64,000 nucleotides of DNA, taken from the NCBI RefSeq assembly GCF_007489285.1, contig NZ_VLIY01000003.1:310001-374000 (forward strand). The letters are read 5' to 3'. The notes beneath the pieces were generated by a model. That model worked only from the letters and a program-made list of their open reading frames with translations. It did not search any database and was not told the DNA's origin. This document shows positions 1 to 64,000 of this stretch, one piece after another. This DNA is from Skermania sp. ID1734 (GTDB lineage Bacteria > Actinomycetota > Actinomycetes > Mycobacteriales > Mycobacteriaceae). Made by a program: the position numbers and the translations under genes. The stretch's first letter is position 1. The number at the start of each line of letters is the position of its first letter.

Positions 1-372
1 CGCCTCGTTACGCGCGGCCGGCATGCGGCCCGAGGAAACTTGGAAGTAGACGGCCGCTTCACCGACACCGATCAGGCTCGGGCCGCGGTCCTGCACGCCC
101 TGCAGATTCGCACCGTGGCAGGTGATGCAGGACGTGTCGAAAAGCTGCTTGCCTTGCCGGATCAGCGCGGCCTGGTCGAGCTCAGCCGAGGCGACCTGCG
201 GCTTGGGGGTCAACACAGAAGCCAGGAAACCTGCGGCGACCAAACCCATCAGCAGAGTGAGTCCGCCAGCGACGCGTCGGCGTACCTTACGCCGACGCCG
301 TGCCTTGGCGGCCGAGTTATCGCTGCGCTGCGGGCCGTCGTGCTCTTCTGCGGGTGGGGGAGAGGAACTCAT
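1..372 (-). CDS. qcrC: Cytochrome bc1 complex cytochrome c subunit QcrC, N-terminal part (gene runs off the left edge)
   Basis: N-terminal 124 residues of the diheme cytochrome c subunit of the actinobacterial cytochrome bcc complex, which passes electrons to the aa3 oxidase in the bcc-aa3 supercomplex. Translation starts at ATG 372. A charged cytoplasmic segment (residues 1 to about 35) is followed by one membrane anchor (about 36-55). The first heme-binding motif, CITCH, lies near residue 83 and is followed by a typical cytochrome c class I sequence. The second heme domain and the C-terminus lie outside the window. The gene lies directly downstream of ctaE, as in other mycobacteria, so both probably belong to the ctaE-qcrCAB operon. 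Confidence 0.93.
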
Positions 373-431
373 CTGTATCCCTTTTTTTGGCGGGTACCGA
401 CGGGGGCTGTGTGGTCGAGGTGGGTGGCGAG

Positions 432-1049
432 CTAGCGGACGAAGTAGATGGTGCCGAACAGCCCGATCCACACGATGTCGACGAAGTGCCAGTAGTAGGA
501 GACGACGATCGCGGCCGTTGCCTGCGCGGGAGTGAACTTACTGAGCTTGGTGCGGATCAGCAGGAAAATGAAGGCAATCAGACCACCGATGACGTGCAGA
601 CCGTGGAATCCGGTGGTGATGAAGAAGACCGAGCCGTAGACGCTGCTCGAGATGGTGGTGCCCTCGCTGTAGAGGCCGTGGTACTCCGTCAGCTGACCGG
701 CGACGAAGAACGCGCCCATGAAGAACGTGAGCACGTACCAGCGGCGCAGACCGAAGACGTCACCACGCTCGGCGGCGAACACACCCATCTGGCAGGTGAA
801 CGAGGACAGGATCAGCACCGTGGTGACGGGGATCGCCAGCTTCATGTCCAGGTGCGTCGGCTCTGGCGGCCACCCCAGTATCGGATTTTGCTGCGCGCGC
901 GCGGAGAAGTACATCGCGAACAAGCCGGCGAAGAACATCAGCTCGCTGGATAGCCAGATGATGGTGCCGACGCTGACCATATTGGGCCGGTTCAGCGAGT
1001 GCACGCGCTGGGTAATTGCCGATCCTGGTGTGCCTACTGCGGTCGTCAC
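432..1049 (-). CDS. ctaE: Cytochrome c oxidase subunit III (aa3-type)
   Basis: Subunit III of the proton-pumping aa3 cytochrome oxidase, an integral membrane protein of 205 residues with about five membrane helices. The segment from [13 protein letters not shown] through [11 protein letters not shown], the GFHGLHV motif and the C-terminal [12 protein letters not shown] are hallmarks of the family. The frame stays open 30 codons further upstream, but GTG 1049 gives the usual length (about 203 residues in M. tuberculosis) and places VTTAVGT at the N-terminus. No strong ribosome-binding site is visible before it. The gene precedes qcrC on the same strand, which fits the bcc-aa3 supercomplex operon. 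Confidence 0.95.
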
Positions 1050-1174
1050 AGAGAGAAGTATGACCCGTCGTAGTAAGTCAGGAGTACTTGGGTGCGAAAT
1101 TCGTTGGGGCGCGTCGTAGTACGAAGCCACCTTGGACACTGATTTCGCTGGTCGCGCTGTGCGATGCTGGGCGG

Positions 1175-1612
1175 GTGACGTCGGAAAAGGGGCTCGGGCG
1201 GTTGGCGCGTCGCCTCGGTCTACGCCGCCCGGTCGCGCCGCAGCTCGATCCCGACAGGTCTGACTTGGTGGTTGTCGCTGCGTGTTTCGACGATGCGGCC
1301 GCGTGTTCGACGGTACTCGCCGAGGCCGCAGAGACCGCGCCGCGCTGGGTAGCGGAGGCGCCCGCGGTGCTGCGCCATCACCTGCGGTTGCCGGCGGGCG
1401 CTATCGACTCCGTGTCGGCGATCGCCGCGCAGGACGGGTATCGATTGGTTGCCCCCTCGCCCGCCGATGCGGAGTTGGTCCTGTTGCAGCGGGTGCAGGT
1501 GCTCGACGCATTGCATTGTTCCCAGGAACGATCGCGGATGGCCGGCCTGGCGCAGCGGTACGACGGCGATGCGCTGGGCTGGGACGCGCTGCAACCGGAT
1601 GGCGCTAGCTAA
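1175..1612 (+). CDS. Conserved hypothetical protein upstream of trpD
   Basis: A soluble protein of 145 residues that I do not recognise by function. The N-terminus is basic (a [12 protein letters not shown] stretch), followed by alternating hydrophobic segments ([37 protein letters not shown]) that suggest a small alpha/beta fold. There is no signal peptide or membrane helix. GTG 1175 was chosen because it leaves room for a promoter between this gene and the divergent ctaE; longer versions would run into ctaE. The last 14 bases overlap the start of trpD, so the two genes are probably co-transcribed and coupled. A gene of this type seems common beside trpD in mycobacteria. Confidence 0.6.
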
Positions 1613-2681
1613 GCTGCACGCTGTGTTCCCACGCGAAGAGTCGGCGCGAAGCTGGCCATCGATTCTCGGCGCGCTCGCCGACCGGCGTGACCTGGATGCG
1701 GCCGACACCGCGTGGGCGATGGACGAGATCATGTCCGACAACGCGACTGCCGCCCAGATCGCGGCGTTCGGCGTCGCCTTGAAGATGAAGGGCCCCACCC
1801 CCGCGGAACTGACCGGCATCGCCGATTCGATGCTCGGCCACGGCCGCGCCGTGTCGGTGGATGTCGACGTCGTCGACGTTGTCGGAACGGGCGGTGACCG
1901 ATCCGGGACCGTGAACATCTCGACCATGGCAGCGATCGTCGTTGCGGCCGCGGGCGTGCCGGTGGTCAAGCATGGCAATCGGGCGGCATCGTCGAAGAGC
2001 GGCGGCGCTGACGTCCTCGAGGCCCTCGGGGTACGGATCGGCATCGGGCCCCGAGGCGTTGTCCGCTGCGTTAGTCAAGTGGGCATCGCCTTTTGCTTCG
2101 CGCCCGTTTTTCACCCCGCCTACCGGTTCACCGCGGCACCGCGCAAAGAAATAGGTATCCCGACGGTTTTCAACGTGCTGGGGCCGTTGACCAACCCAGC
2201 GCGGCCGCGCGCGGGCCTGGTCGGCTGCGCGTTCGCCGACCTGCAGCCGATCATCGCCGGGGTCTTTGCCGGACGCGGCACCAGTGCGCTGGTGGTGCGC
2301 GGGGATGACGGGCTCGACGAGCTGACCACGACGGGACCCAGCCAGGTATTCGCGGTGCACGACGGCGACGTGGTCCGTCACCACCTCGATCCGGCTGAGC
2401 TCGGTATCGACCGGGTGCCGCTCGACGCGCTTCGGGGCGGCGATGCGCAGGCAAACGCGGTCGTGGCGCGCGAACTACTGGCCGGCAAACCTGGACCGGT
2501 ACGCGACGCGGTGTTGCTCAACGCGGCCGGCGCGCTGGTGGCGTTCGCCGGTCCCGGGCCGAATCTGTTGTCGCAGTTCGCCGCTGGCCTCGAACGAGCG
2601 GCCGATGCGATCGATTCCGGAGCCGCCGCGGCATTGCTGGACCGCTGGGTGGCGGTGACCAGCGAGTTGGGCGCGGACTGA
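1599..2681 (+). CDS. trpD: Anthranilate phosphoribosyltransferase
   Basis: Transfers the phosphoribosyl group of PRPP to anthranilate, the second committed step of tryptophan synthesis, in the cytosol. The 360-residue protein has the PRPP-binding glycine loop VVGTGGD (near residue 92), followed by [10 protein letters not shown], and the signature [21 protein letters not shown] (near residues 124-144). Further conserved blocks are GPLTNPARP and [12 protein letters not shown] 1599 gives a length close to the M. tuberculosis enzyme (370 residues) and overlaps the upstream gene by 14 bases. It is not in a trp operon here, as is usual for mycobacteria. Confidence 0.97.
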
Positions 2682-2703
2682 GTCGCAAGTATCGAGAAGC
2701 TAG

Positions 2704-2979
2704 CTACTCGCCGATCGAAAACCCGGCCTCCACGTCGGCGCGCGCATATGAGCGGAACGCGATGTGGGTGGTGGTGCGCATGACCCCGGGCACCTTGTCG
2801 ATGCCGGAGGTCACCACATCGGCGATCGCCGCGTGATCACGCACCCGCACTACAGCGATGATGTCGACGTCACCGGCGCAGGAGTAGACCTCGGTGACGC
2901 CATCGGTGTCCGCGACCGCTTGCGCTGTCTCGGGAATCCGGCTCGACTCGGCGTCGATCAAGACGATCGCGGTGATCAT
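2704..2979 (-). CDS. Lrp/AsnC ligand-binding (RAM) domain protein
   Basis: A 91-residue stand-alone Lrp/AsnC effector-binding domain. The sequence alternates strands and helices as in RAM domains: ITAIVLIDA, an Ala-rich helix, VTEVYSCAGDVDIIAVVRV, then a helix and GVMRTTTHIAF. There is no helix-turn-helix, so it cannot bind DNA alone; such proteins probably bind amino acids or modulate partner proteins. ATG 2979 is preceded by the end of the exonuclease gene (stop at 2991), so the two are probably one transcript. The role is unknown. Confidence 0.85.
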   Translation of the reverse strand: MITAIVLIDAESSRIPETAQAVADTDGVTEVYSCAGDVDIIAVVRVRDHAAIADVVTSGIDKVPGVMRTTTHIAFRSYARADVEAGFSIGE

Positions 2980-2990
2980 GGGACGCCAGA

Positions 2991-4700
2991 CTACCGGGCG
3001 ATCTCGTCGTAGCCGGCGCCGCGCGCTGCCGACTCGGCCAGTTCGCACCACGACATCCAGCTGCCGGCCCCGCGCGCGGGTTCGCAATAGCCGTCGGTGG
3101 TGGTGACGATCCGCACCCCGGGTTCGCTGAGCCAGCGCGCGATCAGGCCGACCTCTTCGGGAAGGGCGCCACGCAGCGGCGTGCCCTGCGGGAGCACGGT
3201 CTCCGCCGCGGCGACCAGCGCCTCGATCACCGGCATGGGTGCCACTCCCGCGCGGGCGACCCCCGCTCCGGCCAGGCGACCGGCCCGCACCACTGCGATC
3301 TCCCAGCCGCCGCCCACGGCCGGTTTGGCGGCCACCAGCTCATCGATGGCCGCCACCGCGCGCAGGCGTTGGCATCGGCGCAGGGCGCGCAGTACGTGTG
3401 CGGCCCGGTCCCGCCGCCGCGCCGCGGTCTCGAACCGCTCCGCGCGCGCGAGCTGGTCGATTTCGGTGCGTAGCGTCAGCAGCGGACCGTCGTCGTTGCC
3501 ATTGATCAGTCCGGCAACCGTGGCCGGTCCCGCGCTGTATTCCGCCGCGTCGTGCCGACCCGCGGCGGCGCAGCCGCCCACCACCTCGCGAGGACAGTTG
3601 TGCGTCCCCCGACGGGAAATCCGAGTCGTGCAGGTGCGGACGCCGCAGAGCTCAGCCAGGGTTGCCGCGACGTCGGCCGCGGCGGTGCGGGAGCCGAACG
3701 GCCCGAGCGCCACCGCGGCTGGTTCACGGGTGATCGACAAGCGCGGGAACGCCTCGGTGGTCAGCGAGATCCACCACGCCCGTTTCGGGAACTTGGAGCG
3801 GCGGTTGTACGGCGGGGCATGCGCCATCAGCAACCGCAGTTCGCGTACCCCGGCCTCGAGGCTGTGCGCGCACGCGACGTGGTCGACCCGCTCGGCGAGC
3901 GCGACCATCTCTTTCATCCGCCCGCGCGTCTCCGAACCGGTGAAGTAGTTGCGCACGCGGCGCTGCAGATCGACTGCGGTGCCGATATAGAGGACTTCAT
4001 CGCCTGGCCCACGGAAGAGGTAGACGCCCGGGGATCGCGGCAGCGACGAGGCCAGGAACCTCTTGGCGCGCTGGCCCGCCGAGACGTTGGGTAAGTAGTC
4101 GACGAGCTCGGTGAAGCTGTGCACGCCCTGGTTCCCGACCCGCTCGAGCAGTCCGTGCAGCACGTCGACGGTGGCACGGGCGTCGTCGAGCGCGCGGTGC
4201 GTCGGTGTGGTCGAGGCCTGAAACAGGGCGGCGAGCGCGGAGAGCTTCACCGAGGGTGCTTCGTCGCGGGTGAGCACCCGGCGGGCCAGCTTGACCGTGC
4301 ACAACACCGGCAGGCGTGGCCAGGCAAGATCGCACTGCGCGGCCGCGCGGCGCAAGAATCCGACGTCGAACCCGGCGTTGTGCGCGACCAGGACCGATCC
4401 GGCCGCGAACTCCAGAAAACTCGGCAGCACCCGCTCGATCCGGGGAGCACCGACCACCATGGCGTTGGTGATGCCAGTGATCTCGACGATGGCGGGCGGG
4501 ATGCCGCGGCCCGGATCGATGAGTGTGGCCAGTTCCCCGATCACCTCGCCGCCGCGCACTTTGACCGCACCGATCTCGGTGATCGCGTCCTGCTCTGCGC
4601 TGCCGCCGGTGGTTTCGAGGTCTACGACCACGAACGTCGTCTCGCGCAGTGGCGTTTCGAGCTCATCGAACGCGAGCTGGCGTGCCACAGGAGAACTCAC
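2991..4700 (-). CDS. DEDD 3'-5' exonuclease fused to a UvrC-like GIY-YIG domain
   Basis: A 569-residue two-domain nuclease homologous to Rv2191. Residues 20-185 are a DnaQ/epsilon-type exonuclease with DLETTG (Exo I), AHNAGFD (Exo II) and [10 protein letters not shown] (Exo III). Residues about 215-300 are a GIY-YIG nuclease domain (GVYLF, VLYIGTA, RRVRNYF) as in UvrC and Cho. The rest resembles UvrC up to its UvrB-binding region, but no full RNase H domain is evident. This architecture occurs in actinobacteria and may act in repair or DNA turnover. GTG 4700 is preferred over ATG 4730 because a TACCGT -10 hexamer sits seven bases before it (leaderless mRNA); the frame is open to 4802. Confidence 0.88.
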
Positions 4701-4707
4701 GCGCCAC

Positions 4708-4713
4708 ACGGTA
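4708..4713 (-). promoter_or_regulatory. -10 hexamer for the exonuclease gene (leaderless)
   Basis: TACCGT read on the minus strand matches the TANNNT mycobacterial SigA -10 consensus. It ends seven bases before GTG 4700, so the predicted transcription start coincides with the start codon. Confidence 0.5.
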
Positions 4714-4825
4714 GGGCTGGGCACCGACATTTTCTGTCGTACCCACCCGATAGCTTTCGGCACGGACAAGGTCGCCGACGGACCAGCTGATTTCCCGGCC
4801 ATACGCCTGGATTTGCGCAGCGGAG

Positions 4826-5119
4826 ATGAGGATCACAGTGATTGTCGACTGCAATGAATGCGTGGTGCGCGGCCGTGCTTGCCGGGACTGCGTGATCACG
4901 GTGTTGCTGGGTGAACCGGACCCGGCGGAGTTGGGTTGTGCGCACACTTCTGGCGCGGGTGCTCGCGTGCGGTTCGACCAGGAAGAACGGGCGGCAATCG
5001 AGGCTCTTGCCGAGGCCGGATTGGTGCCGCACCTGCGGTTGGTGCGCAGTAGGGTGCCGACGCCCGGCTCGACGGTGATTGACGAGTCAACATCTTGTGA
5101 CCCGCGTCGCATCGGTTGA
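4826..5119 (+). CDS. Conserved hypothetical protein with paired CxxC motifs
   Basis: A 97-residue protein conserved in actinobacteria but of unknown function. Its N-terminus has the spaced cysteine pairs CNEC and CRDC (residues 9-12 and 19-22), which could form a zinc or metal site, and a fifth cysteine near residue 38. The remainder is a helix rich in Glu and Ala ([18 protein letters not shown]) and a polar tail. No signal peptide. Start is uncertain: ATG 4826 opens the frame, whereas GTG 4838, four codons on, has a GATGAGGA ribosome-binding sequence before it. Divergent from the exonuclease gene, so the two may share regulation. Confidence 0.72.
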
Positions 5120-5181
5120 CCAGCTGTTTCGCCGCGACGGCCACGACTGAGTCAAGGGGTTAGACACCCTCGAGACCCATT

Positions 5182-5199
5182 CGTAACCTTTTCGAGACC
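5182..5199 (+). promoter_or_regulatory. Motif shared by both NlpC/P60 upstream regions (copy 1)
   Basis: The 18-base block CGTAACCTTTTCGAGACC lies 157 bases before the first NlpC/P60 gene. A copy with 14 of 18 identical bases lies before the second (5962-5979). The GTAACC core resembles half-sites reported for the response regulator MtrA, which controls wall hydrolases in actinobacteria; this link is inference. The rest of 5120-5355 holds no gene that I can support. Confidence 0.4.
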
Positions 5200-5355
5200 T
5201 TGCGGAGTCTGCTGCGCCGACCTGGCGCGGCATCGCGGGTCGCCGCCTCATCGGCGCGCTCGAGTGAGCGCACCGAGCTGGACGCTGTTTTGTGCGAGCG
5301 GGCTAACTTCCAGTCCGCGTATCCGGCCGGCGGAAGAGTGGAAGGTAGCTTTTTC

Positions 5356-5916
5356 GTGGCGTCCATTGTTACGCGTCGTCCGGTCCGCCGGGCTGCTGTT
5401 GCCGGGGCCGTCGCCCTCGGCGCGATCGTGATCCCTGCCGCCCCCGCGCTGGCTGAGCCGGTCAATGTGCCGGGTGTGGGAACGTTCGATGTTCCCAACC
5501 TGCCGCCGCTGCCCGCGGCGCCCGCGATTCCGGCCCTGCCCGGACAGCCGCCACTCCCGTTCCAACAAGCCATCACGGCCGGTCAGCAGGCGCTTGACGC
5601 GGCCCGCAGCAAGCTCGGCGCCCCATATGTCTACGGCGCAACCGGTCCGAACGCGTTCGACTGCTCCGGTCTGGTGCAGTGGGCGTACCGTCAGGCCGGC
5701 CGAGTCCTGCCCCGAACCAGCTGGGAGCAGGCCGCCGGTGGCACCCCGGTCGCGTTGAATGCGCTGCAGCCGGGCGACGTCATCTCCTACGACGGCGGAT
5801 CGCACTCGGCGATCTACGCCGGTGACGGTCAGGTGATCCACGCGTCGACGAGCGGTGTGCCGGTGAAGTACGCCCCGCTGTATTCGATGCCGATCTTCGC
5901 CGCGCGCCGGTACTGA
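5356..5916 (+). CDS. Secreted NlpC/P60 peptidoglycan endopeptidase (short form)
   Basis: A 186-residue secreted D,L-endopeptidase predicted to cut D-Glu/meso-DAP bonds in peptidoglycan stems. GTG 5356 follows a GGAAGG ribosome-binding site. Residues 1-34 form a signal peptide: basic TRRPVRRAAV, a hydrophobic core, and cleavage after PALA. A Pro-rich linker (about 35-75) leads to the NlpC/P60 domain, with catalytic Cys in FDCSGLVQWAY, His in SHSAIYAGDG and a third residue in VIHAST. It lacks the coiled coil of the adjacent RipC-like protein, so it resembles RipD or RipB in layout. Tandem arrangement with the next gene suggests duplication. Confidence 0.9.
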   Translation: MASIVTRRPVRRAAVAGAVALGAIVIPAAPALAEPVNVPGVGTFDVPNLPPLPAAPAIPALPGQPPLPFQQAITAGQQALDAARSKLGAPYVYGATGPNAFDCSGLVQWAYRQAGRVLPRTSWEQAAGGTPVALNALQPGDVISYDGGSHSAIYAGDGQVIHASTSGVPVKYAPLYSMPIFAARRY

Positions 5917-5961
5917 AATTGCGCGTTTCAGACCCCGGGTGGACACAGCCGGTTGCCGTTC

Positions 5962-5989
5962 CGTAACCTAACCGAGATCTGATGATCTC
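5962..5989 (+). promoter_or_regulatory. Motif copy 2 and a GAGATC/GATCTC palindrome before ripC
   Basis: CGTAACCTAACCGAGATC (5962-5979) repeats the motif found at 5182-5199. Its end overlaps a perfect inverted repeat, GAGATC-TGAT-GATCTC (5974-5989), which could be an operator or a short hairpin in the ripC leader. Confidence 0.4.
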
Positions 5990-6083
5990 GCGGTGGTTCG
6001 AGCGGCACTGGGTTGTGATCTGGGGCTGCTGAAGTAAGTTGGGCTGTGCCCGGCGTACCTGACGAGCAAGGAAGTGTTTTTCC

Positions 6084-7139
6084 GTGGCGCGCATCCGTTG
6101 GCAACACCGGGCTGGCGTAGCTGTCGTCGCAGCCGTGTCGGCAGTTCTCGCGATAATTCCCGCAGCGTCGGCAGGCGCGGATCCCGTGGCCATGCCCGGA
6201 AATGCCAGTGAAGCGCTGCAGCGGATGACCGAACTTGCTCGCCAGTCCGAGCAGACCAACGAAGCTCTGCTCAACGCCCAGATAGAAATGGGCAAGAAGG
6301 TCGACGCGCTGAAGGCGGCGCAGGCCAAGCAGGCCGCCGACCACGCTGCCGTGGCCGCCGCCCAGGCGCGTGTGGCGCAGTTCCAGCCGGCCATCGACCG
6401 GGTGGCCAGGGCCTCCTACGAGGGTGCGCGCACCAGTCGGCTGTTTGCGGTGCTGACCGCGGACTCGCCGCAGCAACTGCTCGACCAGATGACGGCCCTG
6501 GACGTGCTGTCCAGCGAGACCGCCAAAGAAGTGTGGCAATACCAGCAGGCGGTAGCCGATGCGGCCACCGTCGAAGACCAGGCGCGTCAATCGGCCGACG
6601 CCGCCCGCGACGCCGCGGCCCAGGCGCAGGCGTTCAGCGACGACCTGCAGAAGAAGCAGAGCGAGTTGCAGACCCAGATGGCCGCGGTGACGCAGGCCTG
6701 GGGTCAGCTTTCCGGACGCGAACGCGCGGTCATGATCGGCACCCCGTTCCCGCCGGGATTCGACCCGAACGTGCTGCTGCGCGGCCTCGTCCCGGGCTCG
6801 CAGACCAGTGCACTGCAAGCCGGGCTGAGCCGGATCGGTGATCCGTACGTGTGGGGTGCCACCGGGCCCAACGCCTTCGACTGTTCCGGCCTGGTGCAGT
6901 GGGCCTACAAGCAGGTGGGTAAGCAGCTTCCGCGGACCAGCCAGGCGCAAGGCGAGGGCGGCGTGCCGGTGCGCAAGGAAGATCTGCAGCCCGGCGATGT
7001 CGTGCTGTTCTACCCGGACCACTCGCACGTCGGCATCTACGCCGGTGACGGCATGGTCTTGCATGCGTCCACCTTCGGTGTTCCGGTGCAGGTAGTCCCG
7101 ATGGCCACCATGCCGTACGCCGGCGCGCGCCGTTACTGA
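6084..7139 (+). CDS. ripC: NlpC/P60 peptidoglycan endopeptidase with N-terminal coiled coil (RipC type)
   Basis: A 351-residue secreted wall hydrolase homologous to Rv2190c (RipC). GTG 6084 follows AAGGAAG. A signal peptide (1 to about 33, ending ASAGA) precedes a long coiled coil (about residues 45-210, rich in Ala, Gln, Glu and Lys) which in relatives receives activation from the FtsEX complex. The catalytic domain covers about 235-351: Cys in FDCSGLVQWAY, His in HSHVGIYAGDG, and VLHASTFGVP. The domain ends in GARRY like its upstream neighbour, with which it shares about 60 percent similar catalytic sequence by eye. It probably acts in daughter-cell separation. Confidence 0.92.
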   Translation: MARIRWQHRAGVAVVAAVSAVLAIIPAASAGADPVAMPGNASEALQRMTELARQSEQTNEALLNAQIEMGKKVDALKAAQAKQAADHAAVAAAQARVAQFQPAIDRVARASYEGARTSRLFAVLTADSPQQLLDQMTALDVLSSETAKEVWQYQQAVADAATVEDQARQSADAARDAAAQAQAFSDDLQKKQSELQTQMAAVTQAWGQLSGRERAVMIGTPFPPGFDPNVLLRGLVPGSQTSALQAGLSRIGDPYVWGATGPNAFDCSGLVQWAYKQVGKQLPRTSQAQGEGGVPVRKEDLQPGDVVLFYPDHSHVGIYAGDGMVLHASTFGVPVQVVPMATMPYAGARRY

Positions 7140-7188
7140 GCGCGGAGTTACGACGATTTCGCGTACTCTGCCGCGGCGGCTCGCCCTC

Positions 7189-8490
7189 TTGATCTGTCTG
7201 CTCGTTGCGGTCGGGCTGCTCGACACCGCATGTGGCAGCGACGCCACCCCCAATAAACCGGCCACCACGAACCCGCGGCCCGCCAGCGACCCCTACCAGC
7301 AGCAACGCCAGGCGGGGGTGCAAAGACTCCTCGACCAGTGGGCTGCTGCGCTGCGCTCGGACGACACCACTGCGCTGGCTCGGCTGGTTGACCCGCACGC
7401 TGCCCCGGGCTTCCTCGACGCCCAGCTCCGGCGCGCCAACAATCTGCGCGGAGTTCCCTTGTCGGACTGGGGATTCGAGATCAGCTCCGAGCCTGATGAG
7501 CCACTGCCCATGGACCTCGCCGACCAACTCGATGCCACCGACGTGTGGGCGCCGGCGGTCTACCTGCATTACGGAATAGCCGGTCCCGATGCGGCGCCGA
7601 CCCGAAAACCGGTGTCGCTCACGGTCGCCCGCCATGGCGATACCTGGCTGCTGGTCTCCGAGGCGCCCGTCGGTCACCGGCAAACCTGGCACGGCCCATG
7701 GGATTTCGGCCCGCTGGAGGCGCAGAAGATGGCGACCGGCGGTAACCGGACCGCGGTGGTCATGGGCCATCCCGAACAGCGCGCGGAGATCGCGGCGTTG
7801 GCTGCCGACCTGCCGGCGGCGGTGGCATCTGTGACGCAGTTGTGGGGAACCGGCTGGTCCCAGGCCCCGCTGGTGATCACCACCGGTAGCGCCGACGAGT
7901 TCGCGCAACTGGCCGGGGCCGAGCACACTGGCGCCGAGATCGCGGCAGTGGCCGTGGCCGACAGCGTCGACACCAAGTCGAAGGTGGTCACCGGGCAGCG
8001 CGTAGTCTTCAGCCCGGACGCGGCGACGCGCCTCGACGCCGCGACGAGGCAGTCGATCCTGCGCCATGAACTCACCCACGTGGCGGCGCGGTCGGTGACG
8101 GTGGACGGCTCACCGATGTGGATGCTCGAGGGCTTCGCGGACTACTCCGGCTACCGGAACTCCGGGCTGTCGTTTGCGCAGATAGCGCCACGGCTGACGC
8201 AGGAGGTGCTGGCCGACGGCCCGCCGAAGGCGCTGCCCGCCGACGCCGACTATCAAACCGCGGATGACCGGGCGAAGCTCGCCTACGAGCAAGGGTGGTC
8301 CGCCTGTGCCTACGTCGCGGCGACGTTCGGCGAGAAGAAACTGGTACAGCTGTACCACGAGCTCGCGCGCGGTCCGGCCGACGCGCAGCAGGTTGACGCT
8401 GCGTTTCGTGACGTAGTCGGGCTGGACACCGCTCAGTTCATCAACCGCTGGGGCGGTTGGGTGCTCGTGCAAGCCCGGCGGCCGAGTTAG
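7189..8490 (+). CDS. Putative lipoprotein/secreted HExxH zinc protease-like protein
   Basis: About 433 residues. An N-terminal hydrophobic stretch ends in LLDTACGSD, probably a lipoprotein signal whose -3 position (Asp) is unusual. Residues 35-205 resemble a mycobacterial Mce-associated/NTF2-like fold; residues about 215-433 carry HELTH (near 289-293) followed by WMLEGFADY, the pattern of gluzincin peptidases (HExxH plus a downstream Glu). Likely an envelope metallopeptidase. TTG 7189 is the first canonical start but would remove the basic n-region; ATT 7156, with a CGGAG nine bases upstream, would give the better signal peptide (ISRTLPRRLALLICLL). The gene follows ripC by about 15-50 bases. 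Confidence 0.75.
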   Translation: MICLLVAVGLLDTACGSDATPNKPATTNPRPASDPYQQQRQAGVQRLLDQWAAALRSDDTTALARLVDPHAAPGFLDAQLRRANNLRGVPLSDWGFEISSEPDEPLPMDLADQLDATDVWAPAVYLHYGIAGPDAAPTRKPVSLTVARHGDTWLLVSEAPVGHRQTWHGPWDFGPLEAQKMATGGNRTAVVMGHPEQRAEIAALAADLPAAVASVTQLWGTGWSQAPLVITTGSADEFAQLAGAEHTGAEIAAVAVADSVDTKSKVVTGQRVVFSPDAATRLDAATRQSILRHELTHVAARSVTVDGSPMWMLEGFADYSGYRNSGLSFAQIAPRLTQEVLADGPPKALPADADYQTADDRAKLAYEQGWSACAYVAATFGEKKLVQLYHELARGPADAQQVDAAFRDVVGLDTAQFINRWGGWVLVQARRPS

Positions 8491-8498
8491 CCGCTCGG

Positions 8499-8504
8499 TA
8501 CGGT
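8499..8504 (+). promoter_or_regulatory. -10 hexamer for pimB' (leaderless)
   Basis: TACGGT ends six bases before ATG 8511, so transcription would begin at or next to the start codon. No ribosome-binding site is visible. Confidence 0.45.
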
Positions 8505-8510
8505 TACTCC

Positions 8511-9638
8511 ATGCCTCGGACGCTGTTGGTCACCAATGACTTCCCGCCGCGTCCCGGTGGTATTCAGAACTACCTGCACGCCCTCGCGTCGCATCTTCCG
8601 CCCGACGAGTTGGTCGTCTACGCGCCGCGCTGGCGTGGCGACAGTCACCTGCGCTTCGACGCCGCGCAGCCCTTCGAGGTGGTCCGGCATCCCACCACGC
8701 TGATGGTGCCCACGCCGTTCGTGGCCCGCCGCGCGACCGAAATTTTTCGTAGTCGCGACTGCGACAGCGTCTGGTTCGGCGCTGCCGCTCCGCTGGCGCT
8801 GCTGTCGCCGCTGCTGCGTCGCGCCGGCGCTCAGCGCATCGTGGCCAGCACGCACGGCCACGAGGTCGGCTGGTCGATGCTGCCGGCGGCCCGGCAGGCG
8901 CTGCGGGTGATCGGCGACCACACCGACGTGGTGACCTACGTGAGCCGCTACACGCGCAACCGGTTCGCCGCGGCATTCGGCTCGCACGCGGCGCTGGAGC
9001 ACGTGCCACCCGGCGTGGACACCGAGGTTTTTCGGCCCGACGCGGCGGCGCGTGCGGAATTGCGCAAACGCTACGGCATCGGAACGCGCCCGGCCGTGGT
9101 GTGTGTCTCGCGCCTGGTTCCACGTAAGGGTCAGGATGTCCTGATCAAGGCGCTTGCGCGCATCCGCGACCGCATCGACGGGGCGGTGCTCGTCATTGTC
9201 GGTGGCGGCCCGTACGCGGAGTCGCTGCACCGATTGGCGGCCAAGGCGGGGGTCGCCGAGCACGTCGTCTTCACCGGCGGTGTGCCGAGCCAGGAACTCG
9301 CCGCGCACCATGCGATGGCAGACGTCTTCGCCATGCCGTGCCGCACCCGCGGGGCGGGGCTGGACGTGGAGGGGCTGGGCATCGTTTTTCTGGAGGCGTC
9401 AGCCAGCGGGGTGCCGGTCGTGGCAGGTGACTCCGGTGGTGCGCCGGAGACGGTCATCGAGGGCACAACCGGGCACGTGGTCAAGGGCCGCCGCGTCGAC
9501 GAGGTCGTCGAGGCGATCGTGAAAGTGCTGGCAGATCCCGATGGCGCCGCGGCCATGGGTGCCGCGGGGCGGGACTGGGTGCAGCGGGAGTGGCGCTGGG
9601 ACATGCTTGCCGCTCGACTCGCCAAACAGTTCGTCTAG
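8511..9638 (+). CDS. pimB': GDP-mannose-dependent phosphatidylinositol mannoside mannosyltransferase PimB'
   Basis: GT4-family glycosyltransferase of 375 residues, homologous to Rv2188c. It adds the second mannose to PIM1 (on the 6-OH of inositol) on the cytoplasmic face of the membrane, the second step toward PIM, LM and LAM. Evidence: the N-terminal Rossmann start TNDFPPRPGGIQNYL, the donor-binding segment VSRLVPRKGQDVLI, VIVGGGPY, and the EGLGIVFLEASASGVPVV block typical of GT-B retaining enzymes. ATG 8511 lies 20 bases after the preceding stop codon. In M. tuberculosis fadD15 is found next door; here the next gene is the SRPBCC protein only 24 bases away. Confidence 0.93.
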   Translation: MPRTLLVTNDFPPRPGGIQNYLHALASHLPPDELVVYAPRWRGDSHLRFDAAQPFEVVRHPTTLMVPTPFVARRATEIFRSRDCDSVWFGAAAPLALLSPLLRRAGAQRIVASTHGHEVGWSMLPAARQALRVIGDHTDVVTYVSRYTRNRFAAAFGSHAALEHVPPGVDTEVFRPDAAARAELRKRYGIGTRPAVVCVSRLVPRKGQDVLIKALARIRDRIDGAVLVIVGGGPYAESLHRLAAKAGVAEHVVFTGGVPSQELAAHHAMADVFAMPCRTRGAGLDVEGLGIVFLEASASGVPVVAGDSGGAPETVIEGTTGHVVKGRRVDEVVEAIVKVLADPDGAAAMGAAGRDWVQREWRWDMLAARLAKQFV

Positions 9639-9662
9639 GACGCTGGTTTAGGCTCGGCGTCG

Positions 9663-10052
9663 ATGAACAGCATCCAAGTTGCCGATCAGACCTTCGTGGT
9701 CGCACCCGCGGCGCAGGTGGCCGCGGCGATCAACGCGCCCGAGAAGTGGCGGCGCTGGTGGCCGGACCTGCGGCTGACGGTTCGCGAAGACCGCGGTCCG
9801 AAGGGCATTCGGTGGACCGTGGACGGCGCGCTGACCGGGACGATGGAAGTGTGGCTCGAACCCTCGTTGGACGGGGTGATCGTGCACTATTTCCTCCATG
9901 CCGAGCCGAACGGGCCCAGCAGGGGATCGCTGGCGGAACAGAATCGGCGCCGGCGCGTGGCGGGCAAGAACATGACGTTCGAACTCAAGGCGACGCTCGA
10001 GGCGGGCCGGCGGGCGGGGGAGCCGCCGCGCGCGAGCGCTCAACCCCGGTGA
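9663..10052 (+). CDS. SRPBCC (polyketide cyclase/START-like) protein, first copy
   Basis: A 129-residue protein related to Rv2186c with an SRPBCC lipid- or ligand-binding fold: it opens with VADQTFVVAPAAQVAAAINAPEKWRRWWPDL and continues with strand patterns ending in a long C-terminal helix. Ligand unknown. ATG 9663 has no good ribosome-binding site; TAGGCT (9649-9654) eight bases before it could be a -10 element of a leaderless transcript. The tail (AGRRAGEPPRASAQPR) is polar. It is followed 26 bases later by a second SRPBCC gene and then an ATPase gene, suggesting a functional unit. Confidence 0.82.
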   Translation: MNSIQVADQTFVVAPAAQVAAAINAPEKWRRWWPDLRLTVREDRGPKGIRWTVDGALTGTMEVWLEPSLDGVIVHYFLHAEPNGPSRGSLAEQNRRRRVAGKNMTFELKATLEAGRRAGEPPRASAQPR

Positions 10053-10078
10053 CGGTTGAGAAAGGAAGACTGACGCGC

Positions 10079-10516
10079 ATGGCCGACAGGACCAACAGGT
10101 CGATAATCATCAACGCGACGGCGGCGAAGATCATGGACGTCATCGCGGATTTTCCGGCGTATCCGACGTGGGTGGCCGCGGCCAAGACGGTGCAGGTGCT
10201 CACCCCGGGTCCGGGCGACCGAGCGCAGGTGGTCCGGTTCGAACTCGATGCCGGTGTGCTCAAGGAAACCTACGACCTGGCCTACGACTGGGCGCCGGAC
10301 GGCAAGTCGGTCACCTGGCAACTCATTCGTGGTGACCTGCAGAAGTCGCAGTACGGTGCCTACACGCTGGAAGATCAGCCGGACGGCAGCACACGGGTCA
10401 GCTACGAGTTGACCGTCGACCTCAACGTCCCCATGATCGGAATGTTCAAGCGCAAGGCGGAGAAGGTCATCACCGACACGGCGCTGAAGGAACTCAAGAA
10501 GCGGGTGGAAGGCTGA
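10079..10516 (+). CDS. SRPBCC (START-like) protein, second copy
   Basis: A 145-residue homologue of Rv2185c. The fold signature is INATAAKIMDVIADFPAYPTWV, then a beta sheet segment SVTWQLI and the final helix VPMIGMFKRKAEKVITDTALKELKKRVEG. SRPBCC proteins bind hydrophobic ligands in a deep cavity; the ligand here is unknown. ATG 10079 has AAAGGAAG 11 bases upstream; GTG 10049, in frame, is an alternative start. Its stop codon (TGA 10514-10516) overlaps the CTG where the downstream ATPase frame could begin. Confidence 0.85.
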   Translation: MADRTNRSIIINATAAKIMDVIADFPAYPTWVAAAKTVQVLTPGPGDRAQVVRFELDAGVLKETYDLAYDWAPDGKSVTWQLIRGDLQKSQYGAYTLEDQPDGSTRVSYELTVDLNVPMIGMFKRKAEKVITDTALKELKKRVEG

Positions 10517-11787
10517 TCGGCTCCCGTAAGCGACCGAAACACCCCGGTGCGCGCATCGAGCTTTTCCTCGGCAAGGGCGGCGTCGGCAAGACCACGCTCG
10601 CCTGCGCCACGGCGCTGGCCCGCGCCCGCGACGGCGAGCGGGTTCTGGTGGCCTCCATCGACCAGTCGCATTCGCTCGGCGATGTGCTCGGCCTGACGCT
10701 CGCGCACGACCCCGGCACGACCGCAACGACCTACCGGGTGGTGGACGGCCTCGAGGCGATCGAGATCGACACCCTGGCGCTGCTGGAAGAGCGGTTCCGC
10801 ACGCTGCGCGAGCCACTGAAACTCAATCGCGGCGGGCACGATCACGGGTTCAACTGGACGGCGATCGACGCCTCGGAGCTGACCGGCTTCCCGGGGGCGC
10901 AGGAAATGCTGGCCCTGGCCGAGATCACCGACCTTGCCGATGACGACGAATGGGATCTCATCGTCGTCGACTGCCCGGCGACCGCGGCGACGCTGCAACT
11001 GCTGGCCACCCCCGACATGGCGCTGGGCTACCTCGAGCGGGTATGGCCCAAGCACCGCCGTGTCGCAGCGGCGATCGGCACCGACATCGCCATGGCGATG
11101 ACCGTCGGTGCTATCGAAAAAATGGTGGGCGCGGTGACGTCGGTCCGTGATCTGCTGGCCGACCGCGACCGCACCAGTGCGATGTTGGTCACCTCGGCCG
11201 AGCGGGTCGCGCTATTGGAAGCCGCGCGGACGCGCTCCACGCTGGCGCTGTTGGGTATCCGACTGAACTCCGTGATGGTGAACAAGGTGCTGCCAGACCT
11301 CGGCGGACCAGCCGATTTGCCGCCGGAGCAGTTGCATCCCGCGGTGCGCTGGCATTACAACCGGCACGGCGAGCAGCGCGATGTGATCGCGGCATTTGCC
11401 GCGACGATGCCCGAAGTCTCCATCGTGACCGCGCAGCACACCGGGCCGGAGCCGGTAGGGTTGTCGTCTCTGAGCGCGCTCTCCTATGCCTTGGATGTTC
11501 ATTCCGAAGGCAACGCGAGCGCGTTCGAACCGCCGGTGGAGGTTCAGCTGGAATCCGGCAGCGGTCTCGAGTCGGTGTATGCCATGCGGATGCACCTGCC
11601 GTTGGTGGATCCCGCGTCGCTGAGCCTGGGCCGAGCAGAAGACGATGTCATCGTCGGAGCCGATGGCATGCGCCGTCGAGTGCGCCTGGCGTCGGTACTG
11701 CGCCGCTGCGTGGTGGCGGGCGCCGAGCTCGATGGGCAGACTCTGGTTGTCCGGTTCCGACCCGACCCGAAGGTGTGGCCGCGATGA
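10513..11787 (+). CDS. ArsA/GET3-related P-loop ATPase (start codon not canonical)
   Basis: An ATPase of the ArsA/GET3/ParA (SIMIBI) class homologous to Rv2184c. The deviant Walker A GKGGVGKTT is encoded at 10573-10599 and DLIVVDCPAT, a Walker B/switch-like block, follows near 10960. The first in-frame ATG, GTG or TTG is GTG 10648, which would delete the P-loop and give 379 residues, the length annotated in M. tuberculosis. Upstream the frame is open through the SRPBCC gene without a canonical start, so I begin at CTG 10513, overlapping the upstream TGA (424 residues). ATC 10555 or a -1 ribosomal slip are alternatives. It may move or insert a hydrophobic partner. Confidence 0.75.
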   Translation: MIGSRKRPKHPGARIELFLGKGGVGKTTLACATALARARDGERVLVASIDQSHSLGDVLGLTLAHDPGTTATTYRVVDGLEAIEIDTLALLEERFRTLREPLKLNRGGHDHGFNWTAIDASELTGFPGAQEMLALAEITDLADDDEWDLIVVDCPATAATLQLLATPDMALGYLERVWPKHRRVAAAIGTDIAMAMTVGAIEKMVGAVTSVRDLLADRDRTSAMLVTSAERVALLEAARTRSTLALLGIRLNSVMVNKVLPDLGGPADLPPEQLHPAVRWHYNRHGEQRDVIAAFAATMPEVSIVTAQHTGPEPVGLSSLSALSYALDVHSEGNASAFEPPVEVQLESGSGLESVYAMRMHLPLVDPASLSLGRAEDDVIVGADGMRRRVRLASVLRRCVVAGAELDGQTLVVRFRPDPKVWPR

Positions 11788-12200
11788 GCAAGAAACGACC
11801 CGATCTGGGGGAGGAGCTGCGTCTGCTGGCCGAGGCGGTGCTCGAACGGGTTGAACCAGCCCTCCGGGGCGCCGCGCTGGGCCACGGCCGCGACGAGTGG
11901 AGTGATTGCGGTGTGTGCCCGGTGTGTGCCATCGCCGCGATCCTGCGCGGCGAGCAGAACGCCCTGGTCAGTTCGCTGGCCGAGCAGGGCACCGCGCTGG
12001 TCACGATCCTGCGGGAGGCCATCGCAGGGGTTCCTGTCGCGCCGCGCTATCCGCATGACTTCGAGCCGGACGACAGCGAGCCGAACGACGCCGAAGCCGG
12101 CGAAGAGCCAGCGAATGGCAACGCCTTCGAAGCCGCAGATGCCTACGTGCCGCCACATCCACACGGTTTTGTCAGCATTCCGGTGACCATCCGGGGCTGA
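11784..12200 (+). CDS. Conserved protein with CxxCxxC motif
   Basis: A 138-residue homologue of Rv2183c. ATG 11784 overlaps the stop of the ATPase gene (ATGA), so it is translationally coupled. Residues 8-35 are a helix (LGEELRLLAEAVLERVEPAL), then CGVCPVC (near residues 47-53), a likely metal-binding knuckle, followed by a hydrophobic helix and a long acidic, low-complexity segment (EPDDSEPNDAEAGEEP). The C-terminus is rich in Pro and His. Function unknown. It may be the partner of the upstream ATPase: eukaryotic GET3 itself carries a zinc-binding CxxC, which the ATPase here seems to lack. Confidence 0.8.
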   Translation: MSKKRPDLGEELRLLAEAVLERVEPALRGAALGHGRDEWSDCGVCPVCAIAAILRGEQNALVSSLAEQGTALVTILREAIAGVPVAPRYPHDFEPDDSEPNDAEAGEEPANGNAFEAADAYVPPHPHGFVSIPVTIRG

Positions 12201-12221
12201 GCGCGGGAAGAATCGTCGAGC

Positions 12222-13202
12222 ATGGAGACCTCGGCCACGTCCGATCAGCGGACGCTCACCGTCGGGGTCGATGTCGGCGGCACCAGCATCAGGGCCGCGG
12301 TGGTCGACGCCTGCGGCGAGGTCCTCGACGTGACCCAGGTGCCTACTCCGCAGTCCGCTCCGGCGCTGGACAAGGCGCTGGTCAACGCGGTCAGCGAACT
12401 GTCCGAGCGCAACCCGGTCGCCGCGGTCGGACTGGCCGTCGCGGGCTTCATCAGTTCCGATCGCAGCACGGTTCGCTTTGCGCCGCACCTACCGTGGGTC
12501 GACCGGCCGATCGGCAGCGAACTGAGTGGCCAACTGGGCTTGCCGGTCGTCCTTGAGCACGACGCGAACGCCGCCGTGTGGGCCGAGCACACCTTCGGCG
12601 CCGCCGCGGGCGGGCACAACGTGGTGCTGATCGCCATCGGAACCGGCATCGGGGCCGCGCTGTTGGTCGAGGGCGACATCTATCGCGGCTCGAATGGCGT
12701 GGCTCCGGAACTCGGTCACGTGCAGGTGGTGCCCGACGGACGTCCGTGTGCCTGCGGTAAGCACGGCTGCTGGGAGCGCTACTGCAGCGGAACGGCGCTG
12801 GTGGAAACCGCGATCGAGCTGCTGGCCGCCAAACCCGGCAACTCGACGATTCTGGCGCGGGAATCGCGCAGGGACCCCGGTTCGCTGACCGGGCGACGGG
12901 TGGCGGCCGCGGCTGCCGATGGCGATCGTGTGGCGCACGCCGCGATGGCGAACTTCGCCCGCTGGCTCGGAGTGGGGTTGGCGTTGGTCAGCGATGTCTA
13001 CGACCCCGATCTGATCGTCATAGCCGGCGGCGTGAGCACGTCAGCGCCGCTGTTCCTCGACGAGGCGCGCGAGCACTACGCGACGATGATCACCGGCGCC
13101 GGCCACCGGCCGCTGGCCCGCATTCGGACCACCCAGCTCGGCGAGGCGGCGGCAATCATCGGCGCGGCCGAGTTGGCGCGAGGTCTGATCGCTACCCGGT
13201 AG
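12222..13202 (+). CDS. ROK-family sugar kinase (glucokinase-like)
   Basis: A 326-residue ATP-dependent (or polyphosphate-dependent) sugar kinase of the ROK family. It has the phosphate-1 motif VGVDVGGTSIRAAV, EHDANAAVWAE with the catalytic Asp, the phosphate-2 segment IAIGTGIGAAL, the ROK signature GVAPELGHVQVV, and the zinc motif CACGKHGCWE. It probably phosphorylates glucose or another hexose; the substrate is not resolved by sequence. ATG 12222 follows GGGAAG. It sits in the operon after the CxxCxxC protein, an odd place for central metabolism. Confidence 0.9.
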   Translation: METSATSDQRTLTVGVDVGGTSIRAAVVDACGEVLDVTQVPTPQSAPALDKALVNAVSELSERNPVAAVGLAVAGFISSDRSTVRFAPHLPWVDRPIGSELSGQLGLPVVLEHDANAAVWAEHTFGAAAGGHNVVLIAIGTGIGAALLVEGDIYRGSNGVAPELGHVQVVPDGRPCACGKHGCWERYCSGTALVETAIELLAAKPGNSTILARESRRDPGSLTGRRVAAAAADGDRVAHAAMANFARWLGVGLALVSDVYDPDLIVIAGGVSTSAPLFLDEAREHYATMITGAGHRPLARIRTTQLGEAAAIIGAAELARGLIATR

Positions 13203-13311
13203 CTGGCCTGGTGAACTATCTCCCTTGCTGTGGCTGCAGCACGCGCGGGTGAGTAAAGTCAGCAAGCAAAAAGATGTGCCAGCCGTTCGGGCCGGAGCTG
13301 GGAAGGTTGTC

Positions 13312-14037
13312 ATGCTGTATTGGTGGTTGAAGTTCGTCTTTGTCGGACCGTTCATCTCGGTATACAACCGGCCCCGCGTCGAGGGGCTCGAGAACATTCC
13401 CGACGACGGACCCGCCATTCTGGCCGGTAACCATCTCTCGATCGCCGACTGGTTGTTCGCCCCGCTGTTGGTTCGCCGGCGCATCACCTACCTCGCCAAG
13501 AGCGAGTACTTCACCACTCCCGGTTTCAAGGGCATGCTGATGCGCTGGTTCTACACCGGTGCCGGCCAGTACCCGATCGACCGTAGCGGCGGGGACGCGG
13601 CCGAGAGCGCGTTGCGCACGGCGCGGCGACTGCTCGACGAGGGCAAGCTCGTCGGTCTCTACCCAGAAGGCACCCGCTCGCCCGACGGCCGGCTCTACAA
13701 GGGCAAGACCGGCATGGCCCGGGTGGCGTTGGAAACGGGCGTGCCGGTGATTCCGGTCGCCATGATCGGCACCGACAAGGTGTGCCCGCCCGGGCCGTTC
13801 AAGTGGCGTCGCCACCGCGTCACCTTGAAGATCGGCAAGCCGATCGACTTCTCCCGCTTCGAAGGCATGGGCGGCAACCGATTCGTCGAGCGCGCTGTCA
13901 CCGACGAGGTGATGTACGAACTGATGCAGCTGTCCGGTCAGGAGTACGTGGACATCTACGCCGCGTCGCTCAAGAACAAGTCCGCGCCGAGCTCGGCGAC
14001 GTCGGCCGACCGGATTCCGGATACGCGCGCGAGCTGA
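13312..14037 (+). CDS. PlsC-family 1-acylglycerol-3-phosphate acyltransferase-like protein
   Basis: A 241-residue acyltransferase homologous to Rv2182c. Motif I is GNHLSIADW (catalytic HxxxxD); motif III is LYPEGTRSPDGRLYKGKTG, and VPVIPVAMIGT follows. Probably attached to the inner face of the membrane by the hydrophobic N-terminus (LYWWLKFVFVGPFI). It would acylate lysophosphatidic acid or another lipid acceptor; no specificity is assigned. ATG 13312 has GGAAGG six bases upstream and the frame is open further to 13225. Its 3' end overlaps the convergent mannosyltransferase gene by 68 bases. Confidence 0.9.
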   Translation: MLYWWLKFVFVGPFISVYNRPRVEGLENIPDDGPAILAGNHLSIADWLFAPLLVRRRITYLAKSEYFTTPGFKGMLMRWFYTGAGQYPIDRSGGDAAESALRTARRLLDEGKLVGLYPEGTRSPDGRLYKGKTGMARVALETGVPVIPVAMIGTDKVCPPGPFKWRRHRVTLKIGKPIDFSRFEGMGGNRFVERAVTDEVMYELMQLSGQEYVDIYAASLKNKSAPSSATSADRIPDTRAS

Positions 14038-15256
14038 GGCTCGCCGAAACCGCCAGCAGCGCCAGCGTTCCGAGCCCCCACCAGACATACGACGCGGCCA
14101 GCAGCTGATCGGGCAGCGGCCACCCGATACCGTTCCACCGGCCGTGTGCGAGCCGCCAGTGCGGCGCGTAGTGGAAGACCACCAGACCCAGCAGAATCCA
14201 CGCGCCCAGCACGGCGTTGCGGCGTCGATAGGCCAGCACCGTCAGGCTGAGCAGCAGCGGCACGACCCAGACCCAGTGGTGGGACCAGGAAACCGGTGAC
14301 ACCAGCAGTCCGGCCAGCGCATTCACACCGAGCGCCACGGATACCTCACCGGCCGCGAAGGCGCGCCGCATCGCCACGACGGCGATGATGAACACTCCGG
14401 CCGCGGCCAGGATCCACAGCGGGGTGCGCATGTTGTCGATGCCGAGCCGGGCCAGCACCCCGATGATGCTCTGGTTGGCGGCGTAGGCCGGCTTCCCGAT
14501 CCGGTTGGAGTCCGGCAGGACACTGGTCCAGTACTTCACCGAATCGCCCGCGGCCAACGCAAATCCGACCAACGTGCAGCCGGCGAAGCTGATCGCCGTC
14601 ACGATGGCGGCGCGGAAGTCCTTGCGCAACAAGAAGAACAGCACGAAAACGGCCGGGGTGAGCTTGAGCGCGGCCACCAGACCGATCAGCGCGCCACGTG
14701 GCCACGGCGTGCGTTCGAGCAGACAGTCGGCCGCGACGAGCGCCATCAGCAGAATGTTGATCTGCCCGTAGTTCAGGGTCGAGAACACCGGTTCCAGTAC
14801 GAACGCGACAGCCAGCACGCCGGCTGCCGTCCACAGCTGCGACGTCCGGAGCCAGCCCAGCGATCGCAGCGTGAGCACGATGGTGGCGAACAGGCCGACT
14901 ATCGACACGACGGTCATGACGATTCCGGCCGCGGCCAGCGGCATCCACGACATCGGGCTGAACGCGATCGCCGCCAGCGGCGGGTACGTGAACGGCAGCG
15001 GTTTGCCGATTTCGGTCAGCGGCAGCTTGCCGTAGATTTGCGCGCCCCGGGCGAAGGCCGCGCCGCCGATGCGATAGACATCGAGGTCGATCCGGTAGTA
15101 GTCGCCGAATCGGCGGTGGAACAGCGGCAGGCCGTAGAGGTTGTAGACGACGCCCGCCAGGACGGCAGCGAGGATCCCGGCTCGGGCCACGAGCGTCGCC
15201 GGCCGGGCGTATCGGTGAGCGGCAACAGTGGCGCGGGAAGTCGTCAATGTCGGCAC
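13970..15256 (-). CDS. GT87 alpha-(1->2) mannosyltransferase (Rv2181 type)
   Basis: A polyprenyl-phosphate-mannose-dependent mannosyltransferase of 428 residues with about ten membrane helices, homologous to Rv2181 (427 residues), which adds alpha-1,2 mannose branches in LM/LAM. Evidence: the GDYYRIDLDVYRIGG segment with the conserved Asp in the first periplasmic loop, LPFTYPPLAAIAFSP, LNYGQINILLMALV and SWSHHWVWVVPLL, all typical of GT87. GTG 15256 is chosen because AGTGAGGA precedes it; the frame is open to 15292. The C-terminal 68 bases overlap the convergent acyltransferase gene. Confidence 0.9.
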   Translation of the reverse strand: MPTLTTSRATVAAHRYARPATLVARAGILAAVLAGVVYNLYGLPLFHRRFGDYYRIDLDVYRIGGAAFARGAQIYGKLPLTEIGKPLPFTYPPLAAIAFSPMSWMPLAAAGIVMTVVSIVGLFATIVLTLRSLGWLRTSQLWTAAGVLAVAFVLEPVFSTLNYGQINILLMALVAADCLLERTPWPRGALIGLVAALKLTPAVFVLFFLLRKDFRAAIVTAISFAGCTLVGFALAAGDSVKYWTSVLPDSNRIGKPAYAANQSIIGVLARLGIDNMRTPLWILAAAGVFIIAVVAMRRAFAAGEVSVALGVNALAGLLVSPVSWSHHWVWVVPLLLSLTVLAYRRRNAVLGAWILLGLVVFHYAPHWRLAHGRWNGIGWPLPDQLLAASYVWWGLGTLALLAVSASLSSRAYPESGRPTSPSSARTCS

Positions 15257-15317
15257 CGTAATCCTCACTGTTCTGCATATCGCCGATGGCACTATGCACC
15301 AGCCGATCAGAATGGCA

Positions 15318-15323
15318 TAGGGT
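15318..15323 (+). promoter_or_regulatory. -10 hexamer for the DEDD ribonuclease gene (leaderless)
   Basis: TAGGGT ends seven bases before ATG 15331. No ribosome-binding site precedes the start. Confidence 0.45.
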
Positions 15324-15330
15324 GCGCTTG

Positions 15331-15831
15331 ATGCGCTACTTCTACGATTGCGAGTTCATCGAGGATGGCGTGACCATCGACCTGGTGTCGATTGGAGTAG
15401 CCGCCGAAGACGGCCGAGAATTTTACGCGGTTTCCAGCGAGTTCGATCCGGATCGCGCCGGGCCCTGGGTGCGCCGCAACGTGTTGCCGAAGCTGCCGCC
15501 ACGTGACGGACCACACTGGCGCACCCGCGCGCAGATTCGCTCCGAGTTGCTCGCCTTCTTGCTCCCGCGCGGCGGGATCGTGCCGGAACTGTGGGCCTGG
15601 GTCGCGGCGTATGACCACGTGGCGTTGTGCCAGCTGTGGGGTCCGATGACCGAACTTCCGCGAGAGATGCCGCGGTTCACCCGCGAGCTCAAGCAGTACT
15701 GGGAAGACAACGGCTGCCCGCCGCTGCCCAAGGTCCCCAACGACGCGCACGACGCGCTCGCCGACGCGCGGCACAACTTGGCCAAGTTCGAGGCGATCGA
15801 GCGGGCCCGTCGGCTCCGCCCCCTGCGCTGA
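15331..15831 (+). CDS. DEDD-type 3'-5' exoribonuclease (Rv2179c family)
   Basis: A 166-residue homologue of Rv2179c, a small RNase T-like exoribonuclease specific to actinobacteria. The DEDDh residues are seen in RYFYDCEFIEDG (Asp and Glu of Exo I), AYDHVAL (Exo II) and NDAHDALADARHNL (Exo III His and Asp). ATG 15331 lies seven bases after TAGGGT and lacks a ribosome-binding site. In M. tuberculosis a small gene (Rv2180c) lies between this and the mannosyltransferase; it is absent here. Confidence 0.9.
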   Translation: MRYFYDCEFIEDGVTIDLVSIGVAAEDGREFYAVSSEFDPDRAGPWVRRNVLPKLPPRDGPHWRTRAQIRSELLAFLLPRGGIVPELWAWVAAYDHVALCQLWGPMTELPREMPRFTRELKQYWEDNGCPPLPKVPNDAHDALADARHNLAKFEAIERARRLRPLR

Positions 15832-15840
15832 TCACGATTG

Positions 15841-15874
15841 AATGGTCGCGTTTCAGCGCCAAAATGCGACCATT
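15841..15874. repeat. Perfect 9-bp inverted repeat between the ribonuclease gene and aroG
   Basis: AATGGTCGC (15841-15849) and GCGACCATT (15866-15874) are exact reverse complements separated by 16 bases. It lies after the stop codon of the ribonuclease gene and 70 bases before aroG. It could end the first transcript or bind a regulator; no T-tract follows. Confidence 0.55.
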
Positions 15875-15931
15875 TGTTCGGGCTCGTCGGGCGACGGTGC
15901 GGCCCCCGGGCGCAGTCGTGCCGAAAGCGAA

Positions 15932-15937
15932 TATCCT
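15932..15937 (+). promoter_or_regulatory. -10 hexamer for aroG (leaderless)
   Basis: TATCCT ends six bases before GTG 15944; the predicted transcript begins at the G of the start codon. Confidence 0.5.
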
Positions 15938-15940
15938 TGA

Positions 15941-19320
<3,380 letters not shown>

Positions 19321-19347
19321 CTGGCACCTCCCTCGCGGCGGCAGTTA

Positions 19348-19372
19348 TGGAAAAGACGTCCGTGGAAAAGAC
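19348..19372. repeat. 10-bp direct repeat in the pknL leader
   Basis: TGGAAAAGAC occurs at 19348-19357 and 19363-19372, a spacing of 15 bases, in the 144-base region between pknL and its divergent neighbour. Such a pair can be a regulator site; nothing more is known. Confidence 0.5.
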
Positions 19373-19451
19373 GATCGTATCCAAGGGTATCCGCCCCCGG
19401 CGGTGACCGATTCGGTGTGAATACCGCCGTTGCGACCGCGGCGGCACCCGA

Positions 19452-19457
19452 TAACGT
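19452..19457 (+). promoter_or_regulatory. -10 hexamer for the PknL partner gene (leaderless)
   Basis: TAACGT ends seven bases before GTG 19465. No ribosome-binding site is present. Confidence 0.5.
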
Positions 19458-19464
19458 TTCCCTC

Positions 19465-19833
19465 GTGAGTGCAATCCCGTACAGCGAGGACGTGCTGCCG
19501 TCCGACGTGGAGTTGTTGGCGCTGCCAGATGTGGCCAAACAACTGCATATCGTGGTCACCCGCGTGCACCAGATGCTGCGCGATCACACGCTGATCGCCG
19601 TCAAGCGCAGCGGTTACCTCGGGGTGCCGGTGGAGTTCTTCGGCGCCGACGGAGCGATCGTGAAGCCGCTGCCGGGTCTGATCTCGGTATTGCGCGACGG
19701 CGGCTACACGGAGACCGAGATCCTCCGCTGGCTGTTCACCTCGGATGAAAGCCTGGGCGGCACACCGGTTTCGGCGCTCCACGGCCATCAGGCCCGGGAA
19801 GTGCTGCGCCGCGCGCAGGCGATGGCCTTCTAG
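19465..19833 (+). CDS. Winged-helix DNA-binding protein, Rv2175c family
   Basis: A 122-residue homologue of Rv2175c, a DNA-binding protein that PknL phosphorylates in M. tuberculosis on a Thr in its N-terminal tail. The helix-turn-helix part is ALPDVAKQLHIVVTRVHQMLRDHTLIAVKRSGYLGVP, followed by the strongly conserved FFGADGAIVKPLPGLISVLRDGGYTETEILRWLF and ends in HQAREVLRRAQAMAF. GTG 19465 seven bases after a -10 hexamer suggests a leaderless mRNA; GTG 19417, in frame, would add 16 residues. Divergent from pknL. Confidence 0.92.
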   Translation: MSAIPYSEDVLPSDVELLALPDVAKQLHIVVTRVHQMLRDHTLIAVKRSGYLGVPVEFFGADGAIVKPLPGLISVLRDGGYTETEILRWLFTSDESLGGTPVSALHGHQAREVLRRAQAMAF

Positions 19834-19847
19834 GGGGACGCTCTAAG

Positions 19848-19915
19848 TTTCGCTCTCCGTCTGTGCAGTTCGCTTCCCGTATACGCGACGCGAAGTGGGT
19901 AGACGGAGCGCGAAA
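19848..19915. repeat. Palindromic intergenic repeat
   Basis: TTTCGCTCTCCGTCT (19848-19862) pairs with AGACGGAGCGCGAAA (19901-19915) with one mismatch in 15. The loop holds further short complementarities (TTCGCTTCCC versus GCGAAGTGGG). It lies between two convergent genes and could be a bidirectional terminator. Parts recur at 33068-33150 (TGTGCAGT, then AGACGGAACGCGA), suggesting a small dispersed repeat family. Confidence 0.5.
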
Positions 19916-19920
19916 CGTTT

Positions 19921-20487
19921 TCAGTTGTCGTGCAAAGCGTGCTTGCCCTCGGCGTTGGTGTTGGCGGATTCGCGCGCTGACTCCAACGATGAGCCGCGTG
20001 TGGGCTCCGCCGCGCTTTCGCGCGGTGCATCGGACTCGTGCCTGCCTGAGGCCAAACCATCTCGCGATGCCGTGCTGCCACGGTTCTCACCCGATGTCGC
20101 CTCGTCGCGCGCGGTGACGTCGGCGCGTTCGCTGGTGTCGACGTCCGGGTCGAGCTCATCCGCGCGTGCGCGTTGCTTTTCGAGTTCCTCGCGCGACGAC
20201 GTGGCTTCACTGCGGTGCGCGTGTGCCTGGTGCTGTAACCGCTTGGCCTGGGCAGCCTTCGCGTCTGCCTCGGCCTGCGCCTTGCGGGCGTTGGCGGCGG
20301 TCTCTTCTGCGAGCGCCTCGCGCTCCTCGACGGCGGGGGACTGCTCCGCCACCTTATCGCGAATCTCCTGGGCCTGGGCTCGGCCGCGGTTCGCGGCGTT
20401 CTTCCGCAGCAGGAATGCCAGCGCCGCGGCCAGCAGGAGCACGATGATAATTGCGACAATGATCCAGACGATGGTCATGGCATCCAT
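19921..20487 (-). CDS. Membrane-anchored coiled-coil protein of unknown function
   Basis: A 188-residue protein. Residues 5-28 are one hydrophobic helix (IVWIIVAIIIVLLLAAALAFLL) that should anchor it in the membrane with the rest in the cytoplasm, as RKN follows. Residues 33-115 are strongly helical and charged (AEQSPAVEEREALAEETAANARKAQAE..), likely a coiled coil similar to those of stress or dormancy proteins. The C-terminal 75 residues are disordered, rich in Ser, Glu, Arg and Asp. ATG 20487 has AGGGGG before it. A SigF-like promoter is 65 bases upstream, which would make it a stationary-phase or stress gene. No known function. Confidence 0.8.
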   Translation of the reverse strand: MDAMTIVWIIVAIIIVLLLAAALAFLLRKNAANRGRAQAQEIRDKVAEQSPAVEEREALAEETAANARKAQAEADAKAAQAKRLQHQAHAHRSEATSSREELEKQRARADELDPDVDTSERADVTARDEATSGENRGSTASRDGLASGRHESDAPRESAAEPTRGSSLESARESANTNAEGKHALHDN

Positions 20488-20551
20488 AACGTTCGACCCC
20501 CTGCGATCTTGTTCACAGGCCGCCAGCTGCGGCCGAGAGTAAACAAGCTGT

Positions 20552-20577
20552 TACCCAAAGCGGCTTTTTACCAAACG
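20552..20577 (-). promoter_or_regulatory. SigF-like promoter before the coiled-coil gene
   Basis: On the minus strand CGTTT (20577-20573), 16 bases, then GGGTA (20556-20552), close to the mycobacterial SigF pattern GTTT-N(15-17)-GGGTA. Transcription would begin near 20545, giving a leader of about 58 bases. Confidence 0.5.
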
Positions 20578-20583
20578 CGGTGC

Positions 20584-21495
20584 CTATCGGCCGCGGGCTA
20601 GCTCCCCGACAGCGACCGCAATCCGCCGACGCCTCGGCACCGCGATGCGGCGGTGCAAAATCCGGTAGTCCGCGTGCTCGACCTCCGCGAGGATGCCGGA
20701 ATAGAGCTCGAACGCCACCCGCAGACCGGGTCGCACCCGAGGCGCCAGCATGTCCAGACCCGGTTCGGCCTGCCGGTAGAGGTCGCGGTTGACCGCGATG
20801 AAATGCGCCAATGCTGCCCGCACCCGCCGATCGCCCGATGCCGTCGCGCGACAGTATCGGAGCAGGTCGGCGTCCACCCCGAATGCCGCGAGTTCGGCCG
20901 TCGGCAGGTAGATCCGGCCACGGTCGAGGTCCTCGCCGACATCGCGGATGAAGTTGGTCAGCTGAAAGGCCTCGCCAAGCGCGGCGGCCGGTCCGGCCGC
21001 TTCGGCAGCGGGCACCGCGGTGCCCAAGACCGGCAGCAACTCTAGTCCGATCACCGCGGCCGAGCCGTACATGTACCCGCGCAGCTCGGCCATCGTTGCG
21101 TACTCTGCGCAATACTCGGCCGTGCCGGGCACGTCCATCCGCATCGACCGAAGGAAATCCCACAGGTATTGCGGGTCGATGCCATAGCGATTGATCGTCG
21201 CGAAGGTGGCCAGCACGGTGGGTCGGGCGAGGTCGGAGCTGAAGCTCACGTCCGTTCCGCCGGATTCGAGCATGCGGCGTAGTTGCTTCTCGATGGCCTC
21301 GACCCGTTCGGCGCGGCGATCTTCGCCGATAGTGGGGGTGTCCACGATGTCGTCGACGGTGCGGGCGAACGCGTACAGCGCATACACGGCTCGGCGCTGC
21401 TCGCGCGGCAGCAGTCGGGTGGCCAGGTAGTAGGTGCGCCCGTGCTCCGCGGTGACCGATCGGCAGTGCTCGAACGCGGCGGTGAGCTCAGCCAT
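20584..21495 (-). CDS. crtB: Phytoene synthase
   Basis: Joins two geranylgeranyl diphosphate molecules to phytoene, the first carotenoid-specific step. The 303-residue protein has the first Asp-rich motif in YAFARTVDDIVDT, the second in FQLTNFIRDVGEDLDRGRIYLP, and RTYYLATRLLP at the N-terminus. ATG 21495 overlaps the stop region of mptA by eight bases, so translation is coupled to the upstream genes idsA2-crtI-mptA. The end of the gene borders a SigF-like promoter for the next gene. Confidence 0.93.
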   Translation of the reverse strand: MAELTAAFEHCRSVTAEHGRTYYLATRLLPREQRRAVYALYAFARTVDDIVDTPTIGEDRRAERVEAIEKQLRRMLESGGTDVSFSSDLARPTVLATFATINRYGIDPQYLWDFLRSMRMDVPGTAEYCAEYATMAELRGYMYGSAAVIGLELLPVLGTAVPAAEAAGPAAALGEAFQLTNFIRDVGEDLDRGRIYLPTAELAAFGVDADLLRYCRATASGDRRVRAALAHFIAVNRDLYRQAEPGLDMLAPRVRPGLRVAFELYSGILAEVEHADYRILHRRIAVPRRRRIAVAVGELARGR

Positions 21496-23107
21496 TCGAG
21501 CCGGCGCGGGCGGAGTCTGGGGTGGATCGCAGGCGCAGGGGATCGACGGTCCGCAGCGACAGCGCGGCGACCACTGCGGCGAACGTGGCGAGCGCGACGT
21601 GCCAGAAGTCATACATGCCGATGCTGCCGTCGGGCTGGAACACCAGCATCAGCCAGGTACTCAGGCCCACCATCACCATCAGCGTGCCGGTGGAGAGGGC
21701 GAACCCGGCACCTAGGGCCAGCGGCCAGGAGTAGTACCAGGGCAGCGCCGCCGGGGACAGGATCACGATCGCGACGAAGGCGATCAGGATGCCCAGGACC
21801 GCTTCGCGTTCGTTTCGGCGGAATCGCCACCAGGTCCAGGCCAGGACCGCCAGCAGCGCGACCGCACACATCATCCGAGTCACCTCGAGCACGGATTCGA
21901 GCCGCAGTGGCGTGAACCAGGTGACTATGTGGGCCATGATCGTGGGCAGCGACAGCCAGTTGATGATCTTGGCCGAGCCCGACAGCGCGGTCAGCCAGCC
22001 GATACCGACCCCGGCGACCAGCGACGCCACCGCGAAGACCGCAGCAAAAACCGCGACACCGAGGCTGCCACATTTGAGGAACAGCGCGACCGGGTGCGGC
22101 AGCGGAGCCTGCGCCCCGTCCTCGGATTCGCCCAGTTGCTGGGCCCGGCGTTCCCGTTCGTGCACCATCCAGATCCAGACGATGAACGGCAACGCCACCC
22201 CGGCGGTCGCTTTGATCGCGACGCCGATGGCCACCAGCACGATTCCGGCGACGTGGTGACGCTCCAGCACGAGCGCGATCCCGGCCGCCATCAGCCCGAC
22301 CATGAGCATCTCGTTGTGCACGCCACCGATCAGGTGGATCAGCACGAGGGGGTTGAGCACGGCCAGCCACAGCGCGACGGCCGGCTTACCGCCGAGGTGG
22401 CGGGCCAGGTGCGGGATCGCCCACATCATCAGCGCCAGCCCCGGCAACATGATCAGGCGCAGCAGCATGGTCCCGGCCACGACGTTGTCGCCGGTGATGG
22501 TCGTCACGCCGCGGGCGAGCAGCAAGAAGATCGGCCCGTAGGGCGCGGTGGTGGTCGTCCAGACGTTGCTGACGTTGTCGAGCAAGACGCCCGGGTTTGC
22601 CACCGGGCCGACCGAGTAGGGGTCGAAGCCGTCGCGCAGCAGGGCGCCCTGGGCGAGATATGAATAGGCGTCGCGGCTGAACATCGGCACCGACAACAGC
22701 AGCGGTCCAATCCACAGCGGCACCACCGCACGCAGTTCGTTGAGGCTCACACCGCCGTTGATGGTGGCTCTGCCCAACCGAACCCAGGCGGTGATCATGA
22801 GCAGCACGCCCACCCAGACCATCAGGGTGGAGAGCACCAAGCCGTGGCCGAACCGTAGCCAGGACAAATGCGCTGATTCCAGCAGCGGATCGGTCCGGCG
22901 GACGGCACCCGCGCCGAAGCCGCCGAACATGATCAGGAAGGAACCGATGAGGCCCAGGACGGCGGCATGGCCTTCGGGGCTGCGGACGAAGTCCGCGACG
23001 AGGTGGACCGCGGAACGCACTGATCGGGAAGCGGGCCGCTCTACCGGCTCCGGCTCAGACGCCAGCACTGGGGCTGGCCGCGTTGTCTGAGCGTCGGGGA
23101 GGGACAT
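21488..23107 (-). CDS. mptA: Alpha-(1->6) mannopyranosyltransferase MptA
   Basis: A polyprenyl-phosphomannose-dependent mannosyltransferase (GT-C fold, 539 residues, about 12-13 membrane helices), homologous to Rv2174. It elongates the alpha-1,6 mannan core of lipomannan on the periplasmic side. Evidence: the loop FSRDAYSYLAQGALLRDGFDPY with conserved acidic residues, NVWTTTTAPYGPIFLLLARG, LIGGVHNEMLMVGLM and LSPAALPWYYSWPL. ATG 23107 has GGGAGGAAA upstream. It is unusual that a lipoarabinomannan gene is inserted between crtI and crtB. Confidence 0.93.
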   Translation of the reverse strand: MSLPDAQTTRPAPVLASEPEPVERPASRSVRSAVHLVADFVRSPEGHAAVLGLIGSFLIMFGGFGAGAVRRTDPLLESAHLSWLRFGHGLVLSTLMVWVGVLLMITAWVRLGRATINGGVSLNELRAVVPLWIGPLLLSVPMFSRDAYSYLAQGALLRDGFDPYSVGPVANPGVLLDNVSNVWTTTTAPYGPIFLLLARGVTTITGDNVVAGTMLLRLIMLPGLALMMWAIPHLARHLGGKPAVALWLAVLNPLVLIHLIGGVHNEMLMVGLMAAGIALVLERHHVAGIVLVAIGVAIKATAGVALPFIVWIWMVHERERRAQQLGESEDGAQAPLPHPVALFLKCGSLGVAVFAAVFAVASLVAGVGIGWLTALSGSAKIINWLSLPTIMAHIVTWFTPLRLESVLEVTRMMCAVALLAVLAWTWWRFRRNEREAVLGILIAFVAIVILSPAALPWYYSWPLALGAGFALSTGTLMVMVGLSTWLMLVFQPDGSIGMYDFWHVALATFAAVVAALSLRTVDPLRLRSTPDSARAGSNG

Positions 23108-23201
23108 CCGCGCATTTCCTCCCGTGAGCTCGCCGCGTGTCAACTGTTCGAGGCATGAGTTTAGTGGGTTTTCGGACCGAACCCCGCCAAAGGCGCTACA
23201 G

Positions 23202-24719
23202 CTACCCGCCCATGATGCGCGCCGCGGCGAGTTTTCCGGAGATCAACACGGTGGGCACGCCGACGCCCGGGGTCGTCCCGCAGCCGGCCAGCACCACGTT
23301 CTCGGTGCGTCGCAGCAGGTTGGCGGTGCGGAACGGTCCGGTCTGCCGAAACAGGTGCGACGCCGAGAACGGGCTGCCGGCAAGCATGCCCTGGCGACGC
23401 CAGGTGGCCGGGGTATCGATCCAGTCCACCTGGAACGACTCGGCGATGGCGGTGTAACCCCGTCGTTCGAGCTGGACCAACAGATCCTCGGCGTAGGCCG
23501 GCGCCAGCCTGTCCCAGTCCAGCGGTGCGCTGCGCAGGTTGGGGCACGGCGCGAGTACCGAGAACGGCTCGTAGGTTTCGGTGCCACGCCGGATGACCAG
23601 CGCCGGATCGGTGAGCGCCGGACGGGTCAGCAGCAACGACGGATCGCTCATCAACCGGCCGCATCCGTTGCGCGCGGTGATCTCGGCAAACGTGTCTGCC
23701 CATGCCTTGCCGAACTCGATCACGTGGTGGGCCCCGGTCGGCCACTGCTGTGACACCGCGGTCGGCACGGTGCCGTGCAGGACGACCGCCGACGGTGCCG
23801 CATGCAGCTTGCGCCGCGGCGCCTTGTCGCCGATCAAACCGGGCAGGGAGCCCAGATCTGCGGTGAGTACCACGGCGTCGCAAGGGAATTCGCGGCAGTC
23901 TCGAGTGTGTACAGCGGTGGCGCGGCGGCCCTCGAAGTGGATGCGGGTGACCTCCGCGCCCAGTTCCACGCGGCCGCCGGCCGTGGTCAGCGCGTCCGCC
24001 ATCGCCTCGGCGATCGATGCCATGCCGCCATCGGGAAAGAAAACGCCCAGCGAGGTGTCCATGTGCGGGATCGCCCCGTAGACGGCCAGCGCCTGCTGCG
24101 GTGCGAGCCCGGCATAAAGGGCCTGGAAGGTGAACAGTCGCCGCAACCGCTCGTCGCCGATGAAGCGGCCCACCTTCGGGCCCAGCCGGCCGAATGCGCC
24201 GAGCCGGACCAGCGTCATCAGGTCGGTGAAAGACCGGCGGGAGGACACCAGGTTCAGGGGGGAATCGAAGTTCGCGGCCATGAAGGTGTCGTACTCGGCG
24301 GTGAACACCGCGGCGAGCCAGCGCCGCAACTGCAGGTAGCGCTGCGCTTCGGCCGGCCCACAGGTGCGGCTGACTTCGGCGAACATGGCGTCGGCGTCGG
24401 AGTGGACGTTGATCGTGGAGCCATCGGCAAAGCGGGCGTGGTAGCTGGGGTCGAGGCGGCGAATGCGTAGATCGGTGCTGGCGCCGATCGCGGCGAGGGC
24501 CTCGGTGATCAACTCGGGCATGGTGAGCACGGTGGCGCCGTTGTCGATGACGTAGTCGGCGCCGGTATAGCGGCCTACCCGGCCGCCAGCGTGATCGGCG
24601 CGTTCCAGGACGGTCACTTCCCGGCCGCTGCCGCGCAGGTGCAGCGCCGCCGACAGCCCGGCCAGCCCGGCGCCGATGACGACAACGCGCTGGGAAGGTG
24701 CGGGTACCGTGCGCACCAT
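23202..24719 (-). CDS. crtI: Phytoene desaturase
   Basis: FAD-dependent desaturase of 505 residues that turns phytoene into conjugated carotenes (neurosporene or lycopene). The FAD fold begins VVVIGAGLAGLSAALHL, with AGGRVGRYTGADYVIDNGATVL next, and the C-terminal signature is AGCGTTPGVGVPTVLISGKLAAARI. ATG 24719 overlaps the stop of idsA2 (TAATG), consistent with coupled translation. Its closest neighbours, idsA2 and crtB, provide the substrate. The number of desaturations cannot be read from sequence. Confidence 0.92.
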   Translation of the reverse strand: MVRTVPAPSQRVVVIGAGLAGLSAALHLRGSGREVTVLERADHAGGRVGRYTGADYVIDNGATVLTMPELITEALAAIGASTDLRIRRLDPSYHARFADGSTINVHSDADAMFAEVSRTCGPAEAQRYLQLRRWLAAVFTAEYDTFMAANFDSPLNLVSSRRSFTDLMTLVRLGAFGRLGPKVGRFIGDERLRRLFTFQALYAGLAPQQALAVYGAIPHMDTSLGVFFPDGGMASIAEAMADALTTAGGRVELGAEVTRIHFEGRRATAVHTRDCREFPCDAVVLTADLGSLPGLIGDKAPRRKLHAAPSAVVLHGTVPTAVSQQWPTGAHHVIEFGKAWADTFAEITARNGCGRLMSDPSLLLTRPALTDPALVIRRGTETYEPFSVLAPCPNLRSAPLDWDRLAPAYAEDLLVQLERRGYTAIAESFQVDWIDTPATWRRQGMLAGSPFSASHLFRQTGPFRTANLLRRTENVVLAGCGTTPGVGVPTVLISGKLAAARIMGG

Positions 24720-25831
24720 TACGAGGTCCGGGCGGTCGCCGAGGCGGCCATGTCTCTGAGCCGCCGTTTGACCGGCTCGGTGGCGCTGCTGCGGTCGATC
24801 ACGGTGATGGCTGTAGTGGTCAATTCGGTTATCCGGCTTTCGATTTCGGCGACTGCACCGAGTTCGGACAGAACGCCACGCAGCTGTTGGACCTCGGGTT
24901 CTGACAGGTCGGCGCCCAGGCTCGCGCGCAGCAGTTTGGCGGTCGCGGGGTCTTGTTCGTCGGCACGCTGCAGGCCGATCGCGTACAGGGCGGTGCGTTT
25001 GCCCTCGCGCAGGTCGTCGCCGGAGGGCTTGCCGGTGACATCCGGGTCGCCGAAGACGCCGAGCAGGTCGTCGCGGAGCTGAAACGCGATGCCCACGTCC
25101 GTTCCGTACGCGCGGTAGGCATCGATGAGCGCTTGATCCGCGCCGGCCAGGGCCGCGCCAATGTGCAAGGGACGCTCCACGGTGTATGCGGCGGTCTTGT
25201 ACCGGTTGATCCGCAGCGCCGCGTCGAGTGACTCGTCGCCGCTGGCGACGGCGTTGAGGTCCAGAAACTGGCCGGCCAGCACCTCGGTGCGCATGGCCGA
25301 CCACACCGGCCCGAGGCGCTCGGCGGCCTCGGCGGACAGGCCCGATTCGCGCACCATGTCGTCGGCCCACGCGAGGGCCAGGTCGCCGAGCAGGATGGCC
25401 ACGCCCTGGCCGAACTGGGCCGAATCACCGCGCCACCCGGCGTCGGCGTGCCGGTGCGCATGCGCCACGTGCACCGTCGGATAGCCCCGGCGGGTCCGGC
25501 TGGAGTCGATGATGTCGTCATGGATCAGCGCGCAGGCCTGGACCAGTTCGAGGGCCGCGCAGGTGCGCAAGACGGGCTCGGCGTCCGCACTGTCGGGGTC
25601 GCCGTGCGCGCCCAGCCAGCCAGTCCAGGCGAACGACGGCCGCAGCCGCTTGCCGCCGCGGAGCACGAACTGTTCGAGGTCGGTAACGGCGTCGGCGAAG
25701 TCGGCGCCGACGGCGGCGACCAGCGGGCGGCGCGCGGCGAAGAACTCGCTCAGAGCGGACTCAACTGCCGCGATCACGTCTGCGGACAGGATGAGCCTCC
25801 AGCTTCGCGGTTGGTCGCTACGGTCCTCCAC
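24719..25831 (-). CDS. idsA2: Polyprenyl diphosphate synthase (geranylgeranyl diphosphate synthase type)
   Basis: Chain-elongating prenyltransferase of about 370 residues, homologous to Rv2173 (IdsA2). The two Asp-rich motifs are LIHDDIIDSS and FQLRDDLLG; GGKRLRPSF is the diphosphate-binding segment. It likely makes GGPP for crtB. The start is uncertain: GTG 25831 gives an N-terminus VEDRSDQPRSW, whereas GTG 25777 would begin at VIAAVES. There is no clear ribosome-binding site. It is divergent from the reductase gene with a 50-base intergenic region and begins the idsA2-crtI-mptA-crtB group. Confidence 0.9.
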   Translation of the reverse strand: MEDRSDQPRSWRLILSADVIAAVESALSEFFAARRPLVAAVGADFADAVTDLEQFVLRGGKRLRPSFAWTGWLGAHGDPDSADAEPVLRTCAALELVQACALIHDDIIDSSRTRRGYPTVHVAHAHRHADAGWRGDSAQFGQGVAILLGDLALAWADDMVRESGLSAEAAERLGPVWSAMRTEVLAGQFLDLNAVASGDESLDAALRINRYKTAAYTVERPLHIGAALAGADQALIDAYRAYGTDVGIAFQLRDDLLGVFGDPDVTGKPSGDDLREGKRTALYAIGLQRADEQDPATAKLLRASLGADLSEPEVQQLRGVLSELGAVAEIESRITELTTTAITVIDRSSATEPVKRRLRDMAASATARTS

Positions 25832-25869
25832 AATAGTGGTGGCCCCAATGGTGGTAGGGGCAGCCCACT

Positions 25870-25875
25870 TATGCT
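25870..25875 (+). promoter_or_regulatory. -10 hexamer for the reductase gene (leaderless)
   Basis: TATGCT ends six bases before GTG 25882, so transcription should start on the start codon. Confidence 0.55.
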
Positions 25876-25881
25876 GGAGCG

Positions 25882-26853
25882 GTGAGTTTCGACCCCGTCC
25901 GCGGACGCGCCAGCAAGGGCTGGGTGTCCCACACGCCATCGATCGTCGACAGGTTGCGGCCGTGTGCGGATGGGTTGGTTCCGTTTTCGGTGGAGTTTTC
26001 CCCGCCGCGCGACGCCGCGGCGGAGGCCCGGTTGTGGCGAGCGGTCCGCGAATTCGAGCGGATGCAGCCCGCGTTCGTCTCGATGACCTATGGCGCCGGC
26101 GGCTCGACGCGCGACCGGACCGTGCGGGTCACCGGTCAGCTCGCCGCGGAAACCACGTTGCTGCCGGTCGCGCACCTGACCGCGGTGTCACATCGGGTGT
26201 CGGAGCTGCGCGCGATGGTCGGCGCGTACGCCGACTGCGGCATCCGCAACATTCTGGTGTTGCGCGGCGACCCGCCCGGCGATCCGATGGGTGAGTGGCG
26301 CAAGCACCCCGACGGCGTGGAGTACGCCGACGAGCTGGTCCGGCTGGTGCTCGATCTGGGCGATTTCCACGTCGGTGTGGCGTCGTTCCCGGAAGGCCAT
26401 CCGCGCTCGCCGGACCTCGAGCACGACACGGAATATCTCGTCGGCAAGCTAAGGGCGGGTGCGGAGTACTCGATCACTCAGATGTTCTTCGACGTCGAGC
26501 ACTACCTGCGGTTGCGCGATCGAGTGACAGCCTTCGACGCCGAGCAGGGCGCCAAGCCGATCATTCCGGAAATCATGCCGATCACCTCCTTGCGATCGGT
26601 GCGCAAGATGCTGCAGCTGTCCGGCTCGGCGCTGCCGCGCGAACTCGACGAACGGCTTGCCCGGGCCGCGGGCGACGGGCCGGAAGAAGACCGCGCCGCC
26701 GTCCGTGAGGTCGGCATCGAGGTGGCAACCACCATGTGCGAGAGGCTGATTCGCGAGGGCGCTCCGGGCCTGCACTTCATCACCCTCAACTTCGCCCGGG
26801 CCACCAGCGAGGTGTTGGCCAACCTCGGCTATTCGGTGCACGCCCGGGCGTAA
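25882..26853 (+). CDS. Methylenetetrahydrofolate reductase (Rv2172c type)
   Basis: A 323-residue MTHFR-fold flavoprotein or flavin-less variant homologous to Rv2172c, the mycobacterial MTHFR that reduces 5,10-methylene- to 5-methyl-tetrahydrofolate for methionine synthesis. Seen: the N-terminal VPFSVEFSPPRD, FVSMTYGAGGSTRDRT, HLTAVSHRVSELRAMV, ILVLRGDPP, YSITQMFFDVEHY, and HFITLNFARATSEVLANLG. GTG 25882 follows TATGCT by six bases (leaderless). The 3' end overlaps the convergent glycosyltransferase gene by 25 bases. It is the only plus-strand gene inside the minus-strand carotenoid region. Confidence 0.9.
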   Translation: MSFDPVRGRASKGWVSHTPSIVDRLRPCADGLVPFSVEFSPPRDAAAEARLWRAVREFERMQPAFVSMTYGAGGSTRDRTVRVTGQLAAETTLLPVAHLTAVSHRVSELRAMVGAYADCGIRNILVLRGDPPGDPMGEWRKHPDGVEYADELVRLVLDLGDFHVGVASFPEGHPRSPDLEHDTEYLVGKLRAGAEYSITQMFFDVEHYLRLRDRVTAFDAEQGAKPIIPEIMPITSLRSVRKMLQLSGSALPRELDERLARAAGDGPEEDRAAVREVGIEVATTMCERLIREGAPGLHFITLNFARATSEVLANLGYSVHARA

Positions 26854-27926
26854 TCGGCGCCAATCAGTTCGCGGCCTTTCCACGTCAGTGCACCGCGGGC
26901 GTGATCGCGGTGCGACGTCACGCTCAACCGCGCGTAGGCGAGGACCGACACGGGATGCGCCAGGCTGCTCGCCGCGTCGGTCCAATCCAGGCTCGGCGAT
27001 TCCAGCGACCGCGCGGCTAGTCGCCCGACCACCGCGGCGACGTAACCCGCCACACCCAGCCGCCGCGCCGGACCGCGCCCAAACACGGCGGCAACCGGTG
27101 GCAGGAGGTAGATCAGCCCGGCGGCGGTTCCCACGGCCGCGCTGCCCGCGCGCGAGCCGTACGCTGACCACAGCCAGCGCCGGTAACCGGCCTCGAGTTC
27201 GGCACGGCCCCGATACATTCGGCAGCTCGCCAACTCACCGGCCGGGCGCACCGCCGTCCTAAACCCCTTGCGGCGCAAGGTCCGTGCCAGGTCGAGGTCG
27301 TCGGTGGCACTTGCCGCGACCGCCGCATGACCGCCGACCGCCCGATAGGCGTCGGCGTCGAAGACCAAGAACTGCCCGCACGCCACAGCGGTCGAGGGCC
27401 GGCGGCTGCGATTGGCGATTGTCATGGGTAGCAACGACGCCCAGGACCAGCAGAGCAGCGGCTGAACCAGCTGCTCGGACATCGACCCGGCGATCTGCTG
27501 CGGCCAGGGGCTGAGCAGGTGGAGGCGCTCGGCTCGCAGTGCGGTTGCGGCCGCCGCCAACGCGCCCGGTCGCAACCGCACGTCGGCGTCGAGGAACACC
27601 AGAATGCTGTCCGCGGCATGCCCGGCGAGCTGATGACACGCCCACGCCTTACCGGTCCACCCCGGCGGTGGCGCACTGTGGCAGCGCAGCAGCACGAAAC
27701 GCTCGTCGCCGGCGATAGCTTGTTCGGCAATCGCGGCGGTCTCGTCGGTCGAATCGTCGTCGAGGACGTACACCCGTAGCTCGATGTCCTGCTGATTGCG
27801 CAGGTCCGCAAGGAGCTGCGGCAGTCGCGTCGCCTCATTGCGGGCCGGAACCAACACGGTCACCGGTTCCGGCGCACGGCACCGGTGCTGCAGGGGTGTC
27901 AGCGTGGCGCGGTTGGCGATGGTCAC
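26829..27926 (-). CDS. GT2-family glycosyltransferase, probably for carotenoids (CruG/CrtQ-like)
   Basis: A glycosyltransferase of at least 365 residues. The GT-A core reads VTVLVPARNEATRLPQLL, DDDSTDET, VFLDADVRLRPGAL (DXD-like) and SATDDLDLARTLRRKG (catalytic acidic residues). Two or three membrane segments lie near the C-terminus (AAGLIYLLPPVAAVF). It is co-directional with cruF, so it may attach sugar to a hydroxylated carotenoid; the sugar donor is unknown. GTG 27926 is the first canonical start near the domain, but a hydrophobic stretch of about 20 residues upstream (to CTG 27983) looks like a membrane anchor, so the protein may begin at a non-canonical codon overlapping lppM. Confidence 0.82.
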   Translation of the reverse strand: MTIANRATLTPLQHRCRAPEPVTVLVPARNEATRLPQLLADLRNQQDIELRVYVLDDDSTDETAAIAEQAIAGDERFVLLRCHSAPPPGWTGKAWACHQLAGHAADSILVFLDADVRLRPGALAAAATALRAERLHLLSPWPQQIAGSMSEQLVQPLLCWSWASLLPMTIANRSRRPSTAVACGQFLVFDADAYRAVGGHAAVAASATDDLDLARTLRRKGFRTAVRPAGELASCRMYRGRAELEAGYRRWLWSAYGSRAGSAAVGTAAGLIYLLPPVAAVFGRGPARRLGVAGYVAAVVGRLAARSLESPSLDWTDAASSLAHPVSVLAYARLSVTSHRDHARGALTWKGRELIGADYARACTE

Positions 27927-27969
27927 GCCCGCACTCGCCGCGGCCGCGCCCGCGGCGACGCGCAGGAAG

Positions 27970-28797
27970 CTAGACGTCCTCAGTCTGGCGGTCCTGTTGG
28001 GTTTTGTGGGAATCGGTCTTGTCGTCTTCTTTCGTCGCCTTGTCCTGCTTAGGCCGGCGCACCGGGGTCTTGTCGGCCACTGCAAACGGGTTGCGCTTGG
28101 CCCATTCCGGCAGCTTCGGGCGCGGGTCGTGGTTGCGCCAGGCCAGGATTCCGATGATGGCCGCAGCCGCCAGGGTCACGGCGATGACGAAGCCGGCCCA
28201 GCCGTCGAAGCTGCGGGTGTTGGGATCGGCGTAGTTGACCTCGGCGTGCAGCGTGCTCGACTCACCGGCGGGCAGCTTCCAGGACACGATCGAGTCGCCC
28301 TCACGCGTGCCGTTGGTGGTAGCGACCCGGGCCGGGAAGGCGATGGTGAACTGGACGTCGGAGCCCTGCTCCGGTACCTGCTTCAGGTCGACCTTGCCGT
28401 CCAGCGTCACCAGATCACCCGTGCGGCTCAGCTGCAGTTGGTAGGAACCTGCACTCTGATCCGACATGGCACCGAGTTGCGACACGTCGCCGAAGGACAG
28501 GTCGCTGAAGAACGCCTGGGTGCCCACGTAGCCGTCTTGCTTGTAATCCTGAACGGTGATCTTGTCCGCCAGCGAGTCCGGCGGCTTGAGCTGCGGGCCC
28601 TTGTCACTCTCGTTCTGCGGGATGACGGCCGCGACGATCTGTCCCGACACGCGGTCGTTGGAGGACACACCCATCGACACCTGAACCCGCAAGCAACCGG
28701 CGAGCAAGGGCGACACGAGCAGCATCAACAGGGAGATCGCGACGAGTCTCCCGTGGCGGCGGAACGTCGGCGGGGTAGCGCTGGTGGTCGGCGGCAC
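27970..28797 (-). CDS. lppM: Lipoprotein LppM family
   Basis: A 275-residue lipoprotein homologous to Rv2171 (LppM). Signal sequence RRHGRLVAISLLMLLVSPLLAGC ends in a perfect lipobox (LLAGC). An all-beta domain follows (residues about 30-195), then a second hydrophobic helix near residues 205-228 (GWAGFVIAVTLAAAAIIGILAW) and a charged C-terminal tail rich in Lys, Asp and Thr. In M. tuberculosis LppM affects phagosome traffic and envelope glycolipids. GTG 28797 lies 32 bases after the stop of cruF; no strong ribosome-binding site. The 3' end neighbours or overlaps the GT2 gene. Confidence 0.9.
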   Translation of the reverse strand: MPPTTSATPPTFRRHGRLVAISLLMLLVSPLLAGCLRVQVSMGVSSNDRVSGQIVAAVIPQNESDKGPQLKPPDSLADKITVQDYKQDGYVGTQAFFSDLSFGDVSQLGAMSDQSAGSYQLQLSRTGDLVTLDGKVDLKQVPEQGSDVQFTIAFPARVATTNGTREGDSIVSWKLPAGESSTLHAEVNYADPNTRSFDGWAGFVIAVTLAAAAIIGILAWRNHDPRPKLPEWAKRNPFAVADKTPVRRPKQDKATKEDDKTDSHKTQQDRQTEDV

Positions 28798-28828
28798 AGG
28801 GACATGGTGCCAGGCGGGCGCGGGTCGG

Positions 28829-29632
28829 TCAGGGACTAGGGGCGCGAGTCGCGTCGATCGGCGGCCGTTCACGCATCACCGTGACGATCCGCACGAGCAG
28901 GGGGACACCCAGGATGCCCATGCCCACAAGCCCGTACAGCGCCGAGAATCGCAGCATCGCCCCGGACAGGAAAACTGCATGGGCCAAGCACGAGCCCAGC
29001 CAGGTCCAGACGAACAATGCGACCGGCACGACCGTCGAAACACCCGGCGACAGTTCCCGCGCCGGCAGGGCCTCGATCAGCGCCGTCATCACCAGCGCCA
29101 CGGCGAACCAGCCCAGGTAATTGGTCACCGGAATCGCTGCGAGCCCCGGCAGATTCGGATGCGGCGAACACCACGACCATTGACCGTCGGTCACCATCTG
29201 CGGGTCCAGGTACAGATCCCAGCCGACAATCGTGAGCGCGGCCAGCGAGATCCGCAGCGCGCGACGGCACAGCAGCGCCGCGACCGTCCAGATCGGATAC
29301 ACCCCGGCGGCCCAGGCCAGCGGCACCACCAGCGGCACGCCGGCCACTGCGGGCCCCAGTCGGCCAACGGCGTAGTCGTAGCACCCGAACGGGAAACCTG
29401 TTGTGCTGCCGATGATTTCGACGACTAGGCCGAGCCCGACGGTGACGAGGGCGAAGCCGGCCGCCCAGCCGAACCCGCGTACTACCAGAGCATGGGTCAG
29501 GCATGCGCCGGCCAGCAGCACGACAACGGCCACGGTGATCGCGTCCCGAGCTCCGCCGCTGACGAGGGGATAGACGATCTGAGTGGCGATGCCGCAGGCG
29601 GCCAACACGACCGGAACGCGCTGGCTGCTCAC
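28829..29632 (-). CDS. cruF: CruF-type carotenoid 1',2'-hydratase (DUF422 membrane protein)
   Basis: A 267-residue membrane protein with about eight helices. Motifs EIIGSTTGFPFGCYDY, GVPLVVPLAWAAGVYPIW and GWDLYLDPQMVTDGQWSW are those of CruF, which adds water to the psi end of acyclic or monocyclic carotenoids (Deinococcus, cyanobacteria). The C-terminal half has LSGAMLRFSALYGLVGMG. GTG 29632 overlaps the stop of the upstream CrtO-like gene by four bases (GTGA). The hydroxyl made by CruF would be the glycosylation site for the GT2 enzyme three genes on. Confidence 0.88.
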   Translation of the reverse strand: MSSQRVPVVLAACGIATQIVYPLVSGGARDAITVAVVVLLAGACLTHALVVRGFGWAAGFALVTVGLGLVVEIIGSTTGFPFGCYDYAVGRLGPAVAGVPLVVPLAWAAGVYPIWTVAALLCRRALRISLAALTIVGWDLYLDPQMVTDGQWSWCSPHPNLPGLAAIPVTNYLGWFAVALVMTALIEALPARELSPGVSTVVPVALFVWTWLGSCLAHAVFLSGAMLRFSALYGLVGMGILGVPLLVRIVTVMRERPPIDATRAPSP

Positions 29633-31209
29633 CGCCGCAACCTCGCCACGAGTCGACCGATGCCGGAGGTATCGGCGATCAGCATCCGCGCCACGGTGCG
29701 CCCGCTCGCGCCGCTGACGCCGCCGCCCGGGTGCGTCGACGCGCCCGTCAGGTACAGCCCGGGCGCGGCGGGAACGCGATAACGAGATAGCTCAGGCAAC
29801 GGTCGCCACATCATCATCTGGTCCAGCGACATCTCGACGTGCATGACATTCCCACCCCGCAGGTCCATCTCGCGTTCCAGATCGGCTGGCGACTGCACGT
29901 ACCGATCCAGCACCGAATCGGCGAACCCCGGGGCGGCAGCGTCCACTTCACTGATGATCCGGTCGGCCTCGGCCGCCGCGTGATCGGCCCAGCTCCGTCC
30001 GCCGGAGAGCCGATAGGGATGCCACTGCGACCACAGCGACAGTTGCTGGCGACCGGCCGGCGCGATCGACGGGTCGAGCTGGGAGAAGCTCATGGCCAGC
30101 ACCGCCGGTCGCGGCGGCAATTCACCCGCGAGCGCGGCGCCGTGCGCCAGGCGCAACTGGCGCCGGTCGCTGACCAACAGTTGCAGCCCGGTCGCCGTTT
30201 CCGTCGGTTCGCCCCCGCGATAACGAGGTAGTGCGCTCGCGGCCACTCGCACGACCATCCCGATTCCGGGGCCCACCCGGATGCGCCGCCGCCACTGGCT
30301 CAGGGTGTCCGCGTCGAATCCGCCGCGCTCCAATAGATCCAGCGTGCTCAGCACGTGGCAGCCGGCGATCACCCGGTCGGCGCGAATTGTTTCGCCGGTC
30401 GTGGTGTGGATCGACCAGCCGTCACCGTGGTGTTCCAGCGCTCGCACGCCGCAACCGGATCGCACGGTACCGCCGTCGGAGCGCAGCCGTGCCACGAGCG
30501 CCTCGGTGAGTGCGCCGCTGCCGCCGACGGCCCGCCCCGGCGGCAAGGTGTGCATCAGCGCGGCGAAGCCGACCATCGGTGCGGTACCGGGCTCGGACAT
30601 CGGTGGGCCGGACTGCGCGCCGAACCAGGCCAGCGCGGCCTTGAGTCGCTCGCTGTCGAAATGCATGTCCAGCAACGCGTCCCCGGACATGAGGAATTGC
30701 CGGGACAGTTCGCTGGCCTGTGCGCTGGGCGCGAGACCCCAGAACGAACGCAGCAGGTGCGGGCCGGTTGCGGCGCCACCGAACGCACGCATGACGCGGG
30801 CGCTGCGGGGGCCCCACACGCCGACGAATCGCTCGTAGGCCTGCGCGTCGCGAGCACCACAGGCCGCTTCGATCGAGGCGCAGGTACGGGCCAGCTCGCG
30901 GTGAAAGACGATTCCGGGCGCGTCGGTGTCGGCGGGCGGGGGAGCGAATGCCCACGGGTCGCAGTCGAGGTAACGCAGTCCGAACCGGTCGAGCTCGAGT
31001 TCTTCGATGATGCCGGTGTGCCGGATCATGATGTGCGCCGACGAGCCGCGGTCCACCCGATAGCCCGGCATCCGCTCGACCGTGGAAACCGCGCCGCCGA
31101 GCACCACGTCGCGCTCGAAGACGGTCACCGAGCGGCCGGCGCGGGCCAGGTAGCACGCCGCGACCAGCGCGTTGTGTCCGGAACCGACGATCGCGACGTC
31201 GACGGTCAC
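29629..31209 (-). CDS. CrtO/CrtI-like FAD-dependent carotenoid oxidoreductase
   Basis: A 526-residue FAD-binding amine oxidase-fold protein. The dinucleotide motif VAIVGSGHNALVAACYLARAG and C-terminal LTGASTHPGGGVSGASGRTVARML place it with CrtO ketolases and their relatives rather than with CrtI. It could ketolate or desaturate a carotenoid; the exact reaction cannot be settled here. GTG 31209 overlaps the acetyltransferase stop (GTGA). Both overlaps show a tightly coupled operon, GNAT - CrtO-like - CruF - LppM - GT2. Confidence 0.85.
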   Translation of the reverse strand: MTVDVAIVGSGHNALVAACYLARAGRSVTVFERDVVLGGAVSTVERMPGYRVDRGSSAHIMIRHTGIIEELELDRFGLRYLDCDPWAFAPPPADTDAPGIVFHRELARTCASIEAACGARDAQAYERFVGVWGPRSARVMRAFGGAATGPHLLRSFWGLAPSAQASELSRQFLMSGDALLDMHFDSERLKAALAWFGAQSGPPMSEPGTAPMVGFAALMHTLPPGRAVGGSGALTEALVARLRSDGGTVRSGCGVRALEHHGDGWSIHTTTGETIRADRVIAGCHVLSTLDLLERGGFDADTLSQWRRRIRVGPGIGMVVRVAASALPRYRGGEPTETATGLQLLVSDRRQLRLAHGAALAGELPPRPAVLAMSFSQLDPSIAPAGRQQLSLWSQWHPYRLSGGRSWADHAAAEADRIISEVDAAAPGFADSVLDRYVQSPADLEREMDLRGGNVMHVEMSLDQMMMWRPLPELSRYRVPAAPGLYLTGASTHPGGGVSGASGRTVARMLIADTSGIGRLVARLRR

Positions 31210-31838
31210 CCTGCTGGCTCCGATCCCGCGGCCAGCGGGAGATCTGCGCCGAGAATCGCGAACGGACGGTTGTCTCCGGCGAACGTGAAGCCGCGCACGA
31301 CGTCGGCAAACCCCAACCGTCGATAGAGTCGCCAGGCCCGATTGTTCTCCCCGGCGACCTCGGGCGTGGAGAGCAAGGCGATGCGCTCGGTGCGCGGTTC
31401 GAGCAGCCTGCGCGCGAGTTGTTCGCCGAGTCCGTTGCCTTGCGCGGCCGGGTGCACGTGCAGTTCGGTCAGCTCGAAGTAGTTCGACAGCGTCTGCTGG
31501 GCGTCCGCTTCGGACCAGCCCGCACGGCGCATGCCGCTGTGTACCTGCTGGTGCCACCATTGATGCGGCGCACCCCGGTAGCCGTAGGTGATCGCGACCA
31601 GCGGCGCGGCCTCCAAGTCCGCGCTCACTCCGGGCGACGTGAGCACCGCACCGACTGCCCGCCACCCCGGCCGAGACATGTGTTCCGCCCACATCGGGGC
31701 CCGGTGGTGCTCGGTCCCGCGCGGGTAATCCATGGCGGCCACATAGATGGCCAGCGCCTCGCGCAGGCGGGCCCGCAACTGCGGGGCGGACAGGTCGATG
31801 ATGACCGGTGCCCGGACAGGTTCGCTGACGACCGCCAT
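31206..31838 (-). CDS. GNAT-family N-acetyltransferase (Rv2170 type)
   Basis: A 210-residue acetyltransferase homologous to Rv2170. The acetyl-CoA-binding region is ELHVHPAAQGNGLGEQLARRLLE (the RxxGxG-like loop here QGNGLG), and the C-terminal GNAT strand is AWRLYRRLGFADVVRGFTF. ATG 31838 follows GAAGGGGTG. It heads the operon with the carotenoid genes CrtO-like and cruF. M. tuberculosis Rv2170 was reported to acetylate isocitrate dehydrogenase, so its link to carotenoids may be only positional. A LexA-like box is about 50-65 bases upstream. Confidence 0.88.
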   Translation of the reverse strand: MAVVSEPVRAPVIIDLSAPQLRARLREALAIYVAAMDYPRGTEHHRAPMWAEHMSRPGWRAVGAVLTSPGVSADLEAAPLVAITYGYRGAPHQWWHQQVHSGMRRAGWSEADAQQTLSNYFELTELHVHPAAQGNGLGEQLARRLLEPRTERIALLSTPEVAGENNRAWRLYRRLGFADVVRGFTFAGDNRPFAILGADLPLAAGSEPAG

Positions 31839-31889
31839 CACCCCTTCGGTGGCCAAAACTTGTCGGTGGGCGCAGATACATTGAAGCCG

Positions 31890-31905
31890 TCGAATAGCTG
31901 TTCGA
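31890..31905. promoter_or_regulatory. Near-consensus mycobacterial LexA (SOS) box
   Basis: TCGAATAGCTGTTCGA fits the mycobacterial SOS box TCGAAC-N4-GTTCGA with one mismatch among the twelve fixed bases (T for C at position 6). It lies in the 120-base divergent region, 52 bases from the GNAT start and 54 bases from the HEPN gene start, where it could repress either or both. Confidence 0.6.
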
Positions 31906-31958
31906 TACAAGCTAGTGCAAATTCGAGCCGTGAGGGTGAAGTAAGGGGGCGGGAGAAG

Positions 31959-32393
31959 ATGACAGGTCGAACCGGGCAGCAACCGAACGGGCAGGCGTGG
32001 GCCTTGTTGCAGCGCGCGGATCGGCTGTTGACGTGCGCGGCGGGCGAGGAGTCCGCACCCGAGCGATTCCGGGCGGCTTATGTGGCGGCACTGCGTGGCG
32101 CCGCGGTCGTGCTGGCCGCGGCCGGACCGGCGGCCGCGCGTAAGCGCACCCGAAACGCCTGGCGGCTGATGGCGGACATCGCGCCGGAATTCCTCATGTG
32201 GTCGCAGTACTTTGCCGACCACTCCGAGACGCGGGCGGCGCTGGAAGCAGGCATCAGCCGACCGGTCACTGCGGCTGCGGCCGACGAGTTCTATGCGAGA
32301 GTGGGGGCGTTCCTGCACGATGTGGAGGACTTCCTGCGGGATTCGGCGCGCTCTGCGTCCGGTGGCGAGGCGTCCCGGAACATCTCCGCCTAG
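31959..32393 (+). CDS. HEPN-family protein (SAV_6107 type)
   Basis: A 144-residue all-helical protein that looks like the SAV_6107 HEPN family of actinobacteria: LLQRADRLLTCAAGEESAPERFRAAYVAALRGAAVVLAAAGPAA and then RTRNAWRLMADIAPEFLMWSQYFADHS. HEPN proteins include RNases and parts of toxin-antitoxin and defence systems; here the classical RxxxxH is not obvious. ATG 31959 has GGGAG seven bases upstream. A LexA-like box stands 54 bases before the start, so it may be induced by DNA damage. Function unknown. Confidence 0.75.
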   Translation: MTGRTGQQPNGQAWALLQRADRLLTCAAGEESAPERFRAAYVAALRGAAVVLAAAGPAAARKRTRNAWRLMADIAPEFLMWSQYFADHSETRAALEAGISRPVTAAAADEFYARVGAFLHDVEDFLRDSARSASGGEASRNISA

Positions 32394-32580
32394 CCGTTCA
32401 ACATGGGCTTTTGTTAGTGGTGGTGGGTAAGGAACAAGGTCGCCAATGTTGACAAGTCGTATCCGGAGGAGGTGGTACGGGCTACATTCTGCTCGTATCA
32501 TTGATGTTAGGTAGCCGCAAAGGTCGGCTACTCGTCGTCTAGGCGTAGACGACGACAAGCCCGAGTGCCAGGAGGGGACC

Positions 32581-33012
32581 GTGCCACTCTCCGAGCACGA
32601 GCAGCGGATGCTCGATCAGATCGAGAGCGCTCTCTATGCTGAGGACCCGAAATTCGCCTCGTCCGTGCGAGGCGGTCGCCTGCGCGGGGCAACCAGCCGA
32701 CGGAGGCTGCAAGCCGCCGCGCTCTTTGTGGTGGGACTGGTGCTCCTGGTCGCCGGCGTTGCGCTGCCGAAGGTCGGCGGTTTCCCGATCATCAGTCTGA
32801 TCGGATTCGTCGTGATGTTCGGGGCAGGCGTTCTGCTGTTGCTCGGCGGTGCTCGCGACAAGGCGCGCCGGGGTATGCCCGGAGCGCGCGGTCACGATTC
32901 ACACGGAAAGCCGGGCAAGCCCGGTAGTGGCCGGGCCCGTGGACCCCGGCGCTCAGGCGGTTTCTCAGCCCGCATGGAAGACCGATTCCGGCGCCGGTTC
33001 GAGCAAGACTGA
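32581..33012 (+). CDS. DUF3040 small membrane protein (Rv2169c type)
   Basis: A 143-residue membrane protein homologous to Rv2169c. The N-terminus MPLSEHEQRMLDQIESALYAEDPKFASSVRGG is nearly the same as in M. tuberculosis. Two membrane helices follow (about residues 45-62 LFVVGLVLLVAGVALP and 65-85 ISLIGFVVMFGAGVLLLL). The C-terminus is basic and Gly/Pro/Ser rich, ending RMEDRFRRRFEQD. GTG 32581 follows AGGAGGGG. It is followed by an intrinsic terminator at 33031 and then the mraZ promoter, so it is separate from the dcw operon. Confidence 0.92.
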   Translation: MPLSEHEQRMLDQIESALYAEDPKFASSVRGGRLRGATSRRRLQAAALFVVGLVLLVAGVALPKVGGFPIISLIGFVVMFGAGVLLLLGGARDKARRGMPGARGHDSHGKPGKPGSGRARGPRRSGGFSARMEDRFRRRFEQD

Positions 33013-33030
33013 CACTCTCGCTGAACGATT

Positions 33031-33067
33031 AGGGCACTGCACCCAGTGGGGTCGGTGCCCTTTTTTT
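33031..33067 (+). terminator. Rho-independent terminator after the DUF3040 gene
   Basis: AGGGCAC (33031-33037) pairs with GTGCCCT (33055-33061), followed by a run of seven T. The loop contains a further ACCC/GGGT pairing. A T-tract of this length is rare in mycobacteria. Confidence 0.8.
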
Positions 33068-33360
33068 GTGCAGTCACTTCCGTTTCGCGTCCCGTGTCGA
33101 CGATTCGCGTCCTGTATTCGGGGAGCGAGGCGCGCAGACGGAACGCGAGCCCACCACGCGCCCCACTTTCCGCCACCGCGCGCCTGAAGCGACGCTCGTA
33201 CACCGCTGTCCTGGGCATTTGCCGCTCAAACGACCACCACGTGGCCGCATACAGCCCGCTAGAACACGCCGAGCGCGGCCTCGCCGCCAAAAATCCCCCA
33301 CCGCCCTCCACCGCTACTACCTGCGCTTTCGCATCTGCAGCGGAAAGAAACTGTCGAGTT
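33068..33360. other. Gene-free region upstream of mraZ with repeat-like sequence
   Basis: About 290 bases without a credible gene. The left part (33068-33150) shares TGTGCAGT, CTTCC and AGACGGA(A/G)CGCGA with the palindrome at 19848-19915. The rest has no motif that I can interpret. Confidence 0.4.
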
Positions 33361-33400
33361 GTGATTGAAAGTGGGGGAAAGTGGGGTAATGTGGTGCACA
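33361..33400 (+). promoter_or_regulatory. mraZ promoter with MraZ operator repeats
   Basis: A SigA-type promoter: TTGAAA (33365-33370), 16 bases, TAATGT (33387-33392). Overlapping it are four direct repeats in exact ten-base register starting GTG at 33361, 33371, 33381 and 33391, two reading GTGGGG. MraZ proteins bind GTG/TGGG direct repeats spaced by one helical turn before their own operon, so this is the likely autoregulatory site. Confidence 0.75.
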
Positions 33401-33434
33401 TCGGAGAGCGATGGAGGCTCGTGGGAGGTGTCGA

Positions 33435-33866
33435 GTGTTTCTCGGTACCTACACGCCAAAGCTCGATGACAAGGGGCGGCTCACGCTGCCGGCCAAGTTT
33501 CGCGACGCACTGGCGGGAGGGTTGATGGTCACCAAGTGGCAGGACCACAGCCTCGCCGTCTACCCGCGGGAGGAATTCGCGAAAGTCGCCAAGCGTGCGG
33601 TGGCGGCATCGCGCACCAATCCCGAGGCTCGGGCATTCGTCCGAAACCTGGGTGCGGGTACCGATGAGCAGCATCCGGACGCGCAGGGACGCATCACGTT
33701 GTCCCCGGCGCACCGGGCGTACGCCAACTTGACCAAGGAATGCGTGGTCATCGGGTCGGTCGACTTCCTAGAAATCTGGGACAAGGCCGCCTGGGAGAGC
33801 TACCTCGCAGAGAACGAAGAGACCTATTCACAGGCCATCGACGAGTCATTGGGCGGCATCGTCTAA
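33435..33866 (+). CDS. mraZ: Transcriptional regulator MraZ
   Basis: A 143-residue DNA-binding protein, first gene of the division and wall cluster, same length as in M. tuberculosis. It forms rings of subunits with two SpoVT/AbrB-like half domains, each having a DxxxR motif: DDKGR (11-15) in [18 protein letters not shown] and DAQGR (near 84-88) in the second half. It regulates its own operon by binding GTGGG repeats (33361-33400). GTG 33435 follows GGGAGG; an in-frame upstream ATG 33411 is not used in relatives. The next gene rsmH is 163 bases downstream. Confidence 0.97.
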
Positions 33867-33891
33867 CCGCCCAGCCGAGTCGAGTGCCGCG

Positions 33892-33955
33892 AGGCCTCTG
33901 CCCGGCGGACCCTGACGCACTTCCCCAGCGCCAGGTTTCGCTCGGGCAGAGACCT
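33892..33955. repeat. 12-bp inverted repeat between mraZ and rsmH
   Basis: AGGCCTCTGCCC (33892-33903) and GGGCAGAGACCT (33944-33955) pair with one mismatch, separated by 40 bases. It may be an attenuation or partial-termination structure that separates mraZ from the rest of the operon. Confidence 0.45.
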
Positions 33956-34029
33956 AGCGGTATTCGTCCATCCAGCGGGCAGCAATGTAGTGCGGCACGA
34001 GCGGCAACTGGAGCAACCGGAGGGCACTG

Positions 34030-35031
34030 GTGGGTAGCGACGAACCCCGCGATCCCGCTCCGAACGACGCTCGCCACATACCCGTCCTGCTGCAGCGAGC
34101 TGACGAACTACTCGGCCCGGCCATCGAGGCGGCGCAGCTACCGGTCCTCATCGACGCCACTCTGGGCTTGGGTGGGCATGCCGAACACTTCCTGCGGACC
34201 TATCCAACGTTGCGGCTGATCGGCCTCGACCGTGACCAGGAAGCACTACGTGCGACGGCGTCCCGCCTGGCGTCGTATCAAGCCCGAATCACATTGGTAC
34301 ACAGCACATATGACGGCATCGCCGCCGCGCTCGAACAGGCCGGATTGGCGCCGGTGGAGTCGGTGGCCGCGATCCTGTTCGATCTCGGGGTGTCGTCCAT
34401 GCAGCTCGACGAGGTCGAGCGCGGGTTCGCCTACTCCGTCGACGCTCCGCTCGACATGCGAATGGATCAGACCCGCGGCGCCACGGCCGCAGACGTCCTC
34501 AACACCTACAGTCACGGCGACCTCGCGCGCATCCTCAAGACCTACGGCGAGGAGCGGTTCGCCGGACGCGTCGCCAGCGAAATCGTCAAGCGCCGCCGGG
34601 TCAAGCCGTTCACGACCAGTGCCGAGCTGGTGCAACTGCTCTACGACGTCATTCCCGCGGCGACCCGGCGCACTGGCGGGCACCCCGCCAAGCGGACCTT
34701 CCAGGCGCTGCGGGTGGAGGTCAACGGCGAGTTGGACATCCTGCGCGCCGCCATCCCGGCAGCCATCGATGCGTTGGCGCTGGGCGGTCGGGTGGTGTTC
34801 ATGTCCTACCAGTCGCTCGAGGACCGGGTGGTCAAACACGAACTGGCGGCGCGGTCGGTGTCGCGCACGCCGCCGGGACTGCCCGTCGAGCTGCCCGGCA
34901 TGGGCCCCGAACTGCGCCTGCTCACCCGCGGCGCGGAACGCGCATCAGAGGCAGAAATAGAGCAGAACCCGAGGTCGGCGCCGGTGCGCATGCGCGCCGC
35001 GGAACGAATTGCCAGGAGGTCGGCGGCGTGA
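34030..35031 (+). CDS. rsmH: 16S rRNA (cytosine1402-N4) methyltransferase
   Basis: SAM-dependent methyltransferase of 333 residues (also named MraW) that methylates N4 of C1402 in 16S rRNA, in the ribosome decoding center. Motifs: [29 protein letters not shown] (SAM site), [50 protein letters not shown] and [21 protein letters not shown] 34030 follows GGAGGG. The gene ends overlapping ftsL (GTGA). Confidence 0.97.
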
Positions 35032-35846
35032 ATGTGGCAGTGAAGACCCGCAACGGGACCAAGGCCCGCAATGAGATCAAGGCCCGCAACGAGACGCCGC
35101 GGCGGGGCAAGAAGGAACACAAGCCCGCGAAAAAGCAGACAGCGCAACAGAAGGCAGCGCAACAGAAGGCAGCGCAACAGCGTCAGGGCGGCGCGCTCGC
35201 CGTGCGCAAGAAGCCAACCGAGGACGCGGCCGGCGCCAAATCCGGCGCGGCCCGGCGCGCCTACGAGCGCCGTCAGCAACGCGCGACCCTCGTACTCGGC
35301 CCCGGCGCGACGCCGGGCACGCTGCCGCGGCGAGCCAACTCGCTGGCCGCCAAAATCCCTTATGTCGCAACAATTCTGGGCCTCCTCGGGGCCGGCCTGG
35401 TGGTCACCCTGCTGCTGACCACCCGTTCGGCGGAAGATAGCTACCAACTCACCGACGCGCGCGACACCAATCAGCACCTGTCCCAGGTGAAGGCCGGTCT
35501 CGAACGCGACGTTGCCGCCGCCGATTCCGCCCCGGACCTCGCCGCACGGGCGCGCCAACTCGGAATGATCCCGGCCGTCGACCCGGCGCGGCTGGTCGTC
35601 GCGCCGGACGGATCGGTGCAGGTGGTCGGCAAGCCGGCACCGGCCCAGGGCGCGCCGGCGCCGCTGTTGAACGCATCGAATCCGTCCCTGTCGCTGTCGG
35701 AAGCGCCGACGTATGTCACGCCCCAGCCGCAGCCGACCGTCACCCGCGCCACGCCGCAAGTGACTAATGGGGCGCAAGTGAATGCTTCGGGTGAACAATT
35801 GGTGCCCATGAGCATTCCGGCGGGCACTGGGGGCCACGGGCAGTGA
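35028..35846 (+). CDS. ftsL: Cell division protein FtsL (bitopic, with basic repeat N-terminus)
   Basis: A 272-residue single-pass membrane protein of the divisome homologous to Rv2164c. The cytoplasmic N-terminus (about 112 residues) is highly basic and contains two runs of tandem repeats: K-(T/A)-R-N-(G/E)-x three times (35043-35096) and KAAQQ units (35141-35180). The membrane helix is near residues 113-133 ([20 protein letters not shown]), then a short leucine-zipper-like helix ([23 protein letters not shown]) and a Pro-rich end. In mycobacteria FtsL joins FtsQ/DivIC and the FtsW-PbpB synthase. GTG 35028 overlaps rsmH. Confidence 0.88.
35043..35096 (+). repeat. Three 18-bp tandem repeats in ftsL
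   Basis: Units at 35043, 35061 and 35079 begin AAGRCCCGCAAYG and encode [18 protein letters not shown]. In-frame tandem units can change the length of the FtsL cytoplasmic tail by slippage. Confidence 0.8.
35141..35180 (+). repeat. 15-bp tandem repeats in ftsL
   Basis: AGCGCAACAGAAGGC occurs perfectly at 35141-35155 and 35156-35170, then a partial copy (AGCGCAACAG) to 35180. It encodes AQQKA units. Confidence 0.85.
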
Positions 35847-37717
35847 GTCGGGTTCCGCAGACACGACCACGCGCCAAGCGGGGTACGGCCATGCGATTCA
35901 GGCTGGGCACCGGGCGCGCGGTCATGCTGATCGCGCTGCTCGTCGCCGCAGTCCAGTTGCTGTGGGTGCAGACAGCCGCGGCGCCCAGGCTCTCGGCCGA
36001 AGCGGCCAGCCAGCGCACGGTCACCCAGATCGACCCGGCGATCCGCGGGCCGGTCGTCGACCGCAACGGCAAGGTGCTCGCCTTCACCGCCGAGGCCAAG
36101 TCGTTGACCTTCCAGCCGGTGCGGGTCCGCAAGGACCTGGCCACCGCCAAGGCCAAGGATCCAAAGGCGCCGGACCCGCAGCAGCGGCTGGCCGACATTG
36201 CCAAGTTCATCGATGAAAAGCTTTCCAGCCCGGACGCTTTCGCGAACAGGAGCTCGGCCACCCAGGACATCAGCGAAGAGAGCCTGCTCAACAAGCTGCA
36301 GAGCAACGAGACGTTCGTCTACCTCGCCCGCGGCGTGGACCCGGCGGTCGCCGCCACAATCAGCGAGAAGTACCCCGAGGTGGGCCTGGAGCGGCAGAAC
36401 CTGCGCCAGTACCCGGGTGGTGCGCTGGCCGCCAACATCATCGGCGCCACCGGCTGGGACGGCCACGGGCTGCTGGGGCTCGAGTCGTCGATGGATTCCG
36501 AGCTTGCCGGCACCGACGGATCACACACCTACGACCGCGGCTCGGACGGCGCCGTCATCCCCGGCAGTTGGCGTGACGTGCAGCCGGCGGTCAACGGTTC
36601 CAAGGTCGAGCTGACCATCGATTCCGATCTGCAGTACTACGTGCAGCAGCAGGTCCAGCAGGCCAAGAACATGTCCGGCGCCAAGGACGCCTCGGCCGTG
36701 GTGCTCGACGCGCGCACCGGGCAGGTGCTGGCCATGAGCAACAACGACACCTTCAACGCGGCGCTCGGCGTCGGCAACGCGAAGAGCAACCAGCTCAACA
36801 ACCTGTCGGTGACCACCCCGTACGAGCCGGGCTCGGTGAACAAGATCATCACCGCGTCGGCGGCGATCGAATACGGGGTCACCAACCCCGAGGAAGTTCT
36901 GCAGGTGCCGGGCAGTATCCGGATGGGCGGGGTCAGCGTCAGCGACGCCTGGTCGCACGGCGTCATGCCGTACACCACGACCGGTGTGTTCGGAAAGTCG
37001 TCCAATGTCGGCACGCTGATGCTGGCGCAGCGGGTGGGCCCGGATCGCTGGTGGGACACCATGAAGAAGTTCGGCCTCGGCCAGCGCACCGACGTCGGAC
37101 TGCCCGGCGAGAGCTCCGGCTTCGTGCCCAGCCGCGACCAATGGTCGGGCAGCACCTTCGCGAACCTCCCTATCGGGCAGGGTCTTTCGATGACTCTGCT
37201 GCAGATGACCGGGATGTATCAGGCGATCGCCAACGACGGCGTGCGGATTCCGCCGCGGATCGTCAAGGCCACCGTCGACTCTTCCGGGCACGTGACCGAC
37301 GAGCCGCAGCCGGACGGAATTCGCGTGGTCAGCGCGCAGACCGCGCAGACTGTGCGCCGCATGTTCGAGGCGGTCGTACAGCGCGACCCGATGGGATACC
37401 AGCAGGGCACCGGCACGCCGGCGGCGGTCGCGGGCTATCAGATATCCGGCAAGACCGGCACCGCGCAGCAGGTCGACCCGAAGTGCAAGTGCTACTCGAA
37501 CAGCACCTACTGGATCACGTTCGCTGGCATGGCACCGGCCGACAACCCGCGGTACGTCATCGGCATCATGCTCGACGCCCCCGTTCGCGGCGTCGATGGC
37601 CGCGGCGGTGAATCAGCGGCGCCGCTGTTCCACAACATCGCGTCCTGGTTACTCCAGCGCGACAGCGTTCCGCTCTCGCCCGAGCCGGCGCCGAAGCTGA
37701 TTCTGCAGGCGGACTGA
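35843..37717 (+). CDS. pbpB: Division-specific penicillin-binding protein 3 (transpeptidase)
   Basis: A 624-residue class B penicillin-binding protein (FtsI/PbpB), the septal transpeptidase working with FtsW. A cytoplasmic basic N-terminus, a single membrane helix near 24-45, a pedestal domain (about 60-290), then the transpeptidase domain: SxxK = Ser331-Val-Asn-Lys334 (the nucleophile in YEPGSVNKII), SxN = Ser386-Ser-Asn, and KTGT at 537. GTG 35843 overlaps ftsL by four bases (GTGA). M. tuberculosis PbpB is somewhat longer (679 residues), mostly in the N-terminal tail. Confidence 0.96.
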   Translation: MSRVPQTRPRAKRGTAMRFRLGTGRAVMLIALLVAAVQLLWVQTAAAPRLSAEAASQRTVTQIDPAIRGPVVDRNGKVLAFTAEAKSLTFQPVRVRKDLATAKAKDPKAPDPQQRLADIAKFIDEKLSSPDAFANRSSATQDISEESLLNKLQSNETFVYLARGVDPAVAATISEKYPEVGLERQNLRQYPGGALAANIIGATGWDGHGLLGLESSMDSELAGTDGSHTYDRGSDGAVIPGSWRDVQPAVNGSKVELTIDSDLQYYVQQQVQQAKNMSGAKDASAVVLDARTGQVLAMSNNDTFNAALGVGNAKSNQLNNLSVTTPYEPGSVNKIITASAAIEYGVTNPEEVLQVPGSIRMGGVSVSDAWSHGVMPYTTTGVFGKSSNVGTLMLAQRVGPDRWWDTMKKFGLGQRTDVGLPGESSGFVPSRDQWSGSTFANLPIGQGLSMTLLQMTGMYQAIANDGVRIPPRIVKATVDSSGHVTDEPQPDGIRVVSAQTAQTVRRMFEAVVQRDPMGYQQGTGTPAAVAGYQISGKTGTAQQVDPKCKCYSNSTYWITFAGMAPADNPRYVIGIMLDAPVRGVDGRGGESAAPLFHNIASWLLQRDSVPLSPEPAPKLILQAD

Positions 37718-37798
37718 GCCTTTTACGGCGCACCTCGCGCAGCGCGAGTCATGACGGCCACCACACCGGCGCTAGCAGGCATCGACCTGACGGACCGG

Positions 37799-37835
37799 TA
37801 ACCTGACACGTTGGTTCCCTGAGACGTTGGTTCCG
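37799..37835 (+). promoter_or_regulatory. Possible murE promoter with a 16-bp tandem duplication
   Basis: TAACCT (37799-37804) is a fair -10 hexamer with no clear -35. Immediately after it TGACACGTTGGTTCCC (37804-37819) is repeated as TGAGACGTTGGTTCCG (37820-37835), 14 of 16 identical. The murE ribosome-binding site follows. The 148-base gap from pbpB makes an internal promoter plausible. Confidence 0.5.
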
Positions 37836-37865
37836 CCCAGCTAGCCATGCCCGGAGAGGAGTGAG

Positions 37866-39413
37866 GTGGTCGCGCCCATCGATCAGTCGCCCGCGCTGCG
37901 GCCGTCACACCCGCCGACGACCGATGTGCGTGCCCTAGCGTCCCAGGTCGGTGCCCGCGTCGAGGGCCCCGAATCGGCCTCGGTCAGCGGAATCGAACTG
38001 CGGGCCCAAGCCGTGCAGCAGGGCGATCTCTTCGCGGCACTGCCCGGCGCCAAGGTGCACGGCGCGCAGTTCGCGGGCGAGGCGCTCGGCAACGGCGCGG
38101 TCGCTATCTTTACCGACGCGGCCGGTGCCGCACTGATCAGTGCGGATGTGCCGGTCTTGGTGCATCCCGATCCCCGCGCGGTGCTCGGCGAGTTGTCCGC
38201 CACCATCTACGGCCACCCGTCGGAGCGGATGCAGGTGATCGGGATCACCGGAACCTCCGGCAAGACCACCACGTCCTATCTCGTCGAGGCCGCGCTGGCG
38301 GCCGCCGGGCGGCGAACGGGATTGATCGGAACCATCGAAACCCGCATGGCCGGTCGTCAGGTCCCCAGCGCGCTGACCACGCCGGAAGCCCCGAACCTGC
38401 ACGCGATGTTCGCGCTCATGCTCGAGCAGGGCGTGGATTCGGTGGTGATGGAGGTGTCCAGCCACGCGCTGGCGCTCGGACGGGTGGATGGGACCAGGTT
38501 CCAGATCGGGGCGTTCACCAACCTTTCACAGGATCATCTGGACTTTCACGCCACCTTCGAGGACTATTTCGCGGCGAAGTGCCGGCTGTTCGACCCCGAC
38601 TCGGCCGTGCACGCCGGCCGCGCGGTCGTGTGCGTCGACGACGAATGGGGTCGGCGGATGGCGGCGCTCGCTGCGCAACCGGCGGTCACGGTGGCCACCA
38701 CCCGCGACGCCGACTGGCGGGCAACGAATGTCGCGCTGGGTGCGCTCGGCGCGCAGTCGTTCGATGCGATCGGTCCCGACGGGGCGGTGCTGCCCGTGAC
38801 GCTTGGTTTGCCGGGTCGCTACAACGTCGCCAACGCGTTGCTGGCGGTCGCCGTGTGCGCCGAGGCCGGGATCGATCCGGCAATAGCGGCCGCGGCGGTG
38901 GCCGGGGTGGCGGTGCCCGGACGCGTCGAACGGGTTGACCGAGGGCAGCCGTTTCTGGCGGTTGTCGACTACGCGCACAAGCCCGCCGCCCTGGAGGCGG
39001 TGCTCGATACGTTGCGCGGCCACACCGACGGCCGAATCGCGCTGGTCGTCGGCGCGGGCGGCGACCGCGACACCGGCAAACGACCGCTCATGGGAGCGGT
39101 GGGCGCCCGCAAGGCCGACCTTTTGGTCATCACCGACGACAATCCCCGCACCGAGGTACCGGCAACGATTCGTGCCGCGCTGCGCGCGGGCGCCGAGGCA
39201 GCCACCGATGGGCGCGCCGATATTCGCGAGATCGGCGACCGCGCCGCCGCAATCGCGGCCGCGGTGGACTGGGCGGCCGCGGGCGACGTCGTGATCGTCG
39301 CAGGCAAAGGACACGAAACAGGGCAGGAGATCAACGCCGTGAAGCACCCGTTCGACGATCGGGACGTGCTCGCCCGTGCGATCGAGGCACGGTTGGCGGG
39401 TCGGACGTCATGA
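37866..39413 (+). CDS. murE: UDP-N-acetylmuramoylalanyl-D-glutamate--2,6-diaminopimelate ligase
   Basis: Mur ligase of 515 residues that adds meso-diaminopimelate to UDP-MurNAc-Ala-Glu. The ATP site is [10 protein letters not shown] (near 128-137); the DAP-specific signature is DDNPRTE (near 421-427). [26 protein letters not shown] and [12 protein letters not shown] are typical of MurE. GTG 37866 follows AGGAG. The start of the M. tuberculosis gene is preceded by PE/PPE genes; here it directly follows pbpB. It ends ATGA into murF. Confidence 0.97.
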
Positions 39414-40912
39414 TCGAGTTGTCGCTCGGCGAGATCGCCGACATCGTCGGTGGCACCCTGGCCGACTGCCCCGATCCCGAGGTCCGGGTGACCGGCACCG
39501 TCGAATTCGACTCGCGCAAGATCGGCTCGGGCGGGCTGTTCCTGGCGCTGCCCGGTGCGCGCGTGGACGGCCATGACCATGCCGCTGCGGCCGTCGCGGC
39601 CGGTGCCGCGGGAGTGTTGGCGGCTCGGCCGGTGGGCGTGCCCGCGATCGTCGTCGACCCGTTGCCCGCTGATCAGATCGACACGGCCGCAATGGCTTTG
39701 GAACATGACACGGACGGGTCAGGAGCGGCCGTGCTCGCCGCGCTGGCCAAGCTGGCTCGGGCGAGCGTGGACCGGCTCGCCGAAACCACCACCGTGGTGG
39801 GCGTGACCGGTTCGTCGGGCAAGACCTCCACCAAGGACCTGCTCGCTGCCGTGCTCGCGCCGCTCGGTCCGGTGGTGGCGCCACCCGGCTCGTTCAACAA
39901 CGAACTCGGCCATCCCTGGACGGCGTTGCGTGCCGACGCGCAGACCAAGTTCCTGGTGCTCGAAATGTCCGCGCGCGGTATCGGCCACATCGCCGCCCTG
40001 GCCGAAACTGCGCCGCCGCGCATCGGCGTGGTCCTCAATGTCGGCACCGCCCACCTCGGTGAGTTCGGCTCCCGCGACGCGATCGCCCAGGCCAAGGGTG
40101 AATTGGTCGAGGCGCTGCCGGCTGCCGCCGACGGCGGAGTCGCGGTCCTCAACGCCGACGACCCGCTGGTGGCCGCCATGGCCGAGCGCACCCGTGCCCG
40201 CGTGGTGCTCGTCGGGCAGTCGGCAGCGGCGCAGGTGCGCGCCGAGGACGTCACGCTGGATGAGCAGGCGCGGGCGTCGTTCACCCTGGTCGCGCCCGGC
40301 GGCTCGGTGCCCGTTCGCCTCGCCGTACACGGCGAACACCAGGTCGGCAACTCGTTGTCGGCGGCGGCGGTGGCGTTGGAATGCGGCGCGACGCTCGATC
40401 AGGTCGCCACCGCCCTGGCCGGTGCCAAGGCCGCCTCGGCGCGACGGATGGACGTGCAGACCACGCCCGACGGCATCACGGTCATCAACGACAGCTACAA
40501 CGCCAACCCGGACTCGATGCGGGCGGCGCTGAAGGCGCTGGCCTCCATGGCACGTGGCGAGCACGGTTCCCGGCGCACGTGGGCGGTCCTCGGAGAGATG
40601 GCCGAGCTCGGCGAGGATTCGGTGCTCGAGCACGACGCGATCGGCCGGCTCGCCGTGCGCCTCGACATCTCCCGGCTGGTGGTGGTGGGCACGTCCCGGC
40701 CGCCGCGGGCCATGCATCAGGGAGCGGTGATGGAGGGCTCCTGGGGCATCGAATCGGTGCTGATGCCCGACATCCCGGCCGCGATCGAACTGCTCGCCGG
40801 ACAGGTCGCGCCCGGCGATCTGGTGCTGGTGAAGGCGTCGCAGTCAATCGGGCTGTGGCAGGTGGCCGAGACGTTACTGTCGCAGCACACGGATACGGAG
40901 GCAGCCACGTGA
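39410..40912 (+). CDS. murF: UDP-N-acetylmuramoyl-tripeptide--D-alanyl-D-alanine ligase
   Basis: Adds the D-Ala-D-Ala dipeptide to UDP-MurNAc-tripeptide. 500 residues. ATP site [18 protein letters not shown] (near residues 129-146); further motifs [40 protein letters not shown] near 363-378. ATG 39410 overlaps murE (ATGA) and GTG 40909 of mraY overlaps its stop. All of this shows the coupled dcw operon. Confidence 0.97.
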
Positions 40913-41988
40913 GACAGATTCTCTTCGCGTCTGGGATTGCCTTGGCCGTCTCCATTCTGCTCACGCCGCTGCTGATCAAGACGTTTTCCCGGCAAGGCTT
41001 CGGCCAGGAAATCCGGGTGGAGGGCCCGGCCAGCCACCAGTCCAAGCGCGGGACGCCGACCATGGGTGGCGTCGCCATTCTGGCCGGACTGTGGGCGGGC
41101 TACTGGGGTTCGCACCTGATCGGGATCATCTACGACGCCGACGGACCGTCGGTCTCCGGGCTGCTCGTGCTGGGGCTGGCCACGGCACTGGGCGGTGTCG
41201 GCTTTCTCGACGACTTCATCAAGATCCGTAAGCAGCGCAATCTGGGTCTGAACGCCACCGGGAAGTATGTCGGCCAGATCATTTCGGCGGTCATCTTCGG
41301 CGTGCTGGCCATGGGTTTTCACGGTGCCAGCGGGCTCACGCCCGGCAGCGCGCACCTGTCCTACGTCCGCGACATCACCACGGTGGCCACCGGTTCGGTC
41401 GTCTTTGTGTTGTTCGTCTGCCTGCTGGTGATCTCGTGGTCGAACTCGGTGAATCTCACCGACGGGCTGGACGGCCTGGCCGCCGGCTCGATGGGCCTCG
41501 TGCTCGGCGCCTACGTGATCATCACGTTCTGGCAGTACCGCAACGCCTGCGAGACCAGCCCGGGCCAGGGGTGTTACGACGTGCGGGATCCGCTCGACCT
41601 GGCGTTGATCTGCGGTGCCGGGGCCGGGGCGTGTATCGGATTCCTCTGGTGGAACGCCGCACCCGCGAAGATTTTCATGGGCGACACGGGCTCGCTGGCG
41701 CTGGGCGGCCTGCTTGCCGGACTGTCGATCACCACCCGCACCGAGCTGCTCATGGTGGTCATCGGTGCGCTGTTCGTCGCGGAGGCGGCGTCGGTGGTGA
41801 TTCAGGTGGCGGTGTTCCGGTCGTCGCGGCGGCGGGTGTTCCGGATGGCGCCGTTCCATCACCATTTCGAACTTGCCGGGTGGGCCGAAACCACGGTGAT
41901 CATCAGATTCTGGCTGCTGGCGGCGATCGCGTCCGCGGCCGGCCTGGCGTTGTTCTACAGCGAATATTTGTCGGCGATCGGCGACTGA
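40909..41988 (+). CDS. mraY: Phospho-N-acetylmuramoyl-pentapeptide transferase MraY
   Basis: Transfers phospho-MurNAc-pentapeptide to decaprenyl phosphate, making lipid I; the target of tunicamycin and capuramycin-type inhibitors (named murX in M. tuberculosis). 359 residues, ten membrane helices. Motifs: [30 protein letters not shown] (catalytic DD), [31 protein letters not shown] and [13 protein letters not shown] (HHH loop). GTG 40909 overlaps murF. Confidence 0.97.
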
Positions 41989-41992
41989 CCCG

Positions 41993-43441
41993 ATGGGGGA
42001 GAGTCTCGCACGGCTCGCCGGCGCCCACGTGCTGGTCACCGGCTGGGGAGTGTCCGGTCGGGCGCTCATCGCGCCGTTGACCGAACTGGGTGCGGTGATC
42101 ACCGTGACCGACGGCAACGCGGCGGCACTAGCCGAGGTCCGCGAACTGGGTCATGCCACCGCAACACCGGATCCAGCGGCGCTCGACGGCATCGACCTGG
42201 TCATCACCAGCCCGGGCTGGCGGCCCGAATCGCCGGTGCTCGCGGCCGCGGCGGCGCGCGGTATCCCAATCTGGGGCGATGTCGAATTCTCTTGGCGGGT
42301 GGACCAATCCGGGCTCTATGGTCCGCCGCGGCAGTGGCTGGTCGTCACCGGAACCAACGGCAAAACCACCACCACGTCGATGCTGCACGCGATCCTGCAG
42401 GCCGCCCGGATAGCGAGCGCCGCCTGCGGGAACATCGGGCTGCCGGTGCTCGACGCACTGCGCGCCGAGCCGCGGGTGCAGGCGCTCGCCGTGGAGTTGT
42501 CGTCGTTCCAGCTGCACTGGGCGCCATCGGTGCGCCCGGCCGCGGGTGTGGTGCTCAACATCGCCGAAGACCATCTGGACTGGCACGGTGGCATGGCCGG
42601 TTACGTGGCCGCCAAGGCGCGTGCGCTGACCGGTGCGGTCGGCGTCGTGGGCCTCGACGATCCGGTCGCCGCCGGTTTGCTCGCCACCGGCACGGCACGA
42701 CGCATGCTCGGCTTCCGGCTCGGTGAACCCGCGCCCGGCGAACTCGGCGTGCGGTCGGGGGAGTTGGTCGACCGGGCATTCGGCGACGACGAGCCGCTGA
42801 TGAGCGCTGCCCGGATCAGCCCGCCGGGTCCCGCTGGAGTCGCCGACGCGCTCGCCGCGGCGGCGCTCGCGCGCGCGATAGGCGTTGCGCCCCAAGCGGT
42901 GCGCACCGGGCTCACCGGCTACCGCGTCGGCCCGCACCGCGCGGCACTGGTCCGCGAACTCGACGGCGTGGAGTTCATTGACGATTCCAAGGCGACCAAT
43001 CCGCACGCCGCTCGCTCGTCGCTTCTGGCGCACGAGCGGGTGGTGTGGCTGGCGGGCGGCCAACTCAAGGGCGCGTCGGTGGACGAGTTGATCGCCGAGA
43101 TCGGCCCACGTCTGGTCGCGGCGGTGTTGATCGGCGTCGACGCCGGCCAGATTGCGCAAGCTTTGGCGCGACACGCGCCGGATGTGCCGGTGGTTGTACT
43201 ACCGAGGCGTAACGATGCTGTTGTGACGAATGTGATTGATGTGGTTCACGGGACAGCAGACGACGTCATGCGCGCAGCCGTCCGGCAGGCAGCGCGGTTC
43301 AGCGGTCCCGGAGACGCGGTGGTGCTGGCGCCCGCAGCGGCCTCGCTGGACATGTTCACCAGCTACGGCCACCGCGGCGACAGCTTCGCAGCGGCCGTGG
43401 CGCAATTGAGCGCCAGCGACCTGGCCGGGCGAGCGCGGTGA
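41993..43441 (+). CDS. murD: UDP-N-acetylmuramoylalanine--D-glutamate ligase
   Basis: Adds D-glutamate to UDP-MurNAc-L-Ala. 482 residues. N-terminal Rossmann fold VLVTGWGVSGRALI, ATP site VTGTNGKTTTTSML (near 119-132), AVELSSFQLHW, LNIAEDHLDWHGG, and FIDDSKATNPHAA (near 327-339), a strong MurD signature. ATG 41993 is five bases after the mraY stop; the end overlaps ftsW by four bases. Confidence 0.96.
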   Translation: MGESLARLAGAHVLVTGWGVSGRALIAPLTELGAVITVTDGNAAALAEVRELGHATATPDPAALDGIDLVITSPGWRPESPVLAAAAARGIPIWGDVEFSWRVDQSGLYGPPRQWLVVTGTNGKTTTTSMLHAILQAARIASAACGNIGLPVLDALRAEPRVQALAVELSSFQLHWAPSVRPAAGVVLNIAEDHLDWHGGMAGYVAAKARALTGAVGVVGLDDPVAAGLLATGTARRMLGFRLGEPAPGELGVRSGELVDRAFGDDEPLMSAARISPPGPAGVADALAAAALARAIGVAPQAVRTGLTGYRVGPHRAALVRELDGVEFIDDSKATNPHAARSSLLAHERVVWLAGGQLKGASVDELIAEIGPRLVAAVLIGVDAGQIAQALARHAPDVPVVVLPRRNDAVVTNVIDVVHGTADDVMRAAVRQAARFSGPGDAVVLAPAAASLDMFTSYGHRGDSFAAAVAQLSASDLAGRAR

Positions 43442-44847
43442 CCGGCAACCAGCCACGCACCTATATCGGAACGTGGCTGGCCCGCCCACTCGCGTCGTTC
43501 CACCTGATCGTCACCATCGCCACGCTGCTGACGGTGCTCGGTCTGGTCATGGTGCTTTCGGCGTCGAGTGTGGAGGCCTACACCGAAGGGCATTCCCCGT
43601 ATTCGCTGTTCACCCAGCAGGCGATCTTCGCCGGCCTGGGCCTGGTGCTGTTCTACGTCGCGTTGCGGACGCCCATCCGGGCGCTGCGCAAGCTGTCGTT
43701 TCCGGCGTTTGCCGTGTCGGTGGTCGCGCTGGTGCTGGTCCTGATCCCCGGTATCGGCGTGATGGCCCAGGGCGGTCGGCGGTGGTTCTACCTGGGTCCG
43801 GTGTCGGTGCAGCCGTCGGAGGTGGCCAAGGTGACCCTCGCGCTGTGGGGGGCGCATCTACTGGCGTCTCGACAATCGCAGCGGGCCAGTCTCAAGGACA
43901 TCATCGTCCCGCTGGTGCCGGCCGGGGTCGTGGTCTGCATGCTCGTCGTCTTGCAGCCGAACCTGTCCACGACCATCACCCTCGGCATCATTCTGGCGGC
44001 GCTGCTGTGGTTCGGCGGTCTGCCGCCGCGGATCTTCGCCGGCTTGATCGGCGTCGGCGGCCTGCTGGCGGCTGTGCTTGCGGTTTCGGCGGGCTACCGC
44101 TCCGCGCGGGTGCAGGCCTTCTTCAACCCGGGTTCGGACCCGCAGGGCATCGGTTATCAGGCCAGGCAGGCAATGTATTCGCTGGCCGACGGCGGGATTT
44201 GGGGCCGTGGTCTCGGTCAGAGCCGGGCCAAGTGGAATTACCTGCCCAACTCGCACAACGACTTCATCTTCGCGATCATCGGCGAGGAACTCGGCTTCCT
44301 CGGCTGCGCACTGGTGATCGGGCTGTTCGCGCTGCTGGTCTACGCGGGCCTGCGGATCGCGACCCGGTCCGTGGACCCGTTCCTGCGCCTGCTCACCGCC
44401 ACCGCCACCACCTGGATCGTCATTCAGGCCTTCATCAACATCGGCTATGTGGTCGGGCTGCTGCCGGTGACCGGTCTGCAGCTGCCGTTGGTGTCGGCGG
44501 GCGGTTCATCGCTTGCCATTACCCTGTTGATGTTCGGCATCATCGCCAACGCGGCTCGGCACGAGCCGGAGGCGATCGCGGCGCTGCATGCCGGACAGGA
44601 CGGTAGGTTCAGCCGACTGCTGCGGTTGCCCAAGCCCGAGCCGTATTCGCCGGCGCGGGCCCGGGCCACTCGGCCGGAGGCGACTCGCCGTGCAGCGGTA
44701 CGGCAGGCACAATTGCGGCAGTCGCAAGTGCGGCGCTCGCAGGTACGGCAGGCGCAGGTGCGGCAGAGCACAGTGCACCGCGAGCCACCCCGGCGCGGTG
44801 AGCGCAGGATGTCGTATGACCGGCGGGTGAGCGGAGAGCGGAGATAA
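43438..44847 (+). CDS. ftsW: Peptidoglycan glycosyltransferase FtsW, with repeated basic C-terminal tail
   Basis: SEDS-family glycan polymerase of the septum, 469 residues and about ten membrane helices, partner of PbpB. Signature segments: GGRRWFYLGPVSVQPSEVAKV, the SEDS segment WNYLPNSHNDFIFAIIGEELGF, and PVTGLQLPLVSAGGSSLAI. The cytoplasmic tail after residue 385 is strongly basic, with five tandem pentapeptides R-(Q/R)-(A/S)-(Q/T)-(L/V) at 44701-44775. In M. tuberculosis the basic FtsW tail binds the acidic FtsZ tail; the FtsZ tail here is also acidic (EDVDDDVDV). GTG 43438 overlaps murD. Confidence 0.95.
   Translation: MTGNQPRTYIGTWLARPLASFHLIVTIATLLTVLGLVMVLSASSVEAYTEGHSPYSLFTQQAIFAGLGLVLFYVALRTPIRALRKLSFPAFAVSVVALVLVLIPGIGVMAQGGRRWFYLGPVSVQPSEVAKVTLALWGAHLLASRQSQRASLKDIIVPLVPAGVVVCMLVVLQPNLSTTITLGIILAALLWFGGLPPRIFAGLIGVGGLLAAVLAVSAGYRSARVQAFFNPGSDPQGIGYQARQAMYSLADGGIWGRGLGQSRAKWNYLPNSHNDFIFAIIGEELGFLGCALVIGLFALLVYAGLRIATRSVDPFLRLLTATATTWIVIQAFINIGYVVGLLPVTGLQLPLVSAGGSSLAITLLMFGIIANAARHEPEAIAALHAGQDGRFSRLLRLPKPEPYSPARARATRPEATRRAAVRQAQLRQSQVRRSQVRQAQVRQSTVHREPPRRGERRMSYDRRVSGERR
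44701..44775 (+). repeat. Five 15-bp repeats in the FtsW tail
   Basis: Five consecutive 15-base units start with CGGC at 44701, 44716, 44731, 44746 and 44761 and encode RQAQL, RQSQV, RRSQV, RQAQV, RQSTV. The repeats are degenerate at DNA level. Confidence 0.85.
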
Positions 44848-44853
44848 GAGAGC

Positions 44854-45996
44854 GTGAGTGATAAAGCTGGTGAGCTTTCGGTGATCGTTGCCGGAGGCGG
44901 CACGGCTGGCCACATCGAACCGGCGCTCGCGGTCGCCGACGCGTTGCGCCGGCTCGACCCCCAGGTACGGGTTACCGCGCTCGGCACCGAACGCGGGCTG
45001 GAGACCAAGCTCGTGCCCGAGCGTGGCTATCCCCTCGAGCTGATTCCGCCGGTTCCGCTGCCGCGTAAGCCCACGCTCGATCTGCTGCGCTTGCCCGCAC
45101 GGGTGCGGGCGGCGGTGCGGCGCAGCCGGGCGGTCATCGACAAAACGAACGCCGACGTGATCGTCGGCTTCGGCGGATATGTTGCGCTGCCCGCGTATTT
45201 GGCCGCGGGGCCGGGCCTTGCCCGGCGGCGACGTGCCGTGCCGGTGGTGGTGCACGAGGCCAACGCCAAGGCCGGCATCGCCAACAAGATCGGTGCCCGC
45301 CGCGCCGCGCGGGTGCTGGCCGCCGTCGCGAACTCCGGCATTCACGCGCCGAAGACGGCCGATGCCGAACTCGTCGGCATCCCGGTGCGGTCCTCCATCA
45401 CCGGCCTGGACCGGGAGGCATTTCGGGCCGGCGCGCGCAGCCACTTCGGTCTGCCGCCCGACGGTCCGGTGCTCTTGGTGTTCGGCGGTTCGCAGGGTGC
45501 CCGCTCGCTCAACGAAGCCGTCTCGGGTGCGGCGAAAGCGCTTACGGCAGCGGGTATTTCGGTGCTGCACGCGCACGGCCCGAAGAACACCCTCGACCTG
45601 CCGGCCGACATCAATTCGGGCGCGGCCCGCTATGTGGCCGTGCCGTATCTCAAGCGCATGGACCTGGCGTATGCGGCCGCCGACGCCGCGATCTGCCGGG
45701 CGGGCGCGATGACTGTCGCCGAGGTGTCGGCCGTCGGGTTGCCTGCGCTGTACGTGCCGCTGCCGCACGGCAACGGCGAACAGGAGCTCAATGCCCGGCC
45801 GGTGGTCGCCCAGGGCGGCGGCCGACTCGTCGCCGATGCGGACCTCACCCCCGACTTCATCGAGCAGAACGTGGTGAGTTGGCTGACCGATCGCGAGGGT
45901 CTCGAGCAAATGGGGGAGGCCGCGGCCGACGCCGGGCATCGCGACGCCGCGCTGGAGGTGGCGCGCATCGTCCTCGACGTGGCGAGACAGGGCTGA
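44854..45996 (+). CDS. murG: Lipid I N-acetylglucosaminyltransferase MurG
   Basis: Adds GlcNAc to lipid I to give lipid II on the inner face of the membrane. GT28 family, 380 residues. N-terminal glycine loop [61 protein letters not shown] and the UDP-GlcNAc-binding [39 protein letters not shown] 44854 begins seven bases after the ftsW stop. It shares the A of its TGA with the murC start. Confidence 0.97.
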
Positions 45997-47492
45997 TGAT
46001 GAGCCTTCCCCCCGAACTCGAACGCGTGCACATGGTGGGCATCGGCGGTGCCGGCATGTCCGGCATCGCGCGCATCCTGCTGGCCCGCGGCGGTCAGGTG
46101 TCCGGTTCCGACGCCAAGGAAGGCCGGGGCGTCCTCGCTCTGCGTGCCCGCGGCGCGGTGGTACGCATTGGTCACGACGCCAGCGCGCTGGATCTGCTTC
46201 CCGGCGGGCCTACCTGCGTGGTGACCACCCAGGCCGCGATCCCGAAGGACAACCCGGAGTTGGTGGCCGCCCGTGAGCGCGGCATCCCGGTGGTGTTGCG
46301 CCCGGCCGTGCTCGCCGCGTTGATGCGCGGCAGCCGCACGCTGCTGGTGACCGGCACGCACGGCAAGACGTCGACGACGTCGATGCTGGTGGTGGCGCTG
46401 CAGCACTGCGGCTACGACCCGTCGTTCGCGGTGGGTGGCGAGCTCAACGAGGCCGGCACCAACGCCCACCACGGCACCGGAGATATTTTCGTCGCGGAGG
46501 CGGACGAGAGCGACGGCTCACTGCTGCAATACGACCCGACGGTCATCGTGGTGACCAACGTCGAGTCGGATCATCTCGACTTTTTCGGCAGCATCGAGGC
46601 GTATGTGCAGGTCTTCGACGACTTCGCCGACCGGCTCTCGCCGGCGGGCGGGCTGCTCGTGGTGTGTCTCGACGATCCCGGCTCGGCCGCCCTGGCCAAG
46701 CGCGTGGTCGAGCGCAAGCTGCCCGGCGTTCGCGTCCTGGGCTACTGCTCTGGCGAGCCCGGTGCGCCCGATGAGGTCGACGGCGTGCCGATCGGCGCCT
46801 GGCTGCACAGCTGGGAACCGCGCGATGTCGGGGGAGCTGCGCAGTTCCAGCTTTCCGGGGAGTCGGCGCCGCGCGCGCTGCGGCTGTCGGTGCCCGGTCG
46901 GCACATGGCACTGAACGCGCTGGCTGCGATTCTTTCTGCCCGTGACGTCGGCGCCGACGTCGATGAGGTGCTCGAGGGCCTGGCCGGTTTCGGCGGGGTC
47001 CATCGCCGCTTTCAGTTCACCGGCCGCGAGCACGGCGTGCGGGTGTTCGACGATTACGCGCACCACCCGACCGAGGTCCGGGCGGTGCTGGGGGCGGCCG
47101 CCGAACTGGTGACGCAGGAAGCCAAGGACGGTGCGAGGTCGCGGCGCGGCAACGTGATCGTGGTGTTCCAGCCGCACCTGTACAGCCGCACGGCCACCTT
47201 TGCCGACGAGTTCGCCTCGGCACTGGACCTGGCCGACGAGGTGATCGTGCTCGACGTCTACGGCGCCCGCGAAACACCATTGCCCGGGGTGAGCGGCGCA
47301 CTGGTCGCTCGCTCGGTCACCAAACCGGTGCACTACCAGCCCGATCTGTCCCGGGTGGCTCGCCAGGTGGCCGGCCTGAGCAAACCGGGCGACGTCATCA
47401 TCACCATGGGCGCAGGGGACGTGACCATGCTCGGCAGTCAGATCCTCGACAGCTTGCGGTCGCGGCCGGTACACGGGCGGCAACGCGTGTGA
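45996..47492 (+). CDS. murC: UDP-N-acetylmuramate--L-alanine ligase
   Basis: First Mur ligase of the cytoplasmic pathway, adding L-Ala to UDP-MurNAc. 498 residues. Motifs: [21 protein letters not shown] site [18 protein letters not shown] (near 115-132), [38 protein letters not shown], and [13 protein letters not shown]. Either ATG of ATGATG (45996, 45999) may be the start; the first overlaps the murG stop (TGATG). It ends overlapping ftsQ. Confidence 0.96.
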
Positions 47493-48238
47493 CCGGCGTG
47501 GAATCGCGCCACAGTGACCGAGCCGCCGAGCGGGTCGGGAGCAGACGCCGCGACCGGCATGACCGTCAGGTCAAGCGGTCGCGGCTACGCGTGCTGCTGT
47601 GGTCGCTGCTGGTGATTGTCCTGCTGGTTGCCCTCGTGGTGGTCGCCTGGTTCACGCCGGTGCTGTCGGTCCGCAAGATCGCGGTGACCGGAAACACCGC
47701 GGTGCCCACCGAGCAGGTACTGGACACGCTGAAAATCCCCAAGGGCCAGCCGCTGTTACGCGTCGACACCGAGGCCGCGGCGCATCGGGTCGCGCAGATT
47801 CCGCGGGTCGCCAAGGTCCGGGTGCAGCGCGAATTCCCGTCGACAATCAAGGTGACGGTCACCGAGCGCACGCCGGCGGTCTTCTTCGATTCGCCGCAGG
47901 GCCCGCATCTGGTCGACATCGAGGGCGTGGACTTCGCCATCGGCCCGCCGCCGCCCGGAGTGCCGCGGCTGAAGGTGGATTCGCCGGGTCCAAACGACCC
48001 GAAAACCAAAGCGGCGCTGACAGTTCTGCAGGCGCTGCCGGTGTTGTTGCGCGGGCAGGTGAGCGAAATCTCGGTCCCGTCACTTTCGGCCGTGCAGGTG
48101 TCGCTGGCCGATGGCCGCGTCATCGCCTGGGGCAGCAGCGCCGATTCCGACCGGAAGGCGCAGGTCGTGGCGCCGTTGCTGACACAGCCGGGACGGGTCT
48201 ACGACGTGTCGAGTCCCGATCTGCCCACCATCAAGTAG
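47489..48238 (+). CDS. ftsQ: Cell division protein FtsQ
   Basis: A 249-residue bitopic divisome protein. Basic N-terminal 30 residues, a membrane helix near 33-54 ([20 protein letters not shown]), then a POTRA domain ([23 protein letters not shown]...) and a beta domain; GVPRLKVDS and [40 protein letters not shown] are typical. It links FtsL/DivIC and FtsW-PbpB. GTG 47489 overlaps murC (GTGA). The gap to ftsZ is 228 bases. Confidence 0.93.
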
Positions 48239-48292
48239 CAGCACCACAATCCCGCGCAAAGAATCTGCGCGTCTTTCGGCGCGCCTGCGTGC

Positions 48293-48310
48293 GCATCCCA
48301 GTGGGGATGC
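48293..48310. terminator. Hairpin between ftsQ and ftsZ
   Basis: GCATCCC (48293-48299), loop AGTG, GGGATGC (48304-48310): seven perfect pairs, about 55 bases after the ftsQ stop. There is no T-run, so termination is only partial at best. Confidence 0.4.
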
Positions 48311-48335
48311 ATAGCGTTTCGCTCCAGTTGGGTAC

Positions 48336-48378
48336 TTGACATAACGTTAAACCTACGGTTGAGGTTTAGGGTTTAGGG
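48336..48378 (+). promoter_or_regulatory. ftsZ upstream promoter/operator region
   Basis: TTGACA (48336-48341) is a consensus -35, but no TANNNT lies at the ideal spacing. Directly after it, TAAACCT (48348-48354) and AGGTTTA (48362-48368) form a perfect 7-bp inverted repeat with a 7-base centre, and the heptamer TTTAGGG is repeated at 48365-48371 and 48372-48378. In M. tuberculosis ftsZ has several promoters upstream. Confidence 0.5.
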
Positions 48379-48466
48379 AAGTACTCCGACGCACGCAGAC
48401 TGTCACCGCAGCCACCATGGCTACCAGCACCAACACGCTTTGCGATCGAAGGAAAGGCGAGAGCCC

Positions 48467-49624
48467 ATGACGCCCCCGCACAACTACCTCGCCGTAATCA
48501 AGGTCGTCGGTATCGGCGGCGGCGGTGTCAACGCGGTCAACCGCATGATCGAGCAGGGACTCAAGGGTGTTGAGTTCATTGCCGTCAACACCGACGCCCA
48601 GGCCCTGCTCATGTCCGACGCCGACGTCAAGCTCGATGTCGGGCGCGAACTGACCCGCGGCCTCGGCGCCGGAGCCGACCCGGAGGTCGGTCGCAAGGCC
48701 GCCGAGGACCACAAGGACGAGATCGAAGAGGTGCTCAAGGGCGCCGACATGGTCTTCGTCACCGCCGGTGAGGGCGGCGGCACCGGCACCGGCGGCGCGC
48801 CCGTGGTTGCCAGCATCGCCCGCAAGCTCGGCGCGCTGACCATCGGTGTGGTGACCCGGCCGTTCTCGTTCGAGGGCAAGCGCCGTGGTTCGCAGGCCGA
48901 GACCGGCATCAACGCCCTGCGCGAGTCGTGCGACACCCTCATCGTGATCCCGAATGACCGGCTGCTCCAGCTCGGCGACGCCGCGGTCAGCCTCATGGAC
49001 GCCTTCCGCTCCGCCGACGAGGTGCTGCTCAACGGTGTCCAGGGCATCACCGATCTGATCACCACGCCGGGTCTGATCAATGTCGACTTCGCCGACGTCA
49101 AGAGCGTCATGTCCGGCGCCGGCAGTGCGCTCATGGGCATCGGTTCGGCTCGCGGCGACGGCCGGTCGGTCAAGGCGGCCGAAGCCGCGATCAACTCGCC
49201 GCTGCTCGAGGCCTCGATGGAGGGCGCGCACGGGGTGCTGCTGTCTATCGCCGGCGGCTCGGACCTGGGCCTTTTCGAGATCAACGAGGCCGCGTCGCTC
49301 GTGCAGGAGGCCGCGCACATCGAGGCCAACATCATCTTCGGAACGGTGATCGACGACTCGCTCGGCGACGAGGTGCGCGTCACGGTGATCGCCGCCGGGT
49401 TCGACGGCGGAACTCCAGCACGCCGCGCCGTCGAGGCGCCGCCCACCAGCCGGGGCGCCATCAGCGCCGCCCGCGCCGGCGAGATCGGTCAGTCCAGCAA
49501 CGGCAGCGGCGTGCGGGAACGCAACAACGCGGAGCAGACGCCGGCGCACAGTGCCCGCCACGCAGCCGTGGCCACCGAGGACGTCGACGACGACGTGGAT
49601 GTGCCCGCGTTCATGCGTCGGTGA
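48467..49624 (+). CDS. ftsZ: Cell division protein FtsZ
   Basis: Tubulin-like GTPase that forms the Z-ring, 385 residues. GTP-binding tubulin signature [16 protein letters not shown] (near 99-114), N-terminal [16 protein letters not shown]7 loop [11 protein letters not shown]. The C-terminal linker (after about 315) is disordered and ends in the acidic [13 protein letters not shown], with the conserved terminal peptide PAFMRR that binds SepF and others. ATG 48467 has AAGGAAAGG upstream. Stop overlaps pgeF (GTGA). Confidence 0.98.
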
Positions 49625-50343
49625 CTCGCGTCAAGGTCCGCCGGGTGGTCACCACCCGAGCGGGCGGGGTATCGAAGCCGCCGTTCGACGCGTTCAACCT
49701 CGCCGATCACGTCGGGGATGATCCGCAGGCGGTGGCCCGCAATCGGGAGCGGCTCGCCGAGCACGTCGGTTACCGTCCCGACCGGCTTGTCTGGATGGAG
49801 CAGGTACACAGCCGAAACGTCGCCGTGGTGGATGCGCCGCAGGCCGGGCCGCTCGAAGCAACCGACGCCGTGGTGACCACGACCGTGGATCTGCCGCTGG
49901 TCGTGCTCACCGCCGACTGCGTGCCGCTGCTGTTGTCCGACGACGAGGCCGGGGTCATCGCGGCCGTGCACGCCGGACGCGTCGGCGCGCGGGTCGGCAT
50001 CGTGCCGCGGGTACTCGACGCGATGGTCGCTGCCGGGGCGCATGTCGAACGCATTGGCGCATTTTTGGGTCCGGCCGCCTGCGGCCGCCACTACGAAGTG
50101 CCGCCGGCCATGCAGGCCGATGTCGCCGAACACCTGCCGGGCAGCGCGACGGTGACATTGCGCGGCAGCACCGGACTCGACATCCGCGCAGGCCTGCGCC
50201 GGCAACTGCTGACCGCCGGGGTGGCGGCGGTCGCCGAAGACCCGCGCTGCACGATCGAGGACACCACGTTGTTCAGTCATCGCCGCCAGTCGCCCACTGG
50301 CAGACTGGCCAGCGTGATTTGGATGGAGACGATCGCGGATTGA
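49621..50343 (+). CDS. pgeF: Peptidoglycan editing factor PgeF / purine nucleoside phosphorylase LACC1 family (YfiH)
   Basis: A 240-residue protein of the DUF152/YfiH family, homologous to Rv2149c. The likely zinc site is given by [21 protein letters not shown] and [15 protein letters not shown]. Members show laccase or purine nucleoside phosphorylase activity, and in E. coli YfiH removes wrongly made UDP-MurNAc-L-Ser; which function holds here is not known. GTG 49621 overlaps ftsZ by four bases. The stop overlaps the next gene. Confidence 0.9.
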
Positions 50344-51065
50344 CCGCAGGCGAGCAGGCGCGCGAGTCCGAACTTGCCACCGCGCTGGCGCGGCTGAGCG
50401 AACGTCTGGCGGCCGCATGTGCGGCTGCGGGTCGGCGCCGCGAGGACGTCGAGTTGCTGCCGGTCACCAAATACTTTCCGGCAGGCGACACGGCAGCGCT
50501 GTATCGCCTCGGCTTGCGTGCGTTCGGGGAATCGCGGGAACCCGAAGCGTCCCGCAAGGTCGCCGAGTTCGCCTCGCATATCGATGACCCGTCGGTGCGC
50601 TGGCACATGATTGGGCGGTTGCAGCGCAACAAGGTTCGCAGTGTCGCGCGGTGGGCGCACGTCGTGCACTCGGTGGATTCGCTGCGCCTTGCCGACGCGC
50701 TGGATTCCGCCGCACAGGCAGACCGCAGCACACCGTTGGAGGTGTTCGTGCAGGTGAGTCTGGATGACGATCCGGCCCGCGGCGGGGTGGCGGCAGCCGA
50801 GCTGAGTGCACTGGCCGAACGCGTGGCCGCCGCCGAGCACCTGCGTCTGCGCGGCCTGATGGCGATCCCGCCGCTGGAGTGGGAGGCCGAGCGCGCATTT
50901 GCCCGGCTAACTCAGTTGCAGCAGCAGTTCGTGCGGCATTTTCCGGCGGCGACGGACCTGTCCGCGGGCATGTCCGGCGACCTCGAACAGGCGGTGAAAT
51001 ATGGCTCGACCTGCGTGCGTGTCGGTACCGCTCTGATGGGGCCGCGACCACTAATCTCCCAGTAG
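50340..51065 (+). CDS. YggS-family pyridoxal phosphate homeostasis protein
   Basis: A 241-residue PLP-binding protein of the alanine racemase N-terminal barrel fold, homologous to Rv2148c. PLP lysine in [12 protein letters not shown] (near residue 43), [67 protein letters not shown]. These proteins keep free PLP in balance and affect amino-acid metabolism. TTG 50340 is preferred since it overlaps pgeF by four bases (TTGA); an in-frame TTG 50319 exists. Confidence 0.9.
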
Positions 51066-51120
51066 CAAGCCAGATTCCCAGCAGTCACAGCAGAAACATC
51101 GCCGTGGGAAGGTCGATCCG

Positions 51121-51786
51121 ATGAGCACGCTCCACAAGTTCAAGGCTTACTTCGGCATGGTTCCGCTTGAGGACTATGAGGATGACTACCTGGACGACCA
51201 CCCCGGTGCCGTCCGCCGGCCGCGGCCCAGTGGCGCCCGCGACCCGTACAACGAACTCGACGACCTCGACTACGGCGGCGGCAGCTACAAGCCGAGCTAC
51301 CCGCCCCGGCGGGAGGAATTCGACGACGACCCGCGTTACGATCGCCGCCCACCACGGCTCGAGCCCGTCGCGATTCGCTCCACCCGACCGGCGCCGAGCC
51401 CGGTGTCGGTGGGCCGCACCCAAACCCGCGGCGCTCTCGCGGTCGAGCCGACCGTGGAGGCGCGTCCCGAACCCCGCCGCAGCGGACTCTTCGATGACGG
51501 AGGCCCCTTGTCCAAGATCACCACGTTGCGTCCCCGCGATTACGGCGAGGCCCGCACCATCGGTGAGCGGTTCCGTGACGGCAGCCCGGTCATCATGGAC
51601 CTGGTGGAGATGAGCAACGCCGACGCGAAGCGACTGGTCGACTTCGCCGCCGGCTTGGCATTCGCGCTACGTGGCTCATTCGACAAGGTGGCCACGAAGG
51701 TGTTCCTGCTCTCACCGGCCGACATCGACGTTTCCGCCGAAGAGCGGCGTCGCATCGCCGAGACGGGCTTTTACAACCAGAAATAA
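51121..51786 (+). CDS. sepF: Cell division protein SepF
   Basis: A 221-residue Z-ring anchor protein homologous to Rv2147c. An amphipathic N-terminal helix ([13 protein letters not shown]) binds the membrane; an acidic and Pro/Arg-rich linker (about 14-125) is followed by the DUF552 domain (about 128-215): [55 protein letters not shown]. In mycobacteria SepF binds the FtsZ C-terminal peptide and links to MurG and other division proteins. ATG 51121 follows GGGAAGG. A strong hairpin follows the stop. Confidence 0.95.
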
Positions 51787-51802
51787 GCCGGGTCGAACCG
51801 CG

Positions 51803-51843
51803 AAAAAATTGCCGCTGCACCGTTGGTGCGGCGGCAATTTTTG
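51803..51843 (+). terminator. Strong bidirectional-capable terminator after sepF
   Basis: A long hairpin: AAAAATTGCCGC (51804-51815) pairs perfectly with GCGGCAATTTTT (51831-51842), and inside it GCACC pairs with GGTGC around a GTT loop. The A-run and T-run make it suitable as an intrinsic terminator on both strands. Confidence 0.85.
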
Positions 51844-51875
51844 ATCGATCGAGGATTCTCAGGCAGAGTGATGAC

Positions 51876-52169
51876 GTGGCGTCGTTCGCAGCAGTCATCT
51901 ACTTCGTGCTCTTCGTGTTCTGGCTGCTGCTCATCGGCCGAATCGTCATCGAGTTCATCCGCACATTCGCTCGTGACTGGCACCCGACAGGCGTGGTGGT
52001 CGTGATTCTCGAGGCGATTTTTACCGTCACAGATCCGCCCGTGAAGTTCTTGCGCCGCATCATTCCGCCGATAAATCTCGGCGCGGTGCGCCTGGATCTC
52101 TCCATAATGGTGTTGCTGTTCATCATCTTCATCCTGATGTCGATCGTTCAGCACGTCGCTGCGTCGTGA
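51876..52169 (+). CDS. YggT family membrane protein
   Basis: A 97-residue protein with two membrane segments (residues 2-22 SFAAVIYFVLFVFWLLLIGRIVI and 72-95 LSIMVLLFIIFILMSIV) and the conserved FTVTDPPVKFLRRIIPPINLGAVRLD. Homologous to Rv2146c, usually between sepF and wag31. It may help protein placement at the pole; function unknown. GTG 51876 lies 33 bases after the terminator, so it starts a new transcript. Confidence 0.92.
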   Translation: MASFAAVIYFVLFVFWLLLIGRIVIEFIRTFARDWHPTGVVVVILEAIFTVTDPPVKFLRRIIPPINLGAVRLDLSIMVLLFIIFILMSIVQHVAAS

Positions 52170-52269
52170 TGGCGATGTTCGCCGTCTCGCGCAACCCTCG
52201 GGTCTGGTGTGACAGAATGTGCGCTAGTTGCTTGCTCGACCGTTCAAAGATGCGTGAAGGGACCCTTCC

Positions 52270-53145
52270 ATGCCGCTGACTCCCGCCGATGTGCACAACG
52301 TTGCATTTAGCAAGCCGCCAATCGGTAAGCGCGGCTACAACGAAGACGAGGTAGATGCCTTCCTGGATCTCGTCGAGCAGGAGCTTGCGCGGCTGATCGA
52401 GGAGAATACGGACCTGCGCCAGCGCGTCAGTGAACTCGACGCCGAGCTGTCCGACGCCAAGCAGGGCAGGGGCACGTCCGCGCCGAAGTCGGCCCCGACC
52501 CCGCCGCCGGCCGCCGCGCGCGTCGTCGAGCCGCCGAAGCAGGCTCCCGCCCCGACACCGCCTCCGGCTCCCGCTCCAGCCCCGAAGGCCGCGCCAGTAG
52601 CCGCCGCGGCTGCCACGGGTGCCGCAGCCTCGGGCGACGCACACCTGCAGGCCGCGAAGGTTCTCGGCCTCGCGCAGGAAATGGCCGACCGCCTCACCGG
52701 CGAGGCCAAGGCCGAGGCGGACCAGCTGCTCGCCAACGCCCGGGCCAACTCGGAGCGGCTCGTCAGCGACGCACGGGCCCGCTCGGAGGCGATGATCTCC
52801 GACGCCCGCCAGAAGTCCGAGGCCATGCTCGCCGACGCCCAGAACCGCTCGGAGACCCAGCTGCGCCAGGCCAAGGAGAAGGCCGACGCGCTGCAAGCCG
52901 ACGCCGAGCGCAAGCACAGCGACATCATGGCCACGATCAGCCAGCAACGCACTGTCCTCGAGGGCCGCATCGAGCAACTGAAGACCTTCGAGCGCGAATA
53001 CCGCGTCCGGCTGAAGTCCTACCTGGAGTCGCAGCTCGAGGAGCTCGAGAACCGCGGTTCCGCCTCGCCCATCGACGGCGGCGAAGGGTTCAGCGACAAC
53101 AGCAACAACCACAGCCAGTCGTCGTTCGCCAAGGGCAGCAAGTAG
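52270..53145 (+). CDS. wag31: Polar growth scaffold Wag31 (DivIVA)
   Basis: A 291-residue DivIVA-family coiled-coil protein that marks the growing poles and recruits wall synthesis; essential in mycobacteria. N-terminal [40 protein letters not shown] is the membrane-curvature binding domain, followed by a Pro/Ala-rich linker (residues about 65-120) and a long coiled coil (about 125-270). In M. tuberculosis it is phosphorylated by PknA/PknB in the linker region. ATG 52270 follows GAAGGGAC. Confidence 0.96.
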
Positions 53146-53195
53146 GCCGGTGACCGCCCCCGTCGGGGCCAATACTGACGACTAGTGACCTGCAC

Positions 53196-53360
53196 ATGCT
53201 GGTTCTGATCCTGGTACTGGCTGCGGTCGGTTTCGCGCTGCTGGTGGTGTCGTTGATGTCCGGGTCGGTGATCTGGGCCTGGGGTTGCATCATCGTCTGC
53301 GTCATCGGCGCGATCCTGCTGCTCGTCAGCGCGCTGACGGTTCGAGGGCGCAGCGACTAA
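53196..53360 (+). CDS. 54-residue membrane protein downstream of wag31
   Basis: A short protein of two membrane helices: LVLILVLAAVGFALLVVSLM (residues 2-21) and VIWAWGCIIVCVIGAILLLVSALTV (25-49), ending RGRSD. It resembles the small membrane gene (Rv2144c type) found after wag31 in M. tuberculosis, but is shorter than that annotation (118 residues). ATG 53196 is 50 bases after the wag31 stop. No ribosome-binding site is obvious. The ileS promoter begins immediately after its stop codon. Confidence 0.75.
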   Translation: MLVLILVLAAVGFALLVVSLMSGSVIWAWGCIIVCVIGAILLLVSALTVRGRSD

Positions 53361-53365
53361 AGCAC

Positions 53366-53371
53366 TACAAT
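53366..53371 (+). promoter_or_regulatory. -10 element of the ileS T-box transcript
   Basis: TACAAT, a near-perfect SigA -10, five bases after the stop of the small membrane gene. Transcription would begin near 53378, at the first base of the T-box leader. No good -35. Confidence 0.6.
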
Positions 53372-53379
53372 TCAAGTGG

Positions 53380-53580
53380 CGTCGATCCGGCTATCACCGG
53401 GGAGCCTTCGGAAGAACGGCCGGACCCTTGGGTCGGCTCAGTAGAACCGAACGGGTGAGCCCGTCACAGCTCGCAACGAGAGGTCCCGTGCCACGCGGGG
53501 CAAGCGGGGTGGTACCGCGGCAACAGCGCAACTGGCGCTGACGTCGTCCCCGTGCCTGGGTGCGGCACGGCAGGAGCGAC
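53380..53580 (+). ncRNA. Isoleucine T-box leader of ileS, translational type with ultrashort Stem I
   Basis: A hairpin CCGG-CTATCA-CCGG (53387-53400) exposes the isoleucine specifier codon ATC (53393-53395). The T-box consensus GGGTGGTACCGCGG, whose NCCA-binding bulge senses uncharged tRNA, lies at 53507-53520. Close to the ribosome-binding AGGAG (53572-53576), CCGTGCC and GGCACGG form a 7-bp hairpin that can mask or free the start region. There is no T-run terminator, so control is probably translational, as known for mycobacterial ileS leaders. Confidence 0.88.
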
Positions 53581-53588
53581 CTTCGCAG

Positions 53589-56500
53589 ATGGAAGACCAA
53601 CAGAAACACCAGGGTGAGTCCTACCCCCGCGTCGACCTCACCGCCGGAGAGTCCGGGGCCTCCTTCCCGAAGCTCGAGGAGCGGGTGCTCGCCGATTGGG
53701 CGGCGAACGACACCTTCCGTGCGTCCATTCGCAACCGCGCGGACGCCGAAGAATTCGTCTTCTACGACGGCCCGCCGTTCGCCAATGGTGTGCCGCACTA
53801 CGGTCACCTGCTCACCGGTTACGTCAAGGACGTGATCCCGCGCTACCAGACCATGCGTGGACACAAGGTCGAGCGCCGATTCGGCTGGGATACCCACGGC
53901 CTGCCCGCCGAGTTGGAAGCCGAGAAGCAACTCGGTATCAAGACCGGCGACATCAGCGACATGGGCATCGCCAAATTCAACGAGTTCTGCAAAGCGTCGG
54001 TACTGCGCTACACCGACGAGTGGCGTGACTACGTGACCCGCCAGGCCCGCTGGGTCGACTTCGACAACGATTACAAGACGCTCGACCTCGACTTCATGGA
54101 GTCGGTGATGTGGGCGTTCAAGCAGTTGTGGGACAAGGGCCTGATCTACCAGGGGTTCCGGGTGCTGCCCTACAGCTGGTACGAGCAGACCCCGCTGTCG
54201 AATCAGGAATCCAAGCTCGATGACGCCTACAAGATGCGTCAGGACCCGGCGGTCACGGTCGACATGCCGTTGACGTCCGGCCCGTTGGCCGGCGCCAACG
54301 CGCTGATATGGACCACCACCCCGTGGACCCTGCCGTCCAACCTCGCGATCGCCGTGCACCCGGACGTCGACTACGTGCAGGTGGCAGGCAAGGACGGCAA
54401 GCGGTATGTGCTGGCCAAGGAGCGGCTGGGACACTACGCCCGCGAACTGGGCGAGAATCCGGAGATCGTCTCTGAGCACTCGGGCGCCGATCTGGTCGGC
54501 CTCGGCTACGAGCCGCCGTTCGACTTCTTCTACGGACCCGACAAGGGGCGGCCCAACGCGCACCGCGTGATCGCCGCCGACTACGTCACGCTCGATTCGG
54601 GTACCGGCATCGTGCACATGGCCCCCGCCTTCGGTGAGGAGGACATGGAGTACTGCGCCGCCAACGGGATCGAGCTGGTGCAGCCACTCGACGCAGGTGG
54701 CAAGTTCACCTCCATGGTTCCGCCGTACGAGGGCCAAATGGTCTTCGACGCGAACCCGAACATCATCAAGGACCTGAAGGCCGCCGGAAAGATCCTGCGG
54801 CACGAGACGATCGAGCACTCCTATCCGCATTCTTGGCGCTCAGGTCAGCCGCTGATCTACATGGCCGTGCCGAGCTGGTTCGTCGCGGTGACCAAGTTCC
54901 GTGACCGCATGGTCGAACTGAACCAGCAGATCACCTGGGTGCCCGAACACATCCGCGACGGCCAGTTCGGCAAGTGGCTCGAGGGCGCACGGGACTGGAA
55001 CATCAGCCGAAACCGCTACTGGGGCAGCCCGATTCCGGTATGGATGTCGGACAACCCGGAGTACCCGCGCATCGACGTCTACGGGTCGCTCGACGAGCTC
55101 GAGCGCGACTTCGGGGTGCGCCCCACGGATCTGCACCGGCCGATGATCGACGAGCTGACTCGGCCCAACCCGGACGACCCGACCGGCAAGTCCACCATGC
55201 GTCGGGTGCCGGAGGTGCTGGACTGCTGGTTCGAGTCGGGGTCGATGCCGTACGCACAGGTGCATTACCCGTTCGAAAACGAGGATTGGTACCAATCACA
55301 CTTCCCTGGCGACTTCATCGTCGAGTACAACGGCCAGACCCGCGGCTGGTTCTACAACCTGCACGTCCTGGCCACCGCACTGTTCGACCGCCCGGCGTTC
55401 CGGACGGTCGTGGCGCACGGCATCGTGCTCGGCGACGACGGGCTGAAGATGAGCAAGTCGTTGCGCAACTATCCCGACGTCAACGAGGTGTTCGACCGCG
55501 ACGGTTCGGATGCGATGCGCTGGTTCCTGATGAGTTCGCCGGTCTTGCGCGGCGGCAACCTCATCGTCACCGAGCGCGGCATCCGGGAGGGTGCCAGCCA
55601 CGCGCTGCGCCCGCTGTGGAACGCCTGGACGTTCCTGCAGTTGTACGCGTCCAAGCCGGGCGAATGGCGCACCGACTCGCCGAATGTGCTGGACCGCTAC
55701 ATCCTGGCCAAGCTCGCGCAGTGCCGCGACGCGATGACGGAGGCGCTCGATGTGTACGACATCGCGGGCGCCTGCGAACAGCTGCGCTCGTTCTGCGAGG
55801 CGTTGACGAATTGGTATGTGCGCCGGTCACGTTCGCGGTTCTGGCGCGAAGACCGCGACGCCGTCGACACCCTGCACACGGTCCTGGAGGTGATCACCCG
55901 ACTGGCGGCGCCGCTGCTGCCGCTGATCAGCGAGGTGATCTGGCGCGGACTCACGGGTGGCGCCTCGGTGCATCTGACGGACTGGCCGGCCCAAGATGTG
56001 GTCCCCGGCGATCCGGAGCTGGTCGACGCGATGGACGAGGTCCGCAGCGTCTGCTCGACCGTACTGAGCCTGCGCAAAGCACAGAATCTGCGCGTGCGCC
56101 TGCCACTGTCGGAAGTGACCGTGGCCGCGCCCGATGCCGAGCGGCTGGCCCCGTTCGCTGACATCATTGCCGACGAGGTGAACGTGAAGCGGGTCGATCT
56201 CACCACCGACGTCGACGTGCACGGTCGCTTCGAGTTGGTCGTGAACGCCCGCGCTGCCGGTCCACGGCTGGGCAAGGACGTCCAGGCCGTCATCAAGGCC
56301 GTCAAGGCCGGGGAATGGACGGAGACGGATGGAGTCATACACGCTGCGGGCATAATCCTCGAACCCGGCGAGTACACCCAACGCCTCGTCGCCGCGGAGC
56401 CGGAATCGACCGCCGCACTGCCCGGTAATGCGGGTCTGGTGGTGCTGAACTCCGAGGTCACCGCCGAGCTCGAGGCCGAGGGCTGGGCGCGCGATCTCAT

Positions 56501-56717
56501 CCGGGAACTGCAGGAGGCCCGCAAGTCCGCCGGCCTCGATGTGTCCGACCGGATCCGGTTGGTGCTCGACGTCACCGACGAGCACCGTGACTGGGCCCGC
56601 ACCCATCAGGACCTCATCGCGGGGGAGGTGCTGGCCACCGAGCTCTCCTTCGGCGATCCGGGGCCCGATGCGCTCGACCTGCTCGAGGGCGTGCGGGGCC
56701 GCATCGAGAAGCGCTGA
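53589..56717 (+). CDS. ileS: Isoleucyl-tRNA synthetase
   Basis: Class I synthetase of 1042 residues charging tRNA-Ile. HIGH-type motif His70-Tyr-Gly-His73 in [21 protein letters not shown] at Lys620-Met-Ser-Lys-Ser624 ([14 protein letters not shown]), the CP1 editing domain around [11 protein letters not shown], and a C-terminal tRNA-binding region. It is of the long, eukaryote-like type which is poorly inhibited by mupirocin. ATG 53589 follows an AGGAG 12 bases upstream. Expression is controlled by the T-box leader. Confidence 0.97.
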
Positions 56718-56728
56718 ATACTCGACAG

Positions 56729-58048
56729 GTGAGCCGCCGGTGGGTGCTGCACTTGGACATGGACGCGTTTTTCGCCTCCGCCGAGCAGCTCACCCGGCCG
56801 ACACTGCGCGGCCGTCCGGTGCTCGTCGGCGGCGTCGGAGGCCGTGGTGTCGTCGCCGGCGCCAGCTACGAAGCGCGGGTGTTCGGGGCGCGGTCGGCGA
56901 TGCCGATGCATCATGCGCGGCGGCTGGTAGGCGCATCGGCGGTGGTGCTCCCGCCGCGCGGCGACGTGTACCGGGCGCTCAGTCACGACGTGTTCGAGGT
57001 GGTCCGAGGCCACATTCCGGTGCTCGAGCAGCTCTCGCTCGACGAGGCATTCGGTGAACCGGCAGAGCTTGCCGGGGCCGATGTGGCGACCGTCCACCAA
57101 TTCTGCGAACAGTTGCGTGCCGCCGTCGTCGCCAAATGCGGCCTGGTCTGTTCGGTCGGCGCCGGTGCCGGCAAGCAGATCGCCAAGATCGCCTCGGGAC
57201 TGGCCAAACCCAATGGTGTGCGGGTCGTGTCACCGACAGAACAGCGTGCGCTGCTCGCCGGCCTGCCCGTGCGCAAGCTGTGGGGGATAGGACCGGTCGC
57301 GGAGGCAAAGCTGCGCCGCCTGGGTGTCGAGACGATCGGGCAGTTCGCCGCCATGCCGCCGGGTGAGGTGGCCTCGCTGCTCGGCGGAACCCTCGGGCCG
57401 GTGCTGCACACGTTGGCCAACGGCATCGATGATCGGCCGGTGAGCGAACGCGCCGAGGCCAAACAGGTCAGCGCGGAGACGACGTTTGCCGCCGACATCG
57501 TGGCGATGGCCGAGTTGCGCCACGCCGTCGACGACATTGCGGCGGCCGCTCACCGTCGGCTGGCGCGCGACGGTCGCGCCGCGCGAACGGTCGTGCTCAA
57601 GCTGAAGCGCTCCGACATGTCAATCCTGACCAGGTCGGTGACGTTGCCTTACGCCACAACGGAACTGGCGACATTGACGGCCGCCGCGCAGCGCTCCGCG
57701 CTCGACCCGCAGGAGATCGGCCCGATCCGCCTCGTCGGCGTCGGGTTTGCGGGCCTGAGCGACGTCAGCCAGGGCCTGCTGTTCGGCGAGCACACCGAAG
57801 CAGACACACCGGTCGAGCTCGAGGCGCTGGCGGCCCAGGAAGACAGCGACCCGCAGTCGGCCACCGTCTTCTACGCCGGCCTCGACGTCAGTCATCCGGA
57901 ATTCGGCCACGGCTGGGTGCAGGGCGCCGGGCACGGGGTGGTGACCGTGCGTTTCGAGACCCGGTCGTCCGGGCCCGGGCCAGCGAGGAGTTTCGCTGCC
58001 GACGAACCGCTGCTGACCAGGGCAGATCCGCTCGACAGCCTGCGGTGA
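56729..58048 (+). CDS. dinB: Y-family DNA polymerase IV (DinB1/DinX type)
   Basis: Translesion DNA polymerase of 439 residues, homologous to Rv1537. Catalytic Asp10 and Asp12 in [13 protein letters not shown], Asp105-Glu106 in LSLDEAFGE; the steric-gate region follows the DMDAFF. The finger domain, thumb ([25 protein letters not shown]) and little finger ([25 protein letters not shown]) are complete, and QGLLFG may be the beta-clamp binding motif. GTG 56729 is 11 bases after ileS. No LexA box is visible upstream; it would be co-transcribed with ileS. Confidence 0.95.
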
Positions 58049-58154
58049 GTTAATCTTGGTGACTTGTGGGTTCCCCGTTTGCGCGACGGCGGATGCCATA
58101 GTGGGTACTTGAGGCAGCACGGAAATTCTCAACTCGAACGAAAAGGACGATCAG

Positions 58155-58661
58155 TTGAAGCTTGGAAACACCGGTCGCGTTTTGGTCGCCGGGATGGCGA
58201 TGGTCGGCGCGCTAACGATGACAGCTTGCTCCAGTGACAACAACAACTCGTCGGGAACCACGTCCTCGTCGAGCACCACGAGCGCTGCAGCGTCCACCAG
58301 TAACGCCGCCCTCCCGCCAGTGCCTACGGTGGACCAGCTCAACCAGGAACTGCAGAAGGCGTTCGACCCGAACGTGCCGCTGCAGGAAAAGGTCGACATG
58401 GTGCAGGGCGCTCAGGCTGACCCCGAGCTGATCAACCGCGTCGCCGAGGCCGCCAAGAAGGCGGGCGTCACCGTCGTGGTCACCAAGGTGAACGACCTGG
58501 GCAACTCGGTCACGGCCGACGCGAACCTGACCATCAACGGACAGGTCAACCCCGCGGTGGTGCCGTTCGTGGCCGAGGACGGCCGCTGGAAGCTGGAAAA
58601 GGGCTGGGCCTGCAACATGGTCAACCTGGCGCAGCTGAGCTCGCCGGCCTGCGGGCAGTAA
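58155..58661 (+). CDS. Low-molecular-weight antigen MTB12-like lipoprotein, first copy
   Basis: A 168-residue lipoprotein. Signal sequence MKLGNTGRVLVAGMAMVGALTMTAC, lipobox TMTAC (a relaxed form), Cys25 acylated. A low-complexity Ser/Thr linker (26-55) precedes a compact domain similar to secreted antigen MTB12 (CFP-2): VDQLNQELQKAFDPNVPLQEKVDMVQGAQADPELINRVAEAAKKAGVTV, then INGQVNPAVVPFVAEDGRWKLEKGWACNM with two Cys near the end (probable disulfide). TTG 58155 follows AAAGGA. Paralogue of the next plus-strand gene. Confidence 0.88.
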   Translation: MKLGNTGRVLVAGMAMVGALTMTACSSDNNNSSGTTSSSSTTSAAASTSNAALPPVPTVDQLNQELQKAFDPNVPLQEKVDMVQGAQADPELINRVAEAAKKAGVTVVVTKVNDLGNSVTADANLTINGQVNPAVVPFVAEDGRWKLEKGWACNMVNLAQLSSPACGQ

Positions 58662-58671
58662 TAGACCCAAC

Positions 58672-58710
58672 CGACGATGCCGGGCCGTCCAACGCGGCCC
58701 GGCATCGTCG
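58672..58710 (+). terminator. Perfect 16-bp hairpin after the first MTB12-like gene
   Basis: CGACGATGCCGGGCCG (58672-58687), loop TCCAACG, CGGCCCGGCATCGTCG (58695-58710): sixteen perfect pairs. No T-tract, as in many mycobacterial hairpin terminators. Confidence 0.75.
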
Positions 58711-58750
58711 CGTCTGCGGTGGCATCATCGAGACAAGGGCGGCAACGGAA

Positions 58751-59248
58751 GTGAGTAGGCACATGCGCGGGTATGTCGGCGCAGCTCTGCTTGCCCTGCT
58801 GTTGATGCTCCTACCTGTTCTTGGCGGGTGTGGTTCGCACAACTCCGCGCCCGCTCTGTCGTCGCAGCCGCCGACCTCCACCATCGATCCCCATCACCCG
58901 CCTATTCCGACACCGGCGGAACTGAACGCGATGCTGCAGCACGCGCTCGATCCGAATGTGCCCGCGCAGGAGAAGGCACAGTTCCTGCAGGGCGGCGAGC
59001 GCGACCCGGGCCTGTTCACCCGGGCCGGGGAGGCGATGCGCAAGTACAACGCCACCATCACGATCGTGTCGGTGACCGACACCGGCAACGGCACGCTCAA
59101 CGCCGGCGCGGACTTCACTCTTAACGGCCAGCCCAATCACGCCGAGATCCCGTTCGTCTGGGACGACGGACGCTGGAAGGTTCAGAACAAGTGGGCCTGT
59201 GGGCTGATCATCAATGTCGCACAGTCGCACTCGCCTGCCTGCACGTGA
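58751..59248 (+). CDS. MTB12-like lipoprotein, second copy
   Basis: A 165-residue lipoprotein paralogous to the preceding gene (same DPNVPxQEK motif, INGQ/LNGQ segment, IPFVWDDGRWKVQNKWACGL). Signal peptide RGYVGAALLALLLMLLPVLGGC with an ideal lipobox (LGGC). GTG 58751 or ATG 58763 start; both leave the signal intact. Found in tandem with the first copy, so likely by duplication. Ligand or role unknown; MTB12 family members are immunodominant in M. tuberculosis. Confidence 0.85.
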   Translation: MSRHMRGYVGAALLALLLMLLPVLGGCGSHNSAPALSSQPPTSTIDPHHPPIPTPAELNAMLQHALDPNVPAQEKAQFLQGGERDPGLFTRAGEAMRKYNATITIVSVTDTGNGTLNAGADFTLNGQPNHAEIPFVWDDGRWKVQNKWACGLIINVAQSHSPACT

Positions 59249-59254
59249 ACCGGC

Positions 59255-59995
59255 TCAGCTGCCGGTGCCGCTGCGCAGCCGCTCGGCTTGCTTGTTCGCC
59301 AGCGTGGCCAGCAGCGCCGGGTCGATCGCCGTTTGACCGGCCGCGGCGAGCTGCATGACCGTTGATCCGACAACGGCAACCACTGCGTCGGTGGTCAGTC
59401 GAACCCCGTCGCTGCTGGTGATCACTCGATAGGTCACCGCGGCGTCGCCGATCCGTGGTTGCTGGACCGAGCCGCCGACCCAGTTTTCCACCGCGATGCC
59501 GTCGGCGTCGGTGCCCGAGTAATGCCCGCAGTCGCGCAGGGTGTGCTGGACCGCCGCGAACGCTTGGCCGACGCCGGACGCCGGGTAGCTCGCGGCGTCG
59601 ATATCGATGCTGGCGAAATTCGGTCCACCAAATCGGGAGACGGCGTTTGCGCTGGCCCCGCGGAACTGCTGGGCCACCGGCGCCAGAATATTCGCGCATT
59701 CGGCGGGATCGGTGTGCGACTTGTCGTTGCTGTCACGCGGGCCGGTCGGATCACCGGGCGGACCGGCCGGGAGTTGCGCGAAACCCGGCGGCAGGTCGGC
59801 AACGGTCAGCAGCGCCGACTGCAGTTGCGCCGAGTCGGCGACCGGCGGCGCCGTGGCCGTCGACGGTGCAGCCACTCGTGCCGGAAGCGGGCTCAACGCG
59901 GGGTCTTGGGCCGCGGAGTCGTCACCGTGCGAACAACCGGCAACGAGGATGGTCAGCGCGATAGCGACGGGCGCGCATCTGATCAACTTGTCCAT
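59255..59995 (-). CDS. Lipoprotein with PknH-sensor-like domain
   Basis: A 246-residue lipoprotein: signal [21 protein letters not shown] with a perfect lipobox (LVAGC). After a Pro/Ala linker, residues 55-240 resemble the extracellular sensor domain of PknH and the LpqQ/LppH lipoproteins, with two cysteines (in AECANIL and RDCGHYSG) able to form a disulfide. ATG 59995 overlaps the end of the upstream lipoprotein gene by 13 bases. It is convergent with the MTB12-like gene, six bases apart. Confidence 0.82.
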   Translation of the reverse strand: MDKLIRCAPVAIALTILVAGCSHGDDSAAQDPALSPLPARVAAPSTATAPPVADSAQLQSALLTVADLPPGFAQLPAGPPGDPTGPRDSNDKSHTDPAECANILAPVAQQFRGASANAVSRFGGPNFASIDIDAASYPASGVGQAFAAVQHTLRDCGHYSGTDADGIAVENWVGGSVQQPRIGDAAVTYRVITSSDGVRLTTDAVVAVVGSTVMQLAAAGQTAIDPALLATLANKQAERLRSGTGS

Positions 59996-60912
59996 TGCAC
60001 CCGGCTGCTCGTGGTCTGGCGCAGCAACGACTTGGTGTGCGGATCCCGGTAGCTCTGGTCGCCGCCGATGGTGATGTCGCCCTGCACGGGCAGCGGCAAA
60101 CCGAGGTCGATGGTGACCGAGCCCGCGCCGTGCATCGTGTAGCTGTCGATGTCGAGGGTGCCCGCGCCGTTCGGCAGGTTCCACACCGGCGACTTAGGGG
60201 TCTGGCTGACGTCGACGGCAATGGTGAGCCGGTCGCCGTCGCGGTCGGTCAGTTTCGCCTTGGTCACCTGTTCGAGCGGGATCGATCCGGCGACCTGCTG
60301 CTGCAGTGTCCAGGTGGCGCCGAGGCCGATGGCCCCCGTGGGCAGCGAAACCGCCCGGTAGACGGCTAAATACAGGGCCTGTTCGATCGCCTCGCGGGCC
60401 GTGTCCGACGCGTCGGTGGCCGGACTGATGCTCAGCGATGTGACCGCGCCCGAGTGGTCCACTGCAAATCCCGCGTGCGAACCCGTGACCGGCTTCAATT
60501 CGCGCGAGAGCGTCGGGTCGGTGCTCGAGACGGTGCCGAAGGTGAGGTCGATGCCATCGGCGGCGGCCACGGCGGACATGGCCATCGTGACCGGTGGTCT
60601 GGAGAAGTCTTGCTGCGGTTGATCGTCGATGCGCTGGATGACGCGATTCTCGGTATGCAGAGTGACTGCTTGCACGCGGTTGCGCGGCGGATGGGGCGTC
60701 AGGACTTCGCGCGGTTCGTCGCCGCCGTCTACCAGGTTGGTGCTGACCGGCGAAACCGGGACGGTGACCTCCTTGCCGATGGAGGCGATGCTGCGCACGT
60801 CGGACGAATTCGAGTCGCCGGCATCCGCGCATCCCGCCACCAGACTCGCGATTCCCAAGGTTGCGGCCAGCAGCAATGTGCCGTGGCGCACCGGACTAGA
60901 CAACACCGTCAC
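59983..60912 (-). CDS. Lipoprotein of unknown function (DUF6263-like)
   Basis: A 309-residue lipoprotein. Signal [20 protein letters not shown] (lipobox LVAGC). The rest is rich in beta strands, Thr and Ser, with repeated ETVTL-like strands and no cysteine pair obvious; it resembles the actinobacterial DUF6263 type. Start: GTG 60912 lies six bases after a TATCTT -10 hexamer (leaderless); ATG 60933 would put the start before this promoter. It is divergent from lspA, which would process its signal. Confidence 0.8.
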
Positions 60913-60918
60913 GAGTCC

Positions 60919-60924
60919 AAGATA
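60919..60924 (-). promoter_or_regulatory. -10 hexamer for the DUF6263-like lipoprotein gene (leaderless)
   Basis: TATCTT on the minus strand ends six bases before GTG 60912. Confidence 0.5.
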
Positions 60925-60989
60925 CGGCTGCATCGCGGGCACCGGCCCGCGGTCCGCGGAGCGGTCAGGCAATTTGGGATGATGGGCTG

Positions 60990-61541
60990 GTGAGCACTGG
61001 CGTACCGCAGACTCGGCTGCGAACTGTTCTGAGTGTCGCAGCGGCGTTGCTGATCGCCGATGTGGTGACCAAATGCGTGGTCGTGGCGACGATTGCACCC
61101 GGCCGGCACATCCGCGTCATCGGGGACTTTGCGACGCTGACACTGGTGCGCAACCCTGGGGCGGCCTTCTCCATGGCTACCGGCATGACGTGGGTGTTGA
61201 GTTTGATCGCGGTGGCCGTGGTGATCGGTGTCATCCGGATCGGCCGGACGCTGCGCTCGCTGTGGTGGGCGATCGGGCTCGGGATGGTGCTCGGTGGCGC
61301 GCTCGGCAACCTGGTGGACCGACTTTTTCGCGCGCCGGGACCGCTCGAGGGTCACGTGGTCGACTTCATCTCGGTGGGCTGGTGGCCGGTGTTCAATGTC
61401 GCCGACTCCTGCATCGTGTGCGGCGCGATCTTGCTGGTCGGGTTGACACTGTTCGGTTTCGAACCCGACGGCACCCGGCACCGCAGCGACCGGGTCGCCG
61501 AGAAAGAAGGGGACGAAGAAGACTCGGAGCCGGTCAAGTGA
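60990..61541 (+). CDS. lspA: Lipoprotein signal peptidase (SPase II)
   Basis: Cleaves the signal peptide of prolipoproteins before the lipid-modified Cys; 183 residues, four membrane helices. Catalytic Asp in GNLVDRLFR and [24 protein letters not shown] is the third conserved block. The C-terminal tail is charged. GTG 60990 is 77 bases from the divergent lipoprotein gene. The stop overlaps the next gene (GTGA). Confidence 0.96.
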
Positions 61542-62464
61542 GAGAAAGCCGGGCCATGCCGATCCCGGACGGCTTGGCGGGCATGCGGGTGGATGCGGGT
61601 CTGGCGCGCCTGCTGGGGCTGTCCCGCTCGGCGGTCGCCTCGTTGACCGAAGAGGGCGCGGTCCATATCGACGGAGTGGCGGCGGGCAAGTCGGACCGGC
61701 TGGCGGCCGATTCGTGGCTGGAAGTGGAGCTACCCGAGCCGCGGCGCGAATTGACGATCGACGCCGAACCCGTCGAGGGCATGGAGATCCTGTACGCCGA
61801 TGACGACATCGTCGCCGTGAACAAGCCGGTGGGCGTCGCTGCGCATACCGGCGTGGGCTGGAGCGGCCCCACGGTTGTCGGCGGCCTGGCGGCGGCCGGT
61901 TATCGCATTTCCACCTCGGGCGCGCACGAGCGGCAGGGCATCGTGCATCGCCTCGATGTCGGCACCTCTGGGGTGATGGTGGTGGCGCAGTCCGAGCGGG
62001 CCTATACCGTGCTCAAACGCGCGTTCAAGCAGCGCACCGTCGACAAGAGGTATCACGCGCTGGTGCAGGGGCACCCCGATCCGAGCAGCGGCACAATCGA
62101 CGCGCCGATCGGTCGCGCGCGCGGCAACGACTGGAAGTTCGCGGTCACCGCTGACGGGCGCCCGAGCGTCACCCACTACGACACGATCGAGGCCTTCCAG
62201 GCGGCGAGCCTGCTCGACATCCATCTGGAGACCGGCCGCACTCATCAGATTCGTGTGCACTTCGCCGCGATCCGGCATCCCTGCTGCGGCGATCTGACCT
62301 ACGGCGCGGACCCACGGCTCGCGCAGCGGTTGGGCCTGGAACGGCAGTGGCTGCACGCGCGCTCCCTGGCCTTCACTCATCCGGCCGACGGCCGGTGGAT
62401 GGAAATCACCAGCGACTATCCCGCAGATCTCACACACGCGCTCGAGGTGCTGCGGAGTGCGTGA
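61538..62464 (+). CDS. RluA/RluD-family 23S rRNA pseudouridine synthase
   Basis: A 308-residue pseudouridine synthase. An S4 RNA-binding domain (residues 10-75: [31 protein letters not shown]) is followed by the catalytic domain with the Asp in [17 protein letters not shown], and [15 protein letters not shown] and YHALVQGHP. It is the Rv1540-type, usually next to lspA as in many bacteria. GTG 61538 overlaps lspA by four bases and aligns with the M. tuberculosis start; ATG 61556 is an alternative. Confidence 0.95.
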
Positions 62465-63110
62465 GCGCACGCAGTGGCTGGTCGGTTTCGGCGTTATCGC
62501 GGCGTTCGTGGTCGTGCTCCTCGTCGGCATCCTCAACCCGCCGCGGCCGGCCGCGGTGGCAACCGACGCGCTGGGTCCGGATTCCGGCGAGCGGGTGGGC
62601 GGGTACCTGGACCGGGCGAACCGCACACTGGGTGGCTCAGTTGATGATCAACACTGGGCCCTGGTATCCCTGCACCAGGAACTTACGCCCGCTGACGTGG
62701 TTCGCATCGCCGACGGCGTCCGGGTCTCGGAGGTGCTGTACCGGGTGCCGATCGATCGGGTGCAGAGCCCGGTGGTGACGGTCGCGGTGTCGGCCGATCC
62801 GCGCTCGGTGTTGTGGTCGGACAGGGTTGCCGCCGATCAGGTGCGTGGGCAGGTTTCCGACGGACGCGAGGCGCAGGTGGCGGCGGTGGTGTCCGCACGG
62901 CTCACTGCCGGATGCCCGTGCGTGGTCGCGTTTCTGGTGCGCGCGGACAATCCGGCGCTGCAGCGGATATCCCAGGACGCCGCGGTGCGTGCGGTGGAGG
63001 CGCTGCCCGCCGACGCGGTGTTCGGTCGGTTCTCGGTGCGGCCGCTGTTTCCTGAGCAGACCGATATCGCGGTTCCCGGTCCTGACGACGGGCCCGTGCC
63101 GCCCGCCTAA
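62457..63110 (+). CDS. Conserved membrane-anchored hypothetical protein
   Basis: A 217-residue protein with one N-terminal membrane helix (residues 8-27, [19 protein letters not shown]) and an extracytoplasmic domain of mixed strands and helices that I do not recognise. A pair of Cys (in [10 protein letters not shown]) could bind metal or form a disulfide. GTG 62457 overlaps the pseudouridine synthase stop by eight bases. Convergent, overlapping by four bases, with the hydrolase gene. Confidence 0.75.
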
Positions 63111-63979
63111 CTCAGGAAATCGATGATCGCGGCGTTGACCTGTTCGGGTTGCTCGAGTTGCAGGAAGTGTCCGGCGCCGGGGACGCGCAGTACGGCGCTG
63201 CCTGCGGGCAGATAATTTTCGACGCGATCGGTCAGTTGCACCGACATGCAGCCGTCGTTGACGCCGTGCAGGTACAGCATCGGGGTCCGGGGTTCTTGCA
63301 GCCATGCCGCCTGCAGGGCGCGATAGTGCCGCGGCGGTCGCGACAGCGGTGACAATGCGCGGTAGTAGCCCAAGGCCGCAGCGCGATTGCTGCGCGCGTA
63401 GATGGCGGTGGCCACCGCGGGCAGGTCTGCGCTCGCGTCGTACCCGGGTGACCAGTCCCGCCACAACCGGGGCACCAGGCGGTCGAGCGAACTCTCGGGC
63501 AGCCGCGGGAGCTGATTGAAGCCGATATACCAGCTCTTGCGGAGCTGCCTGACCAGCTGCAGCGGGTTGGTCCGGGTGACCGACGGAACCGGTGGTACTG
63601 CCATCGACACGATCCGGCGGAAGGGTGAACCGCGATAGGCCGCAAGGGCATTGGAGGTCACCGCGCCCCAGTCGTGACCGATCAGTACCGCCGAGTCGTC
63701 ACCGCCGAGCGCCTCGTGCACACCGAGGGCGTCGGCCATCAGAGCGCCGACGTGGTAGCTGCCGTCGGTGGGGATCTCCGACGGCGCGTAGCCGCGGGTG
63801 AAGGGCGCGACGACCCGCCAGCCGCGTTCGGCGAGCACCGGTCCCAGGTACCGCCACGTCCAGGCCGTGTCGGGGAAGCCGTGCAGGCACAGCGCGAGCG
63901 GGCCGGAATCGCCGCCCCACTGGAGGGCGGACAGCGTCACATTGTCGAGGTCGATGCTCAGCCAACGCGGGGTGCTCAC
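63107..63979 (-). CDS. Alpha/beta hydrolase, epoxide-hydrolase-like
   Basis: A 290-residue hydrolase. The oxyanion segment LCLHGFPDTAWTWRYL and the nucleophile elbow LIGHDWGAVTSNALAAY with Asp as nucleophile point to the epoxide hydrolase group (Asp-His-Asp). The C-terminal catalytic His lies in GAGHFLQLEQPEQ, and the acid in LYLHGVNDGCMS. Two lid tyrosines expected for an epoxide hydrolase are plausible (YYRALSPL and SYHVG), but not proven. GTG 63979 is close to the right window edge. Substrate unknown. Confidence 0.85.
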   Translation of the reverse strand: MSTPRWLSIDLDNVTLSALQWGGDSGPLALCLHGFPDTAWTWRYLGPVLAERGWRVVAPFTRGYAPSEIPTDGSYHVGALMADALGVHEALGGDDSAVLIGHDWGAVTSNALAAYRGSPFRRIVSMAVPPVPSVTRTNPLQLVRQLRKSWYIGFNQLPRLPESSLDRLVPRLWRDWSPGYDASADLPAVATAIYARSNRAAALGYYRALSPLSRPPRHYRALQAAWLQEPRTPMLYLHGVNDGCMSVQLTDRVENYLPAGSAVLRVPGAGHFLQLEQPEQVNAAIIDFLS

Positions 63980-64000
63980 CGCCAGAATGCTAGGCCTTGA

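Follow-up and report, generated by a model that had tools for sequence, protein, structure and literature searches.

A predicted two-part LexA and PafBC DNA-damage promoter for a HEPN_SAV_6107 gene in Skermania sp. ID1734

In the 64,000-nucleotide stretch of Skermania sp. ID1734 analysed here (contig NZ_VLIY01000003.1, positions 310,001 to 374,000; "the window"), the region upstream of a HEPN_SAV_6107 gene is very likely a two-part DNA-damage promoter, in which a LexA operator is combined with a PafBC-dependent promoter; this confidence covers the regulation and not the role of the protein. What is seen in the sequence comprises both motifs, their orientation, fixed spacing and deep conservation, their joint loss with the gene, and the occurrence in this genome of LexA and RecA alongside two WYL genes in tandem. 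An uncharacterised family found in most sampled genera of the class would thereby gain a predicted place in the DNA-damage response, under dual control and with polymerases as neighbours, a combination that makes an immediate test of HEPN_SAV_6107 function possible. The features concerned are collected in Table 1.

Table 1. Features of the GNAT-HEPN-mraZ region, in window coordinates
Feature	Position	Strand	Basis
GNAT acetyltransferase, divergent, first gene of the carotenoid side	31206..31838	-	PF00583
PafBC-dependent (RecA-independent, P1-type) promoter, predicted, TTGTCGGTG-N8-TACATT	31860..31882	+	exact consensus match, conserved upstream of orthologues
-10 element TACATT	31877..31882	+	part of PafBC motif
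LexA operator (SOS box) TCGAATAGCTGTTCGA, binding predicted	31890..31905	.	consensus match and orthologue conservation
HEPN_SAV_6107 gene, 144 aa, predicted SOS/PafBC-induced product, C-terminus ...SRNISA	31959..32393	+	PF18726, E 7.4e-29
DUF3040 (SCO2097-type) membrane protein, conserved downstream neighbour	32581..33012	+	PF11239, E 5.8e-30
mraZ, start of dcw cluster	33411..33866	+	PF02381, E 3.6e-40

The two promoter elements and their conservation

The GNAT and HEPN genes are divergent, and the region between them (31839-31958, from the GNAT start at 31838 on the minus strand to the HEPN ATG at 31959 on the plus strand) contains the box TCGAATAGCTGTTCGA, which departs from the mycobacterial LexA consensus TCGAAC-N4-GTTCGA only by a C to T change at position 6; the sequence, location and single mismatch reported for it in a first-pass annotation of this DNA were all borne out when the window was re-read. 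Before any comparison with relatives the box would count as only moderately strong evidence: 48 sites with at most one mismatch occur in the whole genome, against 13 for a reversed control pattern, so chance alone would account for roughly one in four of them. That doubt was removed by the conservation of the box in relatives. Among 90 orthologue upstreams from 27 genera, with shuffled upstreams as the null, a LexA box with at most one mismatch was found in 72 (0.2% of shuffled) and one with at most two in 83, 52 of them perfect (3.4% of shuffled), and the 12 specified positions of the box carry 1.90 bits of information, against 0.41 in the upstream flank. The conservation upstream of homologues that the annotation had proposed to check is therefore deep, and a conserved LexA operator stands in the HEPN promoter, as in a LexA/SOS regulon. 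By this sequence comparison TCGAATAGCTGTTCGA is well supported as a real LexA/SOS operator, predicted to bind LexA and to control the HEPN_SAV_6107 gene. A chance near-match without a role could appeal to the roughly 13 in 48 genomic sites of this quality that chance alone would supply; set against conservation, fixed spacing and joint loss with the gene, its probability is close to negligible.

The second element, TTGTCGGTGGGCGCAGATACATT at 31860-31882, was absent from the first-pass annotation, as was the operon context. It is an exact match to tTGTCRgtg-N8-TAnnnT and so has the form of a PafBC regulon promoter: the published RecA-independent promoter consensus is tTGTCRgtg-8 nt-TannnT (PMC5656591), and such promoters are used by PafBC via sigma adaptation (PMC11804915). 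The motif is directional (PMC8151990) and is here oriented towards the HEPN gene. Genome-wide the exact motif occurs 13 times; with up to one mismatch allowed the count is 70, as compared with 10 for the reversed control. A sigma-70 consensus scan gave no match, as expected for a PafBC promoter. Seventy-three of the 90 orthologue upstreams carry the motif with at most two mismatches (1.9% of shuffled), and in the 71 loci that have both elements the start-to-start spacing from PafBC motif to box is 30 bp in 45, 31 in 7, 41 in 13 and 39 in 1. In the window the -10 element ends at 31882 and the LexA box begins 8 nt past its last base; transcription is therefore expected to start at about 31889-31890, the edge of the LexA box, which would thus cover or abut the start site.

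The arrangement is widespread and not uniform. Of the 201 genomes of the family, 180 have a HEPN orthologue, at one copy per genome, and 30 of the 31 genera are represented; no good LexA box was found at HEPN in genera g4, g5, g8 and some others, nor within 3 kb of HEPN in a streptomycete-like family of the class (f19), so LexA control of HEPN is not universal. The PafBC motif is absent in Corynebacterium and several other genera. Corynebacterium keeps weaker LexA boxes: in the named records, a box with at most two mismatches was present in 25 of 45 loci and in none of 45 downstream controls, the loci of genus g3 are similar to these records, and the gene order HEPN > DUF3040 > MraZ is seen in 42 of the 45.

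Regulatory machinery and the choice of target gene

The genome encodes LexA and RecA, and its known SOS genes carry boxes, as judged from a promoter comparison covering selected loci. A lexA gene (TIGR00498, 267.5 bits) adjoins LexA boxes and a divergent YneA-like division suppressor, upstream of which lie a PafBC motif and then several LexA boxes; for recA, an exact PafBC motif is accompanied by an upstream LexA box that has two mismatches; and two adjacent WYL genes at C12:374931-376209 fit a candidate PafB/PafC pair. The RecA domain match itself is split: its two parts share a single 725-aa open frame (L219/L220, G000:C5:112192-114069) and are separated by about 1.07 kb, which looks like an intein.

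Occupancy by LexA and PafBC, induction of HEPN and the start site in the window species are predictions from these data, and the switch would operate as follows. Without damage, a LexA dimer on 31890-31905 would cover the start site and block RNA polymerase. Damage would generate single-stranded DNA, which would lead to RecA-stimulated self-cleavage of LexA and would also activate PafBC, allowing the housekeeping polymerase to use the motif at 31860-31882; with LexA removed and PafBC active, HEPN would be strongly transcribed. The closest known counterpart is the mycobacterial recA promoter region (P1 PafBC and P2 LexA; PMC5656591, PMC11804915), where both damage pathways likewise act on one gene through the same PafBC consensus; there, however, the two promoters are separate, whereas in the window a fixed spacing sets the LexA box right at the start of the PafBC promoter.

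The first-pass annotation had offered, as an alternative, DNA-damage control of the carotenoid genes, and GNAT and HEPN do share the divergent region that holds the box, whose distance from the GNAT start is 51 bp; a single LexA dimer there could block both sides. Against this, the PafBC motif consistently faces HEPN. In the genus g29, moreover, the HEPN gene is absent, GNAT (about 60% identical) is retained next to DUF3040 in 9 genomes, and neither a LexA box nor a PafBC motif is present at any of these 9 GNAT-DUF3040 loci, the best matches having at least 3 mismatches. Since in g29 the box and the PafBC motif have gone along with HEPN while GNAT has stayed, both promoter signals belong with HEPN and not with GNAT or the carotenoids. 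In many relatives outside the family the box is far from GNAT or there is no GNAT match nearby. LexA control of the GNAT-carotenoid operon from this box, alone or in addition, thus found no support and seems most improbable. If g29 is Mycobacterium, the usual model for the damage response in this group, joint loss of the gene and its switch would explain how the gene came to be overlooked.

Carotenoid genes (CrtI/CrtD-like, CruF-like) were also seen near HEPN-polymerase clusters in other families of the class (L213, L214), from which it follows that the HEPN/carotenoid adjacency is old. On the other side of the region, an mraW RNA motif, a known element (RF01746, 63.6 bits), lies at 33876-33975 (+) between mraZ and the next dcw gene.

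Elsewhere in the genome, the sole perfect LexA consensus (G000:C23:97821-97836, L004) lies between genes for a mycothiol transferase (Rv0443-type) and an SDR oxidoreductase. A LexA-like box, TCGAAGGTATGTTCGA, is repeated at G000 C1:287065, C13:79021, C23:19383 and C34:60491; three of these four sites are also matched by the PafBC-pattern scan, and one copy (L006), upstream of a gene with a weak IscB/HNH match, possibly belongs to a 13E12-type repeat.

The HEPN_SAV_6107 protein and its putative role

The protein scores 100.6 bits against PF18726, for which the cut-off is 27.2, and so belongs to the family. Its AlphaFold model has a pLDDT of 91.4, and the closest solved folds are HEPN domains: 2hsb (Z 14.0, 2.7 A over 119 residues), 4nqf (13.3) and the sacsin HEPN (13.1); no HEPN relative came out of a profile search against PDB sequences. 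Family and fold are those of HEPN-M (SAV_6107) of Anantharaman et al., 2013 (PMC3710099), in whose table entry no gene-neighbourhood or SOS link is given.

The damage-inducible HEPN effector suggested by the first-pass annotation holds up as to LexA control, and hence as to an inducible gene, through the conserved box; the implied RNase does not. The HEPN fold would suit a damage-induced RNase toxin or defence effector, and the window protein has its own R-X5-H (R114, H120) in the last helix. An RX4-6H in that helix, however, is found in only 15 of 49 orthologues, too few for a catalytic HEPN RNase; Tyr41, Ala44 and Trp68 are invariant in these 49, none of them conserves a His, and the near-invariant R92 lacks a conserved His partner at the distance such a motif would require. 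PMC3710099 likewise lists this family without a conserved RX4-6H motif. Nor is there an MNT nucleotidyltransferase next to HEPN, where the annotated neighbours are GNAT, DUF3040 and MraZ, that could act as antitoxin as in an MNT-HEPN pair, and the gene, found once per genome in almost the whole family, is unlike mobile toxins. We regard an RNase toxin or defence effector as improbable.

The role best supported, which we put forward tentatively, is that of an SOS accessory factor, helical and without catalytic activity, that would serve translesion synthesis or damage tolerance. It is favoured because in many families the gene belongs to a LexA-controlled cluster that also encodes DNA polymerase IV and a DnaE-type polymerase (see below). 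The sequences suggest that such a factor would be short-lived: many orthologues (76 of 111, and every one of the 14 in g3) have Ala as their last residue, in motifs such as LAA, LVA and DVA, and this C-terminus may be an ssrA-like degron conferring rapid proteolysis, a signal confounded by the 20% Ala content of the orthologues overall.

Under the same regulation the protein could instead be a growth or cell-division checkpoint factor, like DivS, ChiZ/Rv2719c or YneA, which are small and damage-induced and whose promoter logic has a parallel in this genome, where the clearest other promoter with PafBC motif and several LexA boxes, among the loci scanned, is that of the YneA-like suppressor beside lexA. 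The HEPN gene stands beside mraZ and the dcw cluster, a possible C-terminal degron would fit, and in C. glutamicum no gene of the unknown-function group is induced more strongly than divS and cg2381 (PMC5055667). DivS, Rv2719c and YneA nevertheless differ from HEPN_SAV_6107 in fold and neighbours; these division suppressors are of the membrane/LysM kind, the modelled protein is a soluble helical HEPN bundle, and in the wider class HEPN is found with polymerases, not division genes. A checkpoint function is accordingly a possible but rather unlikely alternative to the translesion or tolerance factor.

The C. glutamicum gene cg2381 is very probably the HEPN_SAV_6107 orthologue, matched by position and family: mraZ there is cg2378, the order HEPN > DUF3040 > MraZ is the usual one in the genus, and a PF18726 match was found in C. 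glutamicum. According to PMC5055667 (citing Jochmann 2009), cg2381 is a LexA regulon member of unknown function, and after ciprofloxacin its M value is 3.86, equal to that of recA, while mraZ falls (PMC5055667). The literature searched makes no link between cg2381 and the HEPN_SAV_6107 family, PafBC or the polymerase cluster.

Class-wide polymerase cluster and leader hairpin

Of 118 genomes sampled across the class, 86 have PF18726. In a sample of 20 class-level loci, one per family, 18 have a LexA box, at most one mismatch from the consensus, no more than 900 bp upstream of HEPN, and 20 such boxes fall in the 18 kb upstream of HEPN, as against 3 in the remaining 250 kb. About half of the loci comprise DUF6504, HEPN, a DnaE-type polymerase, a methyltransferase, a Y-family polymerase (NCBIfam DNA polymerase IV) and DUF3040, and the others a subset; the family of the window retains HEPN, DUF3040 and mraZ. 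Given its spread and order, the longer cluster is probably ancestral and cotranscribed. We infer that its DnaE-type polymerase is DnaE2, for which the DnaE2 and DnaE1 NCBIfam models score alike and both below cut-off. DUF6504 has no mention in the literature searched, though an earlier one may exist. The association makes co-regulation likely and is by itself no proof of a translesion role. In the Streptomyces venezuelae LexA regulon, dnaE2-dinP (PMC9380542) similarly joins an SOS-induced DnaE2 with DNA polymerase IV; HEPN, SAV_6107 and DUF3040 are not mentioned in its main text, and, as noted above, the streptomycete-like family lacks a box at HEPN.

In 19 genera the HEPN leader, from LexA box to HEPN start, can form a long hairpin with an invariant GAGGGAAGC loop (e.g. 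L032, L045, L092, L116), for which RNAalifold gave 15 pairs, 13 of them with two-sided changes. A covariance model built on it does not match the genome of the window. It matches 72 of 121 genomes, almost always once, and wherever coordinates are comparable the strong matches immediately precede the HEPN gene. No Rfam match was found at the HEPN leader, and the hairpin is absent from Rfam; it is a candidate new cis-regulatory RNA. HEPN_SAV_6107 may then be, as a proposal that we advance with some reserve, an unrecognised core part of an ancient actinobacterial SOS translesion operon with the six-gene content given above, to which the GAGGGAAGC-loop leader hairpin would add a post-transcriptional layer in many genera of the window's family.
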